Below, piece after piece: positions 1-64,000 of a stretch of 64,000 nt of DNA. The notes under the pieces are model-generated. The model made no database searches and had not been told where the DNA came from. It saw nothing but the letters and a program-made list of their open reading frames with translations. How positions within the stretch are numbered: position 1 is the first letter of the stretch; each line of letters begins with the position of its first letter. Where the stretch lies: assembly GCF_003953935.1 (NCBI RefSeq), contig NZ_RXLQ01000001.1:98121-162120 (forward strand). The letters run 5' to 3'. Source of the stretch: Massilia atriviolacea (GTDB lineage: Bacteria; Pseudomonadota; Gammaproteobacteria; Burkholderiales; Burkholderiaceae_D). A program made the translations under genes and the position numbers.

Positions 1-16
1 TCTGAGCTACAGCCGC
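1..16 (-). tRNA. 5' end of a tRNA gene cut by the window edge
   Basis: The reverse complement reads GCGGCTGTAGCTCAGA, which is the acceptor-stem 5' strand and the start of the D arm. It matches the two complete tRNA-Arg genes downstream up to the D loop and then differs (AGA instead of AGC). It is therefore a third member of the array, probably a diverged Arg copy or another tRNA sharing this acceptor stem. The anticodon lies outside the window. Confidence 0.7.
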
Positions 17-105
17 GTATGCAAAGATTATAGCAGCATGTTCGCACTTTACCAAATCTTCTTACCGCTTTCTCCCATGGCCGCCGAACAAGCAAACCGT
101 CGAGC

Positions 106-142
106 AAAGAAAAAGGGCCTGAAGATTTCTCTTCAGGCCCTT
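106..142 (-). terminator. Rho-independent terminator after the first complete tRNA-Arg
   Basis: On the minus strand a hairpin (arms GGGCCTGAAG and CTTCAGGCCC, 6-nt loop) is followed by a run rich in T (plus-strand aaagaaaaa). It starts 15 bases after the 3' CCA of the tRNA at 157-233 and separates it from the partial tRNA at the window edge. Confidence 0.85.
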
Positions 143-156
143 CGTCCTACGAATTG

Positions 157-233
157 TGGTGCGGCTGGCAGGAATTGAACCCACGACCCCTTGGTTCGTA
201 GCCAAGTACTCTATCCAGCTGAGCTACAGCCGC
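157..233 (-). tRNA. tRNA-Arg (ACG)
   Basis: A 77-nt cloverleaf on the minus strand. The acceptor is GCGGCTG paired with CAGCCGC, the anticodon loop CTACGAA presents ACG, the T arm is GTGGGTTCAATTCC, and the CCA end is encoded. ACG is normally read as ICG after A34 deamination by TadA and decodes CGU, CGC and CGA. The gene is identical, by eye, to the copy at 376-452. Confidence 0.95.
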
Positions 234-322
234 TTAAGCAAACATTATAGCAGCGCATTCTGACTTTACCAAATCTTCTTGCGGCTATCTTTTAAAAACA
301 CCGAACAAGCAAACAGCAGGGC

Positions 323-360
323 AAAAGAAAAAGGGCCTTTGAATTTCTTCAAAGGCCCTT
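323..360 (-). terminator. Rho-independent terminator between the two tRNA-Arg genes
   Basis: Minus-strand hairpin with 11-bp arms (GGGCCTTTGAA and TTCAAAGGCCC, 4-nt loop) followed by a T-rich tract. It has the same plan as the terminator at 106-142 but different stem bases, so the tRNA plus terminator unit seems duplicated, with compensatory change keeping the stem paired. Confidence 0.85.
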
Positions 361-375
361 CGTCCTTACGAATTT

Positions 376-452
376 TGGTGCGGCTGGCAGGAATTGAACC
401 CACGACCCCTTGGTTCGTAGCCAAGTACTCTATCCAGCTGAGCTACAGCCGC
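376..452 (-). tRNA. tRNA-Arg (ACG), second copy
   Basis: Same 77-nt sequence as 157-233: anticodon ACG in loop CTACGAA, encoded CCA. The flanks are also similar (gcttaagca on the 5' side, a terminator on the 3' side), which points to tandem duplication of the whole unit. Each copy has its own terminator, so each probably has its own promoter; the upstream sequence at 453-686 is AT-richer than the genes. Confidence 0.95.
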
Positions 453-686
453 TTAAGCAACGATTATAGCAGCTTCACTTTGTTTTCGGAACCCTTGATT
501 TGCTGGCGCCATCCACTTTGTGTTTCTACTACTCTTCGGATCGCTTGCATTTCCGAAGAAGGCGCTATTGTAGTGGCGCCTCCGCCGTTTGTCCAGAGCG
601 GAAACAGGCGGCGCACCTCAGCAAGTAATTTTCACCCCCGCCCGGGCATCTGTTAGATTACTCCTATTGCTGCGTGGAATGCCCCC

Positions 687-3600
687 ATGATGCTTCGATT
701 GACGACCCGACCGATCGCGATGCTGTCCCGGCTGGCCCTCGCCTGGCTGCTGGGCATGGCCTGCGTCGGCGCGGCGCTGGCCGCCCCGGTGCGCAGCCTG
801 CGCTTCGAACATATCGGGCTGGAGCAGGGCTTGTCGCAGGAAACCGTGCAGACCATCCTGCAGGACCGCCAGGGTTTCATGTGGCTGGGGACCCAGGCGG
901 GCCTGAACCGCTACGACGGCTACCGCATGACCGTCTTCAAGAACGATCCGGCCGACCCGGACAGCATCGCCGATAACTACATCTCCGCCTCGTTCGAGGA
1001 CGAGCAGGGCCGCCTGTGGTTCGGCACCAAGGGAGGCCTGATCCGCTACGAACGCGGCACCCGCAAATTCATCCGCTACGCCACCGGCGACATGAACAAC
1101 CGCGTGGTCTCGGCCATCGTCGCCGACGGCAGCGGCGGCCTGTGGCTGGCCAGCGGCGAAGGACTCAAGCGCTTCGATCCGGCCAGCGCCCGCTTTGAGA
1201 CCCTGCGCCACGACCCAGGCGATGCCACAAGCCTCTCCGACGACCGCGTCAACGCACTGGCACGCGATACCGATGGCAGCCTGTGGGTGGCGACCGCGCG
1301 CGGCCTGGACCGGCTCGCGCCAGGCGCGCGTAGCTTCGAACGGTTTGTCATCACCCCGGGCGGCGACGCGCGCCGCAACCAGGTGCTGTCGCTCGCGTTC
1401 GGGGCCAGGCGCACCTTATGGATCGGCACCGGCGGCGGGCTCGAAGCGTGGCAGCTGGGCGGGCCGCAGCCGGTCCGGCGCCAGCCTGGCGCGGCCGATG
1501 GCATCGGCCCGGTGCGCGTGCAATCGCTGTACCACGACCCCAAGGGCAACCTGTGGGTCGGCACCGAACTCGATGGCCTGTTCTGGCGCGATCCCGCCAG
1601 CGGCAGGTTTGTGAGCTACCGCCACCAGCCGCTCGACCGCCATTCGCTGTCCGACAACCGCGTCGCGGCCACCTTCCTCGACCGCAGCGGGACCCTGTGG
1701 GTGGGCAGCTGGTTCGGCGGCGTGAACCGGGTCGACATCGCCAGCGGCGGCTTTAACCGCCTCGCGCACGTGCCGGACGATCCGGCCAGCCTGAGTTCCA
1801 ACAAGATCCGCGCCCTGGCGCCCGACCCCGACGGCGCGCTGTGGCTCGGCACCACCGGCGGTGGCGTCAACAAGGTCGATGTGGCCAGCGGCGCGGTAAC
1901 GCGCATGCGGCAGGGCGAGCTGGTGACGGCGCTGGCGGCCGGCGCGGACCGGGTCTGGGTCGGCACGCCTACCGGCCTGTCGTCGATGAATAAACAGGGA
2001 GGGGATGTCACGCCGCTGGCGCTGGGCGGCGACGCCAACGCCTCGTACATCCAGCGCCTGCTGATCGACCGTGCCGGCAAGCTGTGGATACTCACGCGCG
2101 GCGGCGTGATGCGCCATGACCCGGCCAGCGGCAACCGGATCGGCTGGCGCCACGATCCGCACAATCCGCACAGCCTGGGCGAGAACCACGGCTTTGCGAT
2201 GGTCGAGGACCGGCGCGGGATCATCTGGGTCGGTACCGACAACGGACTCGAACGGCTCGATCCGGCCACCAGCCGCTTTACCCACTATCGCTACGACCCC
2301 GCCGATGCGTCCAGCCTGCGCCACAGCCGCATTTATTATCTGTTCGAGTCGCGCGCCGGGCAGCTGTGGGTCGGCACCGCCGGCGGCCTGCACCGGCTCG
2401 ATCCCGGGACCGACGGCAAGGTGCGCTTCCGCTTCTTCGCGCTCAACGGCGCGGAGGCGTCGGACCCGATCGGCGGCATCCTGGAGGACGATGCCGGCAT
2501 GCTGTGGGTGAGCAGCACCGCCGGCCTGGCGCGGCTCGACCCGTCCACCGGCCAGGTCAAGCGCTACACCGCCAGGGATGGCCTGACCGACGGTTCGTAC
2601 TTTGTCGGCGCGGCTGCGCGCACCCGTGACGGCAGCCTGCACTTCGGCGGCATCAGCGGCCTGACGTCCTTCCGTCCCGAGGCGATCCGAGACAATCCCT
2701 ATCCGCCGGCGGTCGTGATCACCGACTTCCTGGTCTTCAACCGCCCGTTGCGCGCCGTTCCGCAGCGCGATGGCGCAGGGCTGACCGGCGCCATCGAGGA
2801 CGCGCGCCAGATCACGCTGTCGCACCGCGATTCGGTGCTGTCGCTGGAATTCGCGGCCCTGCATTTTGCCGATCCCCGGCGCAATAGCTACCAGTACCAG
2901 CTGGAAGGCTTCGACCTGGGATGGGTCAGCACCGATGCCGGCAAGCGCTTCGCCACGTATACCAATCTCGATCCGGGACGGTATGTGTTCCAGGTCAGGG
3001 CCAGCAACAAGGACGGCGTGTGGAACGAGACCCCCACGACCCTGGCGATCACGATCACTCCACCGGTCTGGAAGACCTGGTGGTTCCGCCTTGCGCTGGC
3101 GCTCGTCGTGCTGGGCGCGGCGTATGCGCTGATGCGCCTGCGCGTGCGCGCGCTGGTGCAGCAGAAGTCCCTGCTGGAGCGGCAGGTGGGCTCGCGCACG
3201 GCGGAGCTGCAACTGCAAAAGGAATCGGTGGAACGCCAGAAGGCGGAAGTCGAACAGGCGCACCGCAACATCGCGCTCCTGAGCGATATCGGCCGCAAGC
3301 TGACCGCCAAGCTCGATAGCGAGTCGATCATGCTGATGCTGTACGCGCATGTGAATGAGCTGATGGATGCGAGCGTGTTCGGCATCGGCCTGTACCGGCC
3401 GGATCGCGCCAGCATCGATTATCCGTTCGCGATCGAGGGCGGCAAGCGCTATTCGCCGTATTCGCGCAGCATGGACGACCCGAACCAGCTGGCGGTGTGG
3501 TGCATCGTCAACGAGAGCGATGTGTTCATCAATAACCTGGAGCGCGAGTACCGCAGCTATATCAGCGACCTGTCGCTCACGTCCAGCGAGGAGCATCTGG

Positions 3601-4574
3601 GCACGCTCGAAGATGGATCGCTGCCGACGCCACCGCGCTCGCTGCTGTATGTGCCGATCGCGGTCAACGGCCGCATGCTGGGCGTGGTGTCGGTGCACAG
3701 CTACGTGGAAAACGCCTACGAACGCATTCACCTCGACATGCTGCGCACGCTGGCGTCGTACGTGGGCGTGGCCTTCGATAATGCCGACGCCTACCGCCAG
3801 CTACAGAGCACCCAGGCGCAGCTGGTGGCCCAGGAGAAGCTGGCGGCACTGGGCTCGCTGGTGGCCGGCGTGGCGCACGAACTCAATACGCCGATCGGCA
3901 ACAGCCTGCTGATGGCCAGCACCTTGCAGGAAAAGACCGGCGACATCGCGCAAAAATTCGATGGCGCCACCATCCGCCGCTCCGAACTGAAAGTGTTCAT
4001 CGACGCCGCGCGCGAGGCGTCGGAACTGATCATGCGCAGCCTGTTCAACGCGGCCGACCTGCTCAACAGCTTCAAGCAGGTGGCGGTCGACCAGGCCAGT
4101 GCCCAGCGGCGCCGCTTCGACCTGGAGCAGGCGGCGCACGAAATCGTGGCCACCATGATGAACCAGGTGCGCAAGGCCGGCCACACGCTCACCTTGCAGG
4201 TAGAGGCCGGCGTCGAGATGGACAGCTATCCGGGGCCCTTCGGGCAGGTGATGATCAACCTGATTAATAACGCGCTGCTGCACGCCTTCGAAGGGCGCAT
4301 CGGCGGTGCGATCACGGTGACGGCCGCGCGCCACGGCGCCGAGCGGGTGCAGGTAGTGTTCCATGACGACGGCGTGGGCATCCCGGTCGAGCACCAGGTG
4401 CGTATTTTCGATCCGTTTTTCACGACCAAGATGGGGCAGGGCGGCTCGGGCCTGGGCCTGAACATCACGTACAACATCGTTACCTCGCTGCTGGAAGGGA
4501 GCATCCGGGTCGAGAGCGGCGCGGGTCGCGGCACCACCTTCTTCATCGACCTGCCGCTCAGGGTGGCAGCCTAG
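687..4574 (+). CDS. Hybrid propeller sensor histidine kinase (Reg_prop, Y_Y_Y, GAF, HisKA, HATPase)
   Basis: A 1295-residue membrane sensor kinase. After a signal peptide (about residues 1-33, ending ALA) come many two-component-regulator propeller repeats with the WxGT signature (about 35-680), a Y_Y_Y domain (about 730-795) and one membrane helix (about 798-818). A coiled coil and a GAF domain (about 875-1035) follow in the cytoplasm. The kinase core has the H-box AHELNTP with His1064, the N-box NLINNAL, DDGVGIP and GSGLGLN. Unlike many Bacteroidetes relatives it has no receiver or HTH domain, and no response regulator lies beside it, so it is an orphan kinase. The periplasmic ligand cannot be told from sequence; propeller kinases often sense sugars or oligosaccharides. 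ATG at 687 gives a proper signal peptide; ATG 720 is a possible shorter start. Confidence 0.9.
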   Translation: MMLRLTTRPIAMLSRLALAWLLGMACVGAALAAPVRSLRFEHIGLEQGLSQETVQTILQDRQGFMWLGTQAGLNRYDGYRMTVFKNDPADPDSIADNYISASFEDEQGRLWFGTKGGLIRYERGTRKFIRYATGDMNNRVVSAIVADGSGGLWLASGEGLKRFDPASARFETLRHDPGDATSLSDDRVNALARDTDGSLWVATARGLDRLAPGARSFERFVITPGGDARRNQVLSLAFGARRTLWIGTGGGLEAWQLGGPQPVRRQPGAADGIGPVRVQSLYHDPKGNLWVGTELDGLFWRDPASGRFVSYRHQPLDRHSLSDNRVAATFLDRSGTLWVGSWFGGVNRVDIASGGFNRLAHVPDDPASLSSNKIRALAPDPDGALWLGTTGGGVNKVDVASGAVTRMRQGELVTALAAGADRVWVGTPTGLSSMNKQGGDVTPLALGGDANASYIQRLLIDRAGKLWILTRGGVMRHDPASGNRIGWRHDPHNPHSLGENHGFAMVEDRRGIIWVGTDNGLERLDPATSRFTHYRYDPADASSLRHSRIYYLFESRAGQLWVGTAGGLHRLDPGTDGKVRFRFFALNGAEASDPIGGILEDDAGMLWVSSTAGLARLDPSTGQVKRYTARDGLTDGSYFVGAAARTRDGSLHFGGISGLTSFRPEAIRDNPYPPAVVITDFLVFNRPLRAVPQRDGAGLTGAIEDARQITLSHRDSVLSLEFAALHFADPRRNSYQYQLEGFDLGWVSTDAGKRFATYTNLDPGRYVFQVRASNKDGVWNETPTTLAITITPPVWKTWWFRLALALVVLGAAYALMRLRVRALVQQKSLLERQVGSRTAELQLQKESVERQKAEVEQAHRNIALLSDIGRKLTAKLDSESIMLMLYAHVNELMDASVFGIGLYRPDRASIDYPFAIEGGKRYSPYSRSMDDPNQLAVWCIVNESDVFINNLEREYRSYISDLSLTSSEEHLGTLEDGSLPTPPRSLLYVPIAVNGRMLGVVSVHSYVENAYERIHLDMLRTLASYVGVAFDNADAYRQLQSTQAQLVAQEKLAALGSLVAGVAHELNTPIGNSLLMASTLQEKTGDIAQKFDGATIRRSELKVFIDAAREASELIMRSLFNAADLLNSFKQVAVDQASAQRRRFDLEQAAHEIVATMMNQVRKAGHTLTLQVEAGVEMDSYPGPFGQVMINLINNALLHAFEGRIGGAITVTAARHGAERVQVVFHDDGVGIPVEHQVRIFDPFFTTKMGQGGSGLGLNITYNIVTSLLEGSIRVESGAGRGTTFFIDLPLRVAA

Positions 4575-4598
4575 AAGTCAACACGCACAAGGAGATGC

Positions 4599-5744
4599 AT
4601 GACCATCATCACCAACATCGAAGACCTGCGGGTACTGGCCCGCAAGCGCGTTCCGCGCATGTTCTACGACTACGCCGACGCCGGCTCGTGGACCGAATCG
4701 ACCTATCGCGCCAACAGCGACGATTTCGCGAAGATCAAGTTCCGCCAGCGGGTGGCGGTCAACCTGGTCGACCGCACGACCCGCAGCACGATGATCGGGC
4801 AGGAGGTGGCGATGCCGGTGGCGCTCGCGCCTACCGGCCTGACCGGCATGCAGCACGCCGACGGCGAAATCCTGGCCGCGCGCGCCGCCGAACGCTTCGG
4901 CGTGCCGTTCACGCTCTCGACCATGAGCATCTGCTCGATCGAGGATGTGGCGGCGCGCACCAGCAAGCCGTTCTGGTTCCAGCTGTATGTGATGAAGGAC
5001 CGGGCTTTCATCGAGCGCCTGATCGACCGCGCCAGGGCGGCGCGCTGCTCGGCGCTGGTGCTCACGCTCGACCTGCAGGTGCTGGGGCAGCGCCACAAGG
5101 ATCTGCGCAATGGCATGACGGCCCCGCCCAAGATGACGCTGGCGAACATCGTCAACCTGATGACCAAGCCGCGCTGGTGCATGGGCATCCTGCGCACGCC
5201 ACGGCGCGGATTCGGCAATATCGTCGGCCATGCGAGCGACGTGTCGGACATGTCCTCCCTGTCGGCGTGGACCTCGCAGCAGTTCGACCCGGCGCTGTCG
5301 TGGGCCGATGTGGAGTGGATCAAGCGGCGCTGGGGCGGAAAGCTGATCATCAAGGGCATCATGGACGCGGAGGATGCGCGCCTGGCGCGCGATTCCGGCG
5401 CCGACGCGCTGATCGTGTCGAACCATGGCGGACGCCAGCTCGATGGCGCGCAGTCGAGCATTGGCGCGCTGCCGGCCATCGTGGAGGCGGTGGGCAAGCG
5501 CATCGAGGTGCATATGGATGGCGGGGTGCGCTCGGGGCAGGATGTGATCCGCGCGCTGGCCCTTGGCGCCAAGGGCGTGTACATCGGCCGGCCCTTCCTC
5601 TATGGCCTCGGTGCGATGGGCGAGCAGGGTGTCACCAGGTGCCTGGAGATCATCCGCAACGAGCTCGATCTGACGATGGCGTTTTGCGGCCTGCGCGATG
5701 TGAACGACGTGGACAGGAACATCCTGCTCCCCGGGACGTTCTAG
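4599..5744 (+). CDS. lldD: FMN-dependent alpha-hydroxy-acid dehydrogenase, L-lactate dehydrogenase type
   Basis: A 381-residue TIM-barrel flavoprotein of the LldD / glycolate oxidase family, which oxidises L-2-hydroxy acids (probably L-lactate to pyruvate) and passes electrons to the quinone pool. Family marks are visible: the N-terminal RMFYDYADAGSW, VALAPTG, the WFQLYVMKDR segment, and the active-site SNHGGRQLD with catalytic base His276 (E. coli LldD uses His275). GGVRSGQDV and IGRPFLYGLG bind the FMN phosphate. RBS AAGGAG lies just before the ATG. Length matches the family. It faces a D-2-hydroxyacid dehydrogenase gene and the two stop codons overlap. Confidence 0.9.
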   Translation: MTIITNIEDLRVLARKRVPRMFYDYADAGSWTESTYRANSDDFAKIKFRQRVAVNLVDRTTRSTMIGQEVAMPVALAPTGLTGMQHADGEILAARAAERFGVPFTLSTMSICSIEDVAARTSKPFWFQLYVMKDRAFIERLIDRARAARCSALVLTLDLQVLGQRHKDLRNGMTAPPKMTLANIVNLMTKPRWCMGILRTPRRGFGNIVGHASDVSDMSSLSAWTSQQFDPALSWADVEWIKRRWGGKLIIKGIMDAEDARLARDSGADALIVSNHGGRQLDGAQSSIGALPAIVEAVGKRIEVHMDGGVRSGQDVIRALALGAKGVYIGRPFLYGLGAMGEQGVTRCLEIIRNELDLTMAFCGLRDVNDVDRNILLPGTF

Positions 5745-6685
5745 AGGACGTTGCGCGGCTGGCCGGCGTCGAAGGCTTCCACGTTATCGATCAGCATGTC
5801 GGCCAGGGTCTGCATGGCGCCGGCACTGGCCCAGGCCACATGGGGCGTCAGGATGAAGTTCGGCAGCCGCAGCGCCAGCAGCGGGTTGTCCGGTGCGGGC
5901 GGCTCCTCGCTCAAAACGTCGAAGCCGGCCCCGCCGAGCGTGCCGTCGCTCAGCGCGGCCGCCAGCGCCGCCTCGTCCACCAGGCCGCCGCGCGCGGTGT
6001 TGATCAGGAGCGCGCCGCGCTTCATGCGGGCCAGCTCGCGCGCGCCGATCATGTTGGCCGTTCGCGCGGTCAACGGCAGGTGCAGGCTGACCACGTCGCA
6101 GGTCGCCAGCAGCTCGTCGAGCGTGACCACATCGACATCCGGGTCGTCCACCGGCGAGCGCGATACCACGCTCACACGCATCCCGAAAGCGCGCCCGAGC
6201 AGCGCCACCTTCTTGCCCAGCGCGCCGTAGCCGACGATGCCGAGCCGGCTGCCGGCCAGGTCGCCGATGGGATGATCGAGCAGGCAGAATCGGGACGACG
6301 CCTGCCAGCGACCCGCATCCACATCCGCGCAATACGCCTTCAGCTTGCGCCGCAGGGCGAGAATGAGGCCGATACAGTGCTCCGGCACCGACACCAGCGA
6401 GTAATTGCGGATGTTCGAGACCACGATGCCGCGCGCGCGGCAGGCGTCGAGATCGACGTTGTCGGTGCCGGTCGCCGCCACCGCCACCATCTTCAGCTCC
6501 GGCAGCTGTGCGATGTCGGCCGCGCGCAGCGGCACCTTGTTGGTGATCGCAATGGTGGCGCCACGCAGGCGTTCGACCACCTGGCCGGCGCTTGTCGCGC
6601 CATGTTCGCGCCAGGTGTGTTCGAAACCGGGGCGGCGCACGTCGGCCATCAGGCTGTCGCGGTCGAGGAAGACGATGCTGTGCAT
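5741..6685 (-). CDS. NAD(P)-dependent D-2-hydroxyacid dehydrogenase
   Basis: A 314-residue member of the D-isomer-specific 2-hydroxyacid dehydrogenases (glycerate/hydroxypyruvate reductase type). The substrate domain holds VAATGTDNVDL. The Rossmann domain has the GIVGYGALG loop, then INTARGGLVDE with the catalytic Arg, a Glu in LSEEPPA, and the general-acid His in TPHVAW. It reduces a 2-keto acid to a D-hydroxy acid or runs in reverse; the substrate is not readable. It starts 1 bp after the LysR gene at 6687-7604 and forms an operon with it. The neighbouring lldD handles L-2-hydroxy acids, so both may serve 2-hydroxy-acid metabolism. Its stop shares CTA with the lldD stop on the other strand. 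Confidence 0.87.
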   Translation of the reverse strand: MHSIVFLDRDSLMADVRRPGFEHTWREHGATSAGQVVERLRGATIAITNKVPLRAADIAQLPELKMVAVAATGTDNVDLDACRARGIVVSNIRNYSLVSVPEHCIGLILALRRKLKAYCADVDAGRWQASSRFCLLDHPIGDLAGSRLGIVGYGALGKKVALLGRAFGMRVSVVSRSPVDDPDVDVVTLDELLATCDVVSLHLPLTARTANMIGARELARMKRGALLINTARGGLVDEAALAAALSDGTLGGAGFDVLSEEPPAPDNPLLALRLPNFILTPHVAWASAGAMQTLADMLIDNVEAFDAGQPRNVL

Positions 6686-6686
6686 A

Positions 6687-7604
6687 TCAGGGCCTTTGCA
6701 GTTGCAGGAACGGATGGGTGAGGAACAGGTCGGCGACCCATTCGACGAAAACGCGCACCTTGGCCGACAGGTGGCGGTTCTGTGGGTAGACCACGTTGAT
6801 CGGCAGCGGGGTGCTGGTCCAGTCGGGGAGCACGATTTCGAGCTTGCCGGCGGCGACCATCTGGTCGACCATGAAGCTCGACATCTGCATCAGCCCGAGC
6901 CCCTGCATGCCGGCCGTCAGGTAGGCGGTGGAGTCGTTCACCGCCAGGCAGGCCGGCGCCGCGATGTTGATCACTTCATCGCCGCGGATGAAGTCCCAGT
7001 CGTAGATCTTGCCGGTCTTGGTGGAGAAGTAGTTGATGCAGCGGTGGCTGGACAGGTCGTTCGGGTGGGTGGGCCGCCCGTGCTGGTTCAGGTAGCCCGG
7101 GGTGGCGCAGGTGACGAAGTGCAGCACGCCGACGCGGCGCGCGATCAGCGCCGAATCGGGCAGGTTGCCGCCCCGGATGGCGCAGTCGACACCTTCTTCG
7201 ATCAGGTCCACGGGGCGGTCGCCGATCCCGAGATCGAGGCGGATGTCGGGATAGCGCACGAAAAAATCGGACAGCGCCGGCAGCAGGATGTCGTTGGCGA
7301 TCCCGCTCGATACGTCCACCCGCAGCCGCCCGCTCGGATTGGCGCGGTTGCGCGAGAGCGATTCCTCGGCTTCGCGCACGTCCGACAGAATGCGCAGGCA
7401 GCGCTCGTAATAGGCGGCGCCGTCGGCGGTGACGCTGACATGGCGTGTTGTGCGGTGCAGCAATTTGACTTCGAGCGCCTGTTCGAGTCCCTGGACCAGG
7501 GTCGAGACGGTCGCCTTGGGCAGCTGCATGCTTTCCGCCGCGCGCGTAAAGCCGCCGGCGTCGACCACCTGCACAAACACTTCCATGGCTTGTAATTTAT
7601 TCAT
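6687..7604 (-). CDS. LysR-family transcriptional regulator
   Basis: A 305-residue LTTR. The winged helix-turn-helix is at about residues 3-62 (GGFTRAAESMQLPKATVSTLVQGLE, with LLHRTTRHV in the wing), followed by the two-lobed effector domain. It is the first gene of a two-gene operon with the 2-hydroxyacid dehydrogenase and is divergent from the RND efflux operon. A perfect inverted repeat (ATTGTTCA n6 TGAACAAT) sits just upstream of its start, as expected for an autoregulating LTTR. Burkholderia CeoR/BpeT and Pseudomonas MexT are LysR proteins controlling the same type of pump, so this one may control the pump as well as the dehydrogenase. That role is inference. Confidence 0.88.
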   Translation of the reverse strand: MNKLQAMEVFVQVVDAGGFTRAAESMQLPKATVSTLVQGLEQALEVKLLHRTTRHVSVTADGAAYYERCLRILSDVREAEESLSRNRANPSGRLRVDVSSGIANDILLPALSDFFVRYPDIRLDLGIGDRPVDLIEEGVDCAIRGGNLPDSALIARRVGVLHFVTCATPGYLNQHGRPTHPNDLSSHRCINYFSTKTGKIYDWDFIRGDEVINIAAPACLAVNDSTAYLTAGMQGLGLMQMSSFMVDQMVAAGKLEIVLPDWTSTPLPINVVYPQNRHLSAKVRVFVEWVADLFLTHPFLQLQRP

Positions 7605-7614
7605 ATATCTCCGT

Positions 7615-7636
7615 ATTGTTCAGAAAGTTGAACAAT
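7615..7636. promoter_or_regulatory. Inverted repeat, likely LysR operator
   Basis: ATTGTTCA-GAAAGT-TGAACAAT is a perfect 8-bp inverted repeat with a 6-bp spacer. It is 10 bp upstream of the LysR start and about 100 bp upstream of the first gene of the efflux operon. LTTR boxes are imperfect palindromes of this size in divergent promoters. The position fits repression of lysR and activation of the rightward operon. Confidence 0.6.
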
Positions 7637-7736
7637 CAATTCGCTCTTGCCCTCTTTATCAGATTGTAGATCAAGTTTAAAGTGCTCGTACTGCATCAAA
7701 GGATGTCGGGACAACGGGAAGGAAAGGGCTACTATT

Positions 7737-7931
7737 ATGCGTTATCAAAAAGCAATCATGATGATCGTGACAATCGCGATGGCGATGCTGACGCTGACGG
7801 GTACCGCCTTGTCCGACCGCTTCCCGCAGGCGGCAAGTGCCGAGAGCATCGGTTTTGATGCACTCGCACATGACCTGTTCGGCACCGCGCTGGTGGCCGA
7901 TGGCGAAGAAGAACTGGCGGAGGCGCCATGA
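7737..7931 (+). CDS. 64-residue exported peptide at the head of the efflux operon
   Basis: I do not recognise a family. The start at 7737 is chosen because a purine-rich RBS (GGAAAGGG) lies before it and it gives a clean signal peptide (MRYQKAIMM, then a hydrophobic run to about residue 25, with a likely cleavage near the ALS or AASA segment). A longer in-frame start at 7647 would add a cysteine-containing, non-hydrophobic extension. The mature part is short and acidic (DGEEELAEAP). The stop overlaps the next start (ATGA), so it is translationally coupled to the hydrolase-like gene. Confidence 0.65.
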   Translation: MRYQKAIMMIVTIAMAMLTLTGTALSDRFPQAASAESIGFDALAHDLFGTALVADGEEELAEAP

Positions 7932-8779
7932 GTGTCCAGGACGCGCCAGTGCAGTTGAAGATCCGCGACCTTGAGGTTGCGGGGGCCGAAGGCCCGCTGG
8001 CTGCGCGTCTGTATTCCGGCGGCGACGCCGGCGCCAAGAAAGATGGCTTGATCGTGTTCTTCCACAGCGGCGGCTTTATCGGCGGCGACCTCGATGAGGC
8101 GGACGAATTCCTGCGCCACCTGGCCAGCTGCTCGACCCAGCACCTGGTGCTGGCATCGCGCTACACCCTGGCCACCGAGCGCCCGTTTCCCGCCGCCGCC
8201 GAGGATGCGCACGCGGTGCTGGCCTGGGCCAAGAAGCACAAGGCCAAGCTGGGATGGAGCGGCAAGCGCCTGCTGGTGTCGGGCATCGAGGCGGGCGCTA
8301 ACCTTGCCGCCGTGTGTACCCTGATGGCGCGCGACCGCGGCGGGCCGGCGCTGGTGGGCCAGATCCTGATCATGCCGATGCTCGATCCGGGCCTGTCCAC
8401 CTGTTCGATGCGCGAGATTCCGCAGGACGTGAGCCTGGCCGGGGTGGCCGTCAAGTGCGCCGCCAGCTATCGCGGGTATCTGCCGAATGCGGCCGACCGC
8501 ACCCACCCGTACGCGTCGCCGCTGCAATCGAGCCGCCTGAAAAACCTGCCGCCCGCGCTGATCCTGTCCGCCGAAGACGATCCATTGCGCGACGAGGCTG
8601 AACAATACGGCGCCAAGCTGGCCACCTGCGGCGTGACGACGACCGTCAAGCGCATGGCGGCGGCGCCCCTGGACGACACGGCCGCGCGCAACGAGTGCGC
8701 CTGCAAGGCCGTGGCCCTCCACGAAATCGGCAGTTTTTTGCATGGCCTGGAGTGTCCTCCGGTGCCGCCCCTGACGTAA
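7928..8779 (+). CDS. LlpE-like alpha/beta-hydrolase-fold protein without a catalytic serine
   Basis: A 283-residue protein with the fold of the hormone-sensitive-lipase family (alpha/beta-hydrolase_3). The oxyanion motif HGGG is changed to HSGG (FFHSGGFIGG). The nucleophile elbow GDSAGG is changed to GIEAGAN, so Ser is replaced by Glu. The acid loop is intact (SAEDDPLRDEAEQY) but the usual C-terminal HGF histidine is not evident (AAPLDDTAA). It is therefore probably not an esterase. In Burkholderia the homologous ceo/bpeEF operons carry llpE, a lipase-like gene, at this same place ahead of the RND genes, so the position is conserved. Role unknown. There is no signal peptide. Confidence 0.75.
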   Translation: MSVQDAPVQLKIRDLEVAGAEGPLAARLYSGGDAGAKKDGLIVFFHSGGFIGGDLDEADEFLRHLASCSTQHLVLASRYTLATERPFPAAAEDAHAVLAWAKKHKAKLGWSGKRLLVSGIEAGANLAAVCTLMARDRGGPALVGQILIMPMLDPGLSTCSMREIPQDVSLAGVAVKCAASYRGYLPNAADRTHPYASPLQSSRLKNLPPALILSAEDDPLRDEAEQYGAKLATCGVTTTVKRMAAAPLDDTAARNECACKAVALHEIGSFLHGLECPPVPPLT

Positions 8780-8981
8780 GGCTTCAGCTGTAGTACCCGT
8801 TAGCTCCATACCGCTTACCCCCGTGCAGCTGCGCTGAGAGACCCTCGCCGCAGCGTACGGACCCTTTTCGCCATTTTTTTGCCATTTTTGCAATATCGCA
8901 ATACCGCAGGTCGCGGGCAGGCCAACGCCAGCCCGTTCAACGCCTGATTTATTAATCATTTTCATCAATAAGAGGAAAAAA
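8780..8981 (+). promoter_or_regulatory. Leader region before the RND pump genes
   Basis: A 202-bp gap between the hydrolase-like gene and the membrane-fusion gene. It contains GTGC, then GCTGAGAGACCCT, then CAGCGTACGGA, which recall parts of a thiamine-pyrophosphate riboswitch, but the middle helix is missing. An AT-rich stretch (TTTATTAATCATTTTCATCAATAAG) with a purine-rich RBS leads to the ATG. It may hold an internal promoter; no terminator with a T run is seen. Confidence 0.35.
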
Positions 8982-10244
8982 ATGAAAACCACTAATCGAT
9001 TAATGACCTTCGCCCGCCCGCTCGCGGCCGCGATGGCCCTGGCGGGACTGGCGGCCTTGTCGCTGGCGGGTTGCGAAGACGCGAACAGCAAGGCCCAGCC
9101 AGCCGCTCCCGCCGGGCCGCCGATCACCGCCGCCACCGTCATCGAACGCGCGGTCAACGAGACCCAGGAATTCTCGGGCCGGCTGGAAGCGGTCGACCGC
9201 GTCGACATCCGGGCGCGCGTGAACGGCTTTATCACGGCGGTCAACTTCAAGCCGGGCAGCGTGGTCAAGAAGGGCGATGTGCTGTTCGTGATCGATCCGC
9301 GTCCGTACCAGGCCGAAGCCAATCGCGCCGAAGCGGCGGTCAGCTCGGCCCGCGCGCGCGCCGACCTGGCCAAGCTGGAACTGGCCCGCGCCGAGCGCCT
9401 GCTGGGCGACAAGGCGATCGCGCAGCGCGAATTCGACGAGAAGGCCTCGGGCCTGAAGGAACTGGACGCCAATGTGCGCGCGGCCCAGGCCTCGCTCGAA
9501 GCGGCGCGCCTGAACCTGAGCTACACCAATGTGCAGGCGCCGATCGGCGGGCGCGTCTCGAAGGCCGAAGTCACCACCGGTAACCTGGTCGACGGCGCCG
9601 TGATCCTGACCTCGGTGGTATCGAGCAATCCGATCTACGCGACCTTCGACGGCGACGAAGACACCTACCTGCGCGTCGGCCGCGTGGCGCAGAAGGGCAG
9701 CACCGTGCCGGTCAAGATCGGCCTGGCCAACGAGAGCGGCTTCCCGCACGAAGGCAAGCTCGAATTCATCGACAACCGCCTCGATACGGCAACCGGCAGC
9801 GTGCGCATGCGCGCCATGTTCGACAACACCGACAACACCCTCGTACCGGGCCTGTTCGCACGGGTCCAGCTCGGCGGCGGCGAAGGCAACCAGGCCAAGA
9901 CGATCCTGATCAACGACCGCGCCGTCGGCACGGACCAGAACCGCAAGTTCGTCTACGTGATCGGCGCCGACAGCAAGGCCGAATACCGCGCCGTGGTCCT
10001 CGGACCGAGCGTGGACGGCCTGCGCGTGGTGCGCAGCGGCGTCAAGCCGGGCGAAAAAATCGTCATCAACGGCTTGCAGCGCGTGCAGCCGGGCGCACCG
10101 GTGACGGCGTCGATCGTGCCGATGGACCAGGATAGCAAGGCCGCGCAGGCCAAGGCCGAGGGCGACAAAGCGCCGGAAGCCAAAGCGGCCGAAGCCAAAA
10201 CAGAACTCAAGGTTGCCGACGCATCGGCTAAAACCAAGGAATAA
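8982..10244 (+). CDS. RND efflux membrane-fusion lipoprotein (MexE/CeoA/BpeE type)
   Basis: A 420-residue periplasmic adaptor anchored to the inner membrane by a lipid. The signal peptide ends in the lipobox LAGC with Cys31. The barrel-sandwich halves flank an alpha hairpin: RLEAVDRVDIRARVNGFI with SVVKKGDVLFVIDPRPYQAE, then the Ala/Arg-rich coiled coil, then NLSYTNVQAPIGGRVSKAEV. Beta-barrel and membrane-proximal domains follow. The C-terminal 45 residues are a Lys/Ala/Glu tail without a known role. It links the pump at 10250 to the outer-membrane channel at 13426 and lies 5 bp ahead of the pump gene. This class exports chloramphenicol, fluoroquinolones and trimethoprim in relatives; the substrate here is not known. 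Confidence 0.92.
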   Translation: MKTTNRLMTFARPLAAAMALAGLAALSLAGCEDANSKAQPAAPAGPPITAATVIERAVNETQEFSGRLEAVDRVDIRARVNGFITAVNFKPGSVVKKGDVLFVIDPRPYQAEANRAEAAVSSARARADLAKLELARAERLLGDKAIAQREFDEKASGLKELDANVRAAQASLEAARLNLSYTNVQAPIGGRVSKAEVTTGNLVDGAVILTSVVSSNPIYATFDGDEDTYLRVGRVAQKGSTVPVKIGLANESGFPHEGKLEFIDNRLDTATGSVRMRAMFDNTDNTLVPGLFARVQLGGGEGNQAKTILINDRAVGTDQNRKFVYVIGADSKAEYRAVVLGPSVDGLRVVRSGVKPGEKIVINGLQRVQPGAPVTASIVPMDQDSKAAQAKAEGDKAPEAKAAEAKTELKVADASAKTKE

Positions 10245-10249
10245 TTCAC

Positions 10250-13200
10250 ATGAACTTTTCACGATTTTTCATCGACCGGCCGATTTTCGCGGCCGTCCTG
10301 TCGATCATCATATTCGTGGCCGGCCTGCTGTCGATTTTTGCACTGCCGATCTCCGAATACCCTGACGTGGTGCCGCCATCGGTCGTGGTGCGTGCCCAGT
10401 ACCCTGGCGCGAACCCGAAAGTGATCGCCGAAACCGTCGCCGCCCCGCTGGAAGAACAGATCAACGGCGTCGAAAACATGCTCTACATGTCGTCGCAGAA
10501 CACCTCGGACGGCTCGCTGATGCTGACCGTGACGTTCAAGGTCGGCACCGATGTCGAGCAGGCCGAGTCGCAGGTGCAGAACCGCATCCAGCGCGCCTTG
10601 CCGCGACTGCCCGAGGAAGTGCGCCAGATCGGCGTGACGGCGGTCAAGAGCTCGCCCAACCTGACCATGGTGGTGCACCTGGTGTCGCCGACCGGCCGGT
10701 ACGACGACGTCTACCTGCGTAACTACGCGGTGCTGAACGTGAAGGACCAGCTGGCACGTATCCCCGGCATGGGCGACACCCAGCTGTTCGGCGCGGGCGA
10801 CTACGCCATGCGCATCTGGCTCGACCCGCAGAAAGTCGCGGCGCGCGGCATGACCGCGTCCGACGTGGTGGCCGCCGTGCGCGAGCAGAACGTGCAGGTT
10901 GCCGCCGGCGTGATCGGCGCCTCGCCGTCCAAAGGCTCCGAGTTCCAGCTGACCGTCAACACCCAGGGCCGCCTGACATCGACCGAGCAGTTCGGCGACA
11001 TCATCGTGCGTACCGGGTCCGACGGCGCCATTACGCACCTGAAGGATGTGGCCCGGATCGAGCTGGGATCGAACTCGTACTCCCTGCGCGCGCTGTTGAA
11101 CAACAAGTCGGCCGCCGCCATCGGTATCTTCGAAGCGCCGGGCGCCAACGCCCTGCAACTGTCGGCCGACGTGCGCGCCAAGATGGCGGAACTGAAGAAG
11201 GACTTCCCGGAAGGCGTCGACTTCAGCGTGGAATACGACCCGACCCAGTTCGTGCGCGCATCGATCAAATCCGTCATCCACACCCTGCTCGAAGCGGTGG
11301 CGCTGGTGGTGCTGGTCGTGATCATCTTCCTGCAAACCTGGCGCGCATCGATCATTCCGCTGCTGGCCGTACCGGTATCGATCATCGGCACCTTTGCTGT
11401 GATGCTGGGCTTCGGCTTTTCGATCAATACCCTGTCGCTGTTCGGCCTTGTGCTGGCGATCGGTATCGTGGTCGATGACGCCATCGTGGTGGTGGAAAAC
11501 GTGGAACGCAATATCGAAGCCGGCCTGACGCCGCGCGACGCCACGGTGCAGGCAATGAAAGAGGTGAGCGGTCCGATTATCGCCATCGCCCTGGTCCTGT
11601 GCGCCGTGTTCGTGCCGATCGCCTTCGTGGCCGGCCTGTCGGGCCAGTTTTACCGCCAGTTCGCGCTGACGATCGCCATTTCGACCGTGATTTCGGCATT
11701 CAGCTCGCTGACCCTGTCGCCGGCCATGGCCGCCGCCCTGCTGAAACCGCACCATGCGCCGAAGGATGGCCTGACCCGCGTGATGGACAAGCTGTTCGGC
11801 CGCTTCTTCGCCTGGTTCAACCGCTTCTTCGGCCGCGCATCGACCAAGTATGAAGGCGGCGTCAACGTGGTCCTGAAACGCAAGGGCATCTCGCTGATGG
11901 TGTACGCCGTGCTGGCGGTTGCCGCCGTGTTCATGTTCAAGGCGGTACCGAGCGGCTTCGTGCCGGCGCAGGACAAGCAGTACCTGGTCGGCTTCGCCCA
12001 ACTGCCCGACGCGGCCTCGCTGGACCGCACCGATGCCGTGATTCGCCAGATGTCCGACATCGTGGCCAAGGTGCCTGGCGTGGAATCGTCGATTGCCTTC
12101 CCCGGCCTGTCGATCAACGACTTCACCAATGCGCCTAACGCCGGCATCGTGTTCGTCACGCTCAAGTCCTTCGAGCAGCGCACAGGAAAAGGCATGTCCG
12201 GTCCCGAGATCGCGGCGGAAGTAAACAAGCGCCTGGGCGCCATCCAGGACGCCTTCATCATGGTGTTCCCGCCACCGCCGGTCAACGGCCTCGGTACCGT
12301 GGGCGGCTTCAAGATGATGATCGAAGACCGCGGCAACGTGGGCTACGACGAGTTGTACAAGGCCACCCAGGCGGTGCAGATGAAAGCGTGGCAGGATCCG
12401 CAACTGGCGGGCATCTTCTCCAGCTTCCAGATCAATGTGCCGCAACTGTTCGCCGACGTCGACAAGGTCAAGGCCAAGCAGCTCGGCGTGCCGCTGACGA
12501 CGATCTACCAGACCTTGCAGATCAATCTGGGCTCGCTGTATGTCAACGACTTTAACCAGTTCGGCCGTACCTACCAGGTGCGCGTGCAGGCCGATGCGCC
12601 GTTCCGTTCGCACGCCGACCAGATCGCCCAGCTCAAGGTCCGTAACGACAAGGGCGAAATGATTCCGTTGTCGTCGCTGATGCGCATCAAGGACACGTAT
12701 GGTCCGGACCGCGTGCAGCGCTACAACGCCTACGTGTCCGCCGACATGAACGGCGGCCCGGCTCCCGGCGTGTCGTCCGGCCAGGCCCAGGCCGCGCTGG
12801 AAAAGATCGTCGCCGAAACGCTGCCGAAAGGCGTGTCGTACGAATGGACCGAACTGACCTACCAGGAGATCCTGTCCGGTAATACGATGGTGCTGGTGTT
12901 CCCGCTGTGCGTACTGCTGGTGTTCCTGGTGCTGGCGGCGCAATACGAAAGCTGGACCCTGCCGCTGGCCGTGATCCTGATCGTGCCGATGTCGATCCTG
13001 TGCGCGCTGATCGGCGTCAAGCTGACCGGAGGCGATAACAACATCTTTACCCAGATCGCGCTGTTCGTGCTGGTGGGGCTGGCCTCGAAGAATGCGATCC
13101 TGATCGTCGAATTCGCCCGCGAACTTGAAGACCATGGCCGCACCGTCGTCGAAGCCGCGCTGGAAGCGTGCCGCCTGCGTCTGCGTCCGATCCTGATGAC

Positions 13201-13426
13201 GTCGATCGCCTTTATCATGGGCGTGGTGCCCCTGGTGTTCTCGAGCGGTGCAGGCGCCGAAATGCGCCATGCGATGGGCGTGGCGGTCTTCGGCGGCATG
13301 CTGGGCGTGACTTTCTTCGGCCTGTTCCTGACGCCGGTGTTCTACGTGATCCTGCGTACCTTCGCCAAGAAGATGGAAAAGAAATCGAGCGTGGCAGTGC
13401 CTGCGCATCTGGAAGGAGCAGTGTAA
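10250..13426 (+). CDS. RND multidrug efflux transporter, HAE1 family (MexF/CeoB/BpeF type)
   Basis: A 1058-residue proton/drug antiporter of the inner membrane. It begins with the classic [13 protein letters not shown]. Twelve membrane helices are expected, with two large periplasmic loops. The proton-relay aspartates are present in helix 4 ([14 protein letters not shown]), and the second half has [16 protein letters not shown]. The usual family motif GADVxxA-like and pore regions are intact and there is no frameshift. Stop TAA overlaps the ATG of the outer-membrane gene (TAATG), so translation is coupled. The operon order adaptor, pump, channel is complete. Confidence 0.95.
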
Positions 13427-14880
13427 TGACCGATATGAAGAGAACCATCACCAGGCGCATCGCGCCCTTGCTGGCGGCGCTGCTGCTGGTGGCCTGTTCC
13501 AGCATCCCGGAACTGAAGGCCCCGGCGCTGGACATGCCGTCCAGCTTCAAGGAGTCGCCCGAGCCGCTGCAAGCTGCCGACGGCACGCGCTGGAAGGTGG
13601 CGCAGCCGGCCGAAGGGCAGGCGCGCGGCGAGTGGTGGCTGGCGTTCAAGGACGCCAACCTGACCGCCCTGATCAAGGAAGCGACCGACGCCAACGCCAG
13701 CCTGCAGGTGGCGGCGGCGCGCGTCAAGCAGGCCAGGGCGCTGGCCGGCATCTCGGCGGCGGACCGTTCGCCGCAGGTTGGCGCCGGCATGGGCGCACAG
13801 CGCAGCCGCACTTCCGGCGTCTCGCGCGGCCTGGCCGACGATGCGGCGGTCGCACCGGGCAATGTGTACCAGGCCAGGTTGACGGCCAGCTACGAGCTCG
13901 ATCTGTTCGGCCGCGTGGCGGCCAGTGTCAGCGCCGCCAACGCCGACGCCGCGGCGTCCGAGGCGACCTACAAGTCGGTCTTGCTGGCCTTGCAGGCCGA
14001 CGTGGCGCAGACTTACTTCAAGCTGCGCGAAACGGACGCCGAACTGGCCACCCTGGCGCGCACGGTCGACCTGCGCAGCCAGAGCGTGAAGGTGAACCAG
14101 AGCCGCTACGACAATGGCGACATCGGCGAATTCGACCTGGCCCGCGCCAGGACCGAACTGTCGACGGTAAAAGCCGAGGCGATCGGCCTGCAACGCCAGC
14201 GCGTGCAGCTGGAGCACGCCCTGGCTGTGCTGCTGGGGAAACCGGCCGCCATGTTCAGCGCCGACGTCAATCCGCTGGTGGAGTCGGCGCTGCTGCCGGC
14301 CATTCCGGCCGGACTGCCATCGGCCCTGCTGGAGCGCCGTCCCGACATCACCGCCGCCCAGCGTGCGATGATCGCCGCCAATGCGCGCATCGGCGTGGCG
14401 AAAACGGCGATGTATCCGTCGTTCAGCCTGACCGGCGGCCTTGGCACCGAATCGGGCAGCGGCGCAAACCTGTTCAACTGGAGCGCGCGTTCCTGGGTGC
14501 TGGGCGCGCTGCTGTCGATGCCGGTCATCGACGGTGGCCGCAACAAGGCCAACGTCGCACGCAGCGAAGCGGTGCTGGAAGAATCTGTAGCCAGCTACCG
14601 CCAGAACGTGCTGGCGGCGTTTGCCGAAGTCGAAGACAACCTGGCCGGCCTGCGCATCCTGGCTGGACAGACGGAGCAGATCGACGCGGCGGTGGTATCG
14701 GCGCGCCGTTCGGCCGACCTGGCGCAAAAGCTGTATGACGCCGGCCGTTCCAGCTATCTGGACCTGCTGGACGCCCAGCGCAACCTGGCGGCGGTGGAAC
14801 GCAACGCGGTGCAGCTGCGCGGCGACCGCGCGGTCACCACGGTGGCCCTGATCCGCTCCCTGGGCGGCGGCTGGCAGTAA
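13426..14880 (+). CDS. RND efflux outer-membrane lipoprotein, NodT/OprM family
   Basis: A 484-residue TolC-like channel. The start at 13426 is chosen over upstream in-frame codons because it overlaps the pump stop (TAATG), has the RBS GGAAGGAG, and gives a lipoprotein signal with lipobox LVAC (Cys24). Two outer-membrane-efflux repeats are visible: QVAAARVKQARALAGI and YELDLFGRV in the first half, LLERRPDITAAQRAMIAANARIGVAKTAMYPSF and YDAGRSSYLDLLDAQRNL in the second. It completes the tripartite pump. A strong hairpin lies 18 bp downstream. Confidence 0.93.
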   Translation: MTDMKRTITRRIAPLLAALLLVACSSIPELKAPALDMPSSFKESPEPLQAADGTRWKVAQPAEGQARGEWWLAFKDANLTALIKEATDANASLQVAAARVKQARALAGISAADRSPQVGAGMGAQRSRTSGVSRGLADDAAVAPGNVYQARLTASYELDLFGRVAASVSAANADAAASEATYKSVLLALQADVAQTYFKLRETDAELATLARTVDLRSQSVKVNQSRYDNGDIGEFDLARARTELSTVKAEAIGLQRQRVQLEHALAVLLGKPAAMFSADVNPLVESALLPAIPAGLPSALLERRPDITAAQRAMIAANARIGVAKTAMYPSFSLTGGLGTESGSGANLFNWSARSWVLGALLSMPVIDGGRNKANVARSEAVLEESVASYRQNVLAAFAEVEDNLAGLRILAGQTEQIDAAVVSARRSADLAQKLYDAGRSSYLDLLDAQRNLAAVERNAVQLRGDRAVTTVALIRSLGGGWQ

Positions 14881-14898
14881 GCGCGTCAGCGTCCCATT

Positions 14899-14934
14899 CG
14901 CAAATGCCGCGGCCTTAGGGCCGCGGCATTTGCG
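14899..14934. terminator. Strong hairpin, probable terminator of the efflux operon
   Basis: Perfect 16-bp inverted repeat (CGCAAATGCCGCGGCC and its complement) around a TTAG loop. No T run follows on either strand, so it may act as a 3' stabilising stem or a Rho-linked site rather than a textbook intrinsic terminator. It begins 18 bp after the channel gene and ends 32 bp before the sigma factor. Confidence 0.65.
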
Positions 14935-14966
14935 TATTCACAGGGCAGGCCATACAATGGCCGCAC

Positions 14967-15548
14967 ATGCCCGCCACCCTACAAGACGAGCAGCTGATGC
15001 TGCGCTACCGCGATGGCGACCTGCTCGCCTTCGAGGAGCTGTATCGCCGTCACCATGCGGGCCTGTACCGCTTCGTCGCCTGGCGTTCGCCGCGCGCGGA
15101 CTGGGTCGACGAGATCGTGCAGGACAGCTGGATCAAGCTGCACCATGCGCGCAGCCGCTATCAGCCCGACGCCGCGTTTCGCACCTACCTGTTCCAGATC
15201 GCCCGCAACCGACTGCTCGACCTGCTGCGCCAGCAGCAACCGCTATTGGCGGCGGAACTGGGCAGCGGCACGGATGGCCGCGACGTATTTGACTCGCTGG
15301 CCGATGCGGCGCAGGATGTGGTCTCGCCCGAGGCCGCGCTGGAGCAGAAGCAGCAGAGCGACAGCCTGCGCCTGGCGCTTGCCGGCCTGCCGAGCGAGCA
15401 GAAAGAGGCGCTGGTGCTGCAGCAGTTCTGCGGCATGAGCCTCGAAGACATTGCCGCCGTGGTGGCAGCGCCGGTGGAAACGGTCAAGAGCCGTTTGCGC
15501 TACGCCATGCGCAAACTGCGCGAAGGGAGCCTGAGTGAACAACGATGA
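14967..15548 (+). CDS. ECF-type RNA polymerase sigma-70 factor
   Basis: A 193-residue sigma factor with region 2 (DLLAFEELYRRHHAGLYRFV, VDEIVQDSWIKLH, FRTYLFQIARNRLLDLLR) and region 4 (LAGLPSEQKEALVLQQFCGMSLEDIAAVVAAPVETVKSRLRYAMRKLRE). Regions 1.1 and 3 are absent, which defines the ECF class. Its 3' end overlaps the next gene by 14 bp, the usual sign of a sigma/anti-sigma pair. It probably responds to an envelope signal. Target promoters are not identified here. Confidence 0.92.
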   Translation: MPATLQDEQLMLRYRDGDLLAFEELYRRHHAGLYRFVAWRSPRADWVDEIVQDSWIKLHHARSRYQPDAAFRTYLFQIARNRLLDLLRQQQPLLAAELGSGTDGRDVFDSLADAAQDVVSPEAALEQKQQSDSLRLALAGLPSEQKEALVLQQFCGMSLEDIAAVVAAPVETVKSRLRYAMRKLREGSLSEQR

Positions 15549-16605
15549 CATGAGCGACGAGGAATTCGACGCCTTCCTGCGTGGGGAAGACGATCTGTCG
15601 CGCCGTCTGCAAGGGTTGACCCAGCCGGCTTCCAGTCCCAAGCTCGATGCCGCCATTCTCGGCTACGTCAAGGAGGGGCTGGCGCAGGAGGCGCAGGCCG
15701 CCCGTCCTGCGGCGGCCAACGACGCGCCGATCGAAGGCGCGCCGCCCCGGCTGGCGCCCGGCCTGGGACGGCGCTGGCGCATTCCGGCCGGGATTGCGGC
15801 CGGTGTGCTGGCCGGCGTGCTCGGGCATCAGGTGTACCGGGACGGCGGGGCGCGGATGGACGAGGGCATGGCCGCCGCGCCGGCCGCTCCCGTGCTGGCC
15901 GAGATGGCGGAACCGCCACCGGTGGTGGTGGCCCAGGCTGCGCCGCCTCCGCTTCCCGAGGCGATCGCCGAAGCGGTGCCGCCGCCGGCGCCTGCGCCTG
16001 CGCCGGCCGTCAGGGTGGCGCCTCCTGCGCCGGCAACAGCGCAGGCACCGGCACCAGCGCAGGCACCGGCACCAGCGCCGGCGGAGCTGGCCGCCGCCCC
16101 TGCGCCGCAAGAGCGTCAGCGGGTGTACCTTGCCGGTTCCTCGATCAAGCAAAAGTCAGCCGAGGCCAGCTCGCCGGTAACGGTGTTACCGCGCGACCCT
16201 GACGGCGTGGCGTCCAAGCCATCGACGCAAGGGTACAACAGCGACAATCCCGTCCCCGAGATGCACATGCCGCCGGTGGCCGCAGCGCCGCGAGCGATGC
16301 CGGCGCCTGCACCGCCGCCGGCGCCTGCTGCGGATGCGAGAGACGAGGTGGCGCCGTCGTTAGCGAAAATGGCGCGCCCGAGCGCGCCGGCGCGGGAGGC
16401 GAAGAACAGTCTGGAGGAGTTCAAGCCCGATAGCCCCGAGGCGCATGAAAAGCGCGCGCGCGACTGGCTGTCGGTGATCGACGCGCTGCTCAAGGCCAAG
16501 CTGAATAAGGAAGCGCTGGCCGAATGGACCAGGTTCCGCGCCGCCTATCCCGATTATCCGGTGCCCGCCGAAACGCGGGACCGGATCACGGCGATCAAAC
16601 CATAG
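15535..16605 (+). CDS. Probable anti-sigma factor with one membrane helix and a Pro/Ala-rich periplasmic stalk
   Basis: A 356-residue protein starting at GTG 15535, preceded by GAAGGGAG; an ATG five codons later is possible. The cytoplasmic N-terminus (about 1-75) is acidic (MSDEEFDAFLRGEDDL) and could bind the sigma factor. One membrane helix (about 82-100, IPAGIAAGVLAGVLGHQVY) is followed by a long Ala/Pro-rich linker (about 110-190, with repeated APAPAQ units). The C-terminal helical segment (about 285-356) contains LDALLKAKLNKEALAEWTRFRAAYPDYPVP. No zinc HxxxCxxC anti-sigma motif is present. The role rests on the overlap with the sigma gene and the topology. Confidence 0.7.
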   Translation: MNNDDMSDEEFDAFLRGEDDLSRRLQGLTQPASSPKLDAAILGYVKEGLAQEAQAARPAAANDAPIEGAPPRLAPGLGRRWRIPAGIAAGVLAGVLGHQVYRDGGARMDEGMAAAPAAPVLAEMAEPPPVVVAQAAPPPLPEAIAEAVPPPAPAPAPAVRVAPPAPATAQAPAPAQAPAPAPAELAAAPAPQERQRVYLAGSSIKQKSAEASSPVTVLPRDPDGVASKPSTQGYNSDNPVPEMHMPPVAAAPRAMPAPAPPPAPAADARDEVAPSLAKMARPSAPAREAKNSLEEFKPDSPEAHEKRARDWLSVIDALLKAKLNKEALAEWTRFRAAYPDYPVPAETRDRITAIKP

Positions 16606-16623
16606 ACGCCGGCCCCCGGGAAG

Positions 16624-19503
16624 TCAGGGCTTGACGTCGAATTCGCCGACGAAGACCGTCTCGCTGCGGTCCTTCAGGCGCAGCGTGATGGCCTGCTCCT
16701 TCTGGCGCGGCGTGCCGAACGCGGTAAACAGCTTGACCTGCAAGGTCGTCGCACCCGCCACCACCTGCTGGCGGTTGCCGTAGTAGTTGGCTTCGATCCG
16801 GTATTTGCCGGGCGTTGCGCGGCGCACCGAAAATTCCTCCGGCCCGTAGCCACCCGTGAAGTCGTTCGACATGCGCGCGCCCGCGCTCGACAGGCGGTGC
16901 GCATAGCTCGATTTTTCGCCATGCGGGTCCGTTACCCACAAATCCATGTCGCTGTTGTCGGCGTCCCAGGTCAGCACCACGCGCAGGTCGAGCGGCAGGT
17001 TGGCGCGCAGGCGCGGGTCGATGCGGCGCAGGTCCAGCGCCTTGGGCGACGCGGCGGCGATGGCGTTGATCTCGGCCAGCACGATCGTTTCGATGTCCGG
17101 GAAGCGGCCGTTCCATGGGCGCTCGACCACCTCGTACAGCGTGTCGATCGCTTCCTGGGTCTGGCCGGTGGCAGCGAGCGCGAGGCCCAGGTCGCGGTAG
17201 GATTGCGGTTCTTCCCCGGCCAGGCGCAGCACTTTCCGGAACACCGGCACCGCCAGTTGCGGCGCGCCGGCCTGCAGCAGGCGATACCCCAGAATGCGCA
17301 GCACCGCGCGGTTTTCCAGGTCCATCTCGGCCAGGTTGGACAGTACGCGCAGGGCCAGGTCGCGCTGGCCTTTTTCCAGCAGGATGTCGGCGGCGTCGAG
17401 GTAGAAGGCGCTGCTGTTGGCGTAGTCCGGCTTCTGGTCCAGGTAGATCGCGTACACGCTGGCGGCATCGGCGTCGCGCAAGCGCTGGATGTAGGGTGCG
17501 TTCGGCACCCATTTTTTCAGGCCGATGCCGATTGTCGCTGGACTGGCGGCCGATTTTTCCTTGCTGAACTGTGCCATCGGCGCCGCAGCCAGGTGATTGC
17601 CCGAGATGGAGCTGCCGACGATCTCGATACGTCGCGCGACAGGGGCGGGTTGCGCCTCCGGCATCGGCGCCGGAGACGCCATCGCAGGCGCCGGCAGTGC
17701 TTCGCGCAATTGCGGTACCGGCTTCGACGGCGCGCGGGCATAGCTCGTGTTCCACCAGGCTGTCCGGTTCTCGAAATTTCTCACTACCTGGTCCAGGTGC
17801 TTGACGCGCGCTGCCTTTCGCTCGCCGCCGCGTTGTTCGTTCAGTTTGCGCCATGTATCGAGATAGTCCTGCGGCGGCTCGATCTCGTAACGCACGTAGT
17901 CTTCAATCGTCTCCAGCACGATCAGCGAGGTTTCGCGGGTCGGGATGCCGAAGCGGCGGCCGATGCGCGCGATTTCGGAGCGATGCAGCTCGGGGTCCGC
18001 TTCCAGTGCGCGCAGGCGCAGCAAGGCCCAGGTCGACGCGGCCAGCGGATGCTGCGGGCTGTCGGCGCCGAGCTGCAGTTTGACCGTCTCTTTTTTGGCG
18101 CCGCCCGCCAGCGTGACCGACAACGTGGCGTCCGGGTCGAGCAGCCGTCCGGCGATGCGCAGCATGCCGTTTTCCACGCGTCCGCCGCCGGCTTCGATAT
18201 CGGTGGCGCCGGTGGCCGAGACTTGGTCGATGCGCGGCTGCGCGGACAGCAGCTGCCCGGTCAAGCCGCCTGGGGCGCCGTGGTCGAACCTGACCACCTG
18301 CCCATGGTTGCGTTCCGCCAGCGCGGCCAGGCGGTTGACATCGGACGAGATGGACGAGACCAGCGCAAACAGGCTCTGGTGCGCCGCGAGGACCGGCGCG
18401 CGCGCCGACCCGTAGTTGGACAGGCCGTCGCTGACCAGCAGGTACTGGTCGACGGCGGATTCCGGCTTCCAGTCATTGAGTGCGCTGGCGCCGTCGTAGC
18501 GTGTGCTTTCGAGCGCGCGCCGCAGGGCGCTCCAGTCGCCGCCTCGGATCTCGAATACCTGCTGCGCTTCCGGGCGGTCGCGCAGGCGCGTCAGGCGCAC
18601 CTGGACCGAGCCAAGCGTACGGAAATAGTGATCGAGTCCGGCCAGCTCCTGGTGGATGTTGCGTTGTTCGCCGGAGCCGGAGCTGTCCCACAGCAGGCCG
18701 ATGACGCGCGGACGGGGGCGCGCTATCTGCGTGGGCGCTACCGGGATCTCGGCCAGGAACCAGGACTGGCCGAGGCGGGTCTCGCGATACACGCGCGCTT
18801 CTGCGGCGGCGCCGGTACGGATGCCGATTTCCTGCTCTGCCTTGTAGTTCTGGCGCTGCAGACGCGCCTCGTAACCGCCGGCCGTGCGTTCGAAGCGCAG
18901 ATCGTGGCCGTTGCTGGAGACCAGCGGCGCTTGCGCGGCATCGTTAACGCGGATGGCCAGGTCGAATTTGCGTACCTCGCCAAAGGCCAGCGGCAGCTGG
19001 TAGGCCCAATGGGCGCCGCTGCGGATCAAGGGGCCGGCGTAGCTCAGTTCCACCGTGCGGGTCTGGCGCGGCATGATGGGGTAGACGCGCAGCTTGAAGT
19101 TGTTCCCCTGGGTGACTTCGAGCAGGGCCGGATCGACGCCACGGCGCTCGATTTCTTCGAACACGGCGCGGCCACGCGCTTTTTCGACGGGGACGGCGGG
19201 ACGCATTTTGCCGTCGATGTCGAGGGCGAAGGCGTTCACCTGCTGGCCGTCGGGCAGCGGGAATTGCAGGTTCCCCTCGAGCTGGCGCGGGTTCGGGTTG
19301 TAGAACTCCATGCGCACGGTGGTTTGCGCCATGCCGCCGCTGATCTCGGCGCTGATGGACAAGGCCTGCAGCTCGATCGGCCTGGCGTCGGCCACTGTCT
19401 GGATCAACGGCGGGGGCGGGCGGTCGATGATGCGGGGAGTGAGCGCGTGGGTCACGGGACTGGCGGCCAGCAGCAGCGCGAGGGTGAGGAATCGGTTGAT
19501 CAT
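16624..19503 (-). CDS. Exported VIT / von Willebrand A-like protein with TPR-type region and DUF2135
   Basis: A 959-residue secreted or periplasmic protein. The start at 19503 (MINRFLTLALLLAASPVTHA) gives a clean signal peptide; the ATG 24 bp upstream does not. A VIT domain follows (about 45-170, LEGNLQFPLPDGQQVNAFAL, RGRAVFEEIERRGVDPALLE), then a VWA-like domain whose metal site is altered (LLWDSSGSGE in place of DxSxS), helical TPR-like repeats (about 640-830), and a C-terminal DUF2135 domain (TWDADNSDMDLWVTDP). It converges on the sigma/anti-sigma pair with 18 bp between the stops. It may be an envelope target or signal protein of that system, which is inference. Confidence 0.8.
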   Translation of the reverse strand: MINRFLTLALLLAASPVTHALTPRIIDRPPPPLIQTVADARPIELQALSISAEISGGMAQTTVRMEFYNPNPRQLEGNLQFPLPDGQQVNAFALDIDGKMRPAVPVEKARGRAVFEEIERRGVDPALLEVTQGNNFKLRVYPIMPRQTRTVELSYAGPLIRSGAHWAYQLPLAFGEVRKFDLAIRVNDAAQAPLVSSNGHDLRFERTAGGYEARLQRQNYKAEQEIGIRTGAAAEARVYRETRLGQSWFLAEIPVAPTQIARPRPRVIGLLWDSSGSGEQRNIHQELAGLDHYFRTLGSVQVRLTRLRDRPEAQQVFEIRGGDWSALRRALESTRYDGASALNDWKPESAVDQYLLVSDGLSNYGSARAPVLAAHQSLFALVSSISSDVNRLAALAERNHGQVVRFDHGAPGGLTGQLLSAQPRIDQVSATGATDIEAGGGRVENGMLRIAGRLLDPDATLSVTLAGGAKKETVKLQLGADSPQHPLAASTWALLRLRALEADPELHRSEIARIGRRFGIPTRETSLIVLETIEDYVRYEIEPPQDYLDTWRKLNEQRGGERKAARVKHLDQVVRNFENRTAWWNTSYARAPSKPVPQLREALPAPAMASPAPMPEAQPAPVARRIEIVGSSISGNHLAAAPMAQFSKEKSAASPATIGIGLKKWVPNAPYIQRLRDADAASVYAIYLDQKPDYANSSAFYLDAADILLEKGQRDLALRVLSNLAEMDLENRAVLRILGYRLLQAGAPQLAVPVFRKVLRLAGEEPQSYRDLGLALAATGQTQEAIDTLYEVVERPWNGRFPDIETIVLAEINAIAAASPKALDLRRIDPRLRANLPLDLRVVLTWDADNSDMDLWVTDPHGEKSSYAHRLSSAGARMSNDFTGGYGPEEFSVRRATPGKYRIEANYYGNRQQVVAGATTLQVKLFTAFGTPRQKEQAITLRLKDRSETVFVGEFDVKP

Positions 19504-19732
19504 GGGAAGCTCCGGTGCACCGGTCATGCCGGCATTGGGTATGGAACGGAGCGGAGGGCGAAACGGGGTTAGGGACCGTGAAAAATTGTGATGGCGGACG
19601 TTTTATTGTGGAAAGGATGCTAAACGGCAAGCCAATCCGCATAGATGCCTGGTGAATTGATGAGTTCGTGTCCGAATGTCAGACCTGGCACCGGGGTGGA
19701 CACGGACGGGGCGGTTACGGGGGCGCGGGACG

Positions 19733-19758
19733 AAAAAAAAGACAGGGGGGGCCTGTCT
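19733..19758 (-). terminator. Rho-independent terminator of the Ala/Lys-rich gene
   Basis: On the minus strand GACAGG-CCCCC-CCTGTC is followed by eight T residues. It begins 24 bp after the stop of the gene at 19782-20111. Confidence 0.85.
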
Positions 19759-19781
19759 CTTTCTTCTCACTGCGGAACAAC

Positions 19782-20111
19782 TTATTTCATTGCTGCGTCT
19801 TTTTTGGCTTCTGCGGCCTCGACAGCCTTGTCGGCTTTGGCTTCCGCCTTGGCTTTTTTGGCTTTCGAATGGGCTTTGGCTTTCGATTTGGTGGCGTCGG
19901 CGTTGGCTTCGGCGACGTCGGCCTTGGCTTCGGCAGCCGCTTTTTCTACCTTGGCGTCCGCTTTGGCTTCGGCTTTGGCGGCTTTGGCGTCGGCTTTGAC
20001 GACTTCTTTCGTTTCTTTTGCTTCGGCTTTAGCGACTGGCGCGGCAGGAGCCTGGGCAAAAACCGAGGTAGCGAACAGACCGGCGATCAGCGATGCGATA
20101 ACTTTTTTCAT
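19782..20111 (-). CDS. Small exported Ala/Lys-rich low-complexity protein
   Basis: 109 residues: a signal peptide (MKKVIASLIAGLFATSVFA, cleaved after FAQA or before) and a mature part made almost only of Ala, Lys, Glu and Asp in AKAEAKADAK-like repeats. It should form a single long charged helix, like histone-H1-like or PhaF-type tails, but it is exported. The function is unknown. It has its own terminator and probably its own promoter, which suggests high monocistronic expression. Frequent repeats at DNA level (GGCTTTGGC) may make its length vary. Confidence 0.8.
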   Translation of the reverse strand: MKKVIASLIAGLFATSVFAQAPAAPVAKAEAKETKEVVKADAKAAKAEAKADAKVEKAAAEAKADVAEANADATKSKAKAHSKAKKAKAEAKADKAVEAAEAKKDAAMK

Positions 20112-20309
20112 GGTGTTTCCTCAGTGTGGTTGTATGGTGGATCATTTCTTGGGTGCTACAGAGCCACTAACGCGCCCGCTTCCATCCCAGTTGACGCGTT
20201 TTACAACTACTTACAATCAGTCCAGGCCGGCGCTCGGTTAGCTGGCGAACAGTCGTCGGGCTCGCCTGGTCCTAGACTCGGCGAACACCACATTGAAGAG
20301 GTTGCCGCC
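20112..20309. promoter_or_regulatory. Divergent promoter region between the Ala/Lys-rich gene and ligD
   Basis: 198 bp of non-coding sequence. TTGACG at 20191 and TACAAT at 20212 resemble -35 and -10 boxes for ligD, but the spacer is only 15 bp, so this is a weak call. No palindrome or repeat stands out. Confidence 0.3.
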
Positions 20310-22901
20310 ATGCCGGACGCACTCAAGGTCTACAAGTCCAAACGCGACTTTTCGATTACCTCCGAACCCGCCGAGGGCGGGGAGGCGGCTCCCGATGCGC
20401 TGACCTTCGTCATCCAGAAGCATTGGGCCAGCCGCCTGCATTACGACTTCCGGCTGGAACTGGACGGCACCATGAAGAGCTGGGCCGTACCCAAGGGCCC
20501 CAGTTACGATACCAGGGACAAGCGCATGGCGGTGCACGTCGAGGACCATCCGATCTCGTATGCGAGCTTCGAGGGCACGATTCCGGAGAAGCAGTACGGT
20601 GCGGGCAAGGTGATCATCTGGGACAAGGGCATCTGGCAGCCGCTCGACGATCCGCACAAGGGCTACCGCAGCGGGAACCTCAAGTTCGAGATCCACGGCC
20701 ATAAAATGCGCGGCAAGTGGGTGCTGGTGCGGATGAAGGGCAAGGGCGAGAAGCAGGAGCCCTGGCTCTTGATCAAGGAAAAGGACGATTACGCCAAACC
20801 CGCCGCCGAGTTTTCGGTGGTCGACGAGATGCCCGACAGCGTCAGCAAGCTGCCCATGCCGGGCGCCAAGGCCGTCAAATCCAGGGCCAAACCCAAAGCC
20901 GGGACGACGGCGCCGCCCGCAGCCCGGAAAAACGCCAGCCATGGCATGCCGGCGCAGGCGCGCAAGGCGGCGCTGCCGGCGTCGCTCGCGCCGGAACTGG
21001 CAACCCTGGTCGACCAGCCGCCGGGCGACCCGGACGAGTGGATCTTCGAGGTCAAGTTCGACGGCTACCGCCTGCTGGCGCGCATCGAAGGCAAGCAGGT
21101 GCAGCTGATCACCCGCAATGGCCACGACTGGACCCACAAGCTCGAACCGCTGCACAAGGAACTGGTCAAACTCAAGCTGCCGGACGGCTGGTACGACGGC
21201 GAAATCGTGGTGCATGACGAGAACGGCCGCCCCGACTTCGGGCTGCTGCAAGGGGCGTTCGACGGCGCCAGCACGGCCGATATCGTGTATTTCATGTTCG
21301 ACGCGCCTTATTTCAAGGGCCACGACCTGCGCGACGCGCCGCTGGAAGCGCGCCGCGCGCTGCTGGGCGCGGTGCTGGACAAGGCGCCATCCGATGCGGT
21401 GCGTTTTTCGGCCGAATTCGGCACCGATCCGGAGGAACTGGTGGTGGCCGCCTGCAAGCTCGGACTGGAGGGCGTGATCGGCAAACGGCGCGATTCGCGC
21501 TATGTCACGCGCCGTTCGCCGGACTGGATCAAGCTCAAATGCGGTCAGCGCCAGGAATTCGTCATCGGCGGCTATACCGATCCGCAGGGCTCGCGCGCCG
21601 GCATCGGGGCGCTGCTGCTCGGGACGCACGACAAGGACGGCGTGCTGCGCTACGCCGGTAACGTCGGCAGCGGCTTTACCCAGGCTACCCTGCGCGACCT
21701 GAAAGACAAGTTGAGCGCCCTCGATACGGACCAGAGCCCGTTTCCGCCGAAGTCGGTGGCGGGCCGCAAGCACCATTGGGTCAAGCCCACGCTGGTGGCG
21801 GAGGTCAGCTTCGCCGCGTGGACCAGTGCCGGGTCGATCCGCCATGCCGTGTTCCAGGGCCTGCGCATCGATAAACCGGCAAAAGGAATACGGCGCGAAG
21901 TCGCCAGACAGATGGAGGATACGATGCACACCCAAACGGATAGCAAGGCGCAGCCGAAAACCAGGGCCAGGGCTGCGGCGAAGAAGGCGGAACCGGTGGC
22001 GCCCGAGGGCAAGCTGCCGGCCACGCTCAAGGTCACCAACGGCGAACGTGTCATTGACGACAAAAGCGGCACCACCAAGCTGGATTTGATTCGCTATTAC
22101 GCGCTGGTGGGCTCGCTGATGATGGAGCACCTCAAGGGACGCCCGGTATCGCTGGTGCGCGCGCCGAGCGGCGTGGGCGGCGAGCTGTTCTTCCAGAAGC
22201 ACTCCGAGGTGGACAAACTGCCCGGCGTCAAGCAGATGGACCAGGCGCTCGACCCCGATCATCCGCCGATGCTCGAAGTGGGCAGCGTGGGAGGCATCCT
22301 GTCGGCGGCGCAGTGGAACGTGGTGGAGTTCCACACCCAGAACGCGACAGGCAAAAGCTACGACGCGCCCAACCGCATGGTGTTCGACCTGGATCCGGGC
22401 GAGGGCGTCGACTGGGCCGCCATCCAGGAGGCGGCGCAGCTGATGCACGCCTTCCTGGAGGAACTCGGCCTGCCGTCCTTCCTCAAGACCAGCGGCGGCA
22501 AGGGCTTGCACGTGGTAGTGCCGCTCAAGGGCGGACTCGATTGGGATACGGTCAAGGATTTTTCGCAGGAGGTGGTGCGCCATCTGGCGGCCACCTTGCC
22601 GGACCGGTTTGCGTTCAAGAGCGGGCCGAAAAACCGGGTCGGAAAGATCTTCATCGATTACCTGCGCAACGGGCGTGGCGCCACCACCGCGTGCGCGTGG
22701 TCGGCGCGGGTGCGCCCGGGGCTGGGGATTTCGGTGCCGGTGGGGTGGGATGAACTGGCCGCGCTCAAGTCGGGCGACCAGTGGACGGTGAAGAACGTGC
22801 ACACCCGGCTCGATCACGGCAACGCGCCGTGGGACGGCTACGCCAAAGCCGCCAAAACGCTGACGGCGGCCATGAAGAAGCTGGGCTTCAAGAAGCAATG
22901 A
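20310..22901 (+). CDS. ligD: ATP-dependent DNA ligase LigD (non-homologous end joining)
   Basis: An 863-residue three-domain NHEJ enzyme in the Pseudomonas order. The 3'-phosphoesterase domain comes first (about 20-170, FVIQKHWASRLHYDFRLEL, with metal-binding His and Asp, and YGAGKVIIWDKG). The ligase domain is at about 225-540 with adenylated Lys249 in EVKFDGYR. The primase-polymerase domain is at about 575-863 (MVFDLDPGEGVDW, SGGKGLHVVVPL, FIDYLRN). A Lys/Ala-rich linker joins each pair. The start at 20310 fits the conserved N-terminus; an open frame upstream is not conserved-looking. It acts with Ku (25512-26549), which lies 2.6 kb away on the other strand, rather than beside it. Confidence 0.95.
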   Translation: MPDALKVYKSKRDFSITSEPAEGGEAAPDALTFVIQKHWASRLHYDFRLELDGTMKSWAVPKGPSYDTRDKRMAVHVEDHPISYASFEGTIPEKQYGAGKVIIWDKGIWQPLDDPHKGYRSGNLKFEIHGHKMRGKWVLVRMKGKGEKQEPWLLIKEKDDYAKPAAEFSVVDEMPDSVSKLPMPGAKAVKSRAKPKAGTTAPPAARKNASHGMPAQARKAALPASLAPELATLVDQPPGDPDEWIFEVKFDGYRLLARIEGKQVQLITRNGHDWTHKLEPLHKELVKLKLPDGWYDGEIVVHDENGRPDFGLLQGAFDGASTADIVYFMFDAPYFKGHDLRDAPLEARRALLGAVLDKAPSDAVRFSAEFGTDPEELVVAACKLGLEGVIGKRRDSRYVTRRSPDWIKLKCGQRQEFVIGGYTDPQGSRAGIGALLLGTHDKDGVLRYAGNVGSGFTQATLRDLKDKLSALDTDQSPFPPKSVAGRKHHWVKPTLVAEVSFAAWTSAGSIRHAVFQGLRIDKPAKGIRREVARQMEDTMHTQTDSKAQPKTRARAAAKKAEPVAPEGKLPATLKVTNGERVIDDKSGTTKLDLIRYYALVGSLMMEHLKGRPVSLVRAPSGVGGELFFQKHSEVDKLPGVKQMDQALDPDHPPMLEVGSVGGILSAAQWNVVEFHTQNATGKSYDAPNRMVFDLDPGEGVDWAAIQEAAQLMHAFLEELGLPSFLKTSGGKGLHVVVPLKGGLDWDTVKDFSQEVVRHLAATLPDRFAFKSGPKNRVGKIFIDYLRNGRGATTACAWSARVRPGLGISVPVGWDELAALKSGDQWTVKNVHTRLDHGNAPWDGYAKAAKTLTAAMKKLGFKKQ

Positions 22902-22934
22902 CGCGCGCGCGGCAGGAGCCCGCGCGCCGGGTGC

Positions 22935-24386
22935 TTACCCGATGTTCAGCGCGGCCCGCACGCCGGCGCCGTAGGCGCTGTCGGCCTTGTCGAAGTGGGC
23001 CAGCTGGCGCTGCAGGATCTCGTCGCTGACCTGGCTCAGGGGACCGGCCAGGTTGGCGCACAGGTTCAGCTTTTCCTGCGCGCTCAGGAGGCGGAACAGG
23101 TTGCCGGCCTGGGTGTAGTCGTCTTCCACGCCGCGTCCGTCGAAGCGGCCGGCGCCGCCGCGCAGGGCCAGTTCCGGCTCGCCGTGGCCCATGCCGCGCG
23201 GGGCGCTGCCGGTCGCATTGACGGTGGCGTAGTTCTGCGCCGCGCCGCCGTTATGGACGGCCATCGTGCCGTCGCGCTGCTGGTTGTGGAACGGGCAGCG
23301 CGGCGCGTTCACCGGCAGGTGCTGGTGGTTGGTGCCGACGCGGTACAACTGGGCGTCGTGGTAGGCGAACAGGCGGCCTTGCAGCATCTTGTCCGGCGAG
23401 TAGCCCATGCCCGGCACCGCGTTCGCTGGCGAAAACGCCACCTGCTCGACTTCCGCGTGGTAGTTGTCGGGATTGCGATTGAGCTCGAAAATGCCGACCG
23501 GGTGCAGCGGAAAATCGCGGTGCGGCCAGACCTTGGTCAGGTCGAACGGATTCCAGCCGGTGCGCGCTTCCCAGTCTTCCAGCTGCTGCTCCGTCGCCAC
23601 CTGCAGCCGCACTTCCCACTGCGGGAATTCGCCGCGTTCGATGGCGCCGAACAGGTCGCGCTGGGCGTAGTCCGGGTCTTCGCCGGCGATGCGCGCGGCG
23701 TCGGCGGCCGACAGGTTCTTGATCCCCTGGCGCGTCTTGAAGTGCCACTTGACGTAGACACGTTCGCCGGCGGCGTTGATCAGGCTATAGGTGTGGCTGC
23801 CGAAACCGTCCATGTGGCGGTAGCCGTCCGGCGTGCCACGGTCTGAGAACAGCATCGTCACCTGGTGCAGGCTTTCCGGCGCCTTGCTCCAGAAGTCGAA
23901 CATCATCGTCGGCGACTTCAGGTTGCTGCGCGGGCAGCGCTTCTGGGTGTGGATGAAGTCGGGGAATTTGATCGGGTCCTTGATGAAGAACATCGGTGTG
24001 TTGTTGCCGACCAGGTCCCAGTTGCCTTCTTCCGTGTAGAAGCGCACGGCGAAACCGCGCGGATCGCGTTCGGTGTCGGCGCTGCCGCGTTCACCGCCAA
24101 CGGTGGAAAAGCGGGCGAAGGTGTCGGTCTTCTTGCCGACGGCGCCGAACAGTGTCGCCTTGGTGAGGTGGGTGATGTCGTGCGTGACGGTGAAGCTGCC
24201 GTAGGCGCCCGATCCCTTGGCGTGCACCACGCGCTCGGGAATGCGCTCGCGGTTGAAGTGCTGGAGCTTTTCGATCAGGTGGAAGTCCTGCAGCAGCAGC
24301 GGGCCGCGCGGGCCGGCGCTGATGGCGTTCTGGTTATCGGCAACCGGGATGCCGGATGCGGTGGTGATCTGTTGGTCCTGGCTCAT
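22935..24386 (-). CDS. katA: Monofunctional heme catalase
   Basis: A 483-residue small-subunit clade 3-type catalase, degrading H2O2 to water and O2. The distal His is in RVVHAKGSGAYG, the distal Asn in GNNTPMFF, and the proximal heme Tyr in RLFAYHDAQLYRVG. NADPH-binding and tetramer segments are complete and the length is normal. It is transcribed toward ligD, with 33 bp between stops. The 95-bp upstream region is AT-rich (TTAAATATATCCGTTTAATAG). No OxyR site can be assigned with confidence. Confidence 0.95.
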   Translation of the reverse strand: MSQDQQITTASGIPVADNQNAISAGPRGPLLLQDFHLIEKLQHFNRERIPERVVHAKGSGAYGSFTVTHDITHLTKATLFGAVGKKTDTFARFSTVGGERGSADTERDPRGFAVRFYTEEGNWDLVGNNTPMFFIKDPIKFPDFIHTQKRCPRSNLKSPTMMFDFWSKAPESLHQVTMLFSDRGTPDGYRHMDGFGSHTYSLINAAGERVYVKWHFKTRQGIKNLSAADAARIAGEDPDYAQRDLFGAIERGEFPQWEVRLQVATEQQLEDWEARTGWNPFDLTKVWPHRDFPLHPVGIFELNRNPDNYHAEVEQVAFSPANAVPGMGYSPDKMLQGRLFAYHDAQLYRVGTNHQHLPVNAPRCPFHNQQRDGTMAVHNGGAAQNYATVNATGSAPRGMGHGEPELALRGGAGRFDGRGVEDDYTQAGNLFRLLSAQEKLNLCANLAGPLSQVSDEILQRQLAHFDKADSAYGAGVRAALNIG

Positions 24387-24481
24387 GCTTGCAACTCCTC
24401 AGTGGTGATTCGATGCAAGAAGTGTAGTTGAGGCAACCAATTAGTCAAAGGCAATTAAATATATCCGTTTAATAGTTTTGT

Positions 24482-24838
24482 TCAATCGACCTTGGCGGGA
24501 GCCGGGAAGAGGTAGCTGACAACGAACATGCCCAGCGCCGGCAGAAGGGTGGTGATGAAGGCGACGCCGAATGCGTCGCCACCGCTGGCGAATCCGACGA
24601 TGGGCGTCAGGACGCAGAGCAGGACGTACATGCCGAACCGGATGGCTTTGGTTTTGAAGGGCATGCCGGAAAACGCCAGGTACCAGATGAGCCACGCCGA
24701 AATGAATGCCACCGGCCAGCACAGCATGAGCCAGATCAGCGCGTACGGGCTAGCCAGGGCGACCGCGCCGATGGCGCACGACAGGAAGGCGACGTAGACC
24801 GCCGCAGCGCACAGGTGCCTGGCGCCCTTGCTGCTCAT
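24482..24838 (-). CDS. Small membrane protein, four predicted helices
   Basis: 118 residues from the ATG at 24838; the in-frame ATG at 24871 would overlap the upstream gene. Four hydrophobic segments are visible (about 8-28, 32-52, 62-80, 88-110), with no motif I recognise. It starts 7 bp after the stop of the gene at 24846-25196, so the two are likely cotranscribed. Function unknown. Confidence 0.65.
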   Translation of the reverse strand: MSSKGARHLCAAAVYVAFLSCAIGAVALASPYALIWLMLCWPVAFISAWLIWYLAFSGMPFKTKAIRFGMYVLLCVLTPIVGFASGGDAFGVAFITTLLPALGMFVVSYLFPAPAKVD

Positions 24839-24845
24839 GGGCGCT

Positions 24846-25196
24846 TCAGTCCTTGACGACGACGATGCCACGGCCGTAGCCGCCGTGCGCCTTCGGCAGC
24901 AGGATGCACAGCATGGCCGCCTTGTCGGTGCCGGCGATCGATTTGATTACCTGGCGCTGATCGTCGTAGTCTTCGGACGCGCGCAGCTGGTCGGCGCTCA
25001 TGCCGGAGCGCTTGACCTGGCTCTCCAGGCGTTCCTTGTCGACGGTCAGCTTGGGGCAGTTTGCGGCGGCGTAGTCGGCCGACGCCATGGCGGCCGCCAC
25101 CTGCGCCTGGATGGCTTCCTGCTCGGTCGCATCGGCGAGTGCCGCGCCGCAGCTTGCCGCCAGCACCACCGCCGCTGTCAAGTGAGTCAATGTCAT
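24846..25196 (-). CDS. Small exported protein of unknown function
   Basis: 116 residues: signal peptide (MTLTHLTAAVVLAASCGAALA), then a helical mature part with two cysteines (NCPKL and LCILLP) that could form a disulfide. The C-terminus is GGYGRGIVVVKD. It is the first gene of a pair with the membrane protein at 24482-24838. No recognised domain. Periplasmic location is likely. Confidence 0.7.
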   Translation of the reverse strand: MTLTHLTAAVVLAASCGAALADATEQEAIQAQVAAAMASADYAAANCPKLTVDKERLESQVKRSGMSADQLRASEDYDDQRQVIKSIAGTDKAAMLCILLPKAHGGYGRGIVVVKD

Positions 25197-25259
25197 GCTG
25201 ATGTCCTGTTAACTGGTTGTTGACATTATCGCATGCTCATCGGACATCGATCTGGATAG

Positions 25260-25496
25260 TCAGCTATCCTCGTTCTTGCGAATGCCGCGCACGTTCAGAA
25301 CCAGCAGTCCGATGTTGAGGGCAATGAGCGCCCAGGCGGCCTCGCCCCAGCCCCAGGCGATCCACATCAGGTTACCGACGATGAGCATCCAGAAGGCGAC
25401 GATGCGCTTGCCGGCTTTTTTCGATCCCATCCACCATGCGGCGGCAAGGCTGATCGCCATTGCCGGCCATTCGAGTAAGGCAAACATCTCGTCCAT
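25260..25496 (-). CDS. Small membrane protein, three predicted helices
   Basis: 78 residues, mostly hydrophobic (about 8-23, 31-50, 54-70), Trp-rich (AWWMGSKKAGKR, MWIAWGWGEAAW). It lies 15 bp after the stop of ku, in the same direction, so it is probably the last gene of the SDR-ku transcript. It resembles small PnuC/YgjV-like helix bundles only in general character. Function unknown. Confidence 0.65.
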   Translation of the reverse strand: MDEMFALLEWPAMAISLAAAWWMGSKKAGKRIVAFWMLIVGNLMWIAWGWGEAAWALIALNIGLLVLNVRGIRKNEDS

Positions 25497-25511
25497 GCGT
25501 CCCCTTTGGCG

Positions 25512-26549
25512 TCAGGCGGCCTTGCGCCGGGCCGGCGCGGCTTTGGCTTTGGCTGCGGGCTTGGCGGCCGCCTTTGCCGCCGGCTTGGCCGGCGCCTTGA
25601 CTGGCGCCTTGGCTGGCGCCTTGGCGCGGGCCGGCGTCTTCGCTGCGGCCTTGCGCGGTTTGGAGGCGGGTGCCTGGTCCTCCTCCTCGCTCTCGTCCTC
25701 GCTCTCGTCCTCGGTCTCGTCCTCGCTGTCGTCGTTGGCGGCCTTGCCTTTGCCGGGCTTACCCAGGCTTTGCTGCAGCAGCGCCACCAGGTCGATGACG
25801 TTGCCCTTGCTGGCCGGCGCCTTTTCCTTTTCAGGCATGGTGATGGTCTTGGTCTGTTTGGCCTTCACCTTTTTCTCGACCAGCGCCAGGATGTCTTCGC
25901 GATAGGTGTCGTGGTACTGCTCCGGTTCCCAGTCCTCGCTCATGCCTTCGACCAGCGCCATCGCCATCTTGAGTTCCTTGTCGGAGATGGCGGCGCTTTT
26001 CGACCTGGAAGTCGGGATCTTGAGTTCGTCGGTGGGGCGGATCTCGTCGCTGTAGCGCAGCGTATTGAGGACGATGGTGTCTCCTTCGCACACCAGCGCC
26101 GCCAGATGCTGCTTGACGCGGATGACCACCGTGGCGATGCCGATCTTGCCGACTTTTTTCAGGGTTTCGCGCAGCAGCGCATACACCTTGTCTCCCCCCT
26201 TGCCGGGCGCCAGGTAGTAGGGCTGCTCGTAGTACAGCAGCGGCACCGTTTCGGCGTCGACAAAGGCGAGGATGTCGATGGTGCCGGTCGCTTCGGGATT
26301 GGCGCGGCGCAGGTCTTCCTCGGACAGCACCACGTACTCGCCGTCGGTGTATTCGTAGCCCTTGACGATATTGTCCCAGACGACTTCCTTGTTGTTCCCC
26401 TTGTTATAGCGCTTGAAGCCGACCGGCGAGAAGTCGCGCCGGTCGAGCATCGTCAGGTCGAGCGCGTTGTCACGGACGGCCGGATACATCTCGACCGGAA
26501 TATGCACCAGCCCGAAGCTGATAGCGCCTTTCCACAGACTGCGTCCCAT
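25512..26549 (-). CDS. ku: Ku protein for non-homologous end joining, with a long charged tail
   Basis: A 345-residue bacterial Ku that forms a ring homodimer on DNA ends and recruits LigD. The conserved core is at about 1-255 (SLWKGAISFGLVHIPVEMYPA, GKVVLSEEDL-like VVLSEEDLRRA, YYLAPGKGGDKVYALL, MALVEGMSEDWEPEQYHDTYREDI). The tail is unusual: an acidic stretch (DDSEDETEDESEDESEEEDQ) is followed by about 60 residues of Lys/Ala/Pro repeats ending in RRKAA. Basic tails of this kind bind DNA in some bacterial Ku proteins. It follows the SDR gene by 15 bp. Confidence 0.95.
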   Translation of the reverse strand: MGRSLWKGAISFGLVHIPVEMYPAVRDNALDLTMLDRRDFSPVGFKRYNKGNNKEVVWDNIVKGYEYTDGEYVVLSEEDLRRANPEATGTIDILAFVDAETVPLLYYEQPYYLAPGKGGDKVYALLRETLKKVGKIGIATVVIRVKQHLAALVCEGDTIVLNTLRYSDEIRPTDELKIPTSRSKSAAISDKELKMAMALVEGMSEDWEPEQYHDTYREDILALVEKKVKAKQTKTITMPEKEKAPASKGNVIDLVALLQQSLGKPGKGKAANDDSEDETEDESEDESEEEDQAPASKPRKAAAKTPARAKAPAKAPVKAPAKPAAKAAAKPAAKAKAAPARRKAA

Positions 26550-26564
26550 ATGCCGGTCCTTTCC

Positions 26565-27608
26565 TTATCCGCCCACGCTGCCGGTGACCGGCAACACGAT
26601 GCCGGTGATGTAGCTCGAACATGCCGCCGAGGCCAGGAAGACATACGCCGGCGACAGCTCCTCCGGCTGGGCCGGACGGCGCATGTCGGTGCTCTGCCCG
26701 AACTTGGCGATCTTCTCGGGCGACTGGTCGGCCGGATTGAGCGGCGTCCAGACCGGGCCTGGCGCGATCGCGTTCACGCGGATGCCCTGGTCCAGCAGGT
26801 TGGAGGCCAGCGACATCGTGAACGCATGGATCGCGCCCTTGGTGGCCGAGTAGTCGAGCAGCTTGCCCGAGCCCTGCAGCCCGGTTACCGATCCGGTGTT
26901 GACGATCGCCGCGCCGCGCTTGAGGTAGGGCAGGGCGGCCTTCGCCATGTGGAAGTAGCCGTAGATATTGGTACGCATGGTTTCGTCGAAGCGCTCTTCG
27001 CTCAGGTCCAGCAGCGATTCGGCATGCTCCTGGAAGGCGGCGTTATTGACCAGCACATCGAGGCGCCCGAATTCGGCCACCACCCTGTCCACGGCCTCCT
27101 GGCAGAAGGCCATGTCCTTGACATCGCCGGCCACCGTGATGCAGCGCTGTCCTTCGGCTTCGACGCAGCGTTTGGTTTCTTCCGCGTCTTCGTGTTCGTT
27201 CAGGTAAAAGATGGCCACGTCGGCGCCTTCGCGCGCGAACAGCACCGCCACCGCGCGCCCGATGCCCGAGTCGCCGCCGGTGATGATGGCGGCCTGGCCC
27301 TGCAGCTTGCCGCTGCCCTTGTAGAGTTCGGCCATGAAGCGCGGCTTGAGTTCCATCGACGCTTCGATGCCCGGCTTGACCAGGTGCTGCGACGGCAGCG
27401 GCGGCGCCGGCTGCTCCGGCCCGCCCGTCTGCACGGCTTCCTTGCTTTCTTCCTTGCCTTGGTCCTTGCCTTGGTCCTTGCCTTGGTCCTTGCCTTCTTT
27501 CTTGTCGCTCGACGCGTCCTTGCGATCCTGCCTGCTCTGGATCGCGCGCTGCTTGTCGGCCACCGCCTCGACCTGCGAGTTCAGTTCGTTCTCATCTGTA
27601 TTTGCCAT
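26565..27608 (-). CDS. Short-chain dehydrogenase, YghA / general-stress type, with a repetitive N-terminal extension
   Basis: 347 residues. The SDR domain (about 100-347) has the cofactor motif ITGGDSGIGRA, the NNAA motif, the catalytic Ser (NTGSVTG) and the YxxxK motif (YSATKGA), and ends with VTGSVGG. This subfamily, related to E. coli YghA and Bacillus GsiB-neighbour proteins, is linked to general stress. Residues 1-95 are hydrophilic and contain a GKDQ tandem repeat from a 12-bp DNA repeat. It is the first gene of a likely operon with ku. Substrate unknown. Confidence 0.85.
   Translation of the reverse strand: MANTDENELNSQVEAVADKQRAIQSRQDRKDASSDKKEGKDQGKDQGKDQGKEESKEAVQTGGPEQPAPPLPSQHLVKPGIEASMELKPRFMAELYKGSGKLQGQAAIITGGDSGIGRAVAVLFAREGADVAIFYLNEHEDAEETKRCVEAEGQRCITVAGDVKDMAFCQEAVDRVVAEFGRLDVLVNNAAFQEHAESLLDLSEERFDETMRTNIYGYFHMAKAALPYLKRGAAIVNTGSVTGLQGSGKLLDYSATKGAIHAFTMSLASNLLDQGIRVNAIAPGPVWTPLNPADQSPEKIAKFGQSTDMRRPAQPEELSPAYVFLASAACSSYITGIVLPVTGSVGG
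27451..27498. repeat. 12-bp tandem repeat inside the SDR gene
   Basis: Three perfect copies of TCCTTGCCTTGG and a fourth partial copy. On the coding strand each unit adds GKDQ. The unit is a multiple of three, so copy-number change alters the length of the N-terminal linker without a frameshift. Confidence 0.9.
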
Positions 27609-27797
27609 GGTGCTTCCTCCGTCAGATCAGGCAGTATCCGACCGTGATAAGGTGCTGACAGTGCGCCCGCGCACACTGCGCGCGCGTTCGTGTTTGCTGG
27701 TTTGGTGCTTTATGGCAAACTGTGAGACGGGCGGAACGCAAGGTATGTTGCCACTGCGTATTTAATCCGCATGCTTTAGGTGCTCAAGGGAGATTCG

Positions 27798-29234
27798 ATG
27801 GCGCAGCAGATAGGACTTTTTCTGAATCCGGTAGGTCAGCGTCGGGTCGATTTCCAGGGTATGTATGCCGATATGTTCGCGCGCCTGTTCATCGCCGACG
27901 GCAGCGAGCAGGCCACCGACCTGATGGGCCAGGAGCGGGTCGACCTGCTGATCATCGACCTCGAACGCTTCGACCGCAGTTTCGACCTGGAGGCCCTCGG
28001 TGAACTGATCGGGCGCCGCGCCGGAGCCCCGGTGCTGGTCCTGTGCCCGTTTTCAAGCGCCGGCTGGCTGCCCGCGCTGATGAAATTCGGCCCGATCGGC
28101 TACGCCATCACGCCGCTCGACGAGGGCGACCTGCGCGCCGCCATCACGACCCAGCTGGAGGCGACCGAACCTGCCGTGACGCACCCGGACGACCTGCGCG
28201 CGCTGCTGGCATTGCGCACGCGCCTGCAGCAGGCGCTGGTCGATGTCGACGACCTCACCACCGTGGCGGAACAGATTTGCGTGGCCCTGTGCGACGCCGC
28301 CGGCGCCGTGCATGCGTCGCTGTTTCGCATGGACGTTCCGGGCGACCTGCAGCTCGAGGCGCAGTACTCGCCCACGGGGCTGAACCTGACGCGCGTGCTC
28401 CATCGCAGCGACCGGCTGCTGCAGTCGCCGCTGCGGCATGCCTTCCCCGGGCTGGTGGCGGCGTGCAGCAACGAGATGGCGCTGCTCGATGCGCCGGCCA
28501 AGGCGGGCGAGCCGGAACTGGCGCTGTCGCTGGTCGACAAGGGCGTGGAAATGGTGGTCGGGCTGCCGCTCGGGTCCGCGCCTGGCAGTGCGCTGGCCGG
28601 TTCGCTGTGCCTGATGTTCGGGCGCGCGCGCCAGTTCAGCCTCGACGAACTCGATTCCTTCGTGGCGCTGGCGCAGCTGGCCGGCTTCGGCCTGCGCATG
28701 GCGGCGGTGGCGCGCGAGAACGAAGCCTTGCTCGGGCGCGTGACGCACCTGGCGACGGTGGATGCGCTGACCGGGGTATCGAACCGGCGCCACGGCGAGC
28801 ACCTGCTCGAACTGGAAATCAAGCGCGCCCGCAGGTACAAGGTGCCGGCCGCGCTGATCGGCTTCGACATCGACCGCTTCAAGGCCATCAACGACCAGTT
28901 CGGGTATCCGGTCGGCGACGCGGCGTTGCGGACGGTGGCCGGCGTGGTGCAGGCCACGCTGCGCACCAGCGATGCGCTGATCCGCTCGGGCGGCGAGGAA
29001 TTCCTCATTATCGTGCCGCATACCAGCGCGATCGACGCGCTCAAGATCGCCGAGAAGATCCGGGTGGCGGTGGCGCAGACCGATATCGCCGGCTGCGACA
29101 GGCTGACCATTTCGCTCGGCGTGGCGCAGCTGGCCGACCAGGAAAGCGCGGATGCGCTGATGCTGCGGGTCGACGCGGCCCTGAGCCGTGCCAAGCGCGC
29201 CGGCCGCAATTGCGTGGAGCTGGCGATGTCCTGA
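27798..29234 (+). CDS. Diguanylate cyclase (degenerate receiver, GAF, GGDEF)
   Basis: 478 residues from ATG 27798, which has the RBS AAGGGAG; an earlier in-frame ATG at 27780 lacks one. An N-terminal receiver-like domain (about 1-120, LLIIDLERF) is followed by a GAF-like domain (about 140-300). The GGDEF domain (about 315-478) has the active site SGGEEF, so it should make c-di-GMP from two GTP. An allosteric I-site is present as RTSD four residues before R-SGGEEF. It stands alone between a minus-strand operon and the SulP transporter. The input signal is unknown. Confidence 0.92.
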   Translation: MAQQIGLFLNPVGQRRVDFQGMYADMFARLFIADGSEQATDLMGQERVDLLIIDLERFDRSFDLEALGELIGRRAGAPVLVLCPFSSAGWLPALMKFGPIGYAITPLDEGDLRAAITTQLEATEPAVTHPDDLRALLALRTRLQQALVDVDDLTTVAEQICVALCDAAGAVHASLFRMDVPGDLQLEAQYSPTGLNLTRVLHRSDRLLQSPLRHAFPGLVAACSNEMALLDAPAKAGEPELALSLVDKGVEMVVGLPLGSAPGSALAGSLCLMFGRARQFSLDELDSFVALAQLAGFGLRMAAVARENEALLGRVTHLATVDALTGVSNRRHGEHLLELEIKRARRYKVPAALIGFDIDRFKAINDQFGYPVGDAALRTVAGVVQATLRTSDALIRSGGEEFLIIVPHTSAIDALKIAEKIRVAVAQTDIAGCDRLTISLGVAQLADQESADALMLRVDAALSRAKRAGRNCVELAMS

Positions 29235-29285
29235 CCGGCGCCGCTGTATAATCGGCCATCACCGGCAAAAGGATAAACAGATCAA

Positions 29286-30926
29286 GTGGGCATGCTGCAA
29301 TGGTTAAGACACTACCGGCGCGCCTCGCTGCCCGGTGACATCAGCGCTGGCATCGTCGTCGCCCTCATGATGATCCCGCAGGGGATGGCCTACGCCCTGG
29401 TGGCCGGCTTGCCGCCGGTGGCCGGCATCTATGCCAGCATCCTTCCGCCGATCCTGTATGCCCTGTTCGGATCGAGCATGACCCAGTCGGTCGGCCCGAT
29501 GGCGATCATCTCGCTCATGACGGCGGCCGCCCTGGCGCCGCTGGCCGCTCCCGGTTCCGGCCTGTACGTCGTGCTGGCCGCCCAGCTGGCCCTCGCTTCC
29601 GGCGCGGTGCTGCTGGTCTGCGGCCTGCTGCGGCTCGGCTACGTCGCCAATTTCTTCTCGCGTCCCGTGATGAGCGGCTTCACCATCGGCGCCGCCATTG
29701 TCATCGCGCTCGGCCAGGTCAAGGTGCTGGCCGGCGGCGCGCTGCCGCAGGTGCACATGCCGAGCGCGCTGCTGGGCGGCGGCGCCATCGCCATGCTGCT
29801 GCTGGCCAAACGATTCATGGCTCCAATGCTGCGCCGCGCGGGCCTGTCCGCCGGGGCGGCCGACATCGGCGCGCGCCTCGCACCGATGCTGGTGGTGCTC
29901 GGCGCGATGCTGCTATCAAGCCTGTTGGACTTGTCCGCGATGGGCGTGCAAAGCACCGGCGAGGTGCCCGCCGGCCTGCCTGGCCTGAACCTGGCCACGT
30001 CCAGCGCCCACTGGCGCGCGCTGCTGCAACCGGCGCTGCTGATCGGCTTCATGGTCTTTTTGCTGGGGATGTCGGCCGCCCAGACGCTGGCGCTCAAACG
30101 CCAGGAAAAACTGCAAAGTAATATGGAGCTGGTCGGCCTGGGCGTGGCCAACATCGGCAGCGCGCTTACCGGCGGCTTGCCGGTCACCGGCAGCCTGTCG
30201 CGTTCGGGCGTGAACTTCGCGGCCGGGGCCAACACACCGCTGGCGAGCATCATTACCGGCGTGCTGCTGGCACTGGCGCTGGTGGCGCCGACCGGCTGGC
30301 TGGCGCTGCTGCCGCTGCCCGCGCTGGCGGCGACGATCATCGTGGCGGTGCTCGGCATGCTGGAACTGGACACCTTGCGTACCGCCTGGCGCTACGATCG
30401 CGGCGACGCGCTGGCCCTGCTGGCGACGGCCGGCGGCGTGATTGCGCTCGGGGTCGACGTCGGCGTCGTCCTGGGCGTGCTGCTCTCGCTCGGCACCCTG
30501 ATCTGGCGCGCCAGCCGGCCGCATATCGCGGTACTGGGGCGTATCGCGGGCACCGAACATTTTCGCAATATCGAGCGTTATCCCGCCGGCACCGTGCCGG
30601 ACGTGCTGATGCTGCGCATCGACGCGAATCTCTTTTTCGGCAACGTGGAAGCGGTCAACGCCCGCATCGAGGATGAACTGGCGCTGCATCCGGCCGCGCG
30701 CCATCTGGTACTGGTGATGACGGCGGTCAGTTCGATCGATACCTCGGCCCTGTTCGGACTGGGCGAACTGAATCTGGCGCTGCGCCAGCGCGGCATCGGC
30801 CTGCACCTGGCCGAGGTCAAGGGCCCGGTCATGGACCGCCTGAAAGCGAGCGACCTGCCCGGTGCGCTCAACGGCCGGATTTTCCTGAGCGCGGCGATGG
30901 CGTCGGACGCCCTGGCCGTCAAATGA
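29286..30926 (+). CDS. SulP-family anion transporter with STAS domain
   Basis: A 546-residue inner-membrane transporter of the SLC26/SulP family (sulfate, bicarbonate or other anions). The conserved start of the membrane domain is clear (LPGDISAGIVVALMMIPQGMAYALVAGLPPVAGIYAS), followed by about 12-14 helices to about residue 410. The cytoplasmic STAS domain (about 425-540) contains VSSIDTSALFGLGEL. GTG 29286 is used as start; ATG 29292 is an alternative. The last codons overlap the next gene (ATGA), which suggests co-translation with a dioxygenase. The substrate cannot be told. Confidence 0.9.
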   Translation: MGMLQWLRHYRRASLPGDISAGIVVALMMIPQGMAYALVAGLPPVAGIYASILPPILYALFGSSMTQSVGPMAIISLMTAAALAPLAAPGSGLYVVLAAQLALASGAVLLVCGLLRLGYVANFFSRPVMSGFTIGAAIVIALGQVKVLAGGALPQVHMPSALLGGGAIAMLLLAKRFMAPMLRRAGLSAGAADIGARLAPMLVVLGAMLLSSLLDLSAMGVQSTGEVPAGLPGLNLATSSAHWRALLQPALLIGFMVFLLGMSAAQTLALKRQEKLQSNMELVGLGVANIGSALTGGLPVTGSLSRSGVNFAAGANTPLASIITGVLLALALVAPTGWLALLPLPALAATIIVAVLGMLELDTLRTAWRYDRGDALALLATAGGVIALGVDVGVVLGVLLSLGTLIWRASRPHIAVLGRIAGTEHFRNIERYPAGTVPDVLMLRIDANLFFGNVEAVNARIEDELALHPAARHLVLVMTAVSSIDTSALFGLGELNLALRQRGIGLHLAEVKGPVMDRLKASDLPGALNGRIFLSAAMASDALAVK

Positions 30927-31603
30927 TGGCGCAGTTCGGGCAACTGGGCTACGCGCTCGTTCCCGACCTGCTGTCGGCGGCCGACTGCGCGCATCTTGCG
31001 GACGCGGTGCAGCCGGCTGCGGCGGCGTCGGGCGGCACGCGCTGCCTGCTGGCGCAGCCGTGGTGCGCCGCGCTGGCAGCACGACTGCGTGCCGATCCCC
31101 GGCTGGCGTCCTTCCTCGATCCCGATGCGCTCGCCGTGCAGTGCACCTACTTCGAAAAATCCGCCGACCGCAACTGGCTGGTGCCGCTGCATCAGGACCT
31201 GAGCATTCCGGTGGCGGCGCGCGTCGCTGCGCCCGCGCTGCGCGGCTGGTCGGTCAAGGAAGGCACGGTGTTCGTGCAGCCGCCGCTGGAAGTGCTGGAA
31301 AAACTGGTGGCCGTGCGCGTGCACCTCGACCCTTGCGGTCCCGATGACGGGCCGCTGCTGGTGGTGCCGGGATCGCACCGCGCCGGCGTGCTTGCGCAAC
31401 CGGATGCCGCCGCCATGCGCGAGGCCACGCCGCCGCTGGCCTGCCTGTCGGGCATCGGTGGCGCGCTGGTGATGCGGCCATTGCTGCTGCACGCGTCTTC
31501 CAAGGGGCAGGGGCAGAGCCGGCGGCGCGTGCTGCACTTCGTGTACGGACCGCGCGCGCTCCCGCACGGGCTCGCATGGAGCATCGCCGTGCAAGACGGC
31601 TAG
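30923..31603 (+). CDS. Phytanoyl-CoA-dioxygenase-family Fe(II)/2-oxoglutarate oxygenase
   Basis: 226 residues with a PhyH-type jelly roll. The iron-binding HxD is in LHQDLS, and the distal His is in LLLHASSKG. Arg in RRRVLHF probably binds the carboxylate of 2-oxoglutarate. CxPDDGPLLVVPGSHR is the typical strand before the distal His. It should hydroxylate an unknown small substrate. It is translationally coupled to the SulP gene (ATGA), so the transported anion or its product may be connected to the substrate. That link is inference. Confidence 0.85.
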   Translation: MMAQFGQLGYALVPDLLSAADCAHLADAVQPAAAASGGTRCLLAQPWCAALAARLRADPRLASFLDPDALAVQCTYFEKSADRNWLVPLHQDLSIPVAARVAAPALRGWSVKEGTVFVQPPLEVLEKLVAVRVHLDPCGPDDGPLLVVPGSHRAGVLAQPDAAAMREATPPLACLSGIGGALVMRPLLLHASSKGQGQSRRRVLHFVYGPRALPHGLAWSIAVQDG

Positions 31604-31666
31604 TGACCCGGCGGCGCACCTTGTGTACTATGCCGGTATCAGAAAAACCGGATCCGGAGACCGACG

Positions 31667-32368
31667 ATGGACGACTTCATCGAGATATACGACACGGCGT
31701 TGACGGGCGAGCAGTGCGCCGCCGTCATCGCGCGCTTCGACGCCAGCGACAAGGTCATGCGCGGCAAGACCGGCAACGGCGTCGACACCACCAGGAAGGA
31801 CAGCTACGACCTGACCATTTCCGCGCACGAGGAATGGCAGGACGTGAGCGGCATCCTGATGCAGGCCGTGCGCGAGCACCTGTGCGCCTACATGAACAAG
31901 TACCGCATGATGCTGATCGGCGCGCTGTCGCCGCAGGTCATGCATCCAGTAACAGGCGAGCCGGTGGTGCTCTCGCCGGAGAATTTCGACGAATGCGGCG
32001 TGGCCCACATCGATGAACTGATGCGCATGATGTACCGCGCCGGCCAGATCAACGTGCAAAAATACGTGCAGGCCAGCGGTGGCTACCATCACTGGCATTC
32101 CGAAATCTATCCGCAGAACCCCAGCTGCGAGAGCCTGCACCGCGCGCTGCTGTTCCAGTTCTACCTGAACGACGTGGAGGAGGGCGGCGAGACGGAGTTC
32201 TACTACCAGCAGCGCAAGATCGAAGCGCGCCAGGGACGGCTGATCATCGCGCCGGCCGGCTTTACCCATTCCCACAAGGGGCACATCGCGCGCAGCGGCG
32301 ACAAATACATTGCCACCTCCTGGATCCTGTTCCAGCGCGCCGAAGTGCTGTATGGCCCACCTGCCTGA
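31667..32368 (+). CDS. Fe(II)/2-oxoglutarate oxygenase, prolyl-4-hydroxylase-like
   Basis: 233 residues. The double-stranded beta-helix core has HWHSEIYP as the H-x-E/D iron motif, LFQFYLNDVEEGGETEF, the distal His in GFTHSHKGH, and Lys/Arg in SGDKYIATSW for 2-oxoglutarate. The first iron ligand pair is HxE rather than HxD, which is tolerated in some members. It is the second oxygenase in a row in this cluster, 63 bp after the PhyH gene. The substrate is unknown; it could be a protein residue or a small molecule. Confidence 0.85.
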   Translation: MDDFIEIYDTALTGEQCAAVIARFDASDKVMRGKTGNGVDTTRKDSYDLTISAHEEWQDVSGILMQAVREHLCAYMNKYRMMLIGALSPQVMHPVTGEPVVLSPENFDECGVAHIDELMRMMYRAGQINVQKYVQASGGYHHWHSEIYPQNPSCESLHRALLFQFYLNDVEEGGETEFYYQQRKIEARQGRLIIAPAGFTHSHKGHIARSGDKYIATSWILFQRAEVLYGPPA

Positions 32369-32395
32369 CCTGATGCCACTTTACCTTTCGACACC

Positions 32396-32983
32396 ATGAA
32401 CCAATTTCTCCGTTATCTGATCGCCCAGGCCTACAACAATGCCTGGGCCAATCACCGCCTGCTGCGCGCCTGCGCCGAACTGCCGCAGGACGAATTCGAG
32501 CTGTCCACGCGCACCAGCTTCTTCCCGTCGATCAAAGCCACCCTGAATCACAACCTGACGGTCGACTGGTTCTACATCGACGCCATCGAACGCGCGGCGC
32601 GCGGCGATGAACCGCATCCCGACTACTGCGCCGCGTTTTTCGAGCCGGAAGAGCCGTTCGCCACCTGTGCCGAGGTGTGGGCCGCGCAAAGGCTGAGCGA
32701 CAAGCGCCTGATCGCCTACTGCCGCCGGCTCGACGAGGCCACGCTTGCGCGCGATGTCGGCATCCTGCGCGACGACGGACTCAAACTCGACACGCCCGCG
32801 CGCCTGCTGGCGCACTTGTTCCAGCACCAGGTCCACCATCGCGGCCAGGTCCACGCGATGCTCGCCGGGACCTGTGTCGCGCCACCGCAGCTCGACGAAT
32901 TCTACAGCCGTGGCGAGGCTGCCGACCGCGCGCAGGATTTCGCCGAACTCGGTTTCACCGAAGCCGATGTGTGGGGTGAATAA
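32396..32983 (+). CDS. DinB-family four-helix metalloprotein
   Basis: 195 residues. The DinB/YfiT fold is shown by NAWANHRLLRAC, the first metal His in LNHNLTVDWFY, and the HQVHHRGQVHAML helix with the other two metal His. DinB-like proteins include thiol-dependent S-transferases (bacillithiol, mycothiol) and uncharacterised hydrolases. It follows the 2OG oxygenase by 27 bp in the same direction and could be in the same transcript. Substrate unknown. Confidence 0.88.
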   Translation: MNQFLRYLIAQAYNNAWANHRLLRACAELPQDEFELSTRTSFFPSIKATLNHNLTVDWFYIDAIERAARGDEPHPDYCAAFFEPEEPFATCAEVWAAQRLSDKRLIAYCRRLDEATLARDVGILRDDGLKLDTPARLLAHLFQHQVHHRGQVHAMLAGTCVAPPQLDEFYSRGEAADRAQDFAELGFTEADVWGE

Positions 32984-33104
32984 GCTTCCGTGACAGTGCC
33001 TCTGATGCATGGTAAATTCTGTAAATATACCAAAAGTTAAAACCGGGGCGCCGGCAGCGGGATGTTGCCGGCGGCGGTTTCGTGTAATCCACTACAGGTC
33101 CCTC

Positions 33105-34877
33105 ATGCACCGGTCCAGGCGTCGGCAGTTGCACGCCGCATTCACGGCCGTCGCGTTCGCGGGCACGCTGCCGGCGTGCGCGTTGGAGACGCAGGTCAGC
33201 GGGAGGCTCAGCTTCGGCGCCAGCTTCCGCACCGAAGCACCGGCCCCGCATATGCTGGTTGCATACAATGCGCAGGCGGTCGGGCTGGCGGGCCTGGCCA
33301 GCGCAGGACAAAACAGCGACGACGCCAACCTCAATTTCCGGCGCGGCGATGCCGTCACCCGCGCGCTCAAGGGTTATCTGGACCTGCGGGCGTTTGAAGG
33401 CAAGGTCAGCGCCCTGGTGCGCATCAAGGCCTGGCACGATGTCGCGCTGAGCGACCATCCGCGCGCGTGGGGCAACAGCATTAACGGCTATGCTGCGGGC
33501 CAGCCGCTGGACGACGCCGGTGGCGCGCGGCTGGCGCGTTTTTCGGGCGTGGCGCTGGGCGACGCCTTCGTCCAGCACAGCGCACAGTTCGATCATGCGC
33601 GCCTGCTGACGCGCCTCGGGCAGCAGTCGCTGTCGTGGGGAGAGCGCGGCGGTTTTCCGGGCGGCCTGGCTGCGCTCAACGCGGTAGACTTCCCGGCGCG
33701 CCGGCGGGCCGATGCCGTGCCGCAGGAGACCCTGGTTCCCGCGCCGATGCTGTTCGCGCGCCTGGAGGCGGGCGATGGAGTTGGCGTCGAGGGCTTTTAC
33801 CAGACGGCGTTCCGGCCGTCGACGCTGGACCTGTGCGGCACCTTCTGGTCCGGCACCGACTATATGGCGCAAGGCTGCAAGCTGGCATTCGCCGGACCGA
33901 TGGTGGCGAGCGACCGCGAGCGCCTGGCGCGCGGCGCCTTTGTCGAGAGCATCGACAATCCGGCGCCGCGCGACGACAGCCAGTACGGCGCGGCCCTGAC
34001 GTGGAAGTCGGCGCCGCTGGCGCTGGACGTGGGCCTGTATCATGCGCGCTACACCAGCCGCACCCCGCTGCCCGGAGTGCGCAAGGCGCGGCGCCAGGGC
34101 CTGGGATTGATCGCGGGCGACCCGGACGGCGGAAACATGCGCTACTTCACCGAGCATGTGGGCGGCATCGCCATGACGGCGCTGACCTTTGCGCAGCGGC
34201 GCACGCACGGGAGCCTGTTCGGCGAGCTGGCCTGGCGCGCCAACCAGCCCTTGCAACTGCCGCCCGGCGACACCTTGCCGGCCCTGCTCAATCCCGCCTT
34301 TCCGTCGCTGCTGCGCAAGGACGTCGATGCAATTGCCCCGGGCGCGCTGTACCACCCCTACGACCGTTATCGCACCGTGCAGTTGCAGGTGGGCGCGCAG
34401 CGCGATTGGCCGCGCATCGGCGCGGTCGCCCTGAGCACCCTCGGCGAACTGGTGGTCAAGCATGTCGCGGGCTTGCCCGATCCATCCGTGCGGCGCTACG
34501 GCCGCGTCGACCAGTACGGCGGCGGTCCGGTTAACGGCGTCTGCGTCGTCACCACGGTCGATGCCGCCCGCCAGTGCAGTGTCGATGGCTACGTGACCCC
34601 AAGCGCCTATGCTTACCGCCTACGCGTCGATGCGCGCATGGCGCAGGCGGCTCCTGGACTGAACCTGCACGCATGGGCGCAACTGCAACACGACGTGAAG
34701 GGCTGGTCTTACGACTTCATTCTCAATGAAGGCCGGCGAACGATGAACACCGGCGTGCGCCTGGAATACCTCAAGCGCTATATTGCGGAAGTGAGCTACG
34801 CGCCGGTCTGGGGCGGCGTGTACAACACCCAGGTCGACCGCGACGTGGTGGCGGTATCGGTGGCGCTCAAGTTCTAG
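33105..34877 (+). CDS. DUF1302-family outer-membrane beta-barrel protein
   Basis: 590 residues from ATG 33105, which gives a signal peptide (RRRQLHAAFTAVAFAGTLPACALE). The mature protein shows alternating strands and the family features NLNFRRGDAVTRALKGYLDL, RLGQQSLSWGER and FQTAFRPSTLDLCGTFWSG-like segments. DUF1302 proteins are predicted porin-like barrels, often paired with a DUF1329 lipoprotein and linked to lipid or sterol uptake; no DUF1329 gene is present here. A mostly AT-rich promoter stretch (AATTCTGTAAATATACC) lies just upstream. Monocistronic. Confidence 0.8.
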   Translation: MHRSRRRQLHAAFTAVAFAGTLPACALETQVSGRLSFGASFRTEAPAPHMLVAYNAQAVGLAGLASAGQNSDDANLNFRRGDAVTRALKGYLDLRAFEGKVSALVRIKAWHDVALSDHPRAWGNSINGYAAGQPLDDAGGARLARFSGVALGDAFVQHSAQFDHARLLTRLGQQSLSWGERGGFPGGLAALNAVDFPARRRADAVPQETLVPAPMLFARLEAGDGVGVEGFYQTAFRPSTLDLCGTFWSGTDYMAQGCKLAFAGPMVASDRERLARGAFVESIDNPAPRDDSQYGAALTWKSAPLALDVGLYHARYTSRTPLPGVRKARRQGLGLIAGDPDGGNMRYFTEHVGGIAMTALTFAQRRTHGSLFGELAWRANQPLQLPPGDTLPALLNPAFPSLLRKDVDAIAPGALYHPYDRYRTVQLQVGAQRDWPRIGAVALSTLGELVVKHVAGLPDPSVRRYGRVDQYGGGPVNGVCVVTTVDAARQCSVDGYVTPSAYAYRLRVDARMAQAAPGLNLHAWAQLQHDVKGWSYDFILNEGRRTMNTGVRLEYLKRYIAEVSYAPVWGGVYNTQVDRDVVAVSVALKF

Positions 34878-34989
34878 CGCACCATGGCGGTGCGCGCGCG
34901 CCGTGGCGGTGCGCCCGATCCCCCGCGCCGTGCGGGCCGCACCGCGAACGTGCCGCGCCTGCTGGCACGCATCCTGCTCCTGTCGTAGT

Positions 34990-35829
34990 ATGCGAGATTG
35001 CCACCCGACCGAACCGACCCACAGCGCATGGCAAGCCAGCCTGCGGCTGCGCTTCGCCGACGATGCGGGCACCACGCGCCTGATGGAGCGCGTCCACAGC
35101 GGACCGCTGCGGGTGCAAAAGCCGCTGTATCCGGAAGGGACGCGCATCTGCCACGCGATCGTCGTCCATCCGCCCGGGGGCGTGGTGGGTGGGGACCGGC
35201 TGTCGGTCGACGTGGCTGCCGGCGCGGCCGCGCACGCCTTTCTGACCTCGCCCGGCGCCGCCAAATGGTACCGCGCCAACGGCAAGGTCTCGCGCCAGGC
35301 GGTGACGATCGAGGCCGGCGCCGGCGCGGCGGTCGAATGGATGCCGCAGGAAGCCATTTTCTTCAACGGCGCCCATGTGGCGCTGGAACAACGGGTCGAC
35401 CTGGCGGCCGACGCCCGCTACATCGGCTGCGACATCCTGTGCCTGGGCCGGCGCGCCTCGGGCGAAACCTTCGACAGCGGCACCATCACCCAGCACACGC
35501 AGATCCGCCGTGGCGGCAAGCTGCTGTGGTGGGAGCAGGGCGCGCTGCACGGCGGCGGCGCGGCCATGCACAGTCCCCTGGGACTGAACGGCGCCAGCGT
35601 ATGCGCCACCCTGGTCGGCATCGGCACGCCGGCCGGCGGCGCACTGATCGACGCCATGCGCGCGCTCGATCCCGCACTCGGCGTCAGCCAGGTCAAATCG
35701 GTTTTTGTGGCGCGCTACCTGGGCCACGACAGCGAGAGCGCGCGCCGCGCCATGTTCGGCGTGTGGCAGATGCTGCGCCCTCACTTGCTCGGGTGCGCCG
35801 CGCCGCTGCCGCGCATCTGGAACACCTAG
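34990..35829 (+). CDS. ureD: Urease accessory protein UreD
   Basis: 279 residues from ATG 34990 ([21 protein letters not shown]), chosen because UreD proteins start near WQASL; an upstream ATG would add an Arg/Cys-rich stretch without similarity. Marks include [22 protein letters not shown] and [12 protein letters not shown]. UreD (UreH) binds the apo-urease and forms the tunnel with UreF and UreG that delivers nickel. It is the first gene of the urease operon, 17 bp before ureA. Confidence 0.93.
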
Positions 35830-35846
35830 AAAAGAGACCACGACCC

Positions 35847-36149
35847 ATGGACCTGACCCCGCGCGAAAAAGACAAGCTGCTCATCTTCACCGCCGCCCTG
35901 CTGGCCGAACGGCGCATGGCGCGCGGCCTCAAGCTCAATTATCCGGAAGCCGTGGCCCTGATCAGCGCCGCCATCATGGAGGGCGCGCGCGACGGCAAGA
36001 CGGTGGCGCAGCTGATGTCCGACGGCGCAGCCATCCTCACGCGCGCGGACGTCATGGACGGCATCGCCGAGATGATTCCCGATATCCAGGTCGAGGCGAC
36101 CTTCCCGGACGGGAGCAAGCTGGTGACCGTCCACAACCCCATTCCATGA
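35847..36149 (+). CDS. ureA: Urease gamma subunit
   Basis: 100 residues, the exact usual length, with [37 protein letters not shown] and [24 protein letters not shown]. It is a structural subunit of the (alpha-beta-gamma)3 urease. Its stop overlaps a possible upstream start of ureB (ATGA). Confidence 0.97.
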
Positions 36150-36157
36150 GAGCGCAC

Positions 36158-36487
36158 ATGCCAATGATCCCGGGCGAATACCTGCTGGCCGATGGCGACA
36201 TCGAGATCAACGCCGGCCGCGCCACCCGCACCGTGGTGGTGTCCAACAGCAGCGACCGGCCGATCCAGGTCGGCTCGCACTTCCACTTCTTCGAGGTCAA
36301 TAGCGCCTTGCAGTTCGGGCGCAGCGCGGCGATCGGCATGCGCCTCAATATCGCCGCCGGCACCGCCATCCGCTTCGAACCGGGCCAGCAGCGCACCGTG
36401 GAACTGGTCGCCTTTGGCGGCGAGCGCATGGTGTACGGCTTCAACGCCCTGGTGATGGGCGAACTGCCGCCGCACGGAGGCGATTGA
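36158..36487 (+). CDS. ureB: Urease beta subunit
   Basis: 109 residues from ATG 36158 ([21 protein letters not shown]), with a GAGAG element in front. ATG 36146, overlapping the ureA stop, would add four residues. [20 protein letters not shown] and [17 protein letters not shown] are the family signatures. It sits 1 bp before ureC. Confidence 0.95.
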
Positions 36488-36488
36488 G

Positions 36489-38189
<1,701 letters not shown>

Positions 38190-38201
38190 GAGAGCCCAAC
38201 G

Positions 38202-38714
38202 ATGATGACATTGCATACCAAGCTGGCGCACGCCGAACGCGTCGACGACGAACTGGTGCTGGCCTACGACCAGCGCGAAAAGTGCCGCCTGCGCGCGCGC
38301 CTCGCGTCCGGCGAGGAAGTCGCCCTGTTCATGGTGCGCGGCAGCGTGCTGCGCGACGGCGAGTTATTGAGCGGCGCCGAAAAGCGCGTGGTGCGCGTGG
38401 TCGCCGCCAGCGAACCGACTTACGCGGTCCATTGCGACACGCCGCTGGTGATGGCGCGCTGCGCTTTTCACCTCGGTAACCGGCATACGCAGGCGCAGAT
38501 CGGCGACGGCTTCCTGCGCATCCGGGTCGACCCGGTGCTCAGGGAGATGGTCGAAGGCCTGGGGGCGCGCGTGGTGCAGGAAGACGCCCCTTTCGAACCG
38601 GAAGCGGGCGCGTACGCGGGCGCGGGGCACAGCCACGGCCACGACGGCCATCCGCTGGCGCCGGTGCCGCTGCGCCAGAAGATCCACCGTCCGAGCGATC
38701 CGGCGCCGGCATGA
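38202..38714 (+). CDS. ureE: Urease nickel metallochaperone UreE
   Basis: 170 residues. The N-terminal peptide-binding domain and the C-terminal metal domain ([18 protein letters not shown] with the conserved metal His) are complete. A His-rich tail HSHGHDGH binds extra nickel. It hands nickel to UreG. The stop overlaps ureF (ATGA). Confidence 0.95.
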
Positions 38715-39376
38715 ACGCCAGCGCGCTGCTGCACCTGCTGCAGTTTGCCAGTCCGGCGCTGCCGATCGGCGGCTACAGCTACTCGCAAGGGCTGGAGGCG
38801 GCACTGGACGCAGGCCTGGTCACGGACGCCGACAGCGCCCGCGCGTGGATCGCCCGGCATCTCGACGAGGTGGTGGCGCAGTGGGACGCGCCGCTGCTCT
38901 GGCGCCTGCTCAAGGCCTTCGAGGCGCACGACGACGCCTCGGTAGCCCTGTGGAGCGAGCGCTTCCTGGCCTCGCGCGACAGCGCCGAGTTTCGCGCCGA
39001 GACCATCCAGATGGGTTACTCGCTCACGCGCCTGATCGCGGAACTGGGCGTGGCCGACGTGGCCTCGCTCGGGCCGGACGTATCGCTGCCGACCGCCTTT
39101 GCCTGCGCCGTCGATGCGCTTGGCATCCCGCACGAGGAGGCGCTGCTGGCGATGCTGTTCTCCTGGGCCGAAAACCAGGTGCTGGTGTGCGTCAAGTCGG
39201 TGCCGCTGGGGCAGGTGGCGGGCCAGCGCGTGCTGCTGGCGCTGCGCCCGCACATCGAACAGGCGGCGCGGCGCGCGCAATCGCTGGGCGACGAAGACCT
39301 GTCGAACTGGTCGCCCGGCCTGTCCATGCTGTCGATGCGGCACGAGGTGCAGCACGGCAGGTTATACCGATCATGA
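38711..39376 (+). CDS. ureF: Urease accessory protein UreF
   Basis: 221 all-helical residues, with [21 protein letters not shown] at the start, [21 protein letters not shown] and VSLPTAFA. UreF forms the UreD-UreF-UreG activation complex and gates the GTPase. It overlaps ureE by 4 bp. Confidence 0.95.
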
Positions 39377-39399
39377 TATTGACGAAAGAGAGACAGACA

Positions 39400-40014
<615 letters not shown>

Positions 40015-40027
40015 GGAGGAATCCACC

Positions 40028-40549
40028 ATGAAAAAATCACTCGCCATCGCACTGTGCCTGCTCGCCTTGCCCGCCGCCGCCCATCAAGGCCACGACGCCG
40101 TGGCCGGTTTCGCGGCCGGCTTTGCGCATCCGTTCGGCGGCATCGATCATCTGCTGGCGATGCTGGGCGTGGGCGTATGGAGCCGCCAGCAGGGCCGCGC
40201 CATGCTGCTGCCGGCGTTCGTGCTGATGATGGCGCTGGGCGCCGTTGCCCAGGTGGGCGTGCCGGTCGAAGCGGGGCTGGCCGCGAGCGTGCTGCTTGTC
40301 GGCGCGCTGGTCGCCGCCGCCGCGCGCGTGCCTGCGGCGCTGGCCGTGGCGATGGTGGCCGGTTTCGCGCTGCTGCACGGGCAGGCGCATGGCCGCGAAC
40401 TGATCGGCGCCGCCAGTGCGGCGGGCTTCCTGGCGGCGAGCGCGCTGCTGCTGGCTGCCGGCTACGCGGCGGGCGGTACGCGTGCGGCACGCGCGGCCGG
40501 TGCGGCGATTGCGGCGGGCGGCGTATTCCTGCTGGCCGCCATGGCTTGA
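40028..40549 (+). CDS. ureJ: HupE/UreJ-family membrane protein, probable nickel permease
   Basis: 173 residues from ATG 40028, which follows a strong AAGGAGG. A signal-like first helix is followed by AHQGHD, and then the HPFGGIDHLLAMLGVG motif, which is the family's nickel-binding His/Asp signature. Five or six further helices follow. Its place at the end of the urease operon, 13 bp after ureG, fits a nickel import role. Confidence 0.92.
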   Translation: MKKSLAIALCLLALPAAAHQGHDAVAGFAAGFAHPFGGIDHLLAMLGVGVWSRQQGRAMLLPAFVLMMALGAVAQVGVPVEAGLAASVLLVGALVAAAARVPAALAVAMVAGFALLHGQAHGRELIGAASAAGFLAASALLLAAGYAAGGTRAARAAGAAIAAGGVFLLAAMA

Positions 40550-40631
40550 GCGGGGCGCCGGCTTGTCTCGATGCGTCGCTTCGACTATGATCGGCGCATC
40601 GAAACGAGTCCGCATCGCGCGTCCATCTGTC

Positions 40632-40979
40632 ATGACCATCACGATTTACCACAATGCGCGTTGCAGCAATTCGCGCCGCGCGCTCGAACTGATCCTCGCC
40701 AGCGGCGCCGAGCCGCATGTCATCGACTACCTTGCCGAACCACCCACGCGCGCGGTGCTGGCCGACCTGATCTCCCGCGCTGGCCTGTCCGTGCGCGACG
40801 CCATGCGCACGAAGGAAAAGGAATATGCCGGTCTGGGCCTGGCCGATGCGGCAGACGATGCGCTGCTCGACGCCATGGTAGCGCATCCGGCCCTGATCAA
40901 CCGCCCGTTCGTGGTCACGCCGCTGGGCGTGCGCCTGTGCCGTCCCGGCGACCTGGTACTGGACATCCTGCCCGCCTAA
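40632..40979 (+). CDS. arsC: ArsC-family arsenate reductase-like protein (glutaredoxin-dependent type)
   Basis: 115 residues with the catalytic Cys in the N-terminal YHNARCSNSRRALELI and the conserved VVTPLGVRLCRP near the end (RP loop). It should reduce arsenate with glutathione and glutaredoxin, although single ArsC genes without an arsB/arsR neighbour, as here, may have other thiol roles. No ars operon gene is adjacent. Its stop shares bases with the stop of the DgkA-family gene on the other strand. Confidence 0.88.
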   Translation: MTITIYHNARCSNSRRALELILASGAEPHVIDYLAEPPTRAVLADLISRAGLSVRDAMRTKEKEYAGLGLADAADDALLDAMVAHPALINRPFVVTPLGVRLCRPGDLVLDILPA

Positions 40980-41371
40980 CCGTTCTGGAGATAAGGCCAG
41001 AAGGTCAGCGCGCCGATCAGCACCGCGCCGGCTGCAGCAATCAGCACGCCGCCGGCGCCGATGTCCTTGGCATGCTTGACGGCGATGGCGTAGCCGGGCG
41101 ACACCACATCGCACACGTATTCGACCGCCGTGTTGATGGTTTCGGCCACCCATACCGCCACCATGGCGGCGACCAGCCAGCGCCAGTCGGCGCTGCTGAC
41201 ATTAAAATATAGCCCGAGGCCGACCACGATCACGCTGGCGGCCAGGTGCAGCCAGGCGTTATGCTGGGTCTTGAGCATGAAGGCGATGCCCGCGATGGCA
41301 TAGCCGAAGCTCTTGGAGCGGGCCGCCAGCGAAAAACGCTGCGGCGTACCGACGTTTTTGGTCTCGTTCAT
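40976..41371 (-). CDS. dgkA: DgkA-family lipid kinase (diacylglycerol or undecaprenol kinase)
   Basis: 131 residues with three membrane helices. The family motifs are AETINTAVEYVCD (E-x-x-N-T-A-x-E) and KHAKDIGAGGVLI. It phosphorylates a membrane lipid alcohol with ATP. The ETINTAVE and AKDIGAGGV forms recall the undecaprenol kinases of Gram-positive bacteria as well as the E. coli diacylglycerol kinase; sequence by eye cannot separate them. The ATG overlaps the stop of the 43-residue ORF upstream (ATGA). It is the last gene of a three-gene coupled operon with the dehydratase/isomerase-like gene. Confidence 0.88.
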   Translation of the reverse strand: MNETKNVGTPQRFSLAARSKSFGYAIAGIAFMLKTQHNAWLHLAASVIVVGLGLYFNVSSADWRWLVAAMVAVWVAETINTAVEYVCDVVSPGYAIAVKHAKDIGAGGVLIAAAGAVLIGALTFWPYLQNG

Positions 41372-41499
41372 GGTGTATCCGTAGGTTTGTTCAAACGCCA
41401 GTCCTGCGCCTCGCCCGGGCGGCGCGCCGACATGGTCAGCCACGACCTGATTGCGGCGATGCCGCCGATAATGGCGGCCAACAGGACGCAGCACGCCAT
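41368..41499 (-). CDS. 43-residue membrane micro-ORF between two coupled genes
   Basis: Not found as a long ORF but well supported. A perfect AAGGAGG lies 8 bp before its ATG. The ATG overlaps the stop of the upstream gene (TAATG), and its stop overlaps the dgkA start (ATGA). The translation begins MACCVLLAAIIGGIAAIRSW, one likely membrane helix with two N-terminal cysteines, followed by a short hydrophilic tail rich in Arg and Pro. I know no family. It could be a subunit or regulator of either partner, or a coupling leader. Confidence 0.65.
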   Translation of the reverse strand: MACCVLLAAIIGGIAAIRSWLTMSARRPGEAQDWRLNKPTDTP

Positions 41500-43436
41500 T
41501 ATCTGCCTCCTTGGGCTTCGACGTGCAGATTTGTGCGCCCGTCGAACGCCATGCTGACGCTGGCCTTGTCATCGGCGTCGGCCGTGACGGCGACGCCGTT
41601 GGCGCGATACTGCCCGTTTGCCTGCAGGCCGCACAAGCCGATCGTGTGCACGCCGTCGGCGTACAGCACCGCGCGCAGGCCCATTGCGTCGGCATGGGCG
41701 CTGGCGACCAGGATGGCGGGGTAGGGCAGTTCGTCCAGCTGCGGCCCCGCCACCGGGCGCGGAGCGCCGATCACCTGGCGAAAGCCGTCGCGCGTACCGG
41801 CCCGCGCCATCAGTTCGACGCCGTGCGCCCACACCGATGCGCGCTGGCGGTGGATCACGCCATTCTTGAGCACACTCGGACACTCCGCTTCCAGCGCGTC
41901 CATGCAGGCGCGGTAGACGGCGCTGTCGCCCAGTTCCGCCGCCGCCAGCGCAGTGGCGCTGTAGGCGCTGGCGCGCGAGAAGCCGTAGTTGCCCGTGTCG
42001 ATAGGCCAGAAGGCGCGGCGGCGGAATGCGCCGGCGCTGTCGAACAACCGGCGCCGCAGCAGCAGCCACTGGCGGCGCGCCAGGTCGGGCGCGACCGCAT
42101 TGAGGAAAAAGCACGGCATCGCCAGCGGCATGGCGCCGCCGATGGCCGGCAGGGCCAGGCCGGTGCGCGCCGATTTGCACGGCACATAGCGGCCGGAGCC
42201 ATCGAGGAATTCGGCTTCGAGATTGTGGCGGAAGTCGCTCGCGTGGTGCGCCCAGCGCTGTTCGCCGTGCTGCGCGTCGAAAGCCATGATCGCGCTGGCG
42301 CCGATGGTGTTACACAAGGGGTAGACCCAATTCGGCTCGCAGGCGATCAGGTAGTAGGGCGAGGTCGTATATTCGTGTTCGAGGCGCCGCACCAGCGAGC
42401 TTGCGTCATGCGTGTAGCGCTGGCCCGATGGATGGGTGAGCGTAAAGCGGCCGGCTTGCGAAAAATCGCGGCGGCCGGTGCTGGCACTGAACAGCGCCAT
42501 CTGCAGCGCCACGAAGCCGGTGTACATGATGTTTTCGCGCGCGACCGGGTCCGGGTCGGCTTGCAGGTTGCCCCACAGGTTTTCCAGGCCCCAGTACGAC
42601 CAGACCCGGTGCTGCGTCTGTTTGTCCAGCAGCGCGATCTGGGCCGCTTGCATGTAGCCGCGAAACGCGGGCGTGTAGCGCGCCTGCGTCAGCGCCACGC
42701 CGTAGGCGAGGAAGTTCAGCTGATAGCGCGTGGCGGCGGTCTGGAACTGGTCGATTCTTTCGAAGCCGTTGAACTGGTCGAGCGGCTGCAGGGCGCGGTC
42801 GAGGGCGAAGCGCAGGCGCTGGAGGTGATCGAGCGACATTTCTGGCATGACGGCGGTGTCGCGGGTGGCGCTGAAAATCTCGCCAAGCCGGCCGGCCTGG
42901 CCGGACAGCCAGGCGTTGTCGATCGTCCTTCGACGGCGCGCCAGCGCGAAGCGGGCGGCCATGGCCAGTCCCAGCGCTGCGCCTGCCAGCGCCAGGCCGG
43001 TGAACACCATCTCGATCGTGGACGCGCGCACGGCACCGTGGCGCATGGTGGCCGCTCCCACGGCCATGCCCAGCCAGACGAGCGGCGGGGCGAGGATATT
43101 CCCGGTGCCGAACCAGACCAGCACGGAGAAAGCGAAAGCGCCCATGCCGGCGGCCGCGGCCAACAGATGGCCGATGCCGCCGGCGGTGCAAAGGTCGGCG
43201 TGGGCCAGGAAGCCGCCGCCGGGCAGGATCAGGCCCATGCCCAGGATGTGCAGCTGGTCGTGGCGCGACAGGACCAGCAAGGCCGATCCGGCCGCCAGCA
43301 TGAGCAGATAGAGCAGCAGCAGGCGGCCTATCCTGGCCTGGGTCACCGGGCCGAACAGGCGCCGGTATGGGGGCAGAGGAACGATTGCGGTGTCTTCGGG
43401 GGCCATTCCTGCCAGTGATCGGGATGAAACGGCCAT
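41499..43436 (-). CDS. Membrane-anchored linalool dehydratase/isomerase-like protein
   Basis: 645 residues. The N-terminal third (about 35-170) carries four or five membrane helices. The rest (about 190-640) looks like the alpha-barrel domain of linalool dehydratase/isomerase (Ldi) of Castellaniella defragrans. Segments recalled from that enzyme are conserved: DPxxxENIMYxG, then TGRRDF, then the CEPNWVYPLCN motif, with C-x8-C spacing matching the two catalytic cysteines of Ldi. Ldi itself is a soluble periplasmic enzyme without this membrane part. Substrate unknown; an isoprenoid alcohol is possible. The stop overlaps the start of the micro-ORF, and dgkA follows, so it is in a coupled operon. 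Confidence 0.75.
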   Translation of the reverse strand: MAVSSRSLAGMAPEDTAIVPLPPYRRLFGPVTQARIGRLLLLYLLMLAAGSALLVLSRHDQLHILGMGLILPGGGFLAHADLCTAGGIGHLLAAAAGMGAFAFSVLVWFGTGNILAPPLVWLGMAVGAATMRHGAVRASTIEMVFTGLALAGAALGLAMAARFALARRRRTIDNAWLSGQAGRLGEIFSATRDTAVMPEMSLDHLQRLRFALDRALQPLDQFNGFERIDQFQTAATRYQLNFLAYGVALTQARYTPAFRGYMQAAQIALLDKQTQHRVWSYWGLENLWGNLQADPDPVARENIMYTGFVALQMALFSASTGRRDFSQAGRFTLTHPSGQRYTHDASSLVRRLEHEYTTSPYYLIACEPNWVYPLCNTIGASAIMAFDAQHGEQRWAHHASDFRHNLEAEFLDGSGRYVPCKSARTGLALPAIGGAMPLAMPCFFLNAVAPDLARRQWLLLRRRLFDSAGAFRRRAFWPIDTGNYGFSRASAYSATALAAAELGDSAVYRACMDALEAECPSVLKNGVIHRQRASVWAHGVELMARAGTRDGFRQVIGAPRPVAGPQLDELPYPAILVASAHADAMGLRAVLYADGVHTIGLCGLQANGQYRANGVAVTADADDKASVSMAFDGRTNLHVEAQGGR

Positions 43437-43623
43437 TCTACTAGAACTGCCCTATAGAAACTTGTAATCGGTCTAGCTACCCGCGTGACAATTATTATGT
43501 GTATCACTGGAAATTTAATGTATTTACTTGCAGTGTTTTAATTTACAATAGACAATCCCTGCAACGCTAGTTATCTATTGGAAATAACGTTTGCAGGTTT
43601 CTGATTGTCAGCGGAGTTGAGTA
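43437..43623. promoter_or_regulatory. AT-rich divergent promoter region
   Basis: 187 bp separating the leftward Ldi-like operon from the rightward VirK gene. It is far richer in A and T than its surroundings (for example GACAATTATTATGTGTATCAC and GTTTTAATTTACAATAGACAAT), so it should hold promoters for both sides. I cannot assign a specific operator. Confidence 0.5.
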
Positions 43624-44571
43624 ATGAATTTTAAAGAAGGCCCTTTCGCAGGAGGGCTGGAGACGTTTTTCCTGACACCATCGATTACCATCGGCTCGGG
43701 TGTGCCGCAAAACTTGCCTCTATCGCAATATTGGCGCGAGCGCGTCAAGCTGCATGCGCGTGCGCTGTTGCACCGGCGTGTCACGGCCCAGTGGCTGCGC
43801 GTGCTCAATGCGCATCCGGTGTTTTGCGACCTGATGCGCGATTCGCCCAAGTTGCTGTACAAGATTTACCGCCCGTACATGAGCAACGTGCTGTGCGCAC
43901 AAGCCCGCATGCGTGTGCTGGCAACGCATTACGGCTTCGTGTTCAGCCGGGGGCTGGGACCGATGATCGTCGCGGCCGCGCGCGCCGGCGTGCCGCTCGG
44001 ATCGGTCGAAGGCAAAAGCGGCGGCAGCTACGATCTGCAATTGCGCGCCGTCTCCACCATGGAACGCGAAGGCGAACTGGTGCTGCAACTGTGCGAGGGC
44101 GGCGTGCCCGTGTTTTCGCTGGCGTTCACCTTTGCGGAAGAAGGCGGACAGCCGATCGTGTGCATCGGCTGCATCCAGGGGCCGAAGGGCAGCGACGGGC
44201 TCGAAGCGATCCGCACTGCAACGCGCGAGCTGCACGGCGCGCGGCCCAAGCACTTGCTGGTGACGCTGGTGCGCCAGCTGGGCCATGCCTTCGGTTGCAG
44301 CCGCGTGCGCCTGGTCGGGAACGCGAACCGGGTGGTGCACGGCGCCATTCGCCGAGGCAAGGTGATGGCCGACTACGACCAGATGTGGAACGAGCTCGGC
44401 GCCGAGCGGCGCGCGGATGGCGATTATGCGCTCGCCTGCGAGCCGGTGCAGGAGCCGGACATGGAACAGATCCAGTCGAAAAAGCGCTCGGAAGCGCGCA
44501 AGCGGCATGCCGTCGTGCGCGAACTGGCCGATGCGCTGGTGGCCAGCCTGGTCAAGCCAATGCGTGTTTGA
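43624..44571 (+). CDS. VirK/YbjX (DUF535) family protein
   Basis: 315 residues of the DUF535 family. Characteristic parts are LYKIYRPYMS, the GSVEGKSGGSYDLQL strand, SLAFTF, CIGCIQGPKG and the final domain with LGHAFGCSRVRLVGNANRV. Related VirK and YbjX proteins in enterobacteria are tied to virulence-factor export and resistance to antimicrobial peptides, without a known chemical activity. It has its own AT-rich promoter and a hairpin 40 bp after its stop. Confidence 0.85.
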   Translation: MNFKEGPFAGGLETFFLTPSITIGSGVPQNLPLSQYWRERVKLHARALLHRRVTAQWLRVLNAHPVFCDLMRDSPKLLYKIYRPYMSNVLCAQARMRVLATHYGFVFSRGLGPMIVAAARAGVPLGSVEGKSGGSYDLQLRAVSTMEREGELVLQLCEGGVPVFSLAFTFAEEGGQPIVCIGCIQGPKGSDGLEAIRTATRELHGARPKHLLVTLVRQLGHAFGCSRVRLVGNANRVVHGAIRRGKVMADYDQMWNELGAERRADGDYALACEPVQEPDMEQIQSKKRSEARKRHAVVRELADALVASLVKPMRV

Positions 44572-44611
44572 CCGGGGTCAGGCCGACGTCGGGCATTGAT
44601 TCGATGGAAAT

Positions 44612-44636
44612 CAAGCCGGGGTCTGACCCCGGCTTG
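44612..44636. terminator. Palindromic hairpin between two converging genes
   Basis: CAAGCCGGGGTC-T-GACCCCGGCTTG, perfect 12-bp arms around one base. A second GACCGGGGTCAGG half-copy lies at 44570-44582. Elements with GGGGTC(T/A)GACCCC are frequent in betaproteobacterial intergenic DNA, so it may be a dispersed repeat that also ends transcription from both sides. There is no T run. Confidence 0.65.
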
Positions 44637-44642
44637 CGCACC

Positions 44643-47600
44643 TCAGGCACGCGCCGGCGCCGCCGGGCACCCAGCCCAGCTGGTTCCGGCGGGAATAGTT
44701 TCCCCCTTCATCACCAGCGTCAGCGGCCCCAGGCGGGCGTTGTCGCCGACCCTGGCGCTGTAGAGCACGGCACTGCGCGGTCCCATCGTCACCTTGCTGC
44801 CGATCGCGACATGGTCGATCTTCATCACGCGGTCTTCGAACAGGTGGGTCTGCGGGCAGGCGAAGGCGTTGAGCTCGCTGTAGTCGCCGATTTCCACGCA
44901 GTCGAACTCGGTAATGTCCGTGGTGTCCAGATACACGCCGCGCCCCATCTTGCATCCCAGCAGGCGAAACGCGAGAGGCAGCCATGGCGTGCCGCGCAGG
45001 TAGCGCATGAAGTTGGGGACGGCAATGCCTTCATACAGATTGGTCACGCCTTCCGACAGCCACACGAACGGCGTCCACATCGGCGCCGAGCGCTTGCGGT
45101 AGCGGCCCAGCAGCAGCCATTTGAGGATCAGCACGAACACAAAATTGCCGATCCCATACACCAGCCCGGCCAGCGCCAGGTCGGCGATCACTTCTCCCCA
45201 CAGTCCGGCGGCGGCCGCCGGCATGACGTCCAGCACCACCGTGTAACCGACGGCAATCACCAGCGCGTGCGGCGCGACGATGCGGAAAGTCTCCACCAGC
45301 GTACGGCCGATGCGCCGCAGCGCCGAGGGCCGGTAGGTCAGCCATTCTGGATAGCCGCCGACCTGCTCGCGCGCCGGCAGGTGGATCGGCGGCGAACCGA
45401 GCCAGGTGTCGCCGCTGGCCATGCGCGCATTGTCGGGCGCATGGGTGTGCACGCCGACCAGCACCCGTTCCGGCAGGACCGTGCCGTCCGGAATATAGCT
45501 GCCATTGCCGACGAAGCTGCGGTGCGACACCACCGTCGCCTGCATGGTCATCCAGCCGCCGTCGATGTGTTCGTCGCCGAGCATGACGGCGTCGGCGATG
45601 AAGGTTTCGTCGCCCAGGGTCAGCATGTCGGGCACCACGCCGAGCGCGGTGGAAATTTCGGCGTCGCGGCCGACCTTGGCGCCCAGCAGGCGGTACCAGA
45701 AAGGGGCGAACACGGTGGCATAAATGCCGTGCAAGACGTTCAGGCTCGATTCCTGGATATGGCTCACCAGCCATTTTGCACAGTAAATATTGCTGTGCAC
45801 GGCGGAGCGCCCCGGTTTCAGGCGCGGCAGGCCGCCCCAGCGGATTGCGGCCGAGACCAGCGCGGTCAGCACGATCAGTACGGCGCTGGCCGGAAATGCC
45901 AGCAGGAAGTAGCGCAGCAGCTGGGTGCTCACCTGATTGCCCTGTAGCCAGGGCATGACTTCCATCTCGTCGAGCCAGTCGATCAGCACGAAGCTCGGGA
46001 ACACGGGCATGAAGAACACCGTGGTCACCAGCAAGATGCCGAGCACAAAGAAGACGGCTTCGCCCGCCAGGCGCCCGCGCGTGACCGGTGGCCGGGGCGG
46101 CAGGTCGGACACGAACGGCCCCAGGTCGCGCGCCGGCGAGCCGCCCCACAGGCGCGCGGCCGGAACGCTGGCGCCATCGGCCAGGGCCGCCTGGCCGTCG
46201 AGGTGGCCGAGGGCGCCGATCGAGGTGTTGCCTTCGAGGACGGCGTAGGACGATACCGAGGCATTTGCGCCCAGCGAAATCGTGCCCAGCAACAGCCGGC
46301 CGCGCTCGACACGGGCGTTTTCGAGGTTGACGGCGTTGCCGATGCTCACGCCATCGGCGATGTCGAGCAGGTCGGGCGCGCGCAGGCTCAGCGAGCCGAC
46401 CAGCACTTCCTTGCCGATGCGCGCGCCGAGCGCACGCAACCACCACACGTACAGCGAGGAGCCGCTCAGCAGGTACACCGGGGCCGACTCGACCAGGCGG
46501 TCGGCCAGCCACCAGCGGTAGTAGGTCCAGCCCCACAGCGGGTAGGAACCGGCCTTCAGGCGTCCGGCGACCAGCCATTTGCCCGCAATCGCGATGACGA
46601 ATTCGAGCAGGGTGGCGAGCAGGAACACGCCGATCGAGGCCGCCACGGCGCGCGCGACCGAGTCGCCCGCTTCCCCGGTAAAAAAGTGATAGGTAAAAAA
46701 CGGCGCCAGCCATTGCGCCATGCGCAGGGTGACCAGCGGCGGAATCGCCAGCGCCTGGCCGGCCGCGCAGATCCAGCGGCGGCTGGCGGACGGCGGGCTC
46801 CAGTCCGCTTCAAGCGCCCCAGCGCCGGGCGCATCCATCAGGGCGATGGCGATCTTGCCGATCTGGCGCTGCTGATAAATATCACGCACGGTGACATGGG
46901 CAAACGCGGGATCGGCGCGCAGGGCCGAGGCCAGCCGCGCGGCCAGCAGCGAGTGCCCGCCCAGGTCGGCAAAAAAATCGGCCTCGCGCCGGATCGGCAA
47001 GCCGGGAAAGAGGCCGGCCAGGGCCGCGAACAGGGCCGCTTCGGCCGGGGTTTCGGGCTGGTCCGAGCCGCCGGCCGCTTGCAGCGCGGCCAGCGGCATG
47101 GCCTTGAGCGCCTTGCGGTCGATCTTGCCGGATGTTAAGCGCGGCATCAGCGGCAAGACCTCATAGCGGCTCGGGACCATGTACGCCGGTAACTGTTCCG
47201 CCAGCGCGCGGCGCAGGGTGGCGCCCGACACCGACGCGTCGCCAGCGCCGGCCGCCGCGACCAGGTAGGCGACCAGCTGGTCGATGCCATCGTCCTTGCG
47301 CAGCAGCACCGCCACCGTGCCCACGCCCGCCTGCTGGGCCAGCACGGCTTCGATCTCGCCCAGTTCGACCCGGAAACCACGAATCTTCACCTGGTCGTCG
47401 GTGCGGCCCAGGCATTGCACTTGGCCATCGGCATCGATGCGGGCCAGGTCGCCGGTGCGGTACAGGCGGGCGTCGTGCGGGCCGCTGGACCAGGGATTGG
47501 CGAGGAATTTTTCGGCCGTCAGGTCCGGCCGGCCGAGGTAGCCGGCCGCCAGCCCCGGACCGGTAATGCACAGCTCGCCCGTCGTGCCGCGTGGCTGCAG

Positions 47601-48671
47601 GGTCAAGCCGGGGCCGTCGGTGCCGATCACCAGCAGGCCGTAGTTGGGCAGCGGCGTGCCGATGGTGATCGGGCGGCCCGGTTCCAGCCGTGCCAGGCTG
47701 CACGACACGGTCGCTTCGGTCGGCCCGTAGGTATTGAAGATCTGGCGGCCCGGCGCGGCCCAGCGTTCGACCAGGGATTCCGGGCACATTTCGCCGCCCA
47801 GGTTAATCAGGCGCAAGCCCGGCACTTCGTCGCTGAACAGGGCCAGCAGGGTCGGCACGGCATGCAGCACGGTCACATTGTTGGCGGCGAGCATGCGCGG
47901 CAGCGTTTCGGGATCGCCGGCAATGTCCTTCGGGCCGATCCAGAGCGTGGCGCCGACCAGGTAGGAAATCCAGATTTCCTCGAACGACATGTCGAAGGCC
48001 ACCGAAAAGCCTTGATAAACGCGGTCGTCTTGCCGCACGCCGAGGACCGCGTTTTCGCTGCGCAGGAAATGGCAGATGCTGCGCTGGGAAATCAGGATGC
48101 CTTTCGGCTTGCCGGTCGAGCCGGAGGTATAGATGACGTACGCCGGCTGGTCGGGCGAGACGTCGCCACGGCGCTGAAGGCGTTCGCCGTCCGCGAGCGG
48201 CGCCAGCACGTCGTCGGCGCACCAGGCGGGGATGGCGCCGCCGGCCAGTTGGCCGGCGAGGGCGGCGCTGGCGATGACGCCGATGGCGCCGGCATCCTCC
48301 ACGCAAACCGCGAGGCGCTCGGCCGGCGTATCCTGGTCGACCGGCAGCCAGGCGGCGCCGGCCTTGGCGATGGCCGCTTGCGCGACCAGCAATTCGATGC
48401 CGCGCATCATCCACAGGCCGACAATGTGGCCGGGACGCACGCCCAGCCCGATCAGGCGCGAGGCGCCGATGTCGGCCAGCGTGTCCAGTTCGGCGTAGCT
48501 CAGGCTGCGGTCCCGGAAAATCAGTGCAAGCTGGCCGGGCGCGCGCAGGGCGGTCGCTTCGAGCAGGTCGGCCAGGATGTCGTGCCTGAGCAGGGAAGGC
48601 GCCGCCGGGCCGTAGAGGATGTCAGGATGGGCGGCGGCCGGCGCATTGGCGGGCAAATGTTGATCGAGCAT
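44643..48671 (-). CDS. Pls/PosA-family NRPS-like protein (adenylation, carrier, membrane and beta-helix domains)
   Basis: 1342 residues from ATG 48671. The adenylation domain (about 35-535) has YTSGSTGKPKG, FNTYGPTEATV, YRTGDLARI and the catalytic Lys in LTSGKIDRKAL. The peptidyl-carrier domain carries the phosphopantetheine Ser574 (LGGHSLLAARL). There is no condensation or thioesterase domain. The C-terminal half (about 630-1342) alternates membrane helices with hexapeptide-repeat left-handed beta-helix sections, as in epsilon-poly-lysine synthetase (Pls) relatives. In Pls, such tandem C-terminal domains polymerise an amino acid. The product here is unknown. It is expressed toward VirK. A phosphopantetheinyl transferase is not in the window. 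Confidence 0.88.
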   Translation of the reverse strand: MLDQHLPANAPAAAHPDILYGPAAPSLLRHDILADLLEATALRAPGQLALIFRDRSLSYAELDTLADIGASRLIGLGVRPGHIVGLWMMRGIELLVAQAAIAKAGAAWLPVDQDTPAERLAVCVEDAGAIGVIASAALAGQLAGGAIPAWCADDVLAPLADGERLQRRGDVSPDQPAYVIYTSGSTGKPKGILISQRSICHFLRSENAVLGVRQDDRVYQGFSVAFDMSFEEIWISYLVGATLWIGPKDIAGDPETLPRMLAANNVTVLHAVPTLLALFSDEVPGLRLINLGGEMCPESLVERWAAPGRQIFNTYGPTEATVSCSLARLEPGRPITIGTPLPNYGLLVIGTDGPGLTLQPRGTTGELCITGPGLAAGYLGRPDLTAEKFLANPWSSGPHDARLYRTGDLARIDADGQVQCLGRTDDQVKIRGFRVELGEIEAVLAQQAGVGTVAVLLRKDDGIDQLVAYLVAAAGAGDASVSGATLRRALAEQLPAYMVPSRYEVLPLMPRLTSGKIDRKALKAMPLAALQAAGGSDQPETPAEAALFAALAGLFPGLPIRREADFFADLGGHSLLAARLASALRADPAFAHVTVRDIYQQRQIGKIAIALMDAPGAGALEADWSPPSASRRWICAAGQALAIPPLVTLRMAQWLAPFFTYHFFTGEAGDSVARAVAASIGVFLLATLLEFVIAIAGKWLVAGRLKAGSYPLWGWTYYRWWLADRLVESAPVYLLSGSSLYVWWLRALGARIGKEVLVGSLSLRAPDLLDIADGVSIGNAVNLENARVERGRLLLGTISLGANASVSSYAVLEGNTSIGALGHLDGQAALADGASVPAARLWGGSPARDLGPFVSDLPPRPPVTRGRLAGEAVFFVLGILLVTTVFFMPVFPSFVLIDWLDEMEVMPWLQGNQVSTQLLRYFLLAFPASAVLIVLTALVSAAIRWGGLPRLKPGRSAVHSNIYCAKWLVSHIQESSLNVLHGIYATVFAPFWYRLLGAKVGRDAEISTALGVVPDMLTLGDETFIADAVMLGDEHIDGGWMTMQATVVSHRSFVGNGSYIPDGTVLPERVLVGVHTHAPDNARMASGDTWLGSPPIHLPAREQVGGYPEWLTYRPSALRRIGRTLVETFRIVAPHALVIAVGYTVVLDVMPAAAAGLWGEVIADLALAGLVYGIGNFVFVLILKWLLLGRYRKRSAPMWTPFVWLSEGVTNLYEGIAVPNFMRYLRGTPWLPLAFRLLGCKMGRGVYLDTTDITEFDCVEIGDYSELNAFACPQTHLFEDRVMKIDHVAIGSKVTMGPRSAVLYSARVGDNARLGPLTLVMKGETIPAGTSWAGCPAAPARA

Positions 48672-48775
48672 GAATACCACTTCGTTGAGCGGCGCTGAGG
48701 GACCTCGGCGCCAGCCGTCACGATATAACATTTTATTTCGGTCGTGTTGCCGTACAGCTCTGTATTCAGGGAATC

Positions 48776-50098
48776 TTAAGTCAGCGAGTTCAACGAGGCT
48801 GCGCGCGATACGCTGGCGTTCATCGCGCCGTAGCCGCGCTTGAGCGCCAGCGACAGGTTCAGCAGCAGGAATGCCGCCGACAGGCACATGGCGCCGGCCG
48901 CCGGCCTTGCCAGCTGCGCCGGCCACCAGCAGGCCGCCAGCAGCAAGGCCAGGGCCGCAGCGTGCAGCCAGAACTGGCGCTGCGCCACCGCGTCGGCGAT
49001 CAGGGTCTTGATGGCAGGGGCGCGCTGGCCTTCGGCGGCGCGTTCCTGCAGCTCGCGCCAGACCAGGAAGGGCACGATCTTGTACAGCATGCCGTTAATG
49101 GTCGAGTACAAAAAGCCGACCAGCATCAGCACGCCCATGGCCAGGGTGCGGCCGTCCCCCGCCATGCGATCGGGCAGTGCCCACAGCGCCGCGCAGGCGA
49201 GCATGCTGGCCATCGCCAGGCGCCAGAACAGGGTCATGGCGTCGGCCTGCGGCCGCTTGCGGCGCGCCAGCAGGCGCAGGGTGGCCAGCGCGAACACGGC
49301 GTAAGCGGCCAGCAGCAGCGCGCCGGCCACGGTGTCGATCCACGCCAGGCGCGCGCGCAACGCGGCGGCGCTCACAGTCCACAGCACCAGCAGCAAAAAG
49401 ATCGCCACGCCCAGCACCTGCGGCAGCGGCCTGTCGTACAGCGGCGTGACCTGGAACATCGGCACCACCTGGAACGATACCCCGACCAGCAGCAGTCCGC
49501 CCCATCCGAACACGCCCCACAAGGCATGCAGGTCGGTGGCCAGCATCAGCGGCAGCAGCGCGCCGCGCGCCGGCCAGGCGAAGGTCCACGCCATCAGCGC
49601 GCCGAGGCAGACCGTGACCACGAGGCAGCCCAGGGCCAGCCGCACGGTGGCCGTCATCGGGATCGCGCCGGGCGGCGGCATCTGCCACAGGGCGAGCGTC
49701 AGCGCCCCGATCAGCCAGGCGAAGCCCGGCAGCAGCAGGACCAGCGCGAGCTGGAACAGCCATGGCTGCGAGAACAGGAAGGCGCACGACAGGGCTGCCG
49801 TGCCGCCTGCCAGCAGGGTGTGCACGCCGGGCGCCAGGATGCGCGCGCGCGGCAGCGAGACGCCCGCCACCACGGGCAGGATCTGGATCAGCGCGCCGGC
49901 CATGGCCATGCCCAGCGTGCCGAGGGTGAGCAGGTGGGTCAGCGCCAGCGTGGACGGCGACCAGCGCGAGGCCAGCGCCGGCGCCCCTTGCCACAGCAGC
50001 AGCGCGCCGGCCAGCAGCGCGAAGACGGGGGTGGCAAAGAAATAGCGCAGGACCGCTCCGAGCGGCGGCGATTGTTCGAGCGAGAGTGTGCGCTGCAT
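48776..50098 (-). CDS. Polytopic membrane protein resembling heme-copper oxidase subunit I
   Basis: 440 residues with about 12 hydrophobic helices. Conserved-looking His occur in ALTHLLTLGTLGMAMAGALIQ and DLHALWGVFGWGG, which recall the heme-binding helices of cytochrome oxidase and NO reductase, but the full set of six metal His is not evident. Proteins like this often sit beside denitrification and hemerythrin genes and have no defined activity. It follows DUF2249 and hemerythrin genes (3 bp after the former), forming a three-gene operon. Role in NO or oxygen handling is inference. Confidence 0.65.
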   Translation of the reverse strand: MQRTLSLEQSPPLGAVLRYFFATPVFALLAGALLLWQGAPALASRWSPSTLALTHLLTLGTLGMAMAGALIQILPVVAGVSLPRARILAPGVHTLLAGGTAALSCAFLFSQPWLFQLALVLLLPGFAWLIGALTLALWQMPPPGAIPMTATVRLALGCLVVTVCLGALMAWTFAWPARGALLPLMLATDLHALWGVFGWGGLLLVGVSFQVVPMFQVTPLYDRPLPQVLGVAIFLLLVLWTVSAAALRARLAWIDTVAGALLLAAYAVFALATLRLLARRKRPQADAMTLFWRLAMASMLACAALWALPDRMAGDGRTLAMGVLMLVGFLYSTINGMLYKIVPFLVWRELQERAAEGQRAPAIKTLIADAVAQRQFWLHAAALALLLAACWWPAQLARPAAGAMCLSAAFLLLNLSLALKRGYGAMNASVSRAASLNSLT

Positions 50099-50101
50099 GC
50101 G

Positions 50102-50356
50102 TCAGGCGGCCGGCACGCGGCGCCAGATGCGCACCTCGTACAGGTAGTCGGGCAAGGCGGAGGTGGCGTGGCCGTAGCCGTTTTGCGCGAGGATGCGGTA
50201 CAGCGGACGCGGCTCGCGTTCGATCAGCATGCACAGGTGGTCGCCTTCCGGCAGGCGGTCGAGCGCTTCCAGCACCCGTTCCAGCGGCTCGGGCGGCTCC
50301 AGTCCGCGCACGTCGATGTGGTGGGTCTGCGGCTGCGGCCGGACGGCGGCGCTCAT
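50102..50356 (-). CDS. DUF2249 small protein (TusA-like fold)
   Basis: 84 residues from ATG 50356, with HIDVRGLEPPEPLERVLEALDRLPEGDHLCMLIEREPRPLY, which is the DUF2249 pattern. The fold is related to TusA but has no CPxP cysteine. DUF2249 proteins commonly accompany hemerythrin domains and denitrification genes. The start overlaps the hemerythrin stop (ATGA-type), so it is coupled. A second DUF2249 gene lies at 60890-61147 in the norB cluster. Confidence 0.85.
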   Translation of the reverse strand: MSAAVRPQPQTHHIDVRGLEPPEPLERVLEALDRLPEGDHLCMLIEREPRPLYRILAQNGYGHATSALPDYLYEVRIWRRVPAA

Positions 50357-50817
50357 GCCGCGCTGGCCATGTCGTCCATCGCGCCGAAGGCTTGCATGGC
50401 GGCGACCAGCTTGTGGCGGCTCGGCGCCAGCACCCGTTCGATCATCGGATAGAGGACGCCTTCTTCCTTTTCGCTGTGCTGGTACAGCACGACGCCGAGC
50501 GTGTCGGCATGGTTGAGAAAGGCCTCGGTGTCGCGCTCGCGCAGCGCGTTCGACAGGCGCTGCACCACGCCGCGGATGCGCAGGTGTTCGCTGCGCATCG
50601 AGGCGGTGGGCGCGCTGGCGGCGCCGATGGCGTTTTCGAAGGCCGGAAAGACAATCCGCTCTTCGATCAGAAGATGTCTTTCGAGCGCGTGGCAAAACGT
50701 GGCGAAGGCGTGTCCCGCCTCGCGCCACAGGCCTTTGCGCACGGCGTGGCGCGCTTCTCCGAACAGCGCGTCGCAACGCACATGGTCGGCTTCGAGATAG
50801 CTGCCGATAGTGTCCAT
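50353..50817 (-). CDS. Hemerythrin-like HHE domain protein
   Basis: 154 residues from ATG 50817. The upstream in-frame ATG at 50841 is rejected because the bases between them (CAGGAGGAG) form the RBS. The diiron-binding pattern is visible: LEADHVRCDALF, FCHALERHLLIEERIVFPAFE, SEHLRIRGVVQRL and YQHSEKEEGVLYPMIE. Such proteins bind O2 or NO or repair iron centres damaged by NO (YtfE/RIC class), though this one lacks the ScdA-type N-terminal domain. An Fnr-like site lies 60 bp upstream and is shared with the divergent ubiUVT operon. Confidence 0.9.
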   Translation of the reverse strand: MDTIGSYLEADHVRCDALFGEARHAVRKGLWREAGHAFATFCHALERHLLIEERIVFPAFENAIGAASAPTASMRSEHLRIRGVVQRLSNALRERDTEAFLNHADTLGVVLYQHSEKEEGVLYPMIERVLAPSRHKLVAAMQAFGAMDDMASAA

Positions 50818-50876
50818 CGTCTCCTCCTGCTGTTTGTGCATGGCGCCATTGTCGCCGCTTCGCAGTCCGGAAATCC

Positions 50877-50890
50877 TTGATGCAGGTCAA
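50877..50890. promoter_or_regulatory. Fnr/Dnr-type operator in a divergent promoter
   Basis: TTGATGCAGGTCAA, nine of ten positions of the Fnr consensus TTGAT-n4-ATCAA. It is centred about 66 bp upstream of the hemerythrin start and 58 bp upstream of ubiU. The same ATCCTTGATGCAG context recurs before nrdD and, with one change, before nirK. Confidence 0.75.
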
Positions 50891-50941
50891 AGATTTTCGG
50901 ACTGCCATCGGGCTACAGTGCAGTCCCCCACCTTACGACGA

Positions 50942-51976
50942 ATGAACATGATGTCAAATTCTTCCGACGGCGCCACGCCGTTCGAACTGGTGTGCCCGGC
51001 CGGCAGCCTGCCGGCACTCAAGGCGGCCGTGGACAACGGCGCCGACTGCGTGTACCTCGGTTTTCGCGATGCGACCAACGCGCGCAATTTCGCCGGCCTG
51101 AACTTCGACGAAGCCGCGATCGAGCAGGGCATCGCCTACGCCCATGCGCGCGGGCGCAAGGTCCTGCTGGCGCTGAACACCTATCCGCAGCCCTCGGCCG
51201 GCGCCCTGTGGCGGCGCGCCATCGACCGCGCCGCAGGCGCCGGCATCGACGCCATCATCCTGGCCGACCCGGGCCTGATGCGCTATGCCGCCGAGCGCTA
51301 TCCGGCGCTGCGCCTGCACCTGTCGGTGCAGGGCTCGGCCACCAACTACGAGGCCATCAACTTCTTCCATCGCCATTTCGGCATAGCGCGCGCGGTGCTG
51401 CCGCGCGTGCTGTCGGTGGCGCAGGTCGAGCAGGTGGTGCGCAATACGCCTGTCGAAATCGAGGTGTTCGGCTTCGGCAGCCTGTGCGTGATGGTCGAAG
51501 GGCGCTGCGCGCTGTCGTCCTACGCCACCGGCGAATCGCCCAACACGCACGGCGTCTGCTCGCCCGCCAAGGCGGTACGCTGGCAGCAGACCCCGGCCGG
51601 GCTGGAGTCGCGCCTGAACGAGGTGCTGATCGACCGCTACGCCGACGGCGAACAGGCCAACTACCCGACCCTGTGCAAGGGCCGTTTCGACGTCGCCGGC
51701 GAACAGTTTTACGCGATCGAGGAGCCGGCCAGCCTGAATACCCTGGAACTGCTGCCGCAGCTGATCGAACTGGGCGTGAGCGCCATCAAGATCGAAGGGC
51801 GCCAGCGCAGTCCCGCGTACGTGGCGCAGGTTACGCGCGTGTGGCGCGAGGCGATCGACCAGTACCGCGCCAGTCCGAAACGGTTCTCGGCCAGGCAGGC
51901 CTGGATGGCCGATCTGAACAAGGTGGCAGAGGGGCAGCAGCACACGCTGGGCGCCTACCACCGCTCATGGAAATAG
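50942..51976 (+). CDS. ubiU: Oxygen-independent ubiquinone hydroxylation protein UbiU
   Basis: 344 residues from ATG 50942. U32-peptidase family with FELVCPAGSLPALKAAVDNGADCVYLGF and four Fe-S cysteine candidates (EGRCALSSY, HGVCSPAKAV, TLCKGRF and one upstream). UbiU and UbiV form a heterodimer with two 4Fe-4S clusters that hydroxylates the quinone ring without O2, using prephenate as the oxygen donor in E. coli. It is first in ubiUVT, under the Fnr-type site. The region LEGRQRSPAYV near the C-terminus is typical. Confidence 0.93.
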   Translation: MNMMSNSSDGATPFELVCPAGSLPALKAAVDNGADCVYLGFRDATNARNFAGLNFDEAAIEQGIAYAHARGRKVLLALNTYPQPSAGALWRRAIDRAAGAGIDAIILADPGLMRYAAERYPALRLHLSVQGSATNYEAINFFHRHFGIARAVLPRVLSVAQVEQVVRNTPVEIEVFGFGSLCVMVEGRCALSSYATGESPNTHGVCSPAKAVRWQQTPAGLESRLNEVLIDRYADGEQANYPTLCKGRFDVAGEQFYAIEEPASLNTLELLPQLIELGVSAIKIEGRQRSPAYVAQVTRVWREAIDQYRASPKRFSARQAWMADLNKVAEGQQHTLGAYHRSWK

Positions 51977-51986
51977 GAGAGGCACG

Positions 51987-52889
51987 ATGATGAAACTGGC
52001 CCTCGGACCGGTGTTGTACTACTGGCCGCGCGAGACGATGATGGCGTTTTACGAATCGATGGCGAACAGCGCGGTCGATATCGTCTACCTCGGCGAGACG
52101 GTGTGCTCGCGCCGCCACGAGCTGCGCCTGCCGGACTGGCTGTCGCTGGCGGCCATGCTGGCCGACGCCGGCAAGGAGGTGGTGCTGTCGACCCAGGCGC
52201 TGCTCGAATCGGGCAGCGACCTGACCAACCTGCGCAAGCTCACCTCGAACGGACGCTTTGCGATCGAAGCGAACGACATCGGCGCCGTGCACTGCCTCGA
52301 CGGCAAGCTGCCCTTCGTGGCCGGCCCGCACCTGAACCTGTACAACGAAGACAGCGTGGCGCTGATGGCGCAACTGGGCGCGCGGCGCTGGGTCATGCCG
52401 CTCGAAATGGGCCGCGCCGCGCTGGCGACCATGCAGCAAAGCCGCCCAGGCGGGCTGGAAACCGAGGTGTTTGCGTACGGCCGCATGCCGCTCGCTTTCT
52501 CCGCGCGCTGCTTTACGGCGCGCCACCGCAACCTGGGCAAGGACGATTGCCAGTTCAGTTGCATGGCGCACCCGGACGGGCTGGAGCTGCGCACGCGCGA
52601 CGCCGATACCTTCCTGATCCTGAACGGCACCCAGATCCAGTCGCACCTGGTCTACAACCTGCTGGGCGAAATGGCGGCCATGGAAGCGATGGGCGTGGAC
52701 GTGCTGCGCATCAGCCCACAGGCCCGGCACACCGGCGACGTGATTGCGCTGTTCGACCGCGCGCGTTCGGGCGCGCTGGACACGGCGCAGGCGCAGGCCG
52801 GACTGGCGCCGCTGATGCCGGCCGGAGCCTGCGACGGTTACTGGCACGGCAAGCCGGGCATGGCGTTCGACAAGCGGGTGGCGGCATGA
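51987..52889 (+). CDS. ubiV: Oxygen-independent ubiquinone hydroxylation protein UbiV
   Basis: 300 residues, partner of UbiU. LALGPVLYYWPRETMMAFYE starts the U32 barrel. Cluster cysteines are in GETVCSRRHELR, SARCFTARHR, and KDDCQFSCMAHPDG. The start follows ubiU by 10 bp after an AGGAGAGG RBS, and the stop overlaps ubiT (ATGA). Confidence 0.93.
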   Translation: MMKLALGPVLYYWPRETMMAFYESMANSAVDIVYLGETVCSRRHELRLPDWLSLAAMLADAGKEVVLSTQALLESGSDLTNLRKLTSNGRFAIEANDIGAVHCLDGKLPFVAGPHLNLYNEDSVALMAQLGARRWVMPLEMGRAALATMQQSRPGGLETEVFAYGRMPLAFSARCFTARHRNLGKDDCQFSCMAHPDGLELRTRDADTFLILNGTQIQSHLVYNLLGEMAAMEAMGVDVLRISPQARHTGDVIALFDRARSGALDTAQAQAGLAPLMPAGACDGYWHGKPGMAFDKRVAA

Positions 52890-53347
52890 AGCCGCACGCT
52901 TATCCTGCCATTCCCGCGCCGCTGGCCAAGGTGCTGGGGCGCCTGCCGCGTTATCCCGGCTCGCTGTTGTTCGCGGCCGGGTTGAGCCGCGTGCTCGGTC
53001 CGCAGTTGCAGGGCGACGTACGCGCCGCGCTGGAGGGGCGCTCGATCAGCATCGGCGTGCTTGACGCCGGGCTGCGTTTCGACGTCGTCTGGCGCGGATC
53101 GCGCTTCGTGGCGGTCCCCCCGGCCGCCCAGCCTGACCTGTCGATCCGTGCCAGTGCGCGCGACTTCCTGCTGCTGGCGCAGCGGCGCGAAGACCCTGAC
53201 ACGCTGTTCTTTTCGCGTCGCCTGATCATGGAGGGCGACACCGAACTGGGGCTGCTGGTAAAGAACACGATCGACGCGATCGACGTGGCCCTGTTCGATC
53301 CGGAGCGTTTGCTGCCGGCGCGCTGGCGCCGGGGTTCCGCCATGTAA
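52886..53347 (+). CDS. ubiT: Ubiquinone-binding accessory protein UbiT (SCP2 domain)
   Basis: 153 residues from ATG 52886, overlapping ubiV. An SCP2 sterol-carrier fold with LRFDVVWRGSRFVAV, DLSIRASARDFLLLAQRREDPDTLFFSRRLIMEGDTELGLLVKN. UbiT binds ubiquinone intermediates and is the anaerobic counterpart of UbiJ. It completes the ubiUVT unit needed for making ubiquinone without O2. Confidence 0.92.
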   Translation: MKPHAYPAIPAPLAKVLGRLPRYPGSLLFAAGLSRVLGPQLQGDVRAALEGRSISIGVLDAGLRFDVVWRGSRFVAVPPAAQPDLSIRASARDFLLLAQRREDPDTLFFSRRLIMEGDTELGLLVKNTIDAIDVALFDPERLLPARWRRGSAM

Positions 53348-53359
53348 AGGAGGTCGGTG

Positions 53360-53731
53360 ATGGGAACGGACAGGGCGGCGCTGCCGCTGGTGTATTCGTG
53401 TTCCGGGTGTTCGAGCGCGGCGCAGATGGCGAATCATCTGGCGCTGGCGCTCGACCGCAGCGGGGCTGCCGAAATGTCGTGCATCGCCGGCGTTGGCGGC
53501 GGCGTGGCGCCGCTGGTCAAGCTGGCGCGCTCGGGCCGGCCGGTGCTGGCCATCGACGGTTGTCCGCTCGCGTGTGCGCGCCAGTGCCTGGCGCAGCATG
53601 GCGTGGTGCCGGACAAGCATGTGCTGCTCAACGAACTCGGGGTGCGCAAGAAGCTGCACGCGGACTTCGACAGGGCGCATGCGGATGAGTTGAGTACGCA
53701 GTTACTCGACGATCTTGGGACATTGCGATAG
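53360..53731 (+). CDS. DGC-domain putative zinc-binding protein
   Basis: 123 residues from ATG 53360, with AAAGGAGG in front. Cysteines are in YSCSGCSSAAQ, EMSCIAG, and DGCPLACARQCLAQ, the DGC pattern (PF08859). It may bind a metal or Fe-S cluster. It follows ubiT by 12 bp, so it is probably cotranscribed with ubiUVT. Members occur near denitrification and anaerobic genes; the activity is unknown. Confidence 0.85.
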   Translation: MGTDRAALPLVYSCSGCSSAAQMANHLALALDRSGAAEMSCIAGVGGGVAPLVKLARSGRPVLAIDGCPLACARQCLAQHGVVPDKHVLLNELGVRKKLHADFDRAHADELSTQLLDDLGTLR

Positions 53732-53737
53732 TCCCAT

Positions 53738-53771
53738 CCCCGTCGTTCCCGCCTGCGCGGGCACGACGGGG
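53738..53771. repeat. Intergenic hairpin repeat, probable bidirectional terminator
   Basis: CCCCGTCGTTCCCGC-CTGC-GCGGGCACGACGGGG: 15-bp arms with one mismatch. It resembles the common proteobacterial GTCATTCCCGC...GCGGGAATGAC intergenic repeat. It lies between two converging genes and may stop transcription from either side. Confidence 0.75.
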
Positions 53772-53786
53772 TGAGCGGCTTGAGTG

Positions 53787-54485
53787 CTATGCGGGCCGCA
53801 GCACAAAGGTCTCGAAGCGCGCGGCGATGCGTTCCAGCGCCGCAGCGCCCATGACCGGACCGGAGGCCGCATTCAGGCCCGCGTCCGCGCAGCCCTGCGC
53901 GCGGAAGGTCTGGAGCGCGTAATTGCGCACGCCCGCACTGGCCAGCGTTTCGGCCAACCCTTCCACATCGGACTCCGACAGCAGGGTCGGATGCAGCGTG
54001 GTCCGGCACTCGTGCGCCACGCCGCTGTCGACGATCAGGTCGAGGCAGGCGCGGGCCGGCTCGCCGCTCCCGTACACACCGGTTACGCGCTGGTAGGCGT
54101 CGAACGGGGCCTTGATGTCGAAGCCCACCCAATCGACCAGCGGCAGAACTTCCTTCAACTGGCGCGGATAAATGCAGGCCGTGTGCAGTCCGACCGCAAG
54201 CCCCATCTGGCGCACCGCCGCCATCGCATCCGGCAGCGCCGGGTCGATGGTCGGCTCGCCGCCGCTGAACACCACGCCGTCGAGCAGGCCGGCGCGCCGC
54301 ACCAGCAGCGCCGTCACGTCCGCCCACGAGAGCGGCCCGCGGCCGCGCGGCTGCAGGTGCGGATTGTGGCAGTAGCCGCAGCGCCACGGGCAGCCCTGGA
54401 CGAACACCGCGGCCGCCAGCTTGCCGGGGAAATCGGTGGCGGTAAAGGCGGTCACCCCGCCCACCCGCAATGCTGCGGCGCCCAC
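53787..54485 (-). CDS. nrdG: Anaerobic ribonucleotide reductase activating protein (radical SAM)
   Basis: 232 residues starting at GTG 54485. Cluster motif CPWRCGYC (CxxxCxxC), then FSGGEPTIDP, and GFDIKAP. It makes the glycyl radical on NrdD with S-adenosylmethionine. At 232 residues it is of the longer radical-SAM type (NrdG2-like, pflA-like) rather than the 150-residue E. coli NrdG. It begins 1 bp after the glycyl-radical mini-gene stop, so it is in one operon with nrdD. Confidence 0.92.
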   Translation of the reverse strand: MGAAALRVGGVTAFTATDFPGKLAAAVFVQGCPWRCGYCHNPHLQPRGRGPLSWADVTALLVRRAGLLDGVVFSGGEPTIDPALPDAMAAVRQMGLAVGLHTACIYPRQLKEVLPLVDWVGFDIKAPFDAYQRVTGVYGSGEPARACLDLIVDSGVAHECRTTLHPTLLSESDVEGLAETLASAGVRNYALQTFRAQGCADAGLNAASGPVMGAAALERIAARFETFVLRPA

Positions 54486-54486
54486 G

Positions 54487-54681
54487 CTAGCCGCGCGCCG
54501 CGATGGCGCGCTCGGTAAACCAGGTGCGCTCGTGGAACTCGCCCTTCTTGCCGGTATTGAAGGACGATACAGGGCGGTGATAGCCCATCACGCGGGTCCA
54601 GATTTCGCACGGCTGGCGTTCGGCATCGGTGAGGGTGATGGTTTGGGGTGCAAAAAAGACGGCTTGGCTCAGGTCTGACAT
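54487..54681 (-). CDS. nrdD: Separately encoded glycyl-radical domain of class III ribonucleotide reductase
   Basis: 64 residues that correspond to the C-terminal glycyl-radical loop of NrdD: CEIWTRVMGYHRPVSSFN with the probable radical Gly, then TGKKGEFHERTWF. It is not a frameshift remnant: it has its own AAGGAG RBS and ATG, and is separated from the stop of the main NrdD gene by 18 bp. It should bind the 671-residue subunit as a separate chain, as YfiD/GrcA does for pyruvate formate-lyase. NrdG follows 1 bp later. Confidence 0.85.
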   Translation of the reverse strand: MSDLSQAVFFAPQTITLTDAERQPCEIWTRVMGYHRPVSSFNTGKKGEFHERTWFTERAIAARG

Positions 54682-54699
54682 GGACTACTCCTTGCTTGG

Positions 54700-56715
54700 T
54701 TAGGCAACTTCGCGTTGCTTGCGCGCGATCAGGTCAAGATCGCATTTGGGACAAAATGGATGGCTGCCCGCCAGATAACCGTGCTTGGGGCAGATCGAAA
54801 ACGTCGGCGTAACGGTGATATACGGCAGGCCGAAACGCCCGAGCGCGCGCCTGACCAGCTGCCGGCAGGCGTCGGCGGTGGACAGCGGCTCGCTCATGTA
54901 CAGGTGCAGTACGGTGCCGCCGGTGTACTTGCGCTGCAGCGGATCCTGGCGCTCCAGCGCCTCGAAGGGATCGTCGGTAAACCCCACCGGCAGCTGCGAG
55001 GAGTTGGTGTAGTAGGGCATGGCGTTGGTTCCGGCCTGCAGGATGTCCGGATGGCGCTTGCGGTCTTCGCGCGCAAAACGGTAGGTGGTGCCTTCGGCGG
55101 GTGTCGCTTCGAGGTTGTACATATGGCCGGTCTGCTCCTGGAATTCGAGCATGCGCGCACGCACGTGGTCCAGCAGGCGCAGGGCGAAGGCATGGCCCCA
55201 TTCGGTCGAGATATCCTGCTCGCCCCAGCTGAAATTGCGGATCATTTCATTGACCCCGTTCACGCCCAGCGTCGAAAAGTGATTGCGCAAGGTGCCGAGG
55301 TAGCGCTTGGTGTACGGGAACAGGCCATTGTCCATATGCCGCTGGATCACCTTGCGCTTGATTTCCAGGCTGTCGCGTCCCAGCTCCAGCAGGCGGTCGA
55401 GCGCGTCGAACAGGCCTTCCTCGTCGTCCGCATGCAGGTAACCGAGGCGCGCGCAGTTGACCGTCACCACGCCGAGCGAGCCGGTTTGCTCGGCCGATCC
55501 GAACAGGCCGTTGCCGCGCTTGAGCAGTTCGCGCAGGTCGAGCTGCAGGCGGCAGCACATCGAGCGGATCATGTTCGGCTTGAGTTCCGAGTTCAGGAAG
55601 TTCTGGAAGTAGGGCAGGCCGTAGCGCGCCGTCATCTCGAACAGCAGCTCGGCGTTGGGGCTGTTCCAGGCAAAGTCCTCGGTGATGTTGTAGGTCGGGA
55701 TGGGGAAGGTAAAGACGCGCCCCTTGGCGTCGCCGGCCATCATGATCTCGATATAGGCGCGGTTGATCATGTCCATCTCGACCTGCAGCTCGCCGTAGGT
55801 GAACGGCATCTCGACGCCGGCGATCTGCGGTACCTGCTCGCGCAGGTCCTCAGGGCATACCCAGTCGAACGTCAGGTTGGTAAACGGCGTCTGCGTGCCC
55901 CAGCGCGACGGCACGTTCAGGTTGTAGATTAGCTCCTGGATGTACTGCTTGACGCTCTCGTAGCTCAATTCGTCGACCCGCACGTACGGCGCCATGTAGG
56001 TATCGAAGGAGCTGAAGGCCTGGGCGCCGGCCCACTCGTTCTGCAGGGTGCCGAGGAAATTGACGATCTGGCCGATCGCGCTCGACATGTGCTTCGGCGG
56101 CGACGATTCGATCTTGCCCGGCACGCCATTCAGGCCTTCATGCAGGAGCGTGCGCAGCGACCAGCCGGCGCAATACCCGGCCAGCATGTCGAGGTCGTGG
56201 ATATGCAGGTCGGCGCTGCGGTGGGCCTCGCCCACGGCCGGCGGATAGACATGATCGAGCCAGTAGTTGGCGATCACCTTGCCCGACACGTTGAGAATCA
56301 GCCCGCCCAGCGAGTAGCCCTGGTTGGCGTTGGCGTTGACGCGCCAGTCGCGCTGTTCCAGGTATTCGTTCATCGACGCCTCGACATCGATCAGGCTTTT
56401 GCGGTCGCGCCGCAAGCCGTGGTGCTGCTCGCGGTAGACGACATAGGCGCGCAGGGTGGCGCGGTGGCCGGCCTCGAACAGGGCCGCCTCCACCGCATCC
56501 TGGACCTGCTCGACGCCGGGGATGCCGGTCGACAGGGCGGCCAGCGCGGGCAGTACGGCGCTGGTGGTCAGCAGATGGGCGGTATCGGCATCGAACTCGC
56601 CGCTGGCCTGCGCGGCGCGGCGCAGGGCCGACTCGATGCGGCCGGCGTCGAACGGCTTGATGGCGCCGTCGCGCTTGCGCAGTTGGGTGGGGACGTGAAA
56701 CGGTGGAATGGTCAT
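54700..56715 (-). CDS. nrdD: Anaerobic (class III) ribonucleoside-triphosphate reductase, main chain
   Basis: 671 residues from ATG 56715, which has the RBS GGAGAG; an ATG 18 bp upstream lacks one. An N-terminal ATP-cone (about 8-100, VPTQLRKRDGAIKPFD) regulates activity. The ten-stranded barrel follows, with GSAEQTGSLGVVTVNCARLGYL and PSRWGTQTPFTNLTFDW. The C-terminus has the zinc-type CPKHGYLAGSHPFCPKCD and then stops, without the glycyl-radical loop. That piece is on the next gene. It makes dNTPs from NTPs without O2. Two NrdR boxes and an Fnr-like site lie upstream. Confidence 0.93.
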   Translation of the reverse strand: MTIPPFHVPTQLRKRDGAIKPFDAGRIESALRRAAQASGEFDADTAHLLTTSAVLPALAALSTGIPGVEQVQDAVEAALFEAGHRATLRAYVVYREQHHGLRRDRKSLIDVEASMNEYLEQRDWRVNANANQGYSLGGLILNVSGKVIANYWLDHVYPPAVGEAHRSADLHIHDLDMLAGYCAGWSLRTLLHEGLNGVPGKIESSPPKHMSSAIGQIVNFLGTLQNEWAGAQAFSSFDTYMAPYVRVDELSYESVKQYIQELIYNLNVPSRWGTQTPFTNLTFDWVCPEDLREQVPQIAGVEMPFTYGELQVEMDMINRAYIEIMMAGDAKGRVFTFPIPTYNITEDFAWNSPNAELLFEMTARYGLPYFQNFLNSELKPNMIRSMCCRLQLDLRELLKRGNGLFGSAEQTGSLGVVTVNCARLGYLHADDEEGLFDALDRLLELGRDSLEIKRKVIQRHMDNGLFPYTKRYLGTLRNHFSTLGVNGVNEMIRNFSWGEQDISTEWGHAFALRLLDHVRARMLEFQEQTGHMYNLEATPAEGTTYRFAREDRKRHPDILQAGTNAMPYYTNSSQLPVGFTDDPFEALERQDPLQRKYTGGTVLHLYMSEPLSTADACRQLVRRALGRFGLPYITVTPTFSICPKHGYLAGSHPFCPKCDLDLIARKQREVA

Positions 56716-56729
56716 TTGCTCTCCATGAG

Positions 56730-56745
56730 GCACAAGATATAGTGC
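56730..56745. promoter_or_regulatory. NrdR box 1 of nrdD
   Basis: GCACTATATCTTGTGC on the minus strand, close to the NrdR consensus ACACwATATATwGTGT. It lies 14 bp upstream of the nrdD start and 15 bp from box 2. Confidence 0.8.
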
Positions 56746-56760
56746 ATGGGGAGAGGTTAT

Positions 56761-56776
56761 TGACTATATCTAGTGT
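56761..56776. promoter_or_regulatory. NrdR box 2 of nrdD
   Basis: ACACTAGATATAGTCA on the minus strand, 13 of 16 positions of the NrdR consensus. With box 1 the centre-to-centre distance is 31 bp, about three helical turns, which is the known layout for NrdR repression. ATP/dATP-sensing NrdR should therefore control nrdD-nrdG. Confidence 0.8.
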
Positions 56777-56810
56777 GGTCAACGAGGTTTGTGGAGCGAT
56801 GCGAAAATCC

Positions 56811-56824
56811 TTGATGCAGATTGG
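56811..56824. promoter_or_regulatory. Fnr/Dnr-like site upstream of nrdD
   Basis: TTGATGCAGATTGG has the left Fnr half-site TTGAT and a weak right half. It shares the longer context ATCCTTGATGCAG with the site at 50877. It is about 96 bp before nrdD, beyond the NrdR boxes, as expected for an activator. It lies just after the end of the SCO gene. Confidence 0.55.
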
Positions 56825-56838
56825 TTTTTCGCCGTCGC

Positions 56839-57429
56839 CTACTTCACTGCCAGCTTGATCTGCGCCACCAGGGCCGGATCCGGCAGGGGGCTCAGTTGGG
56901 TGCTGCTGGCCAGGACCTTGCCGTTCGCGTCGAGCAGGCTGACCCGCGTTGTGTGGTTGATCTCGCCGTTGCTGACGCTGCGGTACTTGACCTGCAGCGC
57001 GCCGGCCATGGCCCGCGTATGGGTCTCGTTGGCGGCCACGGCGAGGCGGAAGATGGCCGGATCGAGCTTGTGCGATTTGGCCAGGTCGGCCAGCGAGGCG
57101 GGCGAATCGTACAGCGGATCGAGGCTGACCATCAGCACCGCCAGCCGGCCCGGCGCGGGCTTGACCTCGTCGACGGTGCGGCGCAGGTTTTCGATGATGA
57201 TCGGGCAGGCCGCGTTGCAGTCGCCGTAGAACATGGTCACCAGCAGTGGGCGGCCGGCCAGCGCGCGCCAGTCGAACTGGCGCCCCTGGCTGTCCTTCAG
57301 CGGGACCGACAGGCGGTACAGCGACTCGGCGGGCAGCGCCTCGGCGTGCGCCAGCGGCGCCGCGATCAGTGCGGCGGCGAGCGCGCCGGCACGCAGCGCG
57401 GTGCGGCGTAAGGGATTGAAGGGGTTCAT
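56839..57429 (-). CDS. SCO-family thioredoxin-fold copper protein
   Basis: 196 residues from ATG 57429, with a signal peptide (about 1-31, RTALRAGALAAALIAAPLAHA). The copper/redox motif CNAACP (CxxxC) and the distal His in NGEINHTTRVSLLD are present, so it can bind copper. SCO proteins mature the CuA site of cytochrome oxidase. Here the position after nirV and nirK suggests copper delivery to nitrite reductase. Start overlaps the nirV stop by 4 bp. Confidence 0.88.
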   Translation of the reverse strand: MNPFNPLRRTALRAGALAAALIAAPLAHAEALPAESLYRLSVPLKDSQGRQFDWRALAGRPLLVTMFYGDCNAACPIIIENLRRTVDEVKPAPGRLAVLMVSLDPLYDSPASLADLAKSHKLDPAIFRLAVAANETHTRAMAGALQVKYRSVSNGEINHTTRVSLLDANGKVLASSTQLSPLPDPALVAQIKLAVK

Positions 57430-58223
57430 GGTCTGTCTTTCGGTTTGGGTGCATCGGGAGTTGCGCCGCGTGCGCAGCGAAAACCCAGGTAGCCGCCGTC
57501 CTGCGCGCCATCCATCGCCGCCAGCAGGGCGATGCGCATCAGGACCGCGTAGTTGCGGCGGTCGCCCAGCGAGAGCGCCGCGCCGCCGCAGTAATCGAGC
57601 TGCTTGCGCGGGTCTTGCGTGCGGCTGTCGGCGCTGACGAACAGTGCGCTGTAATCCTCGACCCATTCCCATACCAGGCCGTGCATGTCATACAGGCCGT
57701 AGTAATTGGGCGCGTCGGCGCGCGTCCGGGATGGCGGCGTGCTGGCCGGATGGGCGTACCAGTTGAGGATGTGCTCCAGCCACTGGGGATCGTCGCGGGC
57801 GTCGGCACGGGTGGCGTCGGCCGAGGCGGCGAATTCCCATTCGTACCAGCGCGGCAGGCGTGCGCCCTCGCTGGCGCAAAAGGCATTCGCCGCGTGCCAG
57901 CTGACGTTGGTGACCGGCGCGTCGGGCGCCAGCGTGCCATGGTCGGCGGCGCCGCTCCACGCTGTCAGATACGTCGGTGCGGCCAGCACCGCCGGCGCCT
58001 GGCCGCGCTGCCATTCCGGATGGGCGAGCAGGAACTGGCGGAACTCGGCGTTGCTGACCGGTGCGGCGCGCATCGAAAACGGCGCCACCACGGCCGGCGC
58101 CTCCTTGCCGTCGGCCGGCATCACGGAGCGCAGCACGCCGCCGGGCAGCGCGACGTACTCGCCGGCAGCGGCGGCGCCGCACAACATCGCCGCGCAGGCG
58201 AAGGTGGTCAGGGAGCGGTTCAT
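57426..58223 (-). CDS. nirV: NirV-type formylglycine-generating-enzyme-like protein
   Basis: 265 residues with a signal peptide (TFACAAMLCGAAAAG) and the SUMF1/FGE fold: VSNAEFRQFL, PVTNVSWHAANAFCASEGARLPRWYEWEFA, YDMHGLVWEWVEDY and GGYLGFRCAR. This exported family is called NirV in several denitrifiers, where it sits next to nirK; its biochemical role is still unclear. It is 7 bp after nirK and overlaps the SCO gene, so the three are coupled. Confidence 0.85.
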   Translation of the reverse strand: MNRSLTTFACAAMLCGAAAAGEYVALPGGVLRSVMPADGKEAPAVVAPFSMRAAPVSNAEFRQFLLAHPEWQRGQAPAVLAAPTYLTAWSGAADHGTLAPDAPVTNVSWHAANAFCASEGARLPRWYEWEFAASADATRADARDDPQWLEHILNWYAHPASTPPSRTRADAPNYYGLYDMHGLVWEWVEDYSALFVSADSRTQDPRKQLDYCGGAALSLGDRRNYAVLMRIALLAAMDGAQDGGYLGFRCARGATPDAPKPKDRP

Positions 58224-58230
58224 CGCGCGT

Positions 58231-59649
58231 TCAATTGGCTTTGACCTGGCGCATCTGCTTGACCTGGGCCGGCGTGATGACCGGTTTACCGGCGTTCATC
58301 TCGGTGCTGACGTAGTTGATGACGGCGGCCACATCGTCGTCGTCGAGGTCCTGCGGCGGCATGACCGAGTTGTAATGCTCGCCGTTGACGACCAGCTCTC
58401 CGCTGCGGCCATGCAGCACGATGTGCGCCATTTCGTAAGGCCGCTCCTGGAAGAAGTCCGAATTGGCCAGCGGCGGGAACACGCCCGGTACGCCTTTGCC
58501 GTCCGGCAGATGGCAGGACGCGCAGGTATTGTCGTACACGGCCTTGCCGCGCAGGCGCTGCGCATCGGTGGCGGCGGGTACCGGCGGCGCCTTGGCCGCG
58601 ACGGCTGGCGGCTTCGAGCCGGGCAGCGGCGTCTTGATGCCCTTGCCGTAGATGTCCGGCCGCTCAGGTCCGCTGACCGACATCAGGCCGACCGCGCCCT
58701 TGTTGAAGGCGCGCGTGAGCGAGTGGTCGACCAGGGTCAGGTTGCCCGGCACACGCGGCACGAATTCGACGATGGTCGAGCCGCCCGCTGGCACCAGCGT
58801 GGTCTGGACGTTTTCCGTGAAGCGCGAACCGCCTTCGGTATAGACCTTGTCGAAGATGGCGCCGATGACGTGGAAGCTCGAGACGATATTCGGACCGCCC
58901 ACGCCGAAGAACATGCGCACCTTCTCGCCCGCCTTGGCGGTCAGCGCGCCCTGGCCGGTCAGTGCGCCGTCGGCGCCGTTGAACAGCACATAGGTTGGGC
59001 GCTCGTCGACCGCCTTCTGCATGTCGAAGCCCTGCAGGCCGGGAGCGCGGTAGGCGCCGGTGGTGTAGAAGTCGCCCTGCATGACGTAGTATTCCTTGTC
59101 GACCTTGGACATGCCTTCCTTCGGTTCGACCAGGATCATGCCGTACATGCCGTTGGCGACGTGCATGCCGACCGGCGCGGTGGCGCAGTGGTAGACGTAC
59201 AGGCCGGGAGCCAGCGCCTTGAAGGTGAAGCTGGCCTGGTTGCCCGGCGCGATCAGGGTTTGTCCGGCCCCGCCGCCGGGACCGGTGACGGCGTGCAGGT
59301 CGATATTGTGGGGCAGCTTGTTGCCGGCCAGGTTTTGCAGATTGAGTTCGACCGTGTCGCCTTCGCGCACGCGGATCATCTTGCCGGGGACGGTGCCGCC
59401 GAAGGTCCAGAAGGTGTAGCGCGTGCCGGGTGCGATTTCGCGCTCGACTTCCTCGACGGTCAGGTTGACGACCACGCGCGCCGGGGTCTTGCGCGTGATT
59501 TGCGGCGGCAGCAAGGGCGGCGCCAGCAATTGCTGATGGATGACGGGCAGCGCCGGCTCGGCGGCCGGAGCGGAGATGGCGTGCAGCGAAAGGAGAGCGG
59601 AAGCGGTGGCGAAGCAGGTGCCGGCGAGGCGGAGAGGAAGCGAGCGCAT
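58231..59649 (-). CDS. nirK: Copper nitrite reductase with C-terminal cytochrome c domain
   Basis: 472 residues with a signal peptide (about 1-29). Two cupredoxin domains contain the type 1 and type 2 copper ligands: LPHNIDLHAVTG, LYVYHCATAPVGMHVANGMYG, and FHVIGAIFDKVY. The C-terminal domain (about 375-472) has a heme c motif CASCH and methionine in SVMPPQDLDDDD. Such NirK-cytochrome fusions occur in Ralstonia pickettii and others; the heme passes electrons to the type 1 copper internally. It reduces nitrite to NO in the periplasm. It heads the nirK-nirV-sco operon. Confidence 0.95.
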   Translation of the reverse strand: MRSLPLRLAGTCFATASALLSLHAISAPAAEPALPVIHQQLLAPPLLPPQITRKTPARVVVNLTVEEVEREIAPGTRYTFWTFGGTVPGKMIRVREGDTVELNLQNLAGNKLPHNIDLHAVTGPGGGAGQTLIAPGNQASFTFKALAPGLYVYHCATAPVGMHVANGMYGMILVEPKEGMSKVDKEYYVMQGDFYTTGAYRAPGLQGFDMQKAVDERPTYVLFNGADGALTGQGALTAKAGEKVRMFFGVGGPNIVSSFHVIGAIFDKVYTEGGSRFTENVQTTLVPAGGSTIVEFVPRVPGNLTLVDHSLTRAFNKGAVGLMSVSGPERPDIYGKGIKTPLPGSKPPAVAAKAPPVPAATDAQRLRGKAVYDNTCASCHLPDGKGVPGVFPPLANSDFFQERPYEMAHIVLHGRSGELVVNGEHYNSVMPPQDLDDDDVAAVINYVSTEMNAGKPVITPAQVKQMRQVKAN

Positions 59650-59730
59650 GATAAGACCTTTTCTTTTTCTGTTGGACGCTGCGAAAGGCAGCCGTCAACA
59701 GAATGCTAAGGTTTGCGTTCTGGAAATTCC

Positions 59731-59744
59731 TTGATGTAGATTGT
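59731..59744. promoter_or_regulatory. Fnr/Dnr-like site upstream of nirK
   Basis: TTGATGTAGATTGT, with the context TTCCTTGATGTAG shared with the sites before nrdD and hemerythrin. About 82 bp before nirK. The right half-site is weak. Confidence 0.55.
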
Positions 59745-59796
59745 ATTTCCGGGCATTCTGCTGGCATGCCCAACCGGGCGGCTTTGAAAGAAGATC

Positions 59797-60483
59797 ATGC
59801 ATCGACAATGCGCAGCGAACCGGAAGATGAACATGACGATTGCCGGGCTGTTGTCGCTGCTCGCATTGGCGGGCTGCGACTGGAAGGAGCGTGAAGCGCG
59901 CCAGCGGCAGGAGGAACTCGATCGCACGTTTACCGCGACCTCGTACAACTACACGCGGTACATCCTTCACCAGATCGCGTTCAAGGACAGCGCGCTGCCC
60001 TTCAAGATCGATAATGCGCCGTCGGGCGGCTCCACTTACCGGGTCAATGGGAGCGAAGAGACACTCGATAACGGTGAAAAGATCACCCGTAGCGCGAGCA
60101 CGTGCTGCTTCATGTGGAGCGGCCCGCTGGACAAGCCCGGGCGCGTACGCCTCGTCTGGCTCGTGATTCATAATCTCGGCTACTATGACGCGGAGCCGGA
60201 AGGGTACGAAGCGCCTTCCAGGAACAACCCGCGCGGCGGGCGCTGGTGTCAGGCCATCGTCGATATCCGGCCGGCGGCGGGTCCCGATCGTCCGGATATG
60301 GTGGCGTTTCACTTCCTCGCCGACGGTTCGGTGCAGGCGCAGCTAGCAAATGAAATGACGGCGAAACCGCTCGCGTCGTCAGAGGTAAAGCGGCATTCGG
60401 CCCCAATGCCCGAAGGCCAGGTCTGCCGCCAGGAGATTGACAATCCCTGGTATGGCATACCGCCCAAGCCTCATCGCGAGTGA
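59797..60483 (+). CDS. DUF3304-type lipoprotein of unknown function
   Basis: 228 residues from ATG 59797 (RBS GAAAGAAGA); ATG 59827 gives a shorter signal. The lipobox is LAGC in SLLALAGCDWKERE, so it is probably an outer-membrane or periplasmic lipoprotein. The mature part has four cysteines (TCCF, RWCQAI, VCRQEI) and WLVIHNLGYYDAEP-like strands, as in DUF3304 proteins. It lies divergent from nirK and converges on the SirB gene. It may be unrelated to denitrification. Confidence 0.75.
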   Translation: MHRQCAANRKMNMTIAGLLSLLALAGCDWKEREARQRQEELDRTFTATSYNYTRYILHQIAFKDSALPFKIDNAPSGGSTYRVNGSEETLDNGEKITRSASTCCFMWSGPLDKPGRVRLVWLVIHNLGYYDAEPEGYEAPSRNNPRGGRWCQAIVDIRPAAGPDRPDMVAFHFLADGSVQAQLANEMTAKPLASSEVKRHSAPMPEGQVCRQEIDNPWYGIPPKPHRE

Positions 60484-60494
60484 GCCGAACTGCC

Positions 60495-60875
60495 TTAGCC
60501 GAACGGGACCACCTGGCGCGTGAGCGCCACCTCGACGATGTAAGCCACGGTGAGCATGGCCGCGCCGAAGGCCGCCGCGCGCACCGCTTTCGGACGCCCC
60601 GGCTTGAGTGCGACCACGCCCAGCACGATGTACAGTACCAGCGCGACCACCTTGGCGCCCAGCCAGGGCTGCGCAAACGGGTACTGGCCGCTCCACACCA
60701 CCATGGTGATGGCGCTGGCCAGCAGTACCGAGTCGACGATATGCGGTACGCTCTTCACCCAGCGCTGTCCCAGTTGCGGCGAGTCGCGCAGCATCCAGAT
60801 ACCGCGCAACATGAACAGGAAGATGCTGAGCGCCGCGCAGCTCATATGCAGGTGTTTGACGGCGAGGTACCCCAT
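60495..60875 (-). CDS. SirB2-family membrane protein
   Basis: 126 residues with four membrane helices. YLAVKHLHMSCAALSIFLFMLRGIWML and KSVPHIVDSVLLASAITMVV are characteristic of SirB. In other betaproteobacteria SirB-like genes occur close to nitrite or NO reduction. It follows DUF2249 by 14 bp and norB upstream, so it is probably the last gene of the norB transcript. Function unknown; heme or quinone binding is possible through the conserved His. Confidence 0.8.
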   Translation of the reverse strand: MGYLAVKHLHMSCAALSIFLFMLRGIWMLRDSPQLGQRWVKSVPHIVDSVLLASAITMVVWSGQYPFAQPWLGAKVVALVLYIVLGVVALKPGRPKAVRAAAFGAAMLTVAYIVEVALTRQVVPFG

Positions 60876-60889
60876 GCTTGTCCTTCTCT

Positions 60890-61147
60890 TCAGGCGATCC
60901 CGAAGTCGATGATGATTTCGCCCGGCGCGCGCGCCACGTAGGCGATCGTCACGCTCGATCCGAAGTGGGCCTCGATCTGCGCCAGCAGCGGCAGCGGATC
61001 GTGGTCGTTATAAAAGCGCATGGTCTCTCCCGGCTCCAGCGCGGACAGCGCGCCGAAGATGGCGGCGTGCCGGAAGCGCTTGGCGACGCCGCGCGCGTCG
61101 AAGGGATAGAGGCCGATCGAGGCGGATGAGGCAATTGCGTGTGTCAT
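60890..61147 (-). CDS. Second DUF2249 small protein
   Basis: 85 residues: YPFDARGVAKRFRHAAIFGALSALEPGETMRFYNDHDPLPLLAQIEAHFGS. It is a DUF2249 domain without the TusA cysteine. It lies 69 bp after norB and ahead of the SirB gene. Its twin at 50102-50356 is beside hemerythrin. Small DUF2249 proteins are recurrent partners of NO-related genes, role unknown. Confidence 0.85.
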   Translation of the reverse strand: MTHAIASSASIGLYPFDARGVAKRFRHAAIFGALSALEPGETMRFYNDHDPLPLLAQIEAHFGSSVTIAYVARAPGEIIIDFGIA

Positions 61148-61216
61148 GTTGCTGCTCCTTGCGTAGTGTAATCGATGCGGGCCCCGGCCGGAAGCGCCGG
61201 CCGGGGAAAATGCGTT

Positions 61217-63493
61217 TCAGTGCTTGCCCGGTGCGACCGAGCCGACGACGACATTGCTGCCGCGCGCCCCGGTAACGAGCTTGATGGCGAACAGGGCGAG
61301 GAACACGCAGCCGACCGCGAACACCACGTCACCCGGCACGCGCAGCCAGACCAGGGTTTCCATCACCGGCGAGTGAACCACCTCGGGCGAGCGGGCGAAC
61401 CAGGTGCCTTGCGTGACGCTGGCCCAGGCCTGGTAGATACCGGAAGGCAGGAGCGACATGAAGACCATCATCGCCAGGCCGGCGTTCAGGGTCCAGAACA
61501 TGGGCGCGAGCAGTTTGTCGGACCAGGCGGCGCGTTCGGTCAGGCCGCGCAGGCAGAACAGCATCAGGCCGATGCCGAGCATGCCGTAGACGCCGAACAG
61601 TGCCGCGTGGCCGTGGGCGGCGGTCATGTTCATGCCCTGCATGTAGTACAGCGCGATCGGGGTGTTGATGGCGAAACCGAGCAGCCCGGCGCCGACCACG
61701 TTCCAGAACCCGACGGCGATGAAGCACAGGATCGGCCATTTATAGGCTTGCACCCAGGGCGCCGCTTTCGAGCGCTGGTAGTTGCGCCATGCTTCGACGC
61801 CGATCATCGCCAGCGGGACCACTTCCAGCGCGGAGAACATGGCGCCGATCGCGATCACGAACGTCGGCGTACCGGTGAAGTACAGGTGGTGCAGCGTGCC
61901 CAGGATGCCGCCGAACAGGAACACGATGGTTTCCAGAATAATGGCGCTGTTGGCGGTCGATGCGGCGATCAGGCCGAGACGCGAGAACAGCAGGGCGATG
62001 ACGGCGGTGGCGAATACCTCGAAGAAGCCTTCGACCCACAGGTGGACCAGCCACCAGCGCCAGTATTCGACCATGGCGTAGTGGGTGCGCGGACCCCAGG
62101 TCAGCGAAGTGGCGTAGAAGCCGCCGATGCACAGGGCCGCCAGGAACACCATGGCGATCAGGCCACGGCTTTCCGATGGCTTGCGCAGGGCCGGCAGCAG
62201 GCCGCGTCCGAGCAGCAGGACCCAGAACAGCAGGCCGACGAACAGCAGGATTTGCCAGACGCGCCCCATGCTGGTGAATTCGAGCCCCTGGTTGCCGATC
62301 CAGAAGCTGTAGTCGTTACCCATGTGCTGCAGGGTGCCGAGCCAGCCGGTGATGGTGGAGCCGGCCACGATGAACAGCAGCGCGTAGAACAGGACGTTGA
62401 CGCCGAGCGCCTGGTATTTCGGTTCGTGCCCGGAGATGGCGGGGGCGATATACAGGCCCGTCGCAAGCCAGGCGGTGGCGATCCACAGCACGGCGAACTG
62501 GGTGTGGATGGTGCGGCTGACGGTGAACGGCAGGATTTCGCCGAGCGGGAAGCCGAAGAAGCTCTGGCCTTCGACCGCGTAGTGGGCGGTGATGATGCCC
62601 ATGCCGACCTGCGCCAGCACCAGCGCGATGACGACCCAGAAGTACTTGCGGGTGGCGCGCATCGACGGTGTCGGTTTGAGGTCGAACAGCGGGTCGGATT
62701 TGGGTGGCGCCGGGTCGTCGCCTTCGTGGGCGCGGCCGTGGTAGAAGATCATGCCGGCGATCGCCGCGATCATCAGGATCACGCTGGCGATCGACCAGAT
62801 GCCGGCGCCGGCGGTGGGGCCGTTGCCGACCAGCGGTTCGTGCGGCCAGTTGCTGGTGTAGCTGATCGCCGTTTCCCCCGGACGGTCGGCGGCGGCCGAC
62901 CAGGACGACCAGAAGATAAAGGCGGGCAGGGCGCGCAGGTCCTCGGCATCGGCCAGGCTGCCCGCACTCATGGCGTACTGCTCGCGCAGGGCGTCGAGTT
63001 TGGGATCGGCGCCGAACAGGGCGCTGTAGTGGGCGGCGACTTCACGCACGGCTTGCGCGCGTTCCGGCGACAGGGTGATGGCGCCGCTGCGGGCGTCGTA
63101 GGTATTGGCGCGCATTTCGCGCTTGAGGCGCTCGTTCAGGCCAGCCTGCTGTTCGAAATCGAGCTCGGCGAACGGCTTGCTGTGCTCCTTGGTGGCGTAG
63201 ATCTCGCGCAGTGCCAGCGCTTCGCGGTGCAGCCAGTCGGCCGACCAGTCCGGGGCCAGGTAGCTGCCGTGACCCCAGACGGAGCCGAGCTGCTGGCCGC
63301 CGGCCGAGAGCCAGGCTTGCTGGCCGCGCTCGACCTGGCCTTGGGAGAAGAGAACGTCGCCTTGGCGGCTGGCGACCTGTTTGGGAATCGGGGGAGCGCT
63401 CAGGTAGATCTCGGTCCCGACCCAGCCGAGAACGGCGAAGGACAGGACGCAGATCACTGCGAGCCAGGTCCATAGTTTGCGTGAGGCGTGCAT
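61217..63493 (-). CDS. norB: Quinol-dependent nitric oxide reductase (qNOR)
   Basis: 758 residues, with the N-terminal cytochrome-c-like domain fused to the NorB core but without a heme c motif, so quinol is the donor. About 14 helices. Heme-binding and FeB His are in TIHTQFAVLWIATAW, WRWWLVHLWVEGFFEVF, LHHLYFTG and NMTAAHGHAALFG; the family Glu residues are present. It reduces two NO to N2O. RBS AAGGAAA. Divergent from nsrR, which should repress it until NO appears. Confidence 0.96.
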   Translation of the reverse strand: MHASRKLWTWLAVICVLSFAVLGWVGTEIYLSAPPIPKQVASRQGDVLFSQGQVERGQQAWLSAGGQQLGSVWGHGSYLAPDWSADWLHREALALREIYATKEHSKPFAELDFEQQAGLNERLKREMRANTYDARSGAITLSPERAQAVREVAAHYSALFGADPKLDALREQYAMSAGSLADAEDLRALPAFIFWSSWSAAADRPGETAISYTSNWPHEPLVGNGPTAGAGIWSIASVILMIAAIAGMIFYHGRAHEGDDPAPPKSDPLFDLKPTPSMRATRKYFWVVIALVLAQVGMGIITAHYAVEGQSFFGFPLGEILPFTVSRTIHTQFAVLWIATAWLATGLYIAPAISGHEPKYQALGVNVLFYALLFIVAGSTITGWLGTLQHMGNDYSFWIGNQGLEFTSMGRVWQILLFVGLLFWVLLLGRGLLPALRKPSESRGLIAMVFLAALCIGGFYATSLTWGPRTHYAMVEYWRWWLVHLWVEGFFEVFATAVIALLFSRLGLIAASTANSAIILETIVFLFGGILGTLHHLYFTGTPTFVIAIGAMFSALEVVPLAMIGVEAWRNYQRSKAAPWVQAYKWPILCFIAVGFWNVVGAGLLGFAINTPIALYYMQGMNMTAAHGHAALFGVYGMLGIGLMLFCLRGLTERAAWSDKLLAPMFWTLNAGLAMMVFMSLLPSGIYQAWASVTQGTWFARSPEVVHSPVMETLVWLRVPGDVVFAVGCVFLALFAIKLVTGARGSNVVVGSVAPGKH

Positions 63494-63553
63494 GGCGTGG
63501 TTTCCTTGTTATTAGAACGGGGCGGTACAGTCCGCTCCGTTAAAGAAAGATTC

Positions 63554-63565
63554 TAGATACATCTA
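63554..63565. promoter_or_regulatory. NsrR-like element near norB
   Basis: TAGATGTATCTA on the minus strand, a half-site-like match to the NsrR core AGATGYAT. It is about 60 bp upstream of norB. It shares TAGATGTAT with the plus-strand element at 63621. Confidence 0.5.
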
Positions 63566-63620
63566 TTTAAACAAGCAAGTTAAATACTTCTTTTCGCGCA
63601 AACGTCGCCATCTGGATCAA

Positions 63621-63645
63621 TAGATGTATACTGAATGCCTCATTT
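63621..63645. promoter_or_regulatory. NsrR-like element near nsrR
   Basis: TAGATGTATACTGAATGCCTCATTT resembles the NsrR consensus AAGATGYATTT-n-AAATRCATCTT (both half-sites partly present). About 27 bp upstream of nsrR, consistent with autoregulation. Confidence 0.5.
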
Positions 63646-63671
63646 GACCCTGACTCTCACGATCCGACGCC

Positions 63672-64000
63672 ATGCGACTGACCGCCTATACCGATTACAC
63701 CCTGCGCACCCTGATCTACCTGGGCATGCACCGCGATCGCCTGGCCACCATCCAGGATATCGCCGACGTCCACGGCATCTCGAAGAACCACCTGATGAAA
63801 GTGGTGTATCAGCTTGGCCTGTCGGGCATGGTGGAGACGGTAAGGGGGCGCAATGGCGGGCTGCGGCTCAAGCTGGAGCCGGAAGACATCAATATCGGGG
63901 CCGTGGTGCGTCACAGCGAGACCGATTTCTATATGGCCGAGTGCTTCGATCCGGAGAGCACCTCGTGCACCTTGGCGCCGGCCTGCGCGCTCAAGGGCGT
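63672..64000 (+). CDS. nsrR: NO-sensing Rrf2 repressor NsrR (3' end outside the window)
   Basis: The first 109 residues are visible: MRLTAYTDYTLRTLIYLGMH and the winged helix TIQDIADVHGISKNHLMKVVYQLG, then TVRGRNGGLRL. Cluster cysteines are Cys91 in AECFDPE and those of SCTLAPACALKG, which hold a [Fe-S] cluster that reacts with NO. It is divergent from norB and should repress it without NO. The stop lies beyond 64000. Confidence 0.93.
   Translation, partial: MRLTAYTDYTLRTLIYLGMHRDRLATIQDIADVHGISKNHLMKVVYQLGLSGMVETVRGRNGGLRLKLEPEDINIGAVVRHSETDFYMAECFDPESTSCTLAPACALKG

What the first reader, a model, noticed from the sequence alone, without database searches (positions are those of the whole stretch)
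40976..43436. Coupled operon: membrane-anchored linalool dehydratase/isomerase-like protein, 43-residue membrane micro-ORF and DgkA-type lipid kinase
Seen: three genes joined by TAATG and ATGA overlaps, so they are translated in step. The first protein has the C-x8-C motif (CEPNWVYPLCN) and DPxxxENIMYxG, which I recall from linalool dehydratase/isomerase, plus an N-terminal membrane part that the known enzyme lacks. The last protein belongs to a family that includes undecaprenol kinases. Inference: both enzymes act on a membrane isoprenoid alcohol (a polyprenol), for example recycling or modifying a glycan carrier, with the micro-protein as a helper. I know of no described system of this kind.
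Basis: partly seen in the sequence, partly recalled or inferred. Interest (0 to 1): 0.72.

Follow-up and report, generated by a model that had tools for sequence, protein, structure and literature searches.

The report
Isoprenoid-alcohol enzyme with conserved microprotein partner
Three overlapping bacterial genes encode a membrane-bound enzyme related to linalool isomerase, a tiny two-cysteine membrane protein and a lipid-alcohol kinase; the tiny protein accompanies most of the close relatives of this enzyme examined, so it is probably a missed working part of it.

Summary
In detail: ldi-like gene, 43-aa ORF and dgkA overlap as TAATG and ATGA. The large protein has the Ldi fold (Pfam 253.8 bits; AlphaFold pLDDT 94.7; 27 best PDB matches all Ldi). 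Its membrane anchor is not new: it is a full-length relative (33% identity) of the published membrane-anchored linalool isomerase (Lis) of Thauera linaloolentis.

What is new is the micro-ORF. An M-x-C-C membrane protein lies beside the Ldi gene in 57 of 78 loci (54 by strict rule, 3 continuous with DgkA added by hand), against 5 of 713 control ORFs. Among 60 related genomes it occurs in 7 of 7 with the enzyme and credibly in 0 of 53 without. The examples tested match no Pfam or NCBIfam family. A longer form lies in what I infer to be the Thauera atu-lis cluster. Lis expressed alone in E. coli was inactive; a missing partner would explain that and is easy to test.

DgkA coupling marks one well-supported clade (24 of 26 rows; 0 of 57 outside). 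Three Aureimonas loci add a cis-prenyltransferase upstream. I read the operon as an isoprenoid-alcohol isomerase with accessory subunit plus a kinase for the alcohol. Substrate, catalysis and the microprotein's role are inferred.

The parts
41499..43436 (-). ldi-like gene, 645 aa: N-terminal helical membrane domain, Ldi domain, small C-terminal beta domain
42876..43349 (-). helices at residues 30-187: membrane anchor, the last long helix running through an Arg-rich stretch (inferred cytosolic)
   Evidence: secondary structure of the AlphaFold model; aligns with the Lis anchor
42312..42341 (-). C366-x8-C375, counterpart of the catalytic Ldi cysteine pair
   Evidence: invariant in 73 of 73 and 71 of 71 rows; aligned with soluble Ldi proteins
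41368..41499 (-). MxCC microprotein, 43 aa; starts inside the ldi stop codon (TAATG)
41488..41493 (-). codons of C3-C4 of the microprotein
   Evidence: the Cys pair was part of most searches that chose these rows, but it also came out of a search without any Cys criterion
40976..41371 (-). DgkA-family membrane kinase, 131 aa; ATGA overlap with the microprotein gene

Best explanation
The operon encodes a membrane-bound unit that processes an isoprenoid alcohol. (1) Shown: the large protein is a full-length homologue of membrane-anchored Lis with the Ldi fold and an invariant C-x8-C pair. Inferred: at the inner face of the membrane it moves the hydroxyl of an allylic isoprenoid alcohol between tertiary and primary positions, or removes it, by Cys/Asp acid-base catalysis. 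(2) Shown: the MxCC microprotein is a conserved neighbour of membrane-anchored Ldi proteins, also without dgkA. Inferred: it is an accessory subunit whose cysteine pair keeps the catalytic thiols reduced or helps to close the active site, where soluble Ldi has a C48-C101 disulfide cap that the rows compared here lack. (3) Shown: in this clade a DgkA-type gene follows and in three lineages is one reading frame with MxCC. Inferred: the kinase phosphorylates the primary alcohol, giving a prenyl monophosphate and pulling the isomerisation. The likeliest substrate class is an endogenous lipid-like (cis-)polyprenol, because a cis-prenyltransferase joins the operon in Aureimonas and, in the loci looked at, the module sits among varied genes rather than in a shared degradation cluster. 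My estimates: conserved partnership about 0.9; accessory subunit of the enzyme about 0.65; kinase acting on the enzyme's own product or substrate about 0.5; polyprenol rather than short terpenol about 0.45.
For: Fold and family. Catalytic Cys pair invariant in 71 of 71 rows. MxCC beside ldi in 57 of 78 loci (window's clade 24 of 24, Nevskiaceae 7 of 7, rest 26 of 47; 3 of the 24 are DgkA-continuous cases added by hand, so 54 of 78 by the strict rule) against 5 of 713 control ORFs; loci were chosen by Ldi peptides only. A search for small hydrophobic ORFs just behind ldi without any Cys criterion found such an ORF in 33 loci; 28 begin with the CC pair and 2 with MCPLC. Genome co-occurrence 7 of 7 against 0 of 53 credible. 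None of the 5 soluble or divergent PF18566 loci that I scanned has an MxCC ORF. MxCC and DgkA continuous in 3 lineages (L056, L063, L065). DgkA coupling 24 of 26 in one clade (SH-aLRT 99), 0 of 57 outside. Cis-prenyltransferase upstream in 3 of 3 Aureimonas loci; the 2 of them whose whole genomes were searched hold 2 copies, 5 other DGK-clade genomes 1 each. Lis alone was inactive in E. coli and Lis needs a reductant: PMC4791888. Long-type MxCC in the inferred Thauera atu-lis cluster. Ldi C170/C179 must be reduced, C48-C101 oxidised: PMC6600392; no Cys at the cap positions in the 6 membrane-type rows shown.
Against: No activity, substrate or physical complex was tested. Only 3 of 26 clade rows carry the cis-prenyltransferase (several loci are short); the window's genome has one PF01255 gene, on another contig. 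The position of the DgkA Mg ligand E28 (role recalled) is Gln in 17 of 22 Ldi-linked DgkA rows, the window's included, so the kinase may be altered or weak (8 further Massilia rows were left out). 21 of 78 loci lack an MxCC ORF close by under my rule; some have variants, five have a contig end within the search span, several have none found. The invariance of C3-C4 is partly built in, because most rows were picked by that motif. In the Thauera locus MxCC is about 8 kb from lis, not beside it. The positive charge after its short hydrophobic segment fits an N-out helix, which would put the cysteines on the side away from a cytosolic Ldi domain. Lis inactivity in E. coli may simply be misfolding, as its authors suggest, and UV-VIS spectra of enriched Lis gave no sign of a cofactor (PMC4791888), which speaks against a coloured metal site. 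Ldi H129 (role recalled) is Phe here. The AlphaFold model of a long-type MxCC was weak (pLDDT 73.8, pTM 0.39).
Confidence: 0.5

Rival explanations
1. Short-chain terpenol salvage: the enzyme turns tertiary C5-C15 alcohols (linalool or methylbutenol type) into primary ones, and the DgkA-like kinase phosphorylates these for reuse in isoprenoid synthesis.
For: Lis works on linalool and geraniol (PMC4791888); full-length homology; prokaryotic DgkA/UdpK kinases take lipid alcohols (recalled).
Against: In 16 clade loci clustered (ORFs of at least 90 aa), only ldi (16) and dgkA (15) recur throughout, besides antisense frames of ldi; 20 neighbours scanned showed no shared pathway (14 of the 20 from clade loci). 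A cis-prenyltransferase is not needed for salvage.
Confidence: 0.27
2. Linalool-type catabolism as in Thauera: the module simply starts the degradation of external monoterpene alcohols, and dgkA is incidental.
For: Same architecture as Lis; in Thauera lis sits with the atu genes.
Against: Window neighbours are a UreJ/HupE protein with urease genes (these named by recall), DUF535 and a Pls/PosA-type synthetase; dgkA is kept in 24 of 26 rows of the clade. The rest of the genome was not searched for atu genes.
Confidence: 0.12
3. MxCC is only a membrane anchor or assembly peptide for the oligomer; its cysteines are structural and not redox-active.
For: A hydrophobic segment and, in the short type, an invariant Trp; Lis ran above 600 kDa on sizing (PMC4791888); soluble Ldi is a pentamer (PMC6600392); no cofactor seen in enriched Lis.
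Against: A two-Cys N-terminus came out of a search without Cys criterion (30 of 33 loci), and the long type adds an invariant His, a further invariant Cys and a near-invariant second His, which suggests chemistry or metal binding.
Confidence: 0.3

Closest known systems
Linalool isomerase (Lis) of Thauera linaloolentis 47Lol
   Same: Same length and layout, membrane anchor plus Ldi domain; 33% identity over 638 aligned positions (with the Lis that I identified by published properties); a long-type MxCC ORF lies in its atu-lis region.
   Different: No DgkA-family hit in the 13-kb stretch around lis; long-type (127 aa) MxCC about 8 kb away; lies in an atu degradation cluster (PMC4847356, passages). 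The MxCC partner is not mentioned in the parts of PMC4791888 (parts 1-2 of 5 and passages) and PMC4847356 (passages) that I saw.
Linalool dehydratase/isomerase (Ldi, LinD) of Castellaniella defragrans
   Same: Ldi fold, C-x8-C pair, ENIMY motif.
   Different: Ldi is soluble and periplasmic with a C48-C101 disulfide cap (PMC6600392, passages); here a membrane anchor, no Cys at the cap positions, Phe at the H129 position, an extra C-terminal beta domain, and an MxCC neighbour.
Prokaryotic diacylglycerol/undecaprenol kinase (DgkA/UdpK, PF01219)
   Same: Whole domain, ExxN...E and AKD boxes kept.
   Different: A distinct paralogue; a second DgkA lies elsewhere in the same genome; Gln at the E28 position in 17 of 22 rows.
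25-hydroxysteroid kinase plus unknown C-O lyase, Sterolibacterium
   Same: An ATP-using route for a tertiary isoprenoid-type alcohol (PMC8449060, passages).
   Different: That kinase is a 40-kDa protein enriched from soluble extract with little similarity to known phosphotransferases; the words diacylglycerol and linalool do not occur in that text.

Membership tests
PF18566 Ldi family | Profile score above curated cut-off | tested here: met
   253.8 bits against 26.1
PF18566 Ldi family | Ldi fold | tested here: met
   AlphaFold pLDDT 94.7; top 27 Foldseek PDB hits are all Ldi entries, E 9.9e-12 to 3.4e-10, TM by target 0.71-0.78
PF18566 Ldi family | Catalytic C-x8-C pair | tested here: met
   C366/C375 invariant, 71 of 71
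Castellaniella-type soluble Ldi | C48-C101 capping disulfide | tested here: not met
   no Cys at the aligned positions in the 6 membrane-type rows shown; Cys roles from PMC6600392
Castellaniella-type soluble Ldi | H129 in the active site (recalled) | tested here: not met
   ENIMYKGH becomes ENIMYTGF
Membrane-anchored linalool isomerase (Lis) | N-terminal transmembrane helices plus cytosolic Ldi domain | tested here: met
   helices 30-187; alignment with Lis over both parts. Sidedness inferred from charges, no topology program run
Membrane-anchored linalool isomerase (Lis) | Isomerises geraniol and linalool | not testable with these tools
   needs an enzyme assay
Membrane-anchored linalool isomerase (Lis) | Gene lies in an atu terpene-degradation cluster | tested here: not met
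   nearest neighbours looked at are UreJ/HupE with urease genes (recalled names), DUF535 and a Pls/PosA-type synthetase
DgkA/UdpK kinases (PF01219) | Profile score above cut-off | tested here: met
   100.3 bits against 22.3
DgkA/UdpK kinases (PF01219) | All acidic catalytic and Mg-binding positions kept (roles recalled) | tested here: not met
   ExxN...E and KD kept, but E28 position is Gln in the window
DgkA/UdpK kinases (PF01219) | Phosphorylates a lipid alcohol | not testable with these tools
   needs a kinase assay

The most novel reading that the evidence does not exclude
MxCC is an undescribed family of cysteine-pair membrane microproteins that is a required subunit (redox or metal partner, or lid) of membrane-anchored Ldi/Lis enzymes in proteobacteria and actinobacteria, and the Ldi-MxCC-DgkA operon is a new enzymatic switch that parks and re-activates polyprenol carriers by hydroxyl transposition and phosphorylation.
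Probability: 0.25. Interest if true: 0.87.

Novelty: new variant of a known kind. Interest (0 to 1): 0.72.

Why it matters
Lis and Ldi are the two described members of EC 5.4.4.4, enzymes that move a hydroxyl between allylic positions, and Lis could not be made active in E. coli (PMC4791888). A conserved, unannotated two-cysteine partner gives a direct explanation to test: co-express it. If right, a family of alkene- and terpenol-forming enzymes opens to biochemistry. The DgkA-coupled branch suggests a way bacteria handle isoprenoid lipid alcohols that no paper listed in my searches describes (open-licence PMC papers only).

Tried and rejected
Rejected: the membrane anchor as novel (Lis has it, PMC4791888). 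Rejected: the micro-ORF as a chance ORF. Rejected as a fusion: the apparent Ldi-MxCC fusion in L088; its linker looks like a frameshift and MxCC has its own ATG, so I do not count it as a fusion; under the strict rule this locus counts as a miss. In the DgkA-continuous frames (L056, L063, L065) an internal start is not excluded.

The model of a long-type MxCC was weak and was not searched against structures. Tree distances of Ldi, MxCC and DgkA correlate (0.57 Ldi-MxCC, 0.79 Ldi-DgkA, 16 loci), but shared ancestry alone can give this, so I give it little weight. One paper search on polyprenol or isoprenol kinases and salvage gave nothing of use.

Counts, what was dropped: of 80 genome-contig loci, 2 (L061, L069) had no full Ldi ORF and were left out of the 78; both have an MxCC ORF. 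The rule misses variants such as Nocardia MCPLC and MLACC. The 80 loci are the best 80 of 104, hence closest to the window; the five Massilia rows of the tree are near copies of one another. Controls were mechanical ORFs of at least 300 aa, not curated genes. In one search three ldi-negative genomes gave marginal MxCC hits (E 0.003-0.009, partial, one stop inside); I count them as not credible. That these 60 genomes were among the 120 is inferred from their handle numbers. Further PF18566 matches seen were not scanned for MxCC.
Full report
OBSERVATION. Of 120 genomes drawn as relatives, the own one included, 7 carry a PF18566 gene: the own and six others of its genus. The closest named records are Massilia. 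All six keep the order ldi, micro-ORF, dgkA. In wider draws PF18566 is rare: 6 of 369 genomes of the class and 3 of 399 of the order, the own genome counted in both, and 6 of 249 in the family of Uliginosibacterium.

THE ENZYME. The large protein scores 253.8 bits for PF18566 over residues 237-535. An AlphaFold model from 71 aligned homologues has mean pLDDT 94.7 and pTM 0.93; its 27 best PDB matches are all Ldi entries. C366 and C375, the counterparts of the catalytic cysteine pair, are invariant in 71 of 71 rows. Two Ldi features are missing: the cap cysteines C48 and C101, and the histidine recalled as H129, which is Phe. The membrane anchor is not new. Lis of Thauera linaloolentis is a 644-aa protein with four predicted helices in the first 139 residues and a cytosolic Ldi-like domain (PMC4791888, parts 1 and 2 of 5 and passages read). 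Upstream lie a 545-aa ORF, the length published for AtuC, and a gap of 3487 bp to the preceding large ORF, against 3488 bp published between atuH and atuC (the ORFs were matched by length and spacing, not by family search). The published primer core lies at the ORF start, though also in a sister genome. P0001 and this Lis align over 638 positions with 33% identity.

THE MICROPROTEIN. A search with Ldi peptides brought 80 named loci. Next to ldi lies a small hydrophobic ORF beginning M-x-C-C in 57 of 78 of them (54 by the strict rule, plus 3 continuous with DgkA added by hand), against 5 of 713 control ORFs of the same loci: 24 of 24 in the window's clade, 7 of 7 Nevskiaceae and 26 of 47 others. 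It is downstream in the window's clade and in Nevskiaceae; outside the window's clade it is upstream only in 17 loci and downstream only in 16, the 7 Nevskiaceae included. Looking for any small hydrophobic ORF starting near the ldi stop, with no Cys criterion, gave one in 33 loci: 28 have the CC pair, 2 MCPLC and 3 neither. Aligned short-type rows have invariant M1, C3, C4 and W34 in 24 of 24, the Nocardia row (MCPLC) with a gap between the cysteines; as most rows were picked by the Cys pair, W34 is the independent part of that result. A longer type of about 80-130 aa has invariant C3, C4, H79 and C107 and near-invariant H82 in 18 rows (again CC was a criterion, the others were not). A profile of the short type finds all 7 ldi-carrying genomes among 60 relatives (E at most 1.4e-13) and nothing credible in 53 without ldi (ldi status). 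Five soluble or divergent PF18566 loci scanned have none. In L056, L063 and L065 the MxCC peptide and DgkA are one reading frame. In the Thauera locus a long-type MxCC ORF lies just after the ORF that I take for atuH, inside the 3488-bp gap, about 8 kb upstream of lis on the same strand. The three MxCC proteins tested against Pfam match no family; of six tested against NCBIfam, five match none and one has a single hit far below its cut-off.

THE KINASE. The third protein is PF01219 (100.3 bits) and a paralogue: the window's genome has a second one elsewhere. The ExxN...E and AKD boxes are kept; the E28 position is Gln in 17 of 22 Ldi-linked rows, the window included, and Glu in 5 (8 Massilia rows left out). 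In the Ldi tree (83 rows, midpoint-rooted for drawing) all dgkA-coupled proteins fall on one side of a split (26 rows, SH-aLRT 99): 24 of 26 have dgkA directly downstream, L044 has no intact one, L048 ends too soon; of the other 57 rows none has it in the stretch held (54 by profile; 3 by BLAST with the window's DgkA; tree, L044). Among 16 loci of that clade clustered together, only ldi and dgkA recur throughout (ORFs of 90 aa or more). In the three Aureimonas loci a cis-prenyltransferase (PF01255, 237.9 bits in L021) lies directly upstream. The two Aureimonas genomes searched have 2 such genes each, while five other dgkA-coupled genomes and seven of the window's genus have 1.

READING. Shown: a conserved three-gene unit, an Ldi-fold Lis-type protein, a conserved MxCC neighbour and a DgkA-type gene. 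Inferred: MxCC is an accessory subunit; its cysteines protect or complete the active site; the kinase handles the alcohol that the isomerase makes or uses; the substrate is a lipid-like isoprenoid alcohol. The strongest outside hint is that Lis expressed alone in E. coli reached the membrane but was inactive, and that Lis needs a reductant (PMC4791888). In soluble Ldi the catalytic thiols must stay reduced while a second pair forms a cap disulfide (PMC6600392, passages). Against it: the authors of the Lis paper suggest misfolding, and saw no sign of a cofactor in UV-VIS spectra of enriched Lis.

NOVELTY. Searches for papers that join these terms listed none describing an MxCC partner or an Ldi-DgkA operon (open-licence PMC papers only, listings capped). 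[quoted passage not shown] I therefore call the enzyme a member of a known kind and the operon with its microprotein a new variant.

Noticed in passing
L066, L068, L070, L071, L076, L081, L086 (Nevskiaceae); L095: A gene like L066's MpaB/Lcp-type protein (PF09995, rubber-oxygenase-like; only L066 was scanned with Pfam) lies immediately upstream of ldi in 7 of 7 Nevskiaceae loci and just downstream in Hoyosella L095; no dgkA was found there.
   Followed up: partly
L066:12175-13143: A polyprenyl synthetase (PF00348) gene lies convergent to ldi-MxCC in Hydrocarboniphaga; not found by BLAST in the other Nevskiaceae loci.
   Followed up: partly
   Followed up: partly
L051, L059, L063, L065, and by position L021: Upstream of ldi: a protein of about 205-240 aa (no Pfam match in the four scanned: L021, L059, L063, L065) and a winged-helix ORF (HTH_34 in the three scanned: L021, L063, L065), possibly local regulators.
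   Followed up: partly
L044:11956-12800: Aquabacterium locus keeps ldi and MxCC but has no intact dgkA behind them.
   Followed up: no
L041:12400-13965: Polaromonas: an exosortase gene (PF09721) directly follows dgkA, then a VIT-domain protein.
   Followed up: no
   Followed up: partly
window 44643-48926: NRPS-like Pls/PosA-family protein with adenylation and carrier domains and the NRPS_term_dom region, also near ldi in the 6 other genomes of the genus.
   Followed up: no
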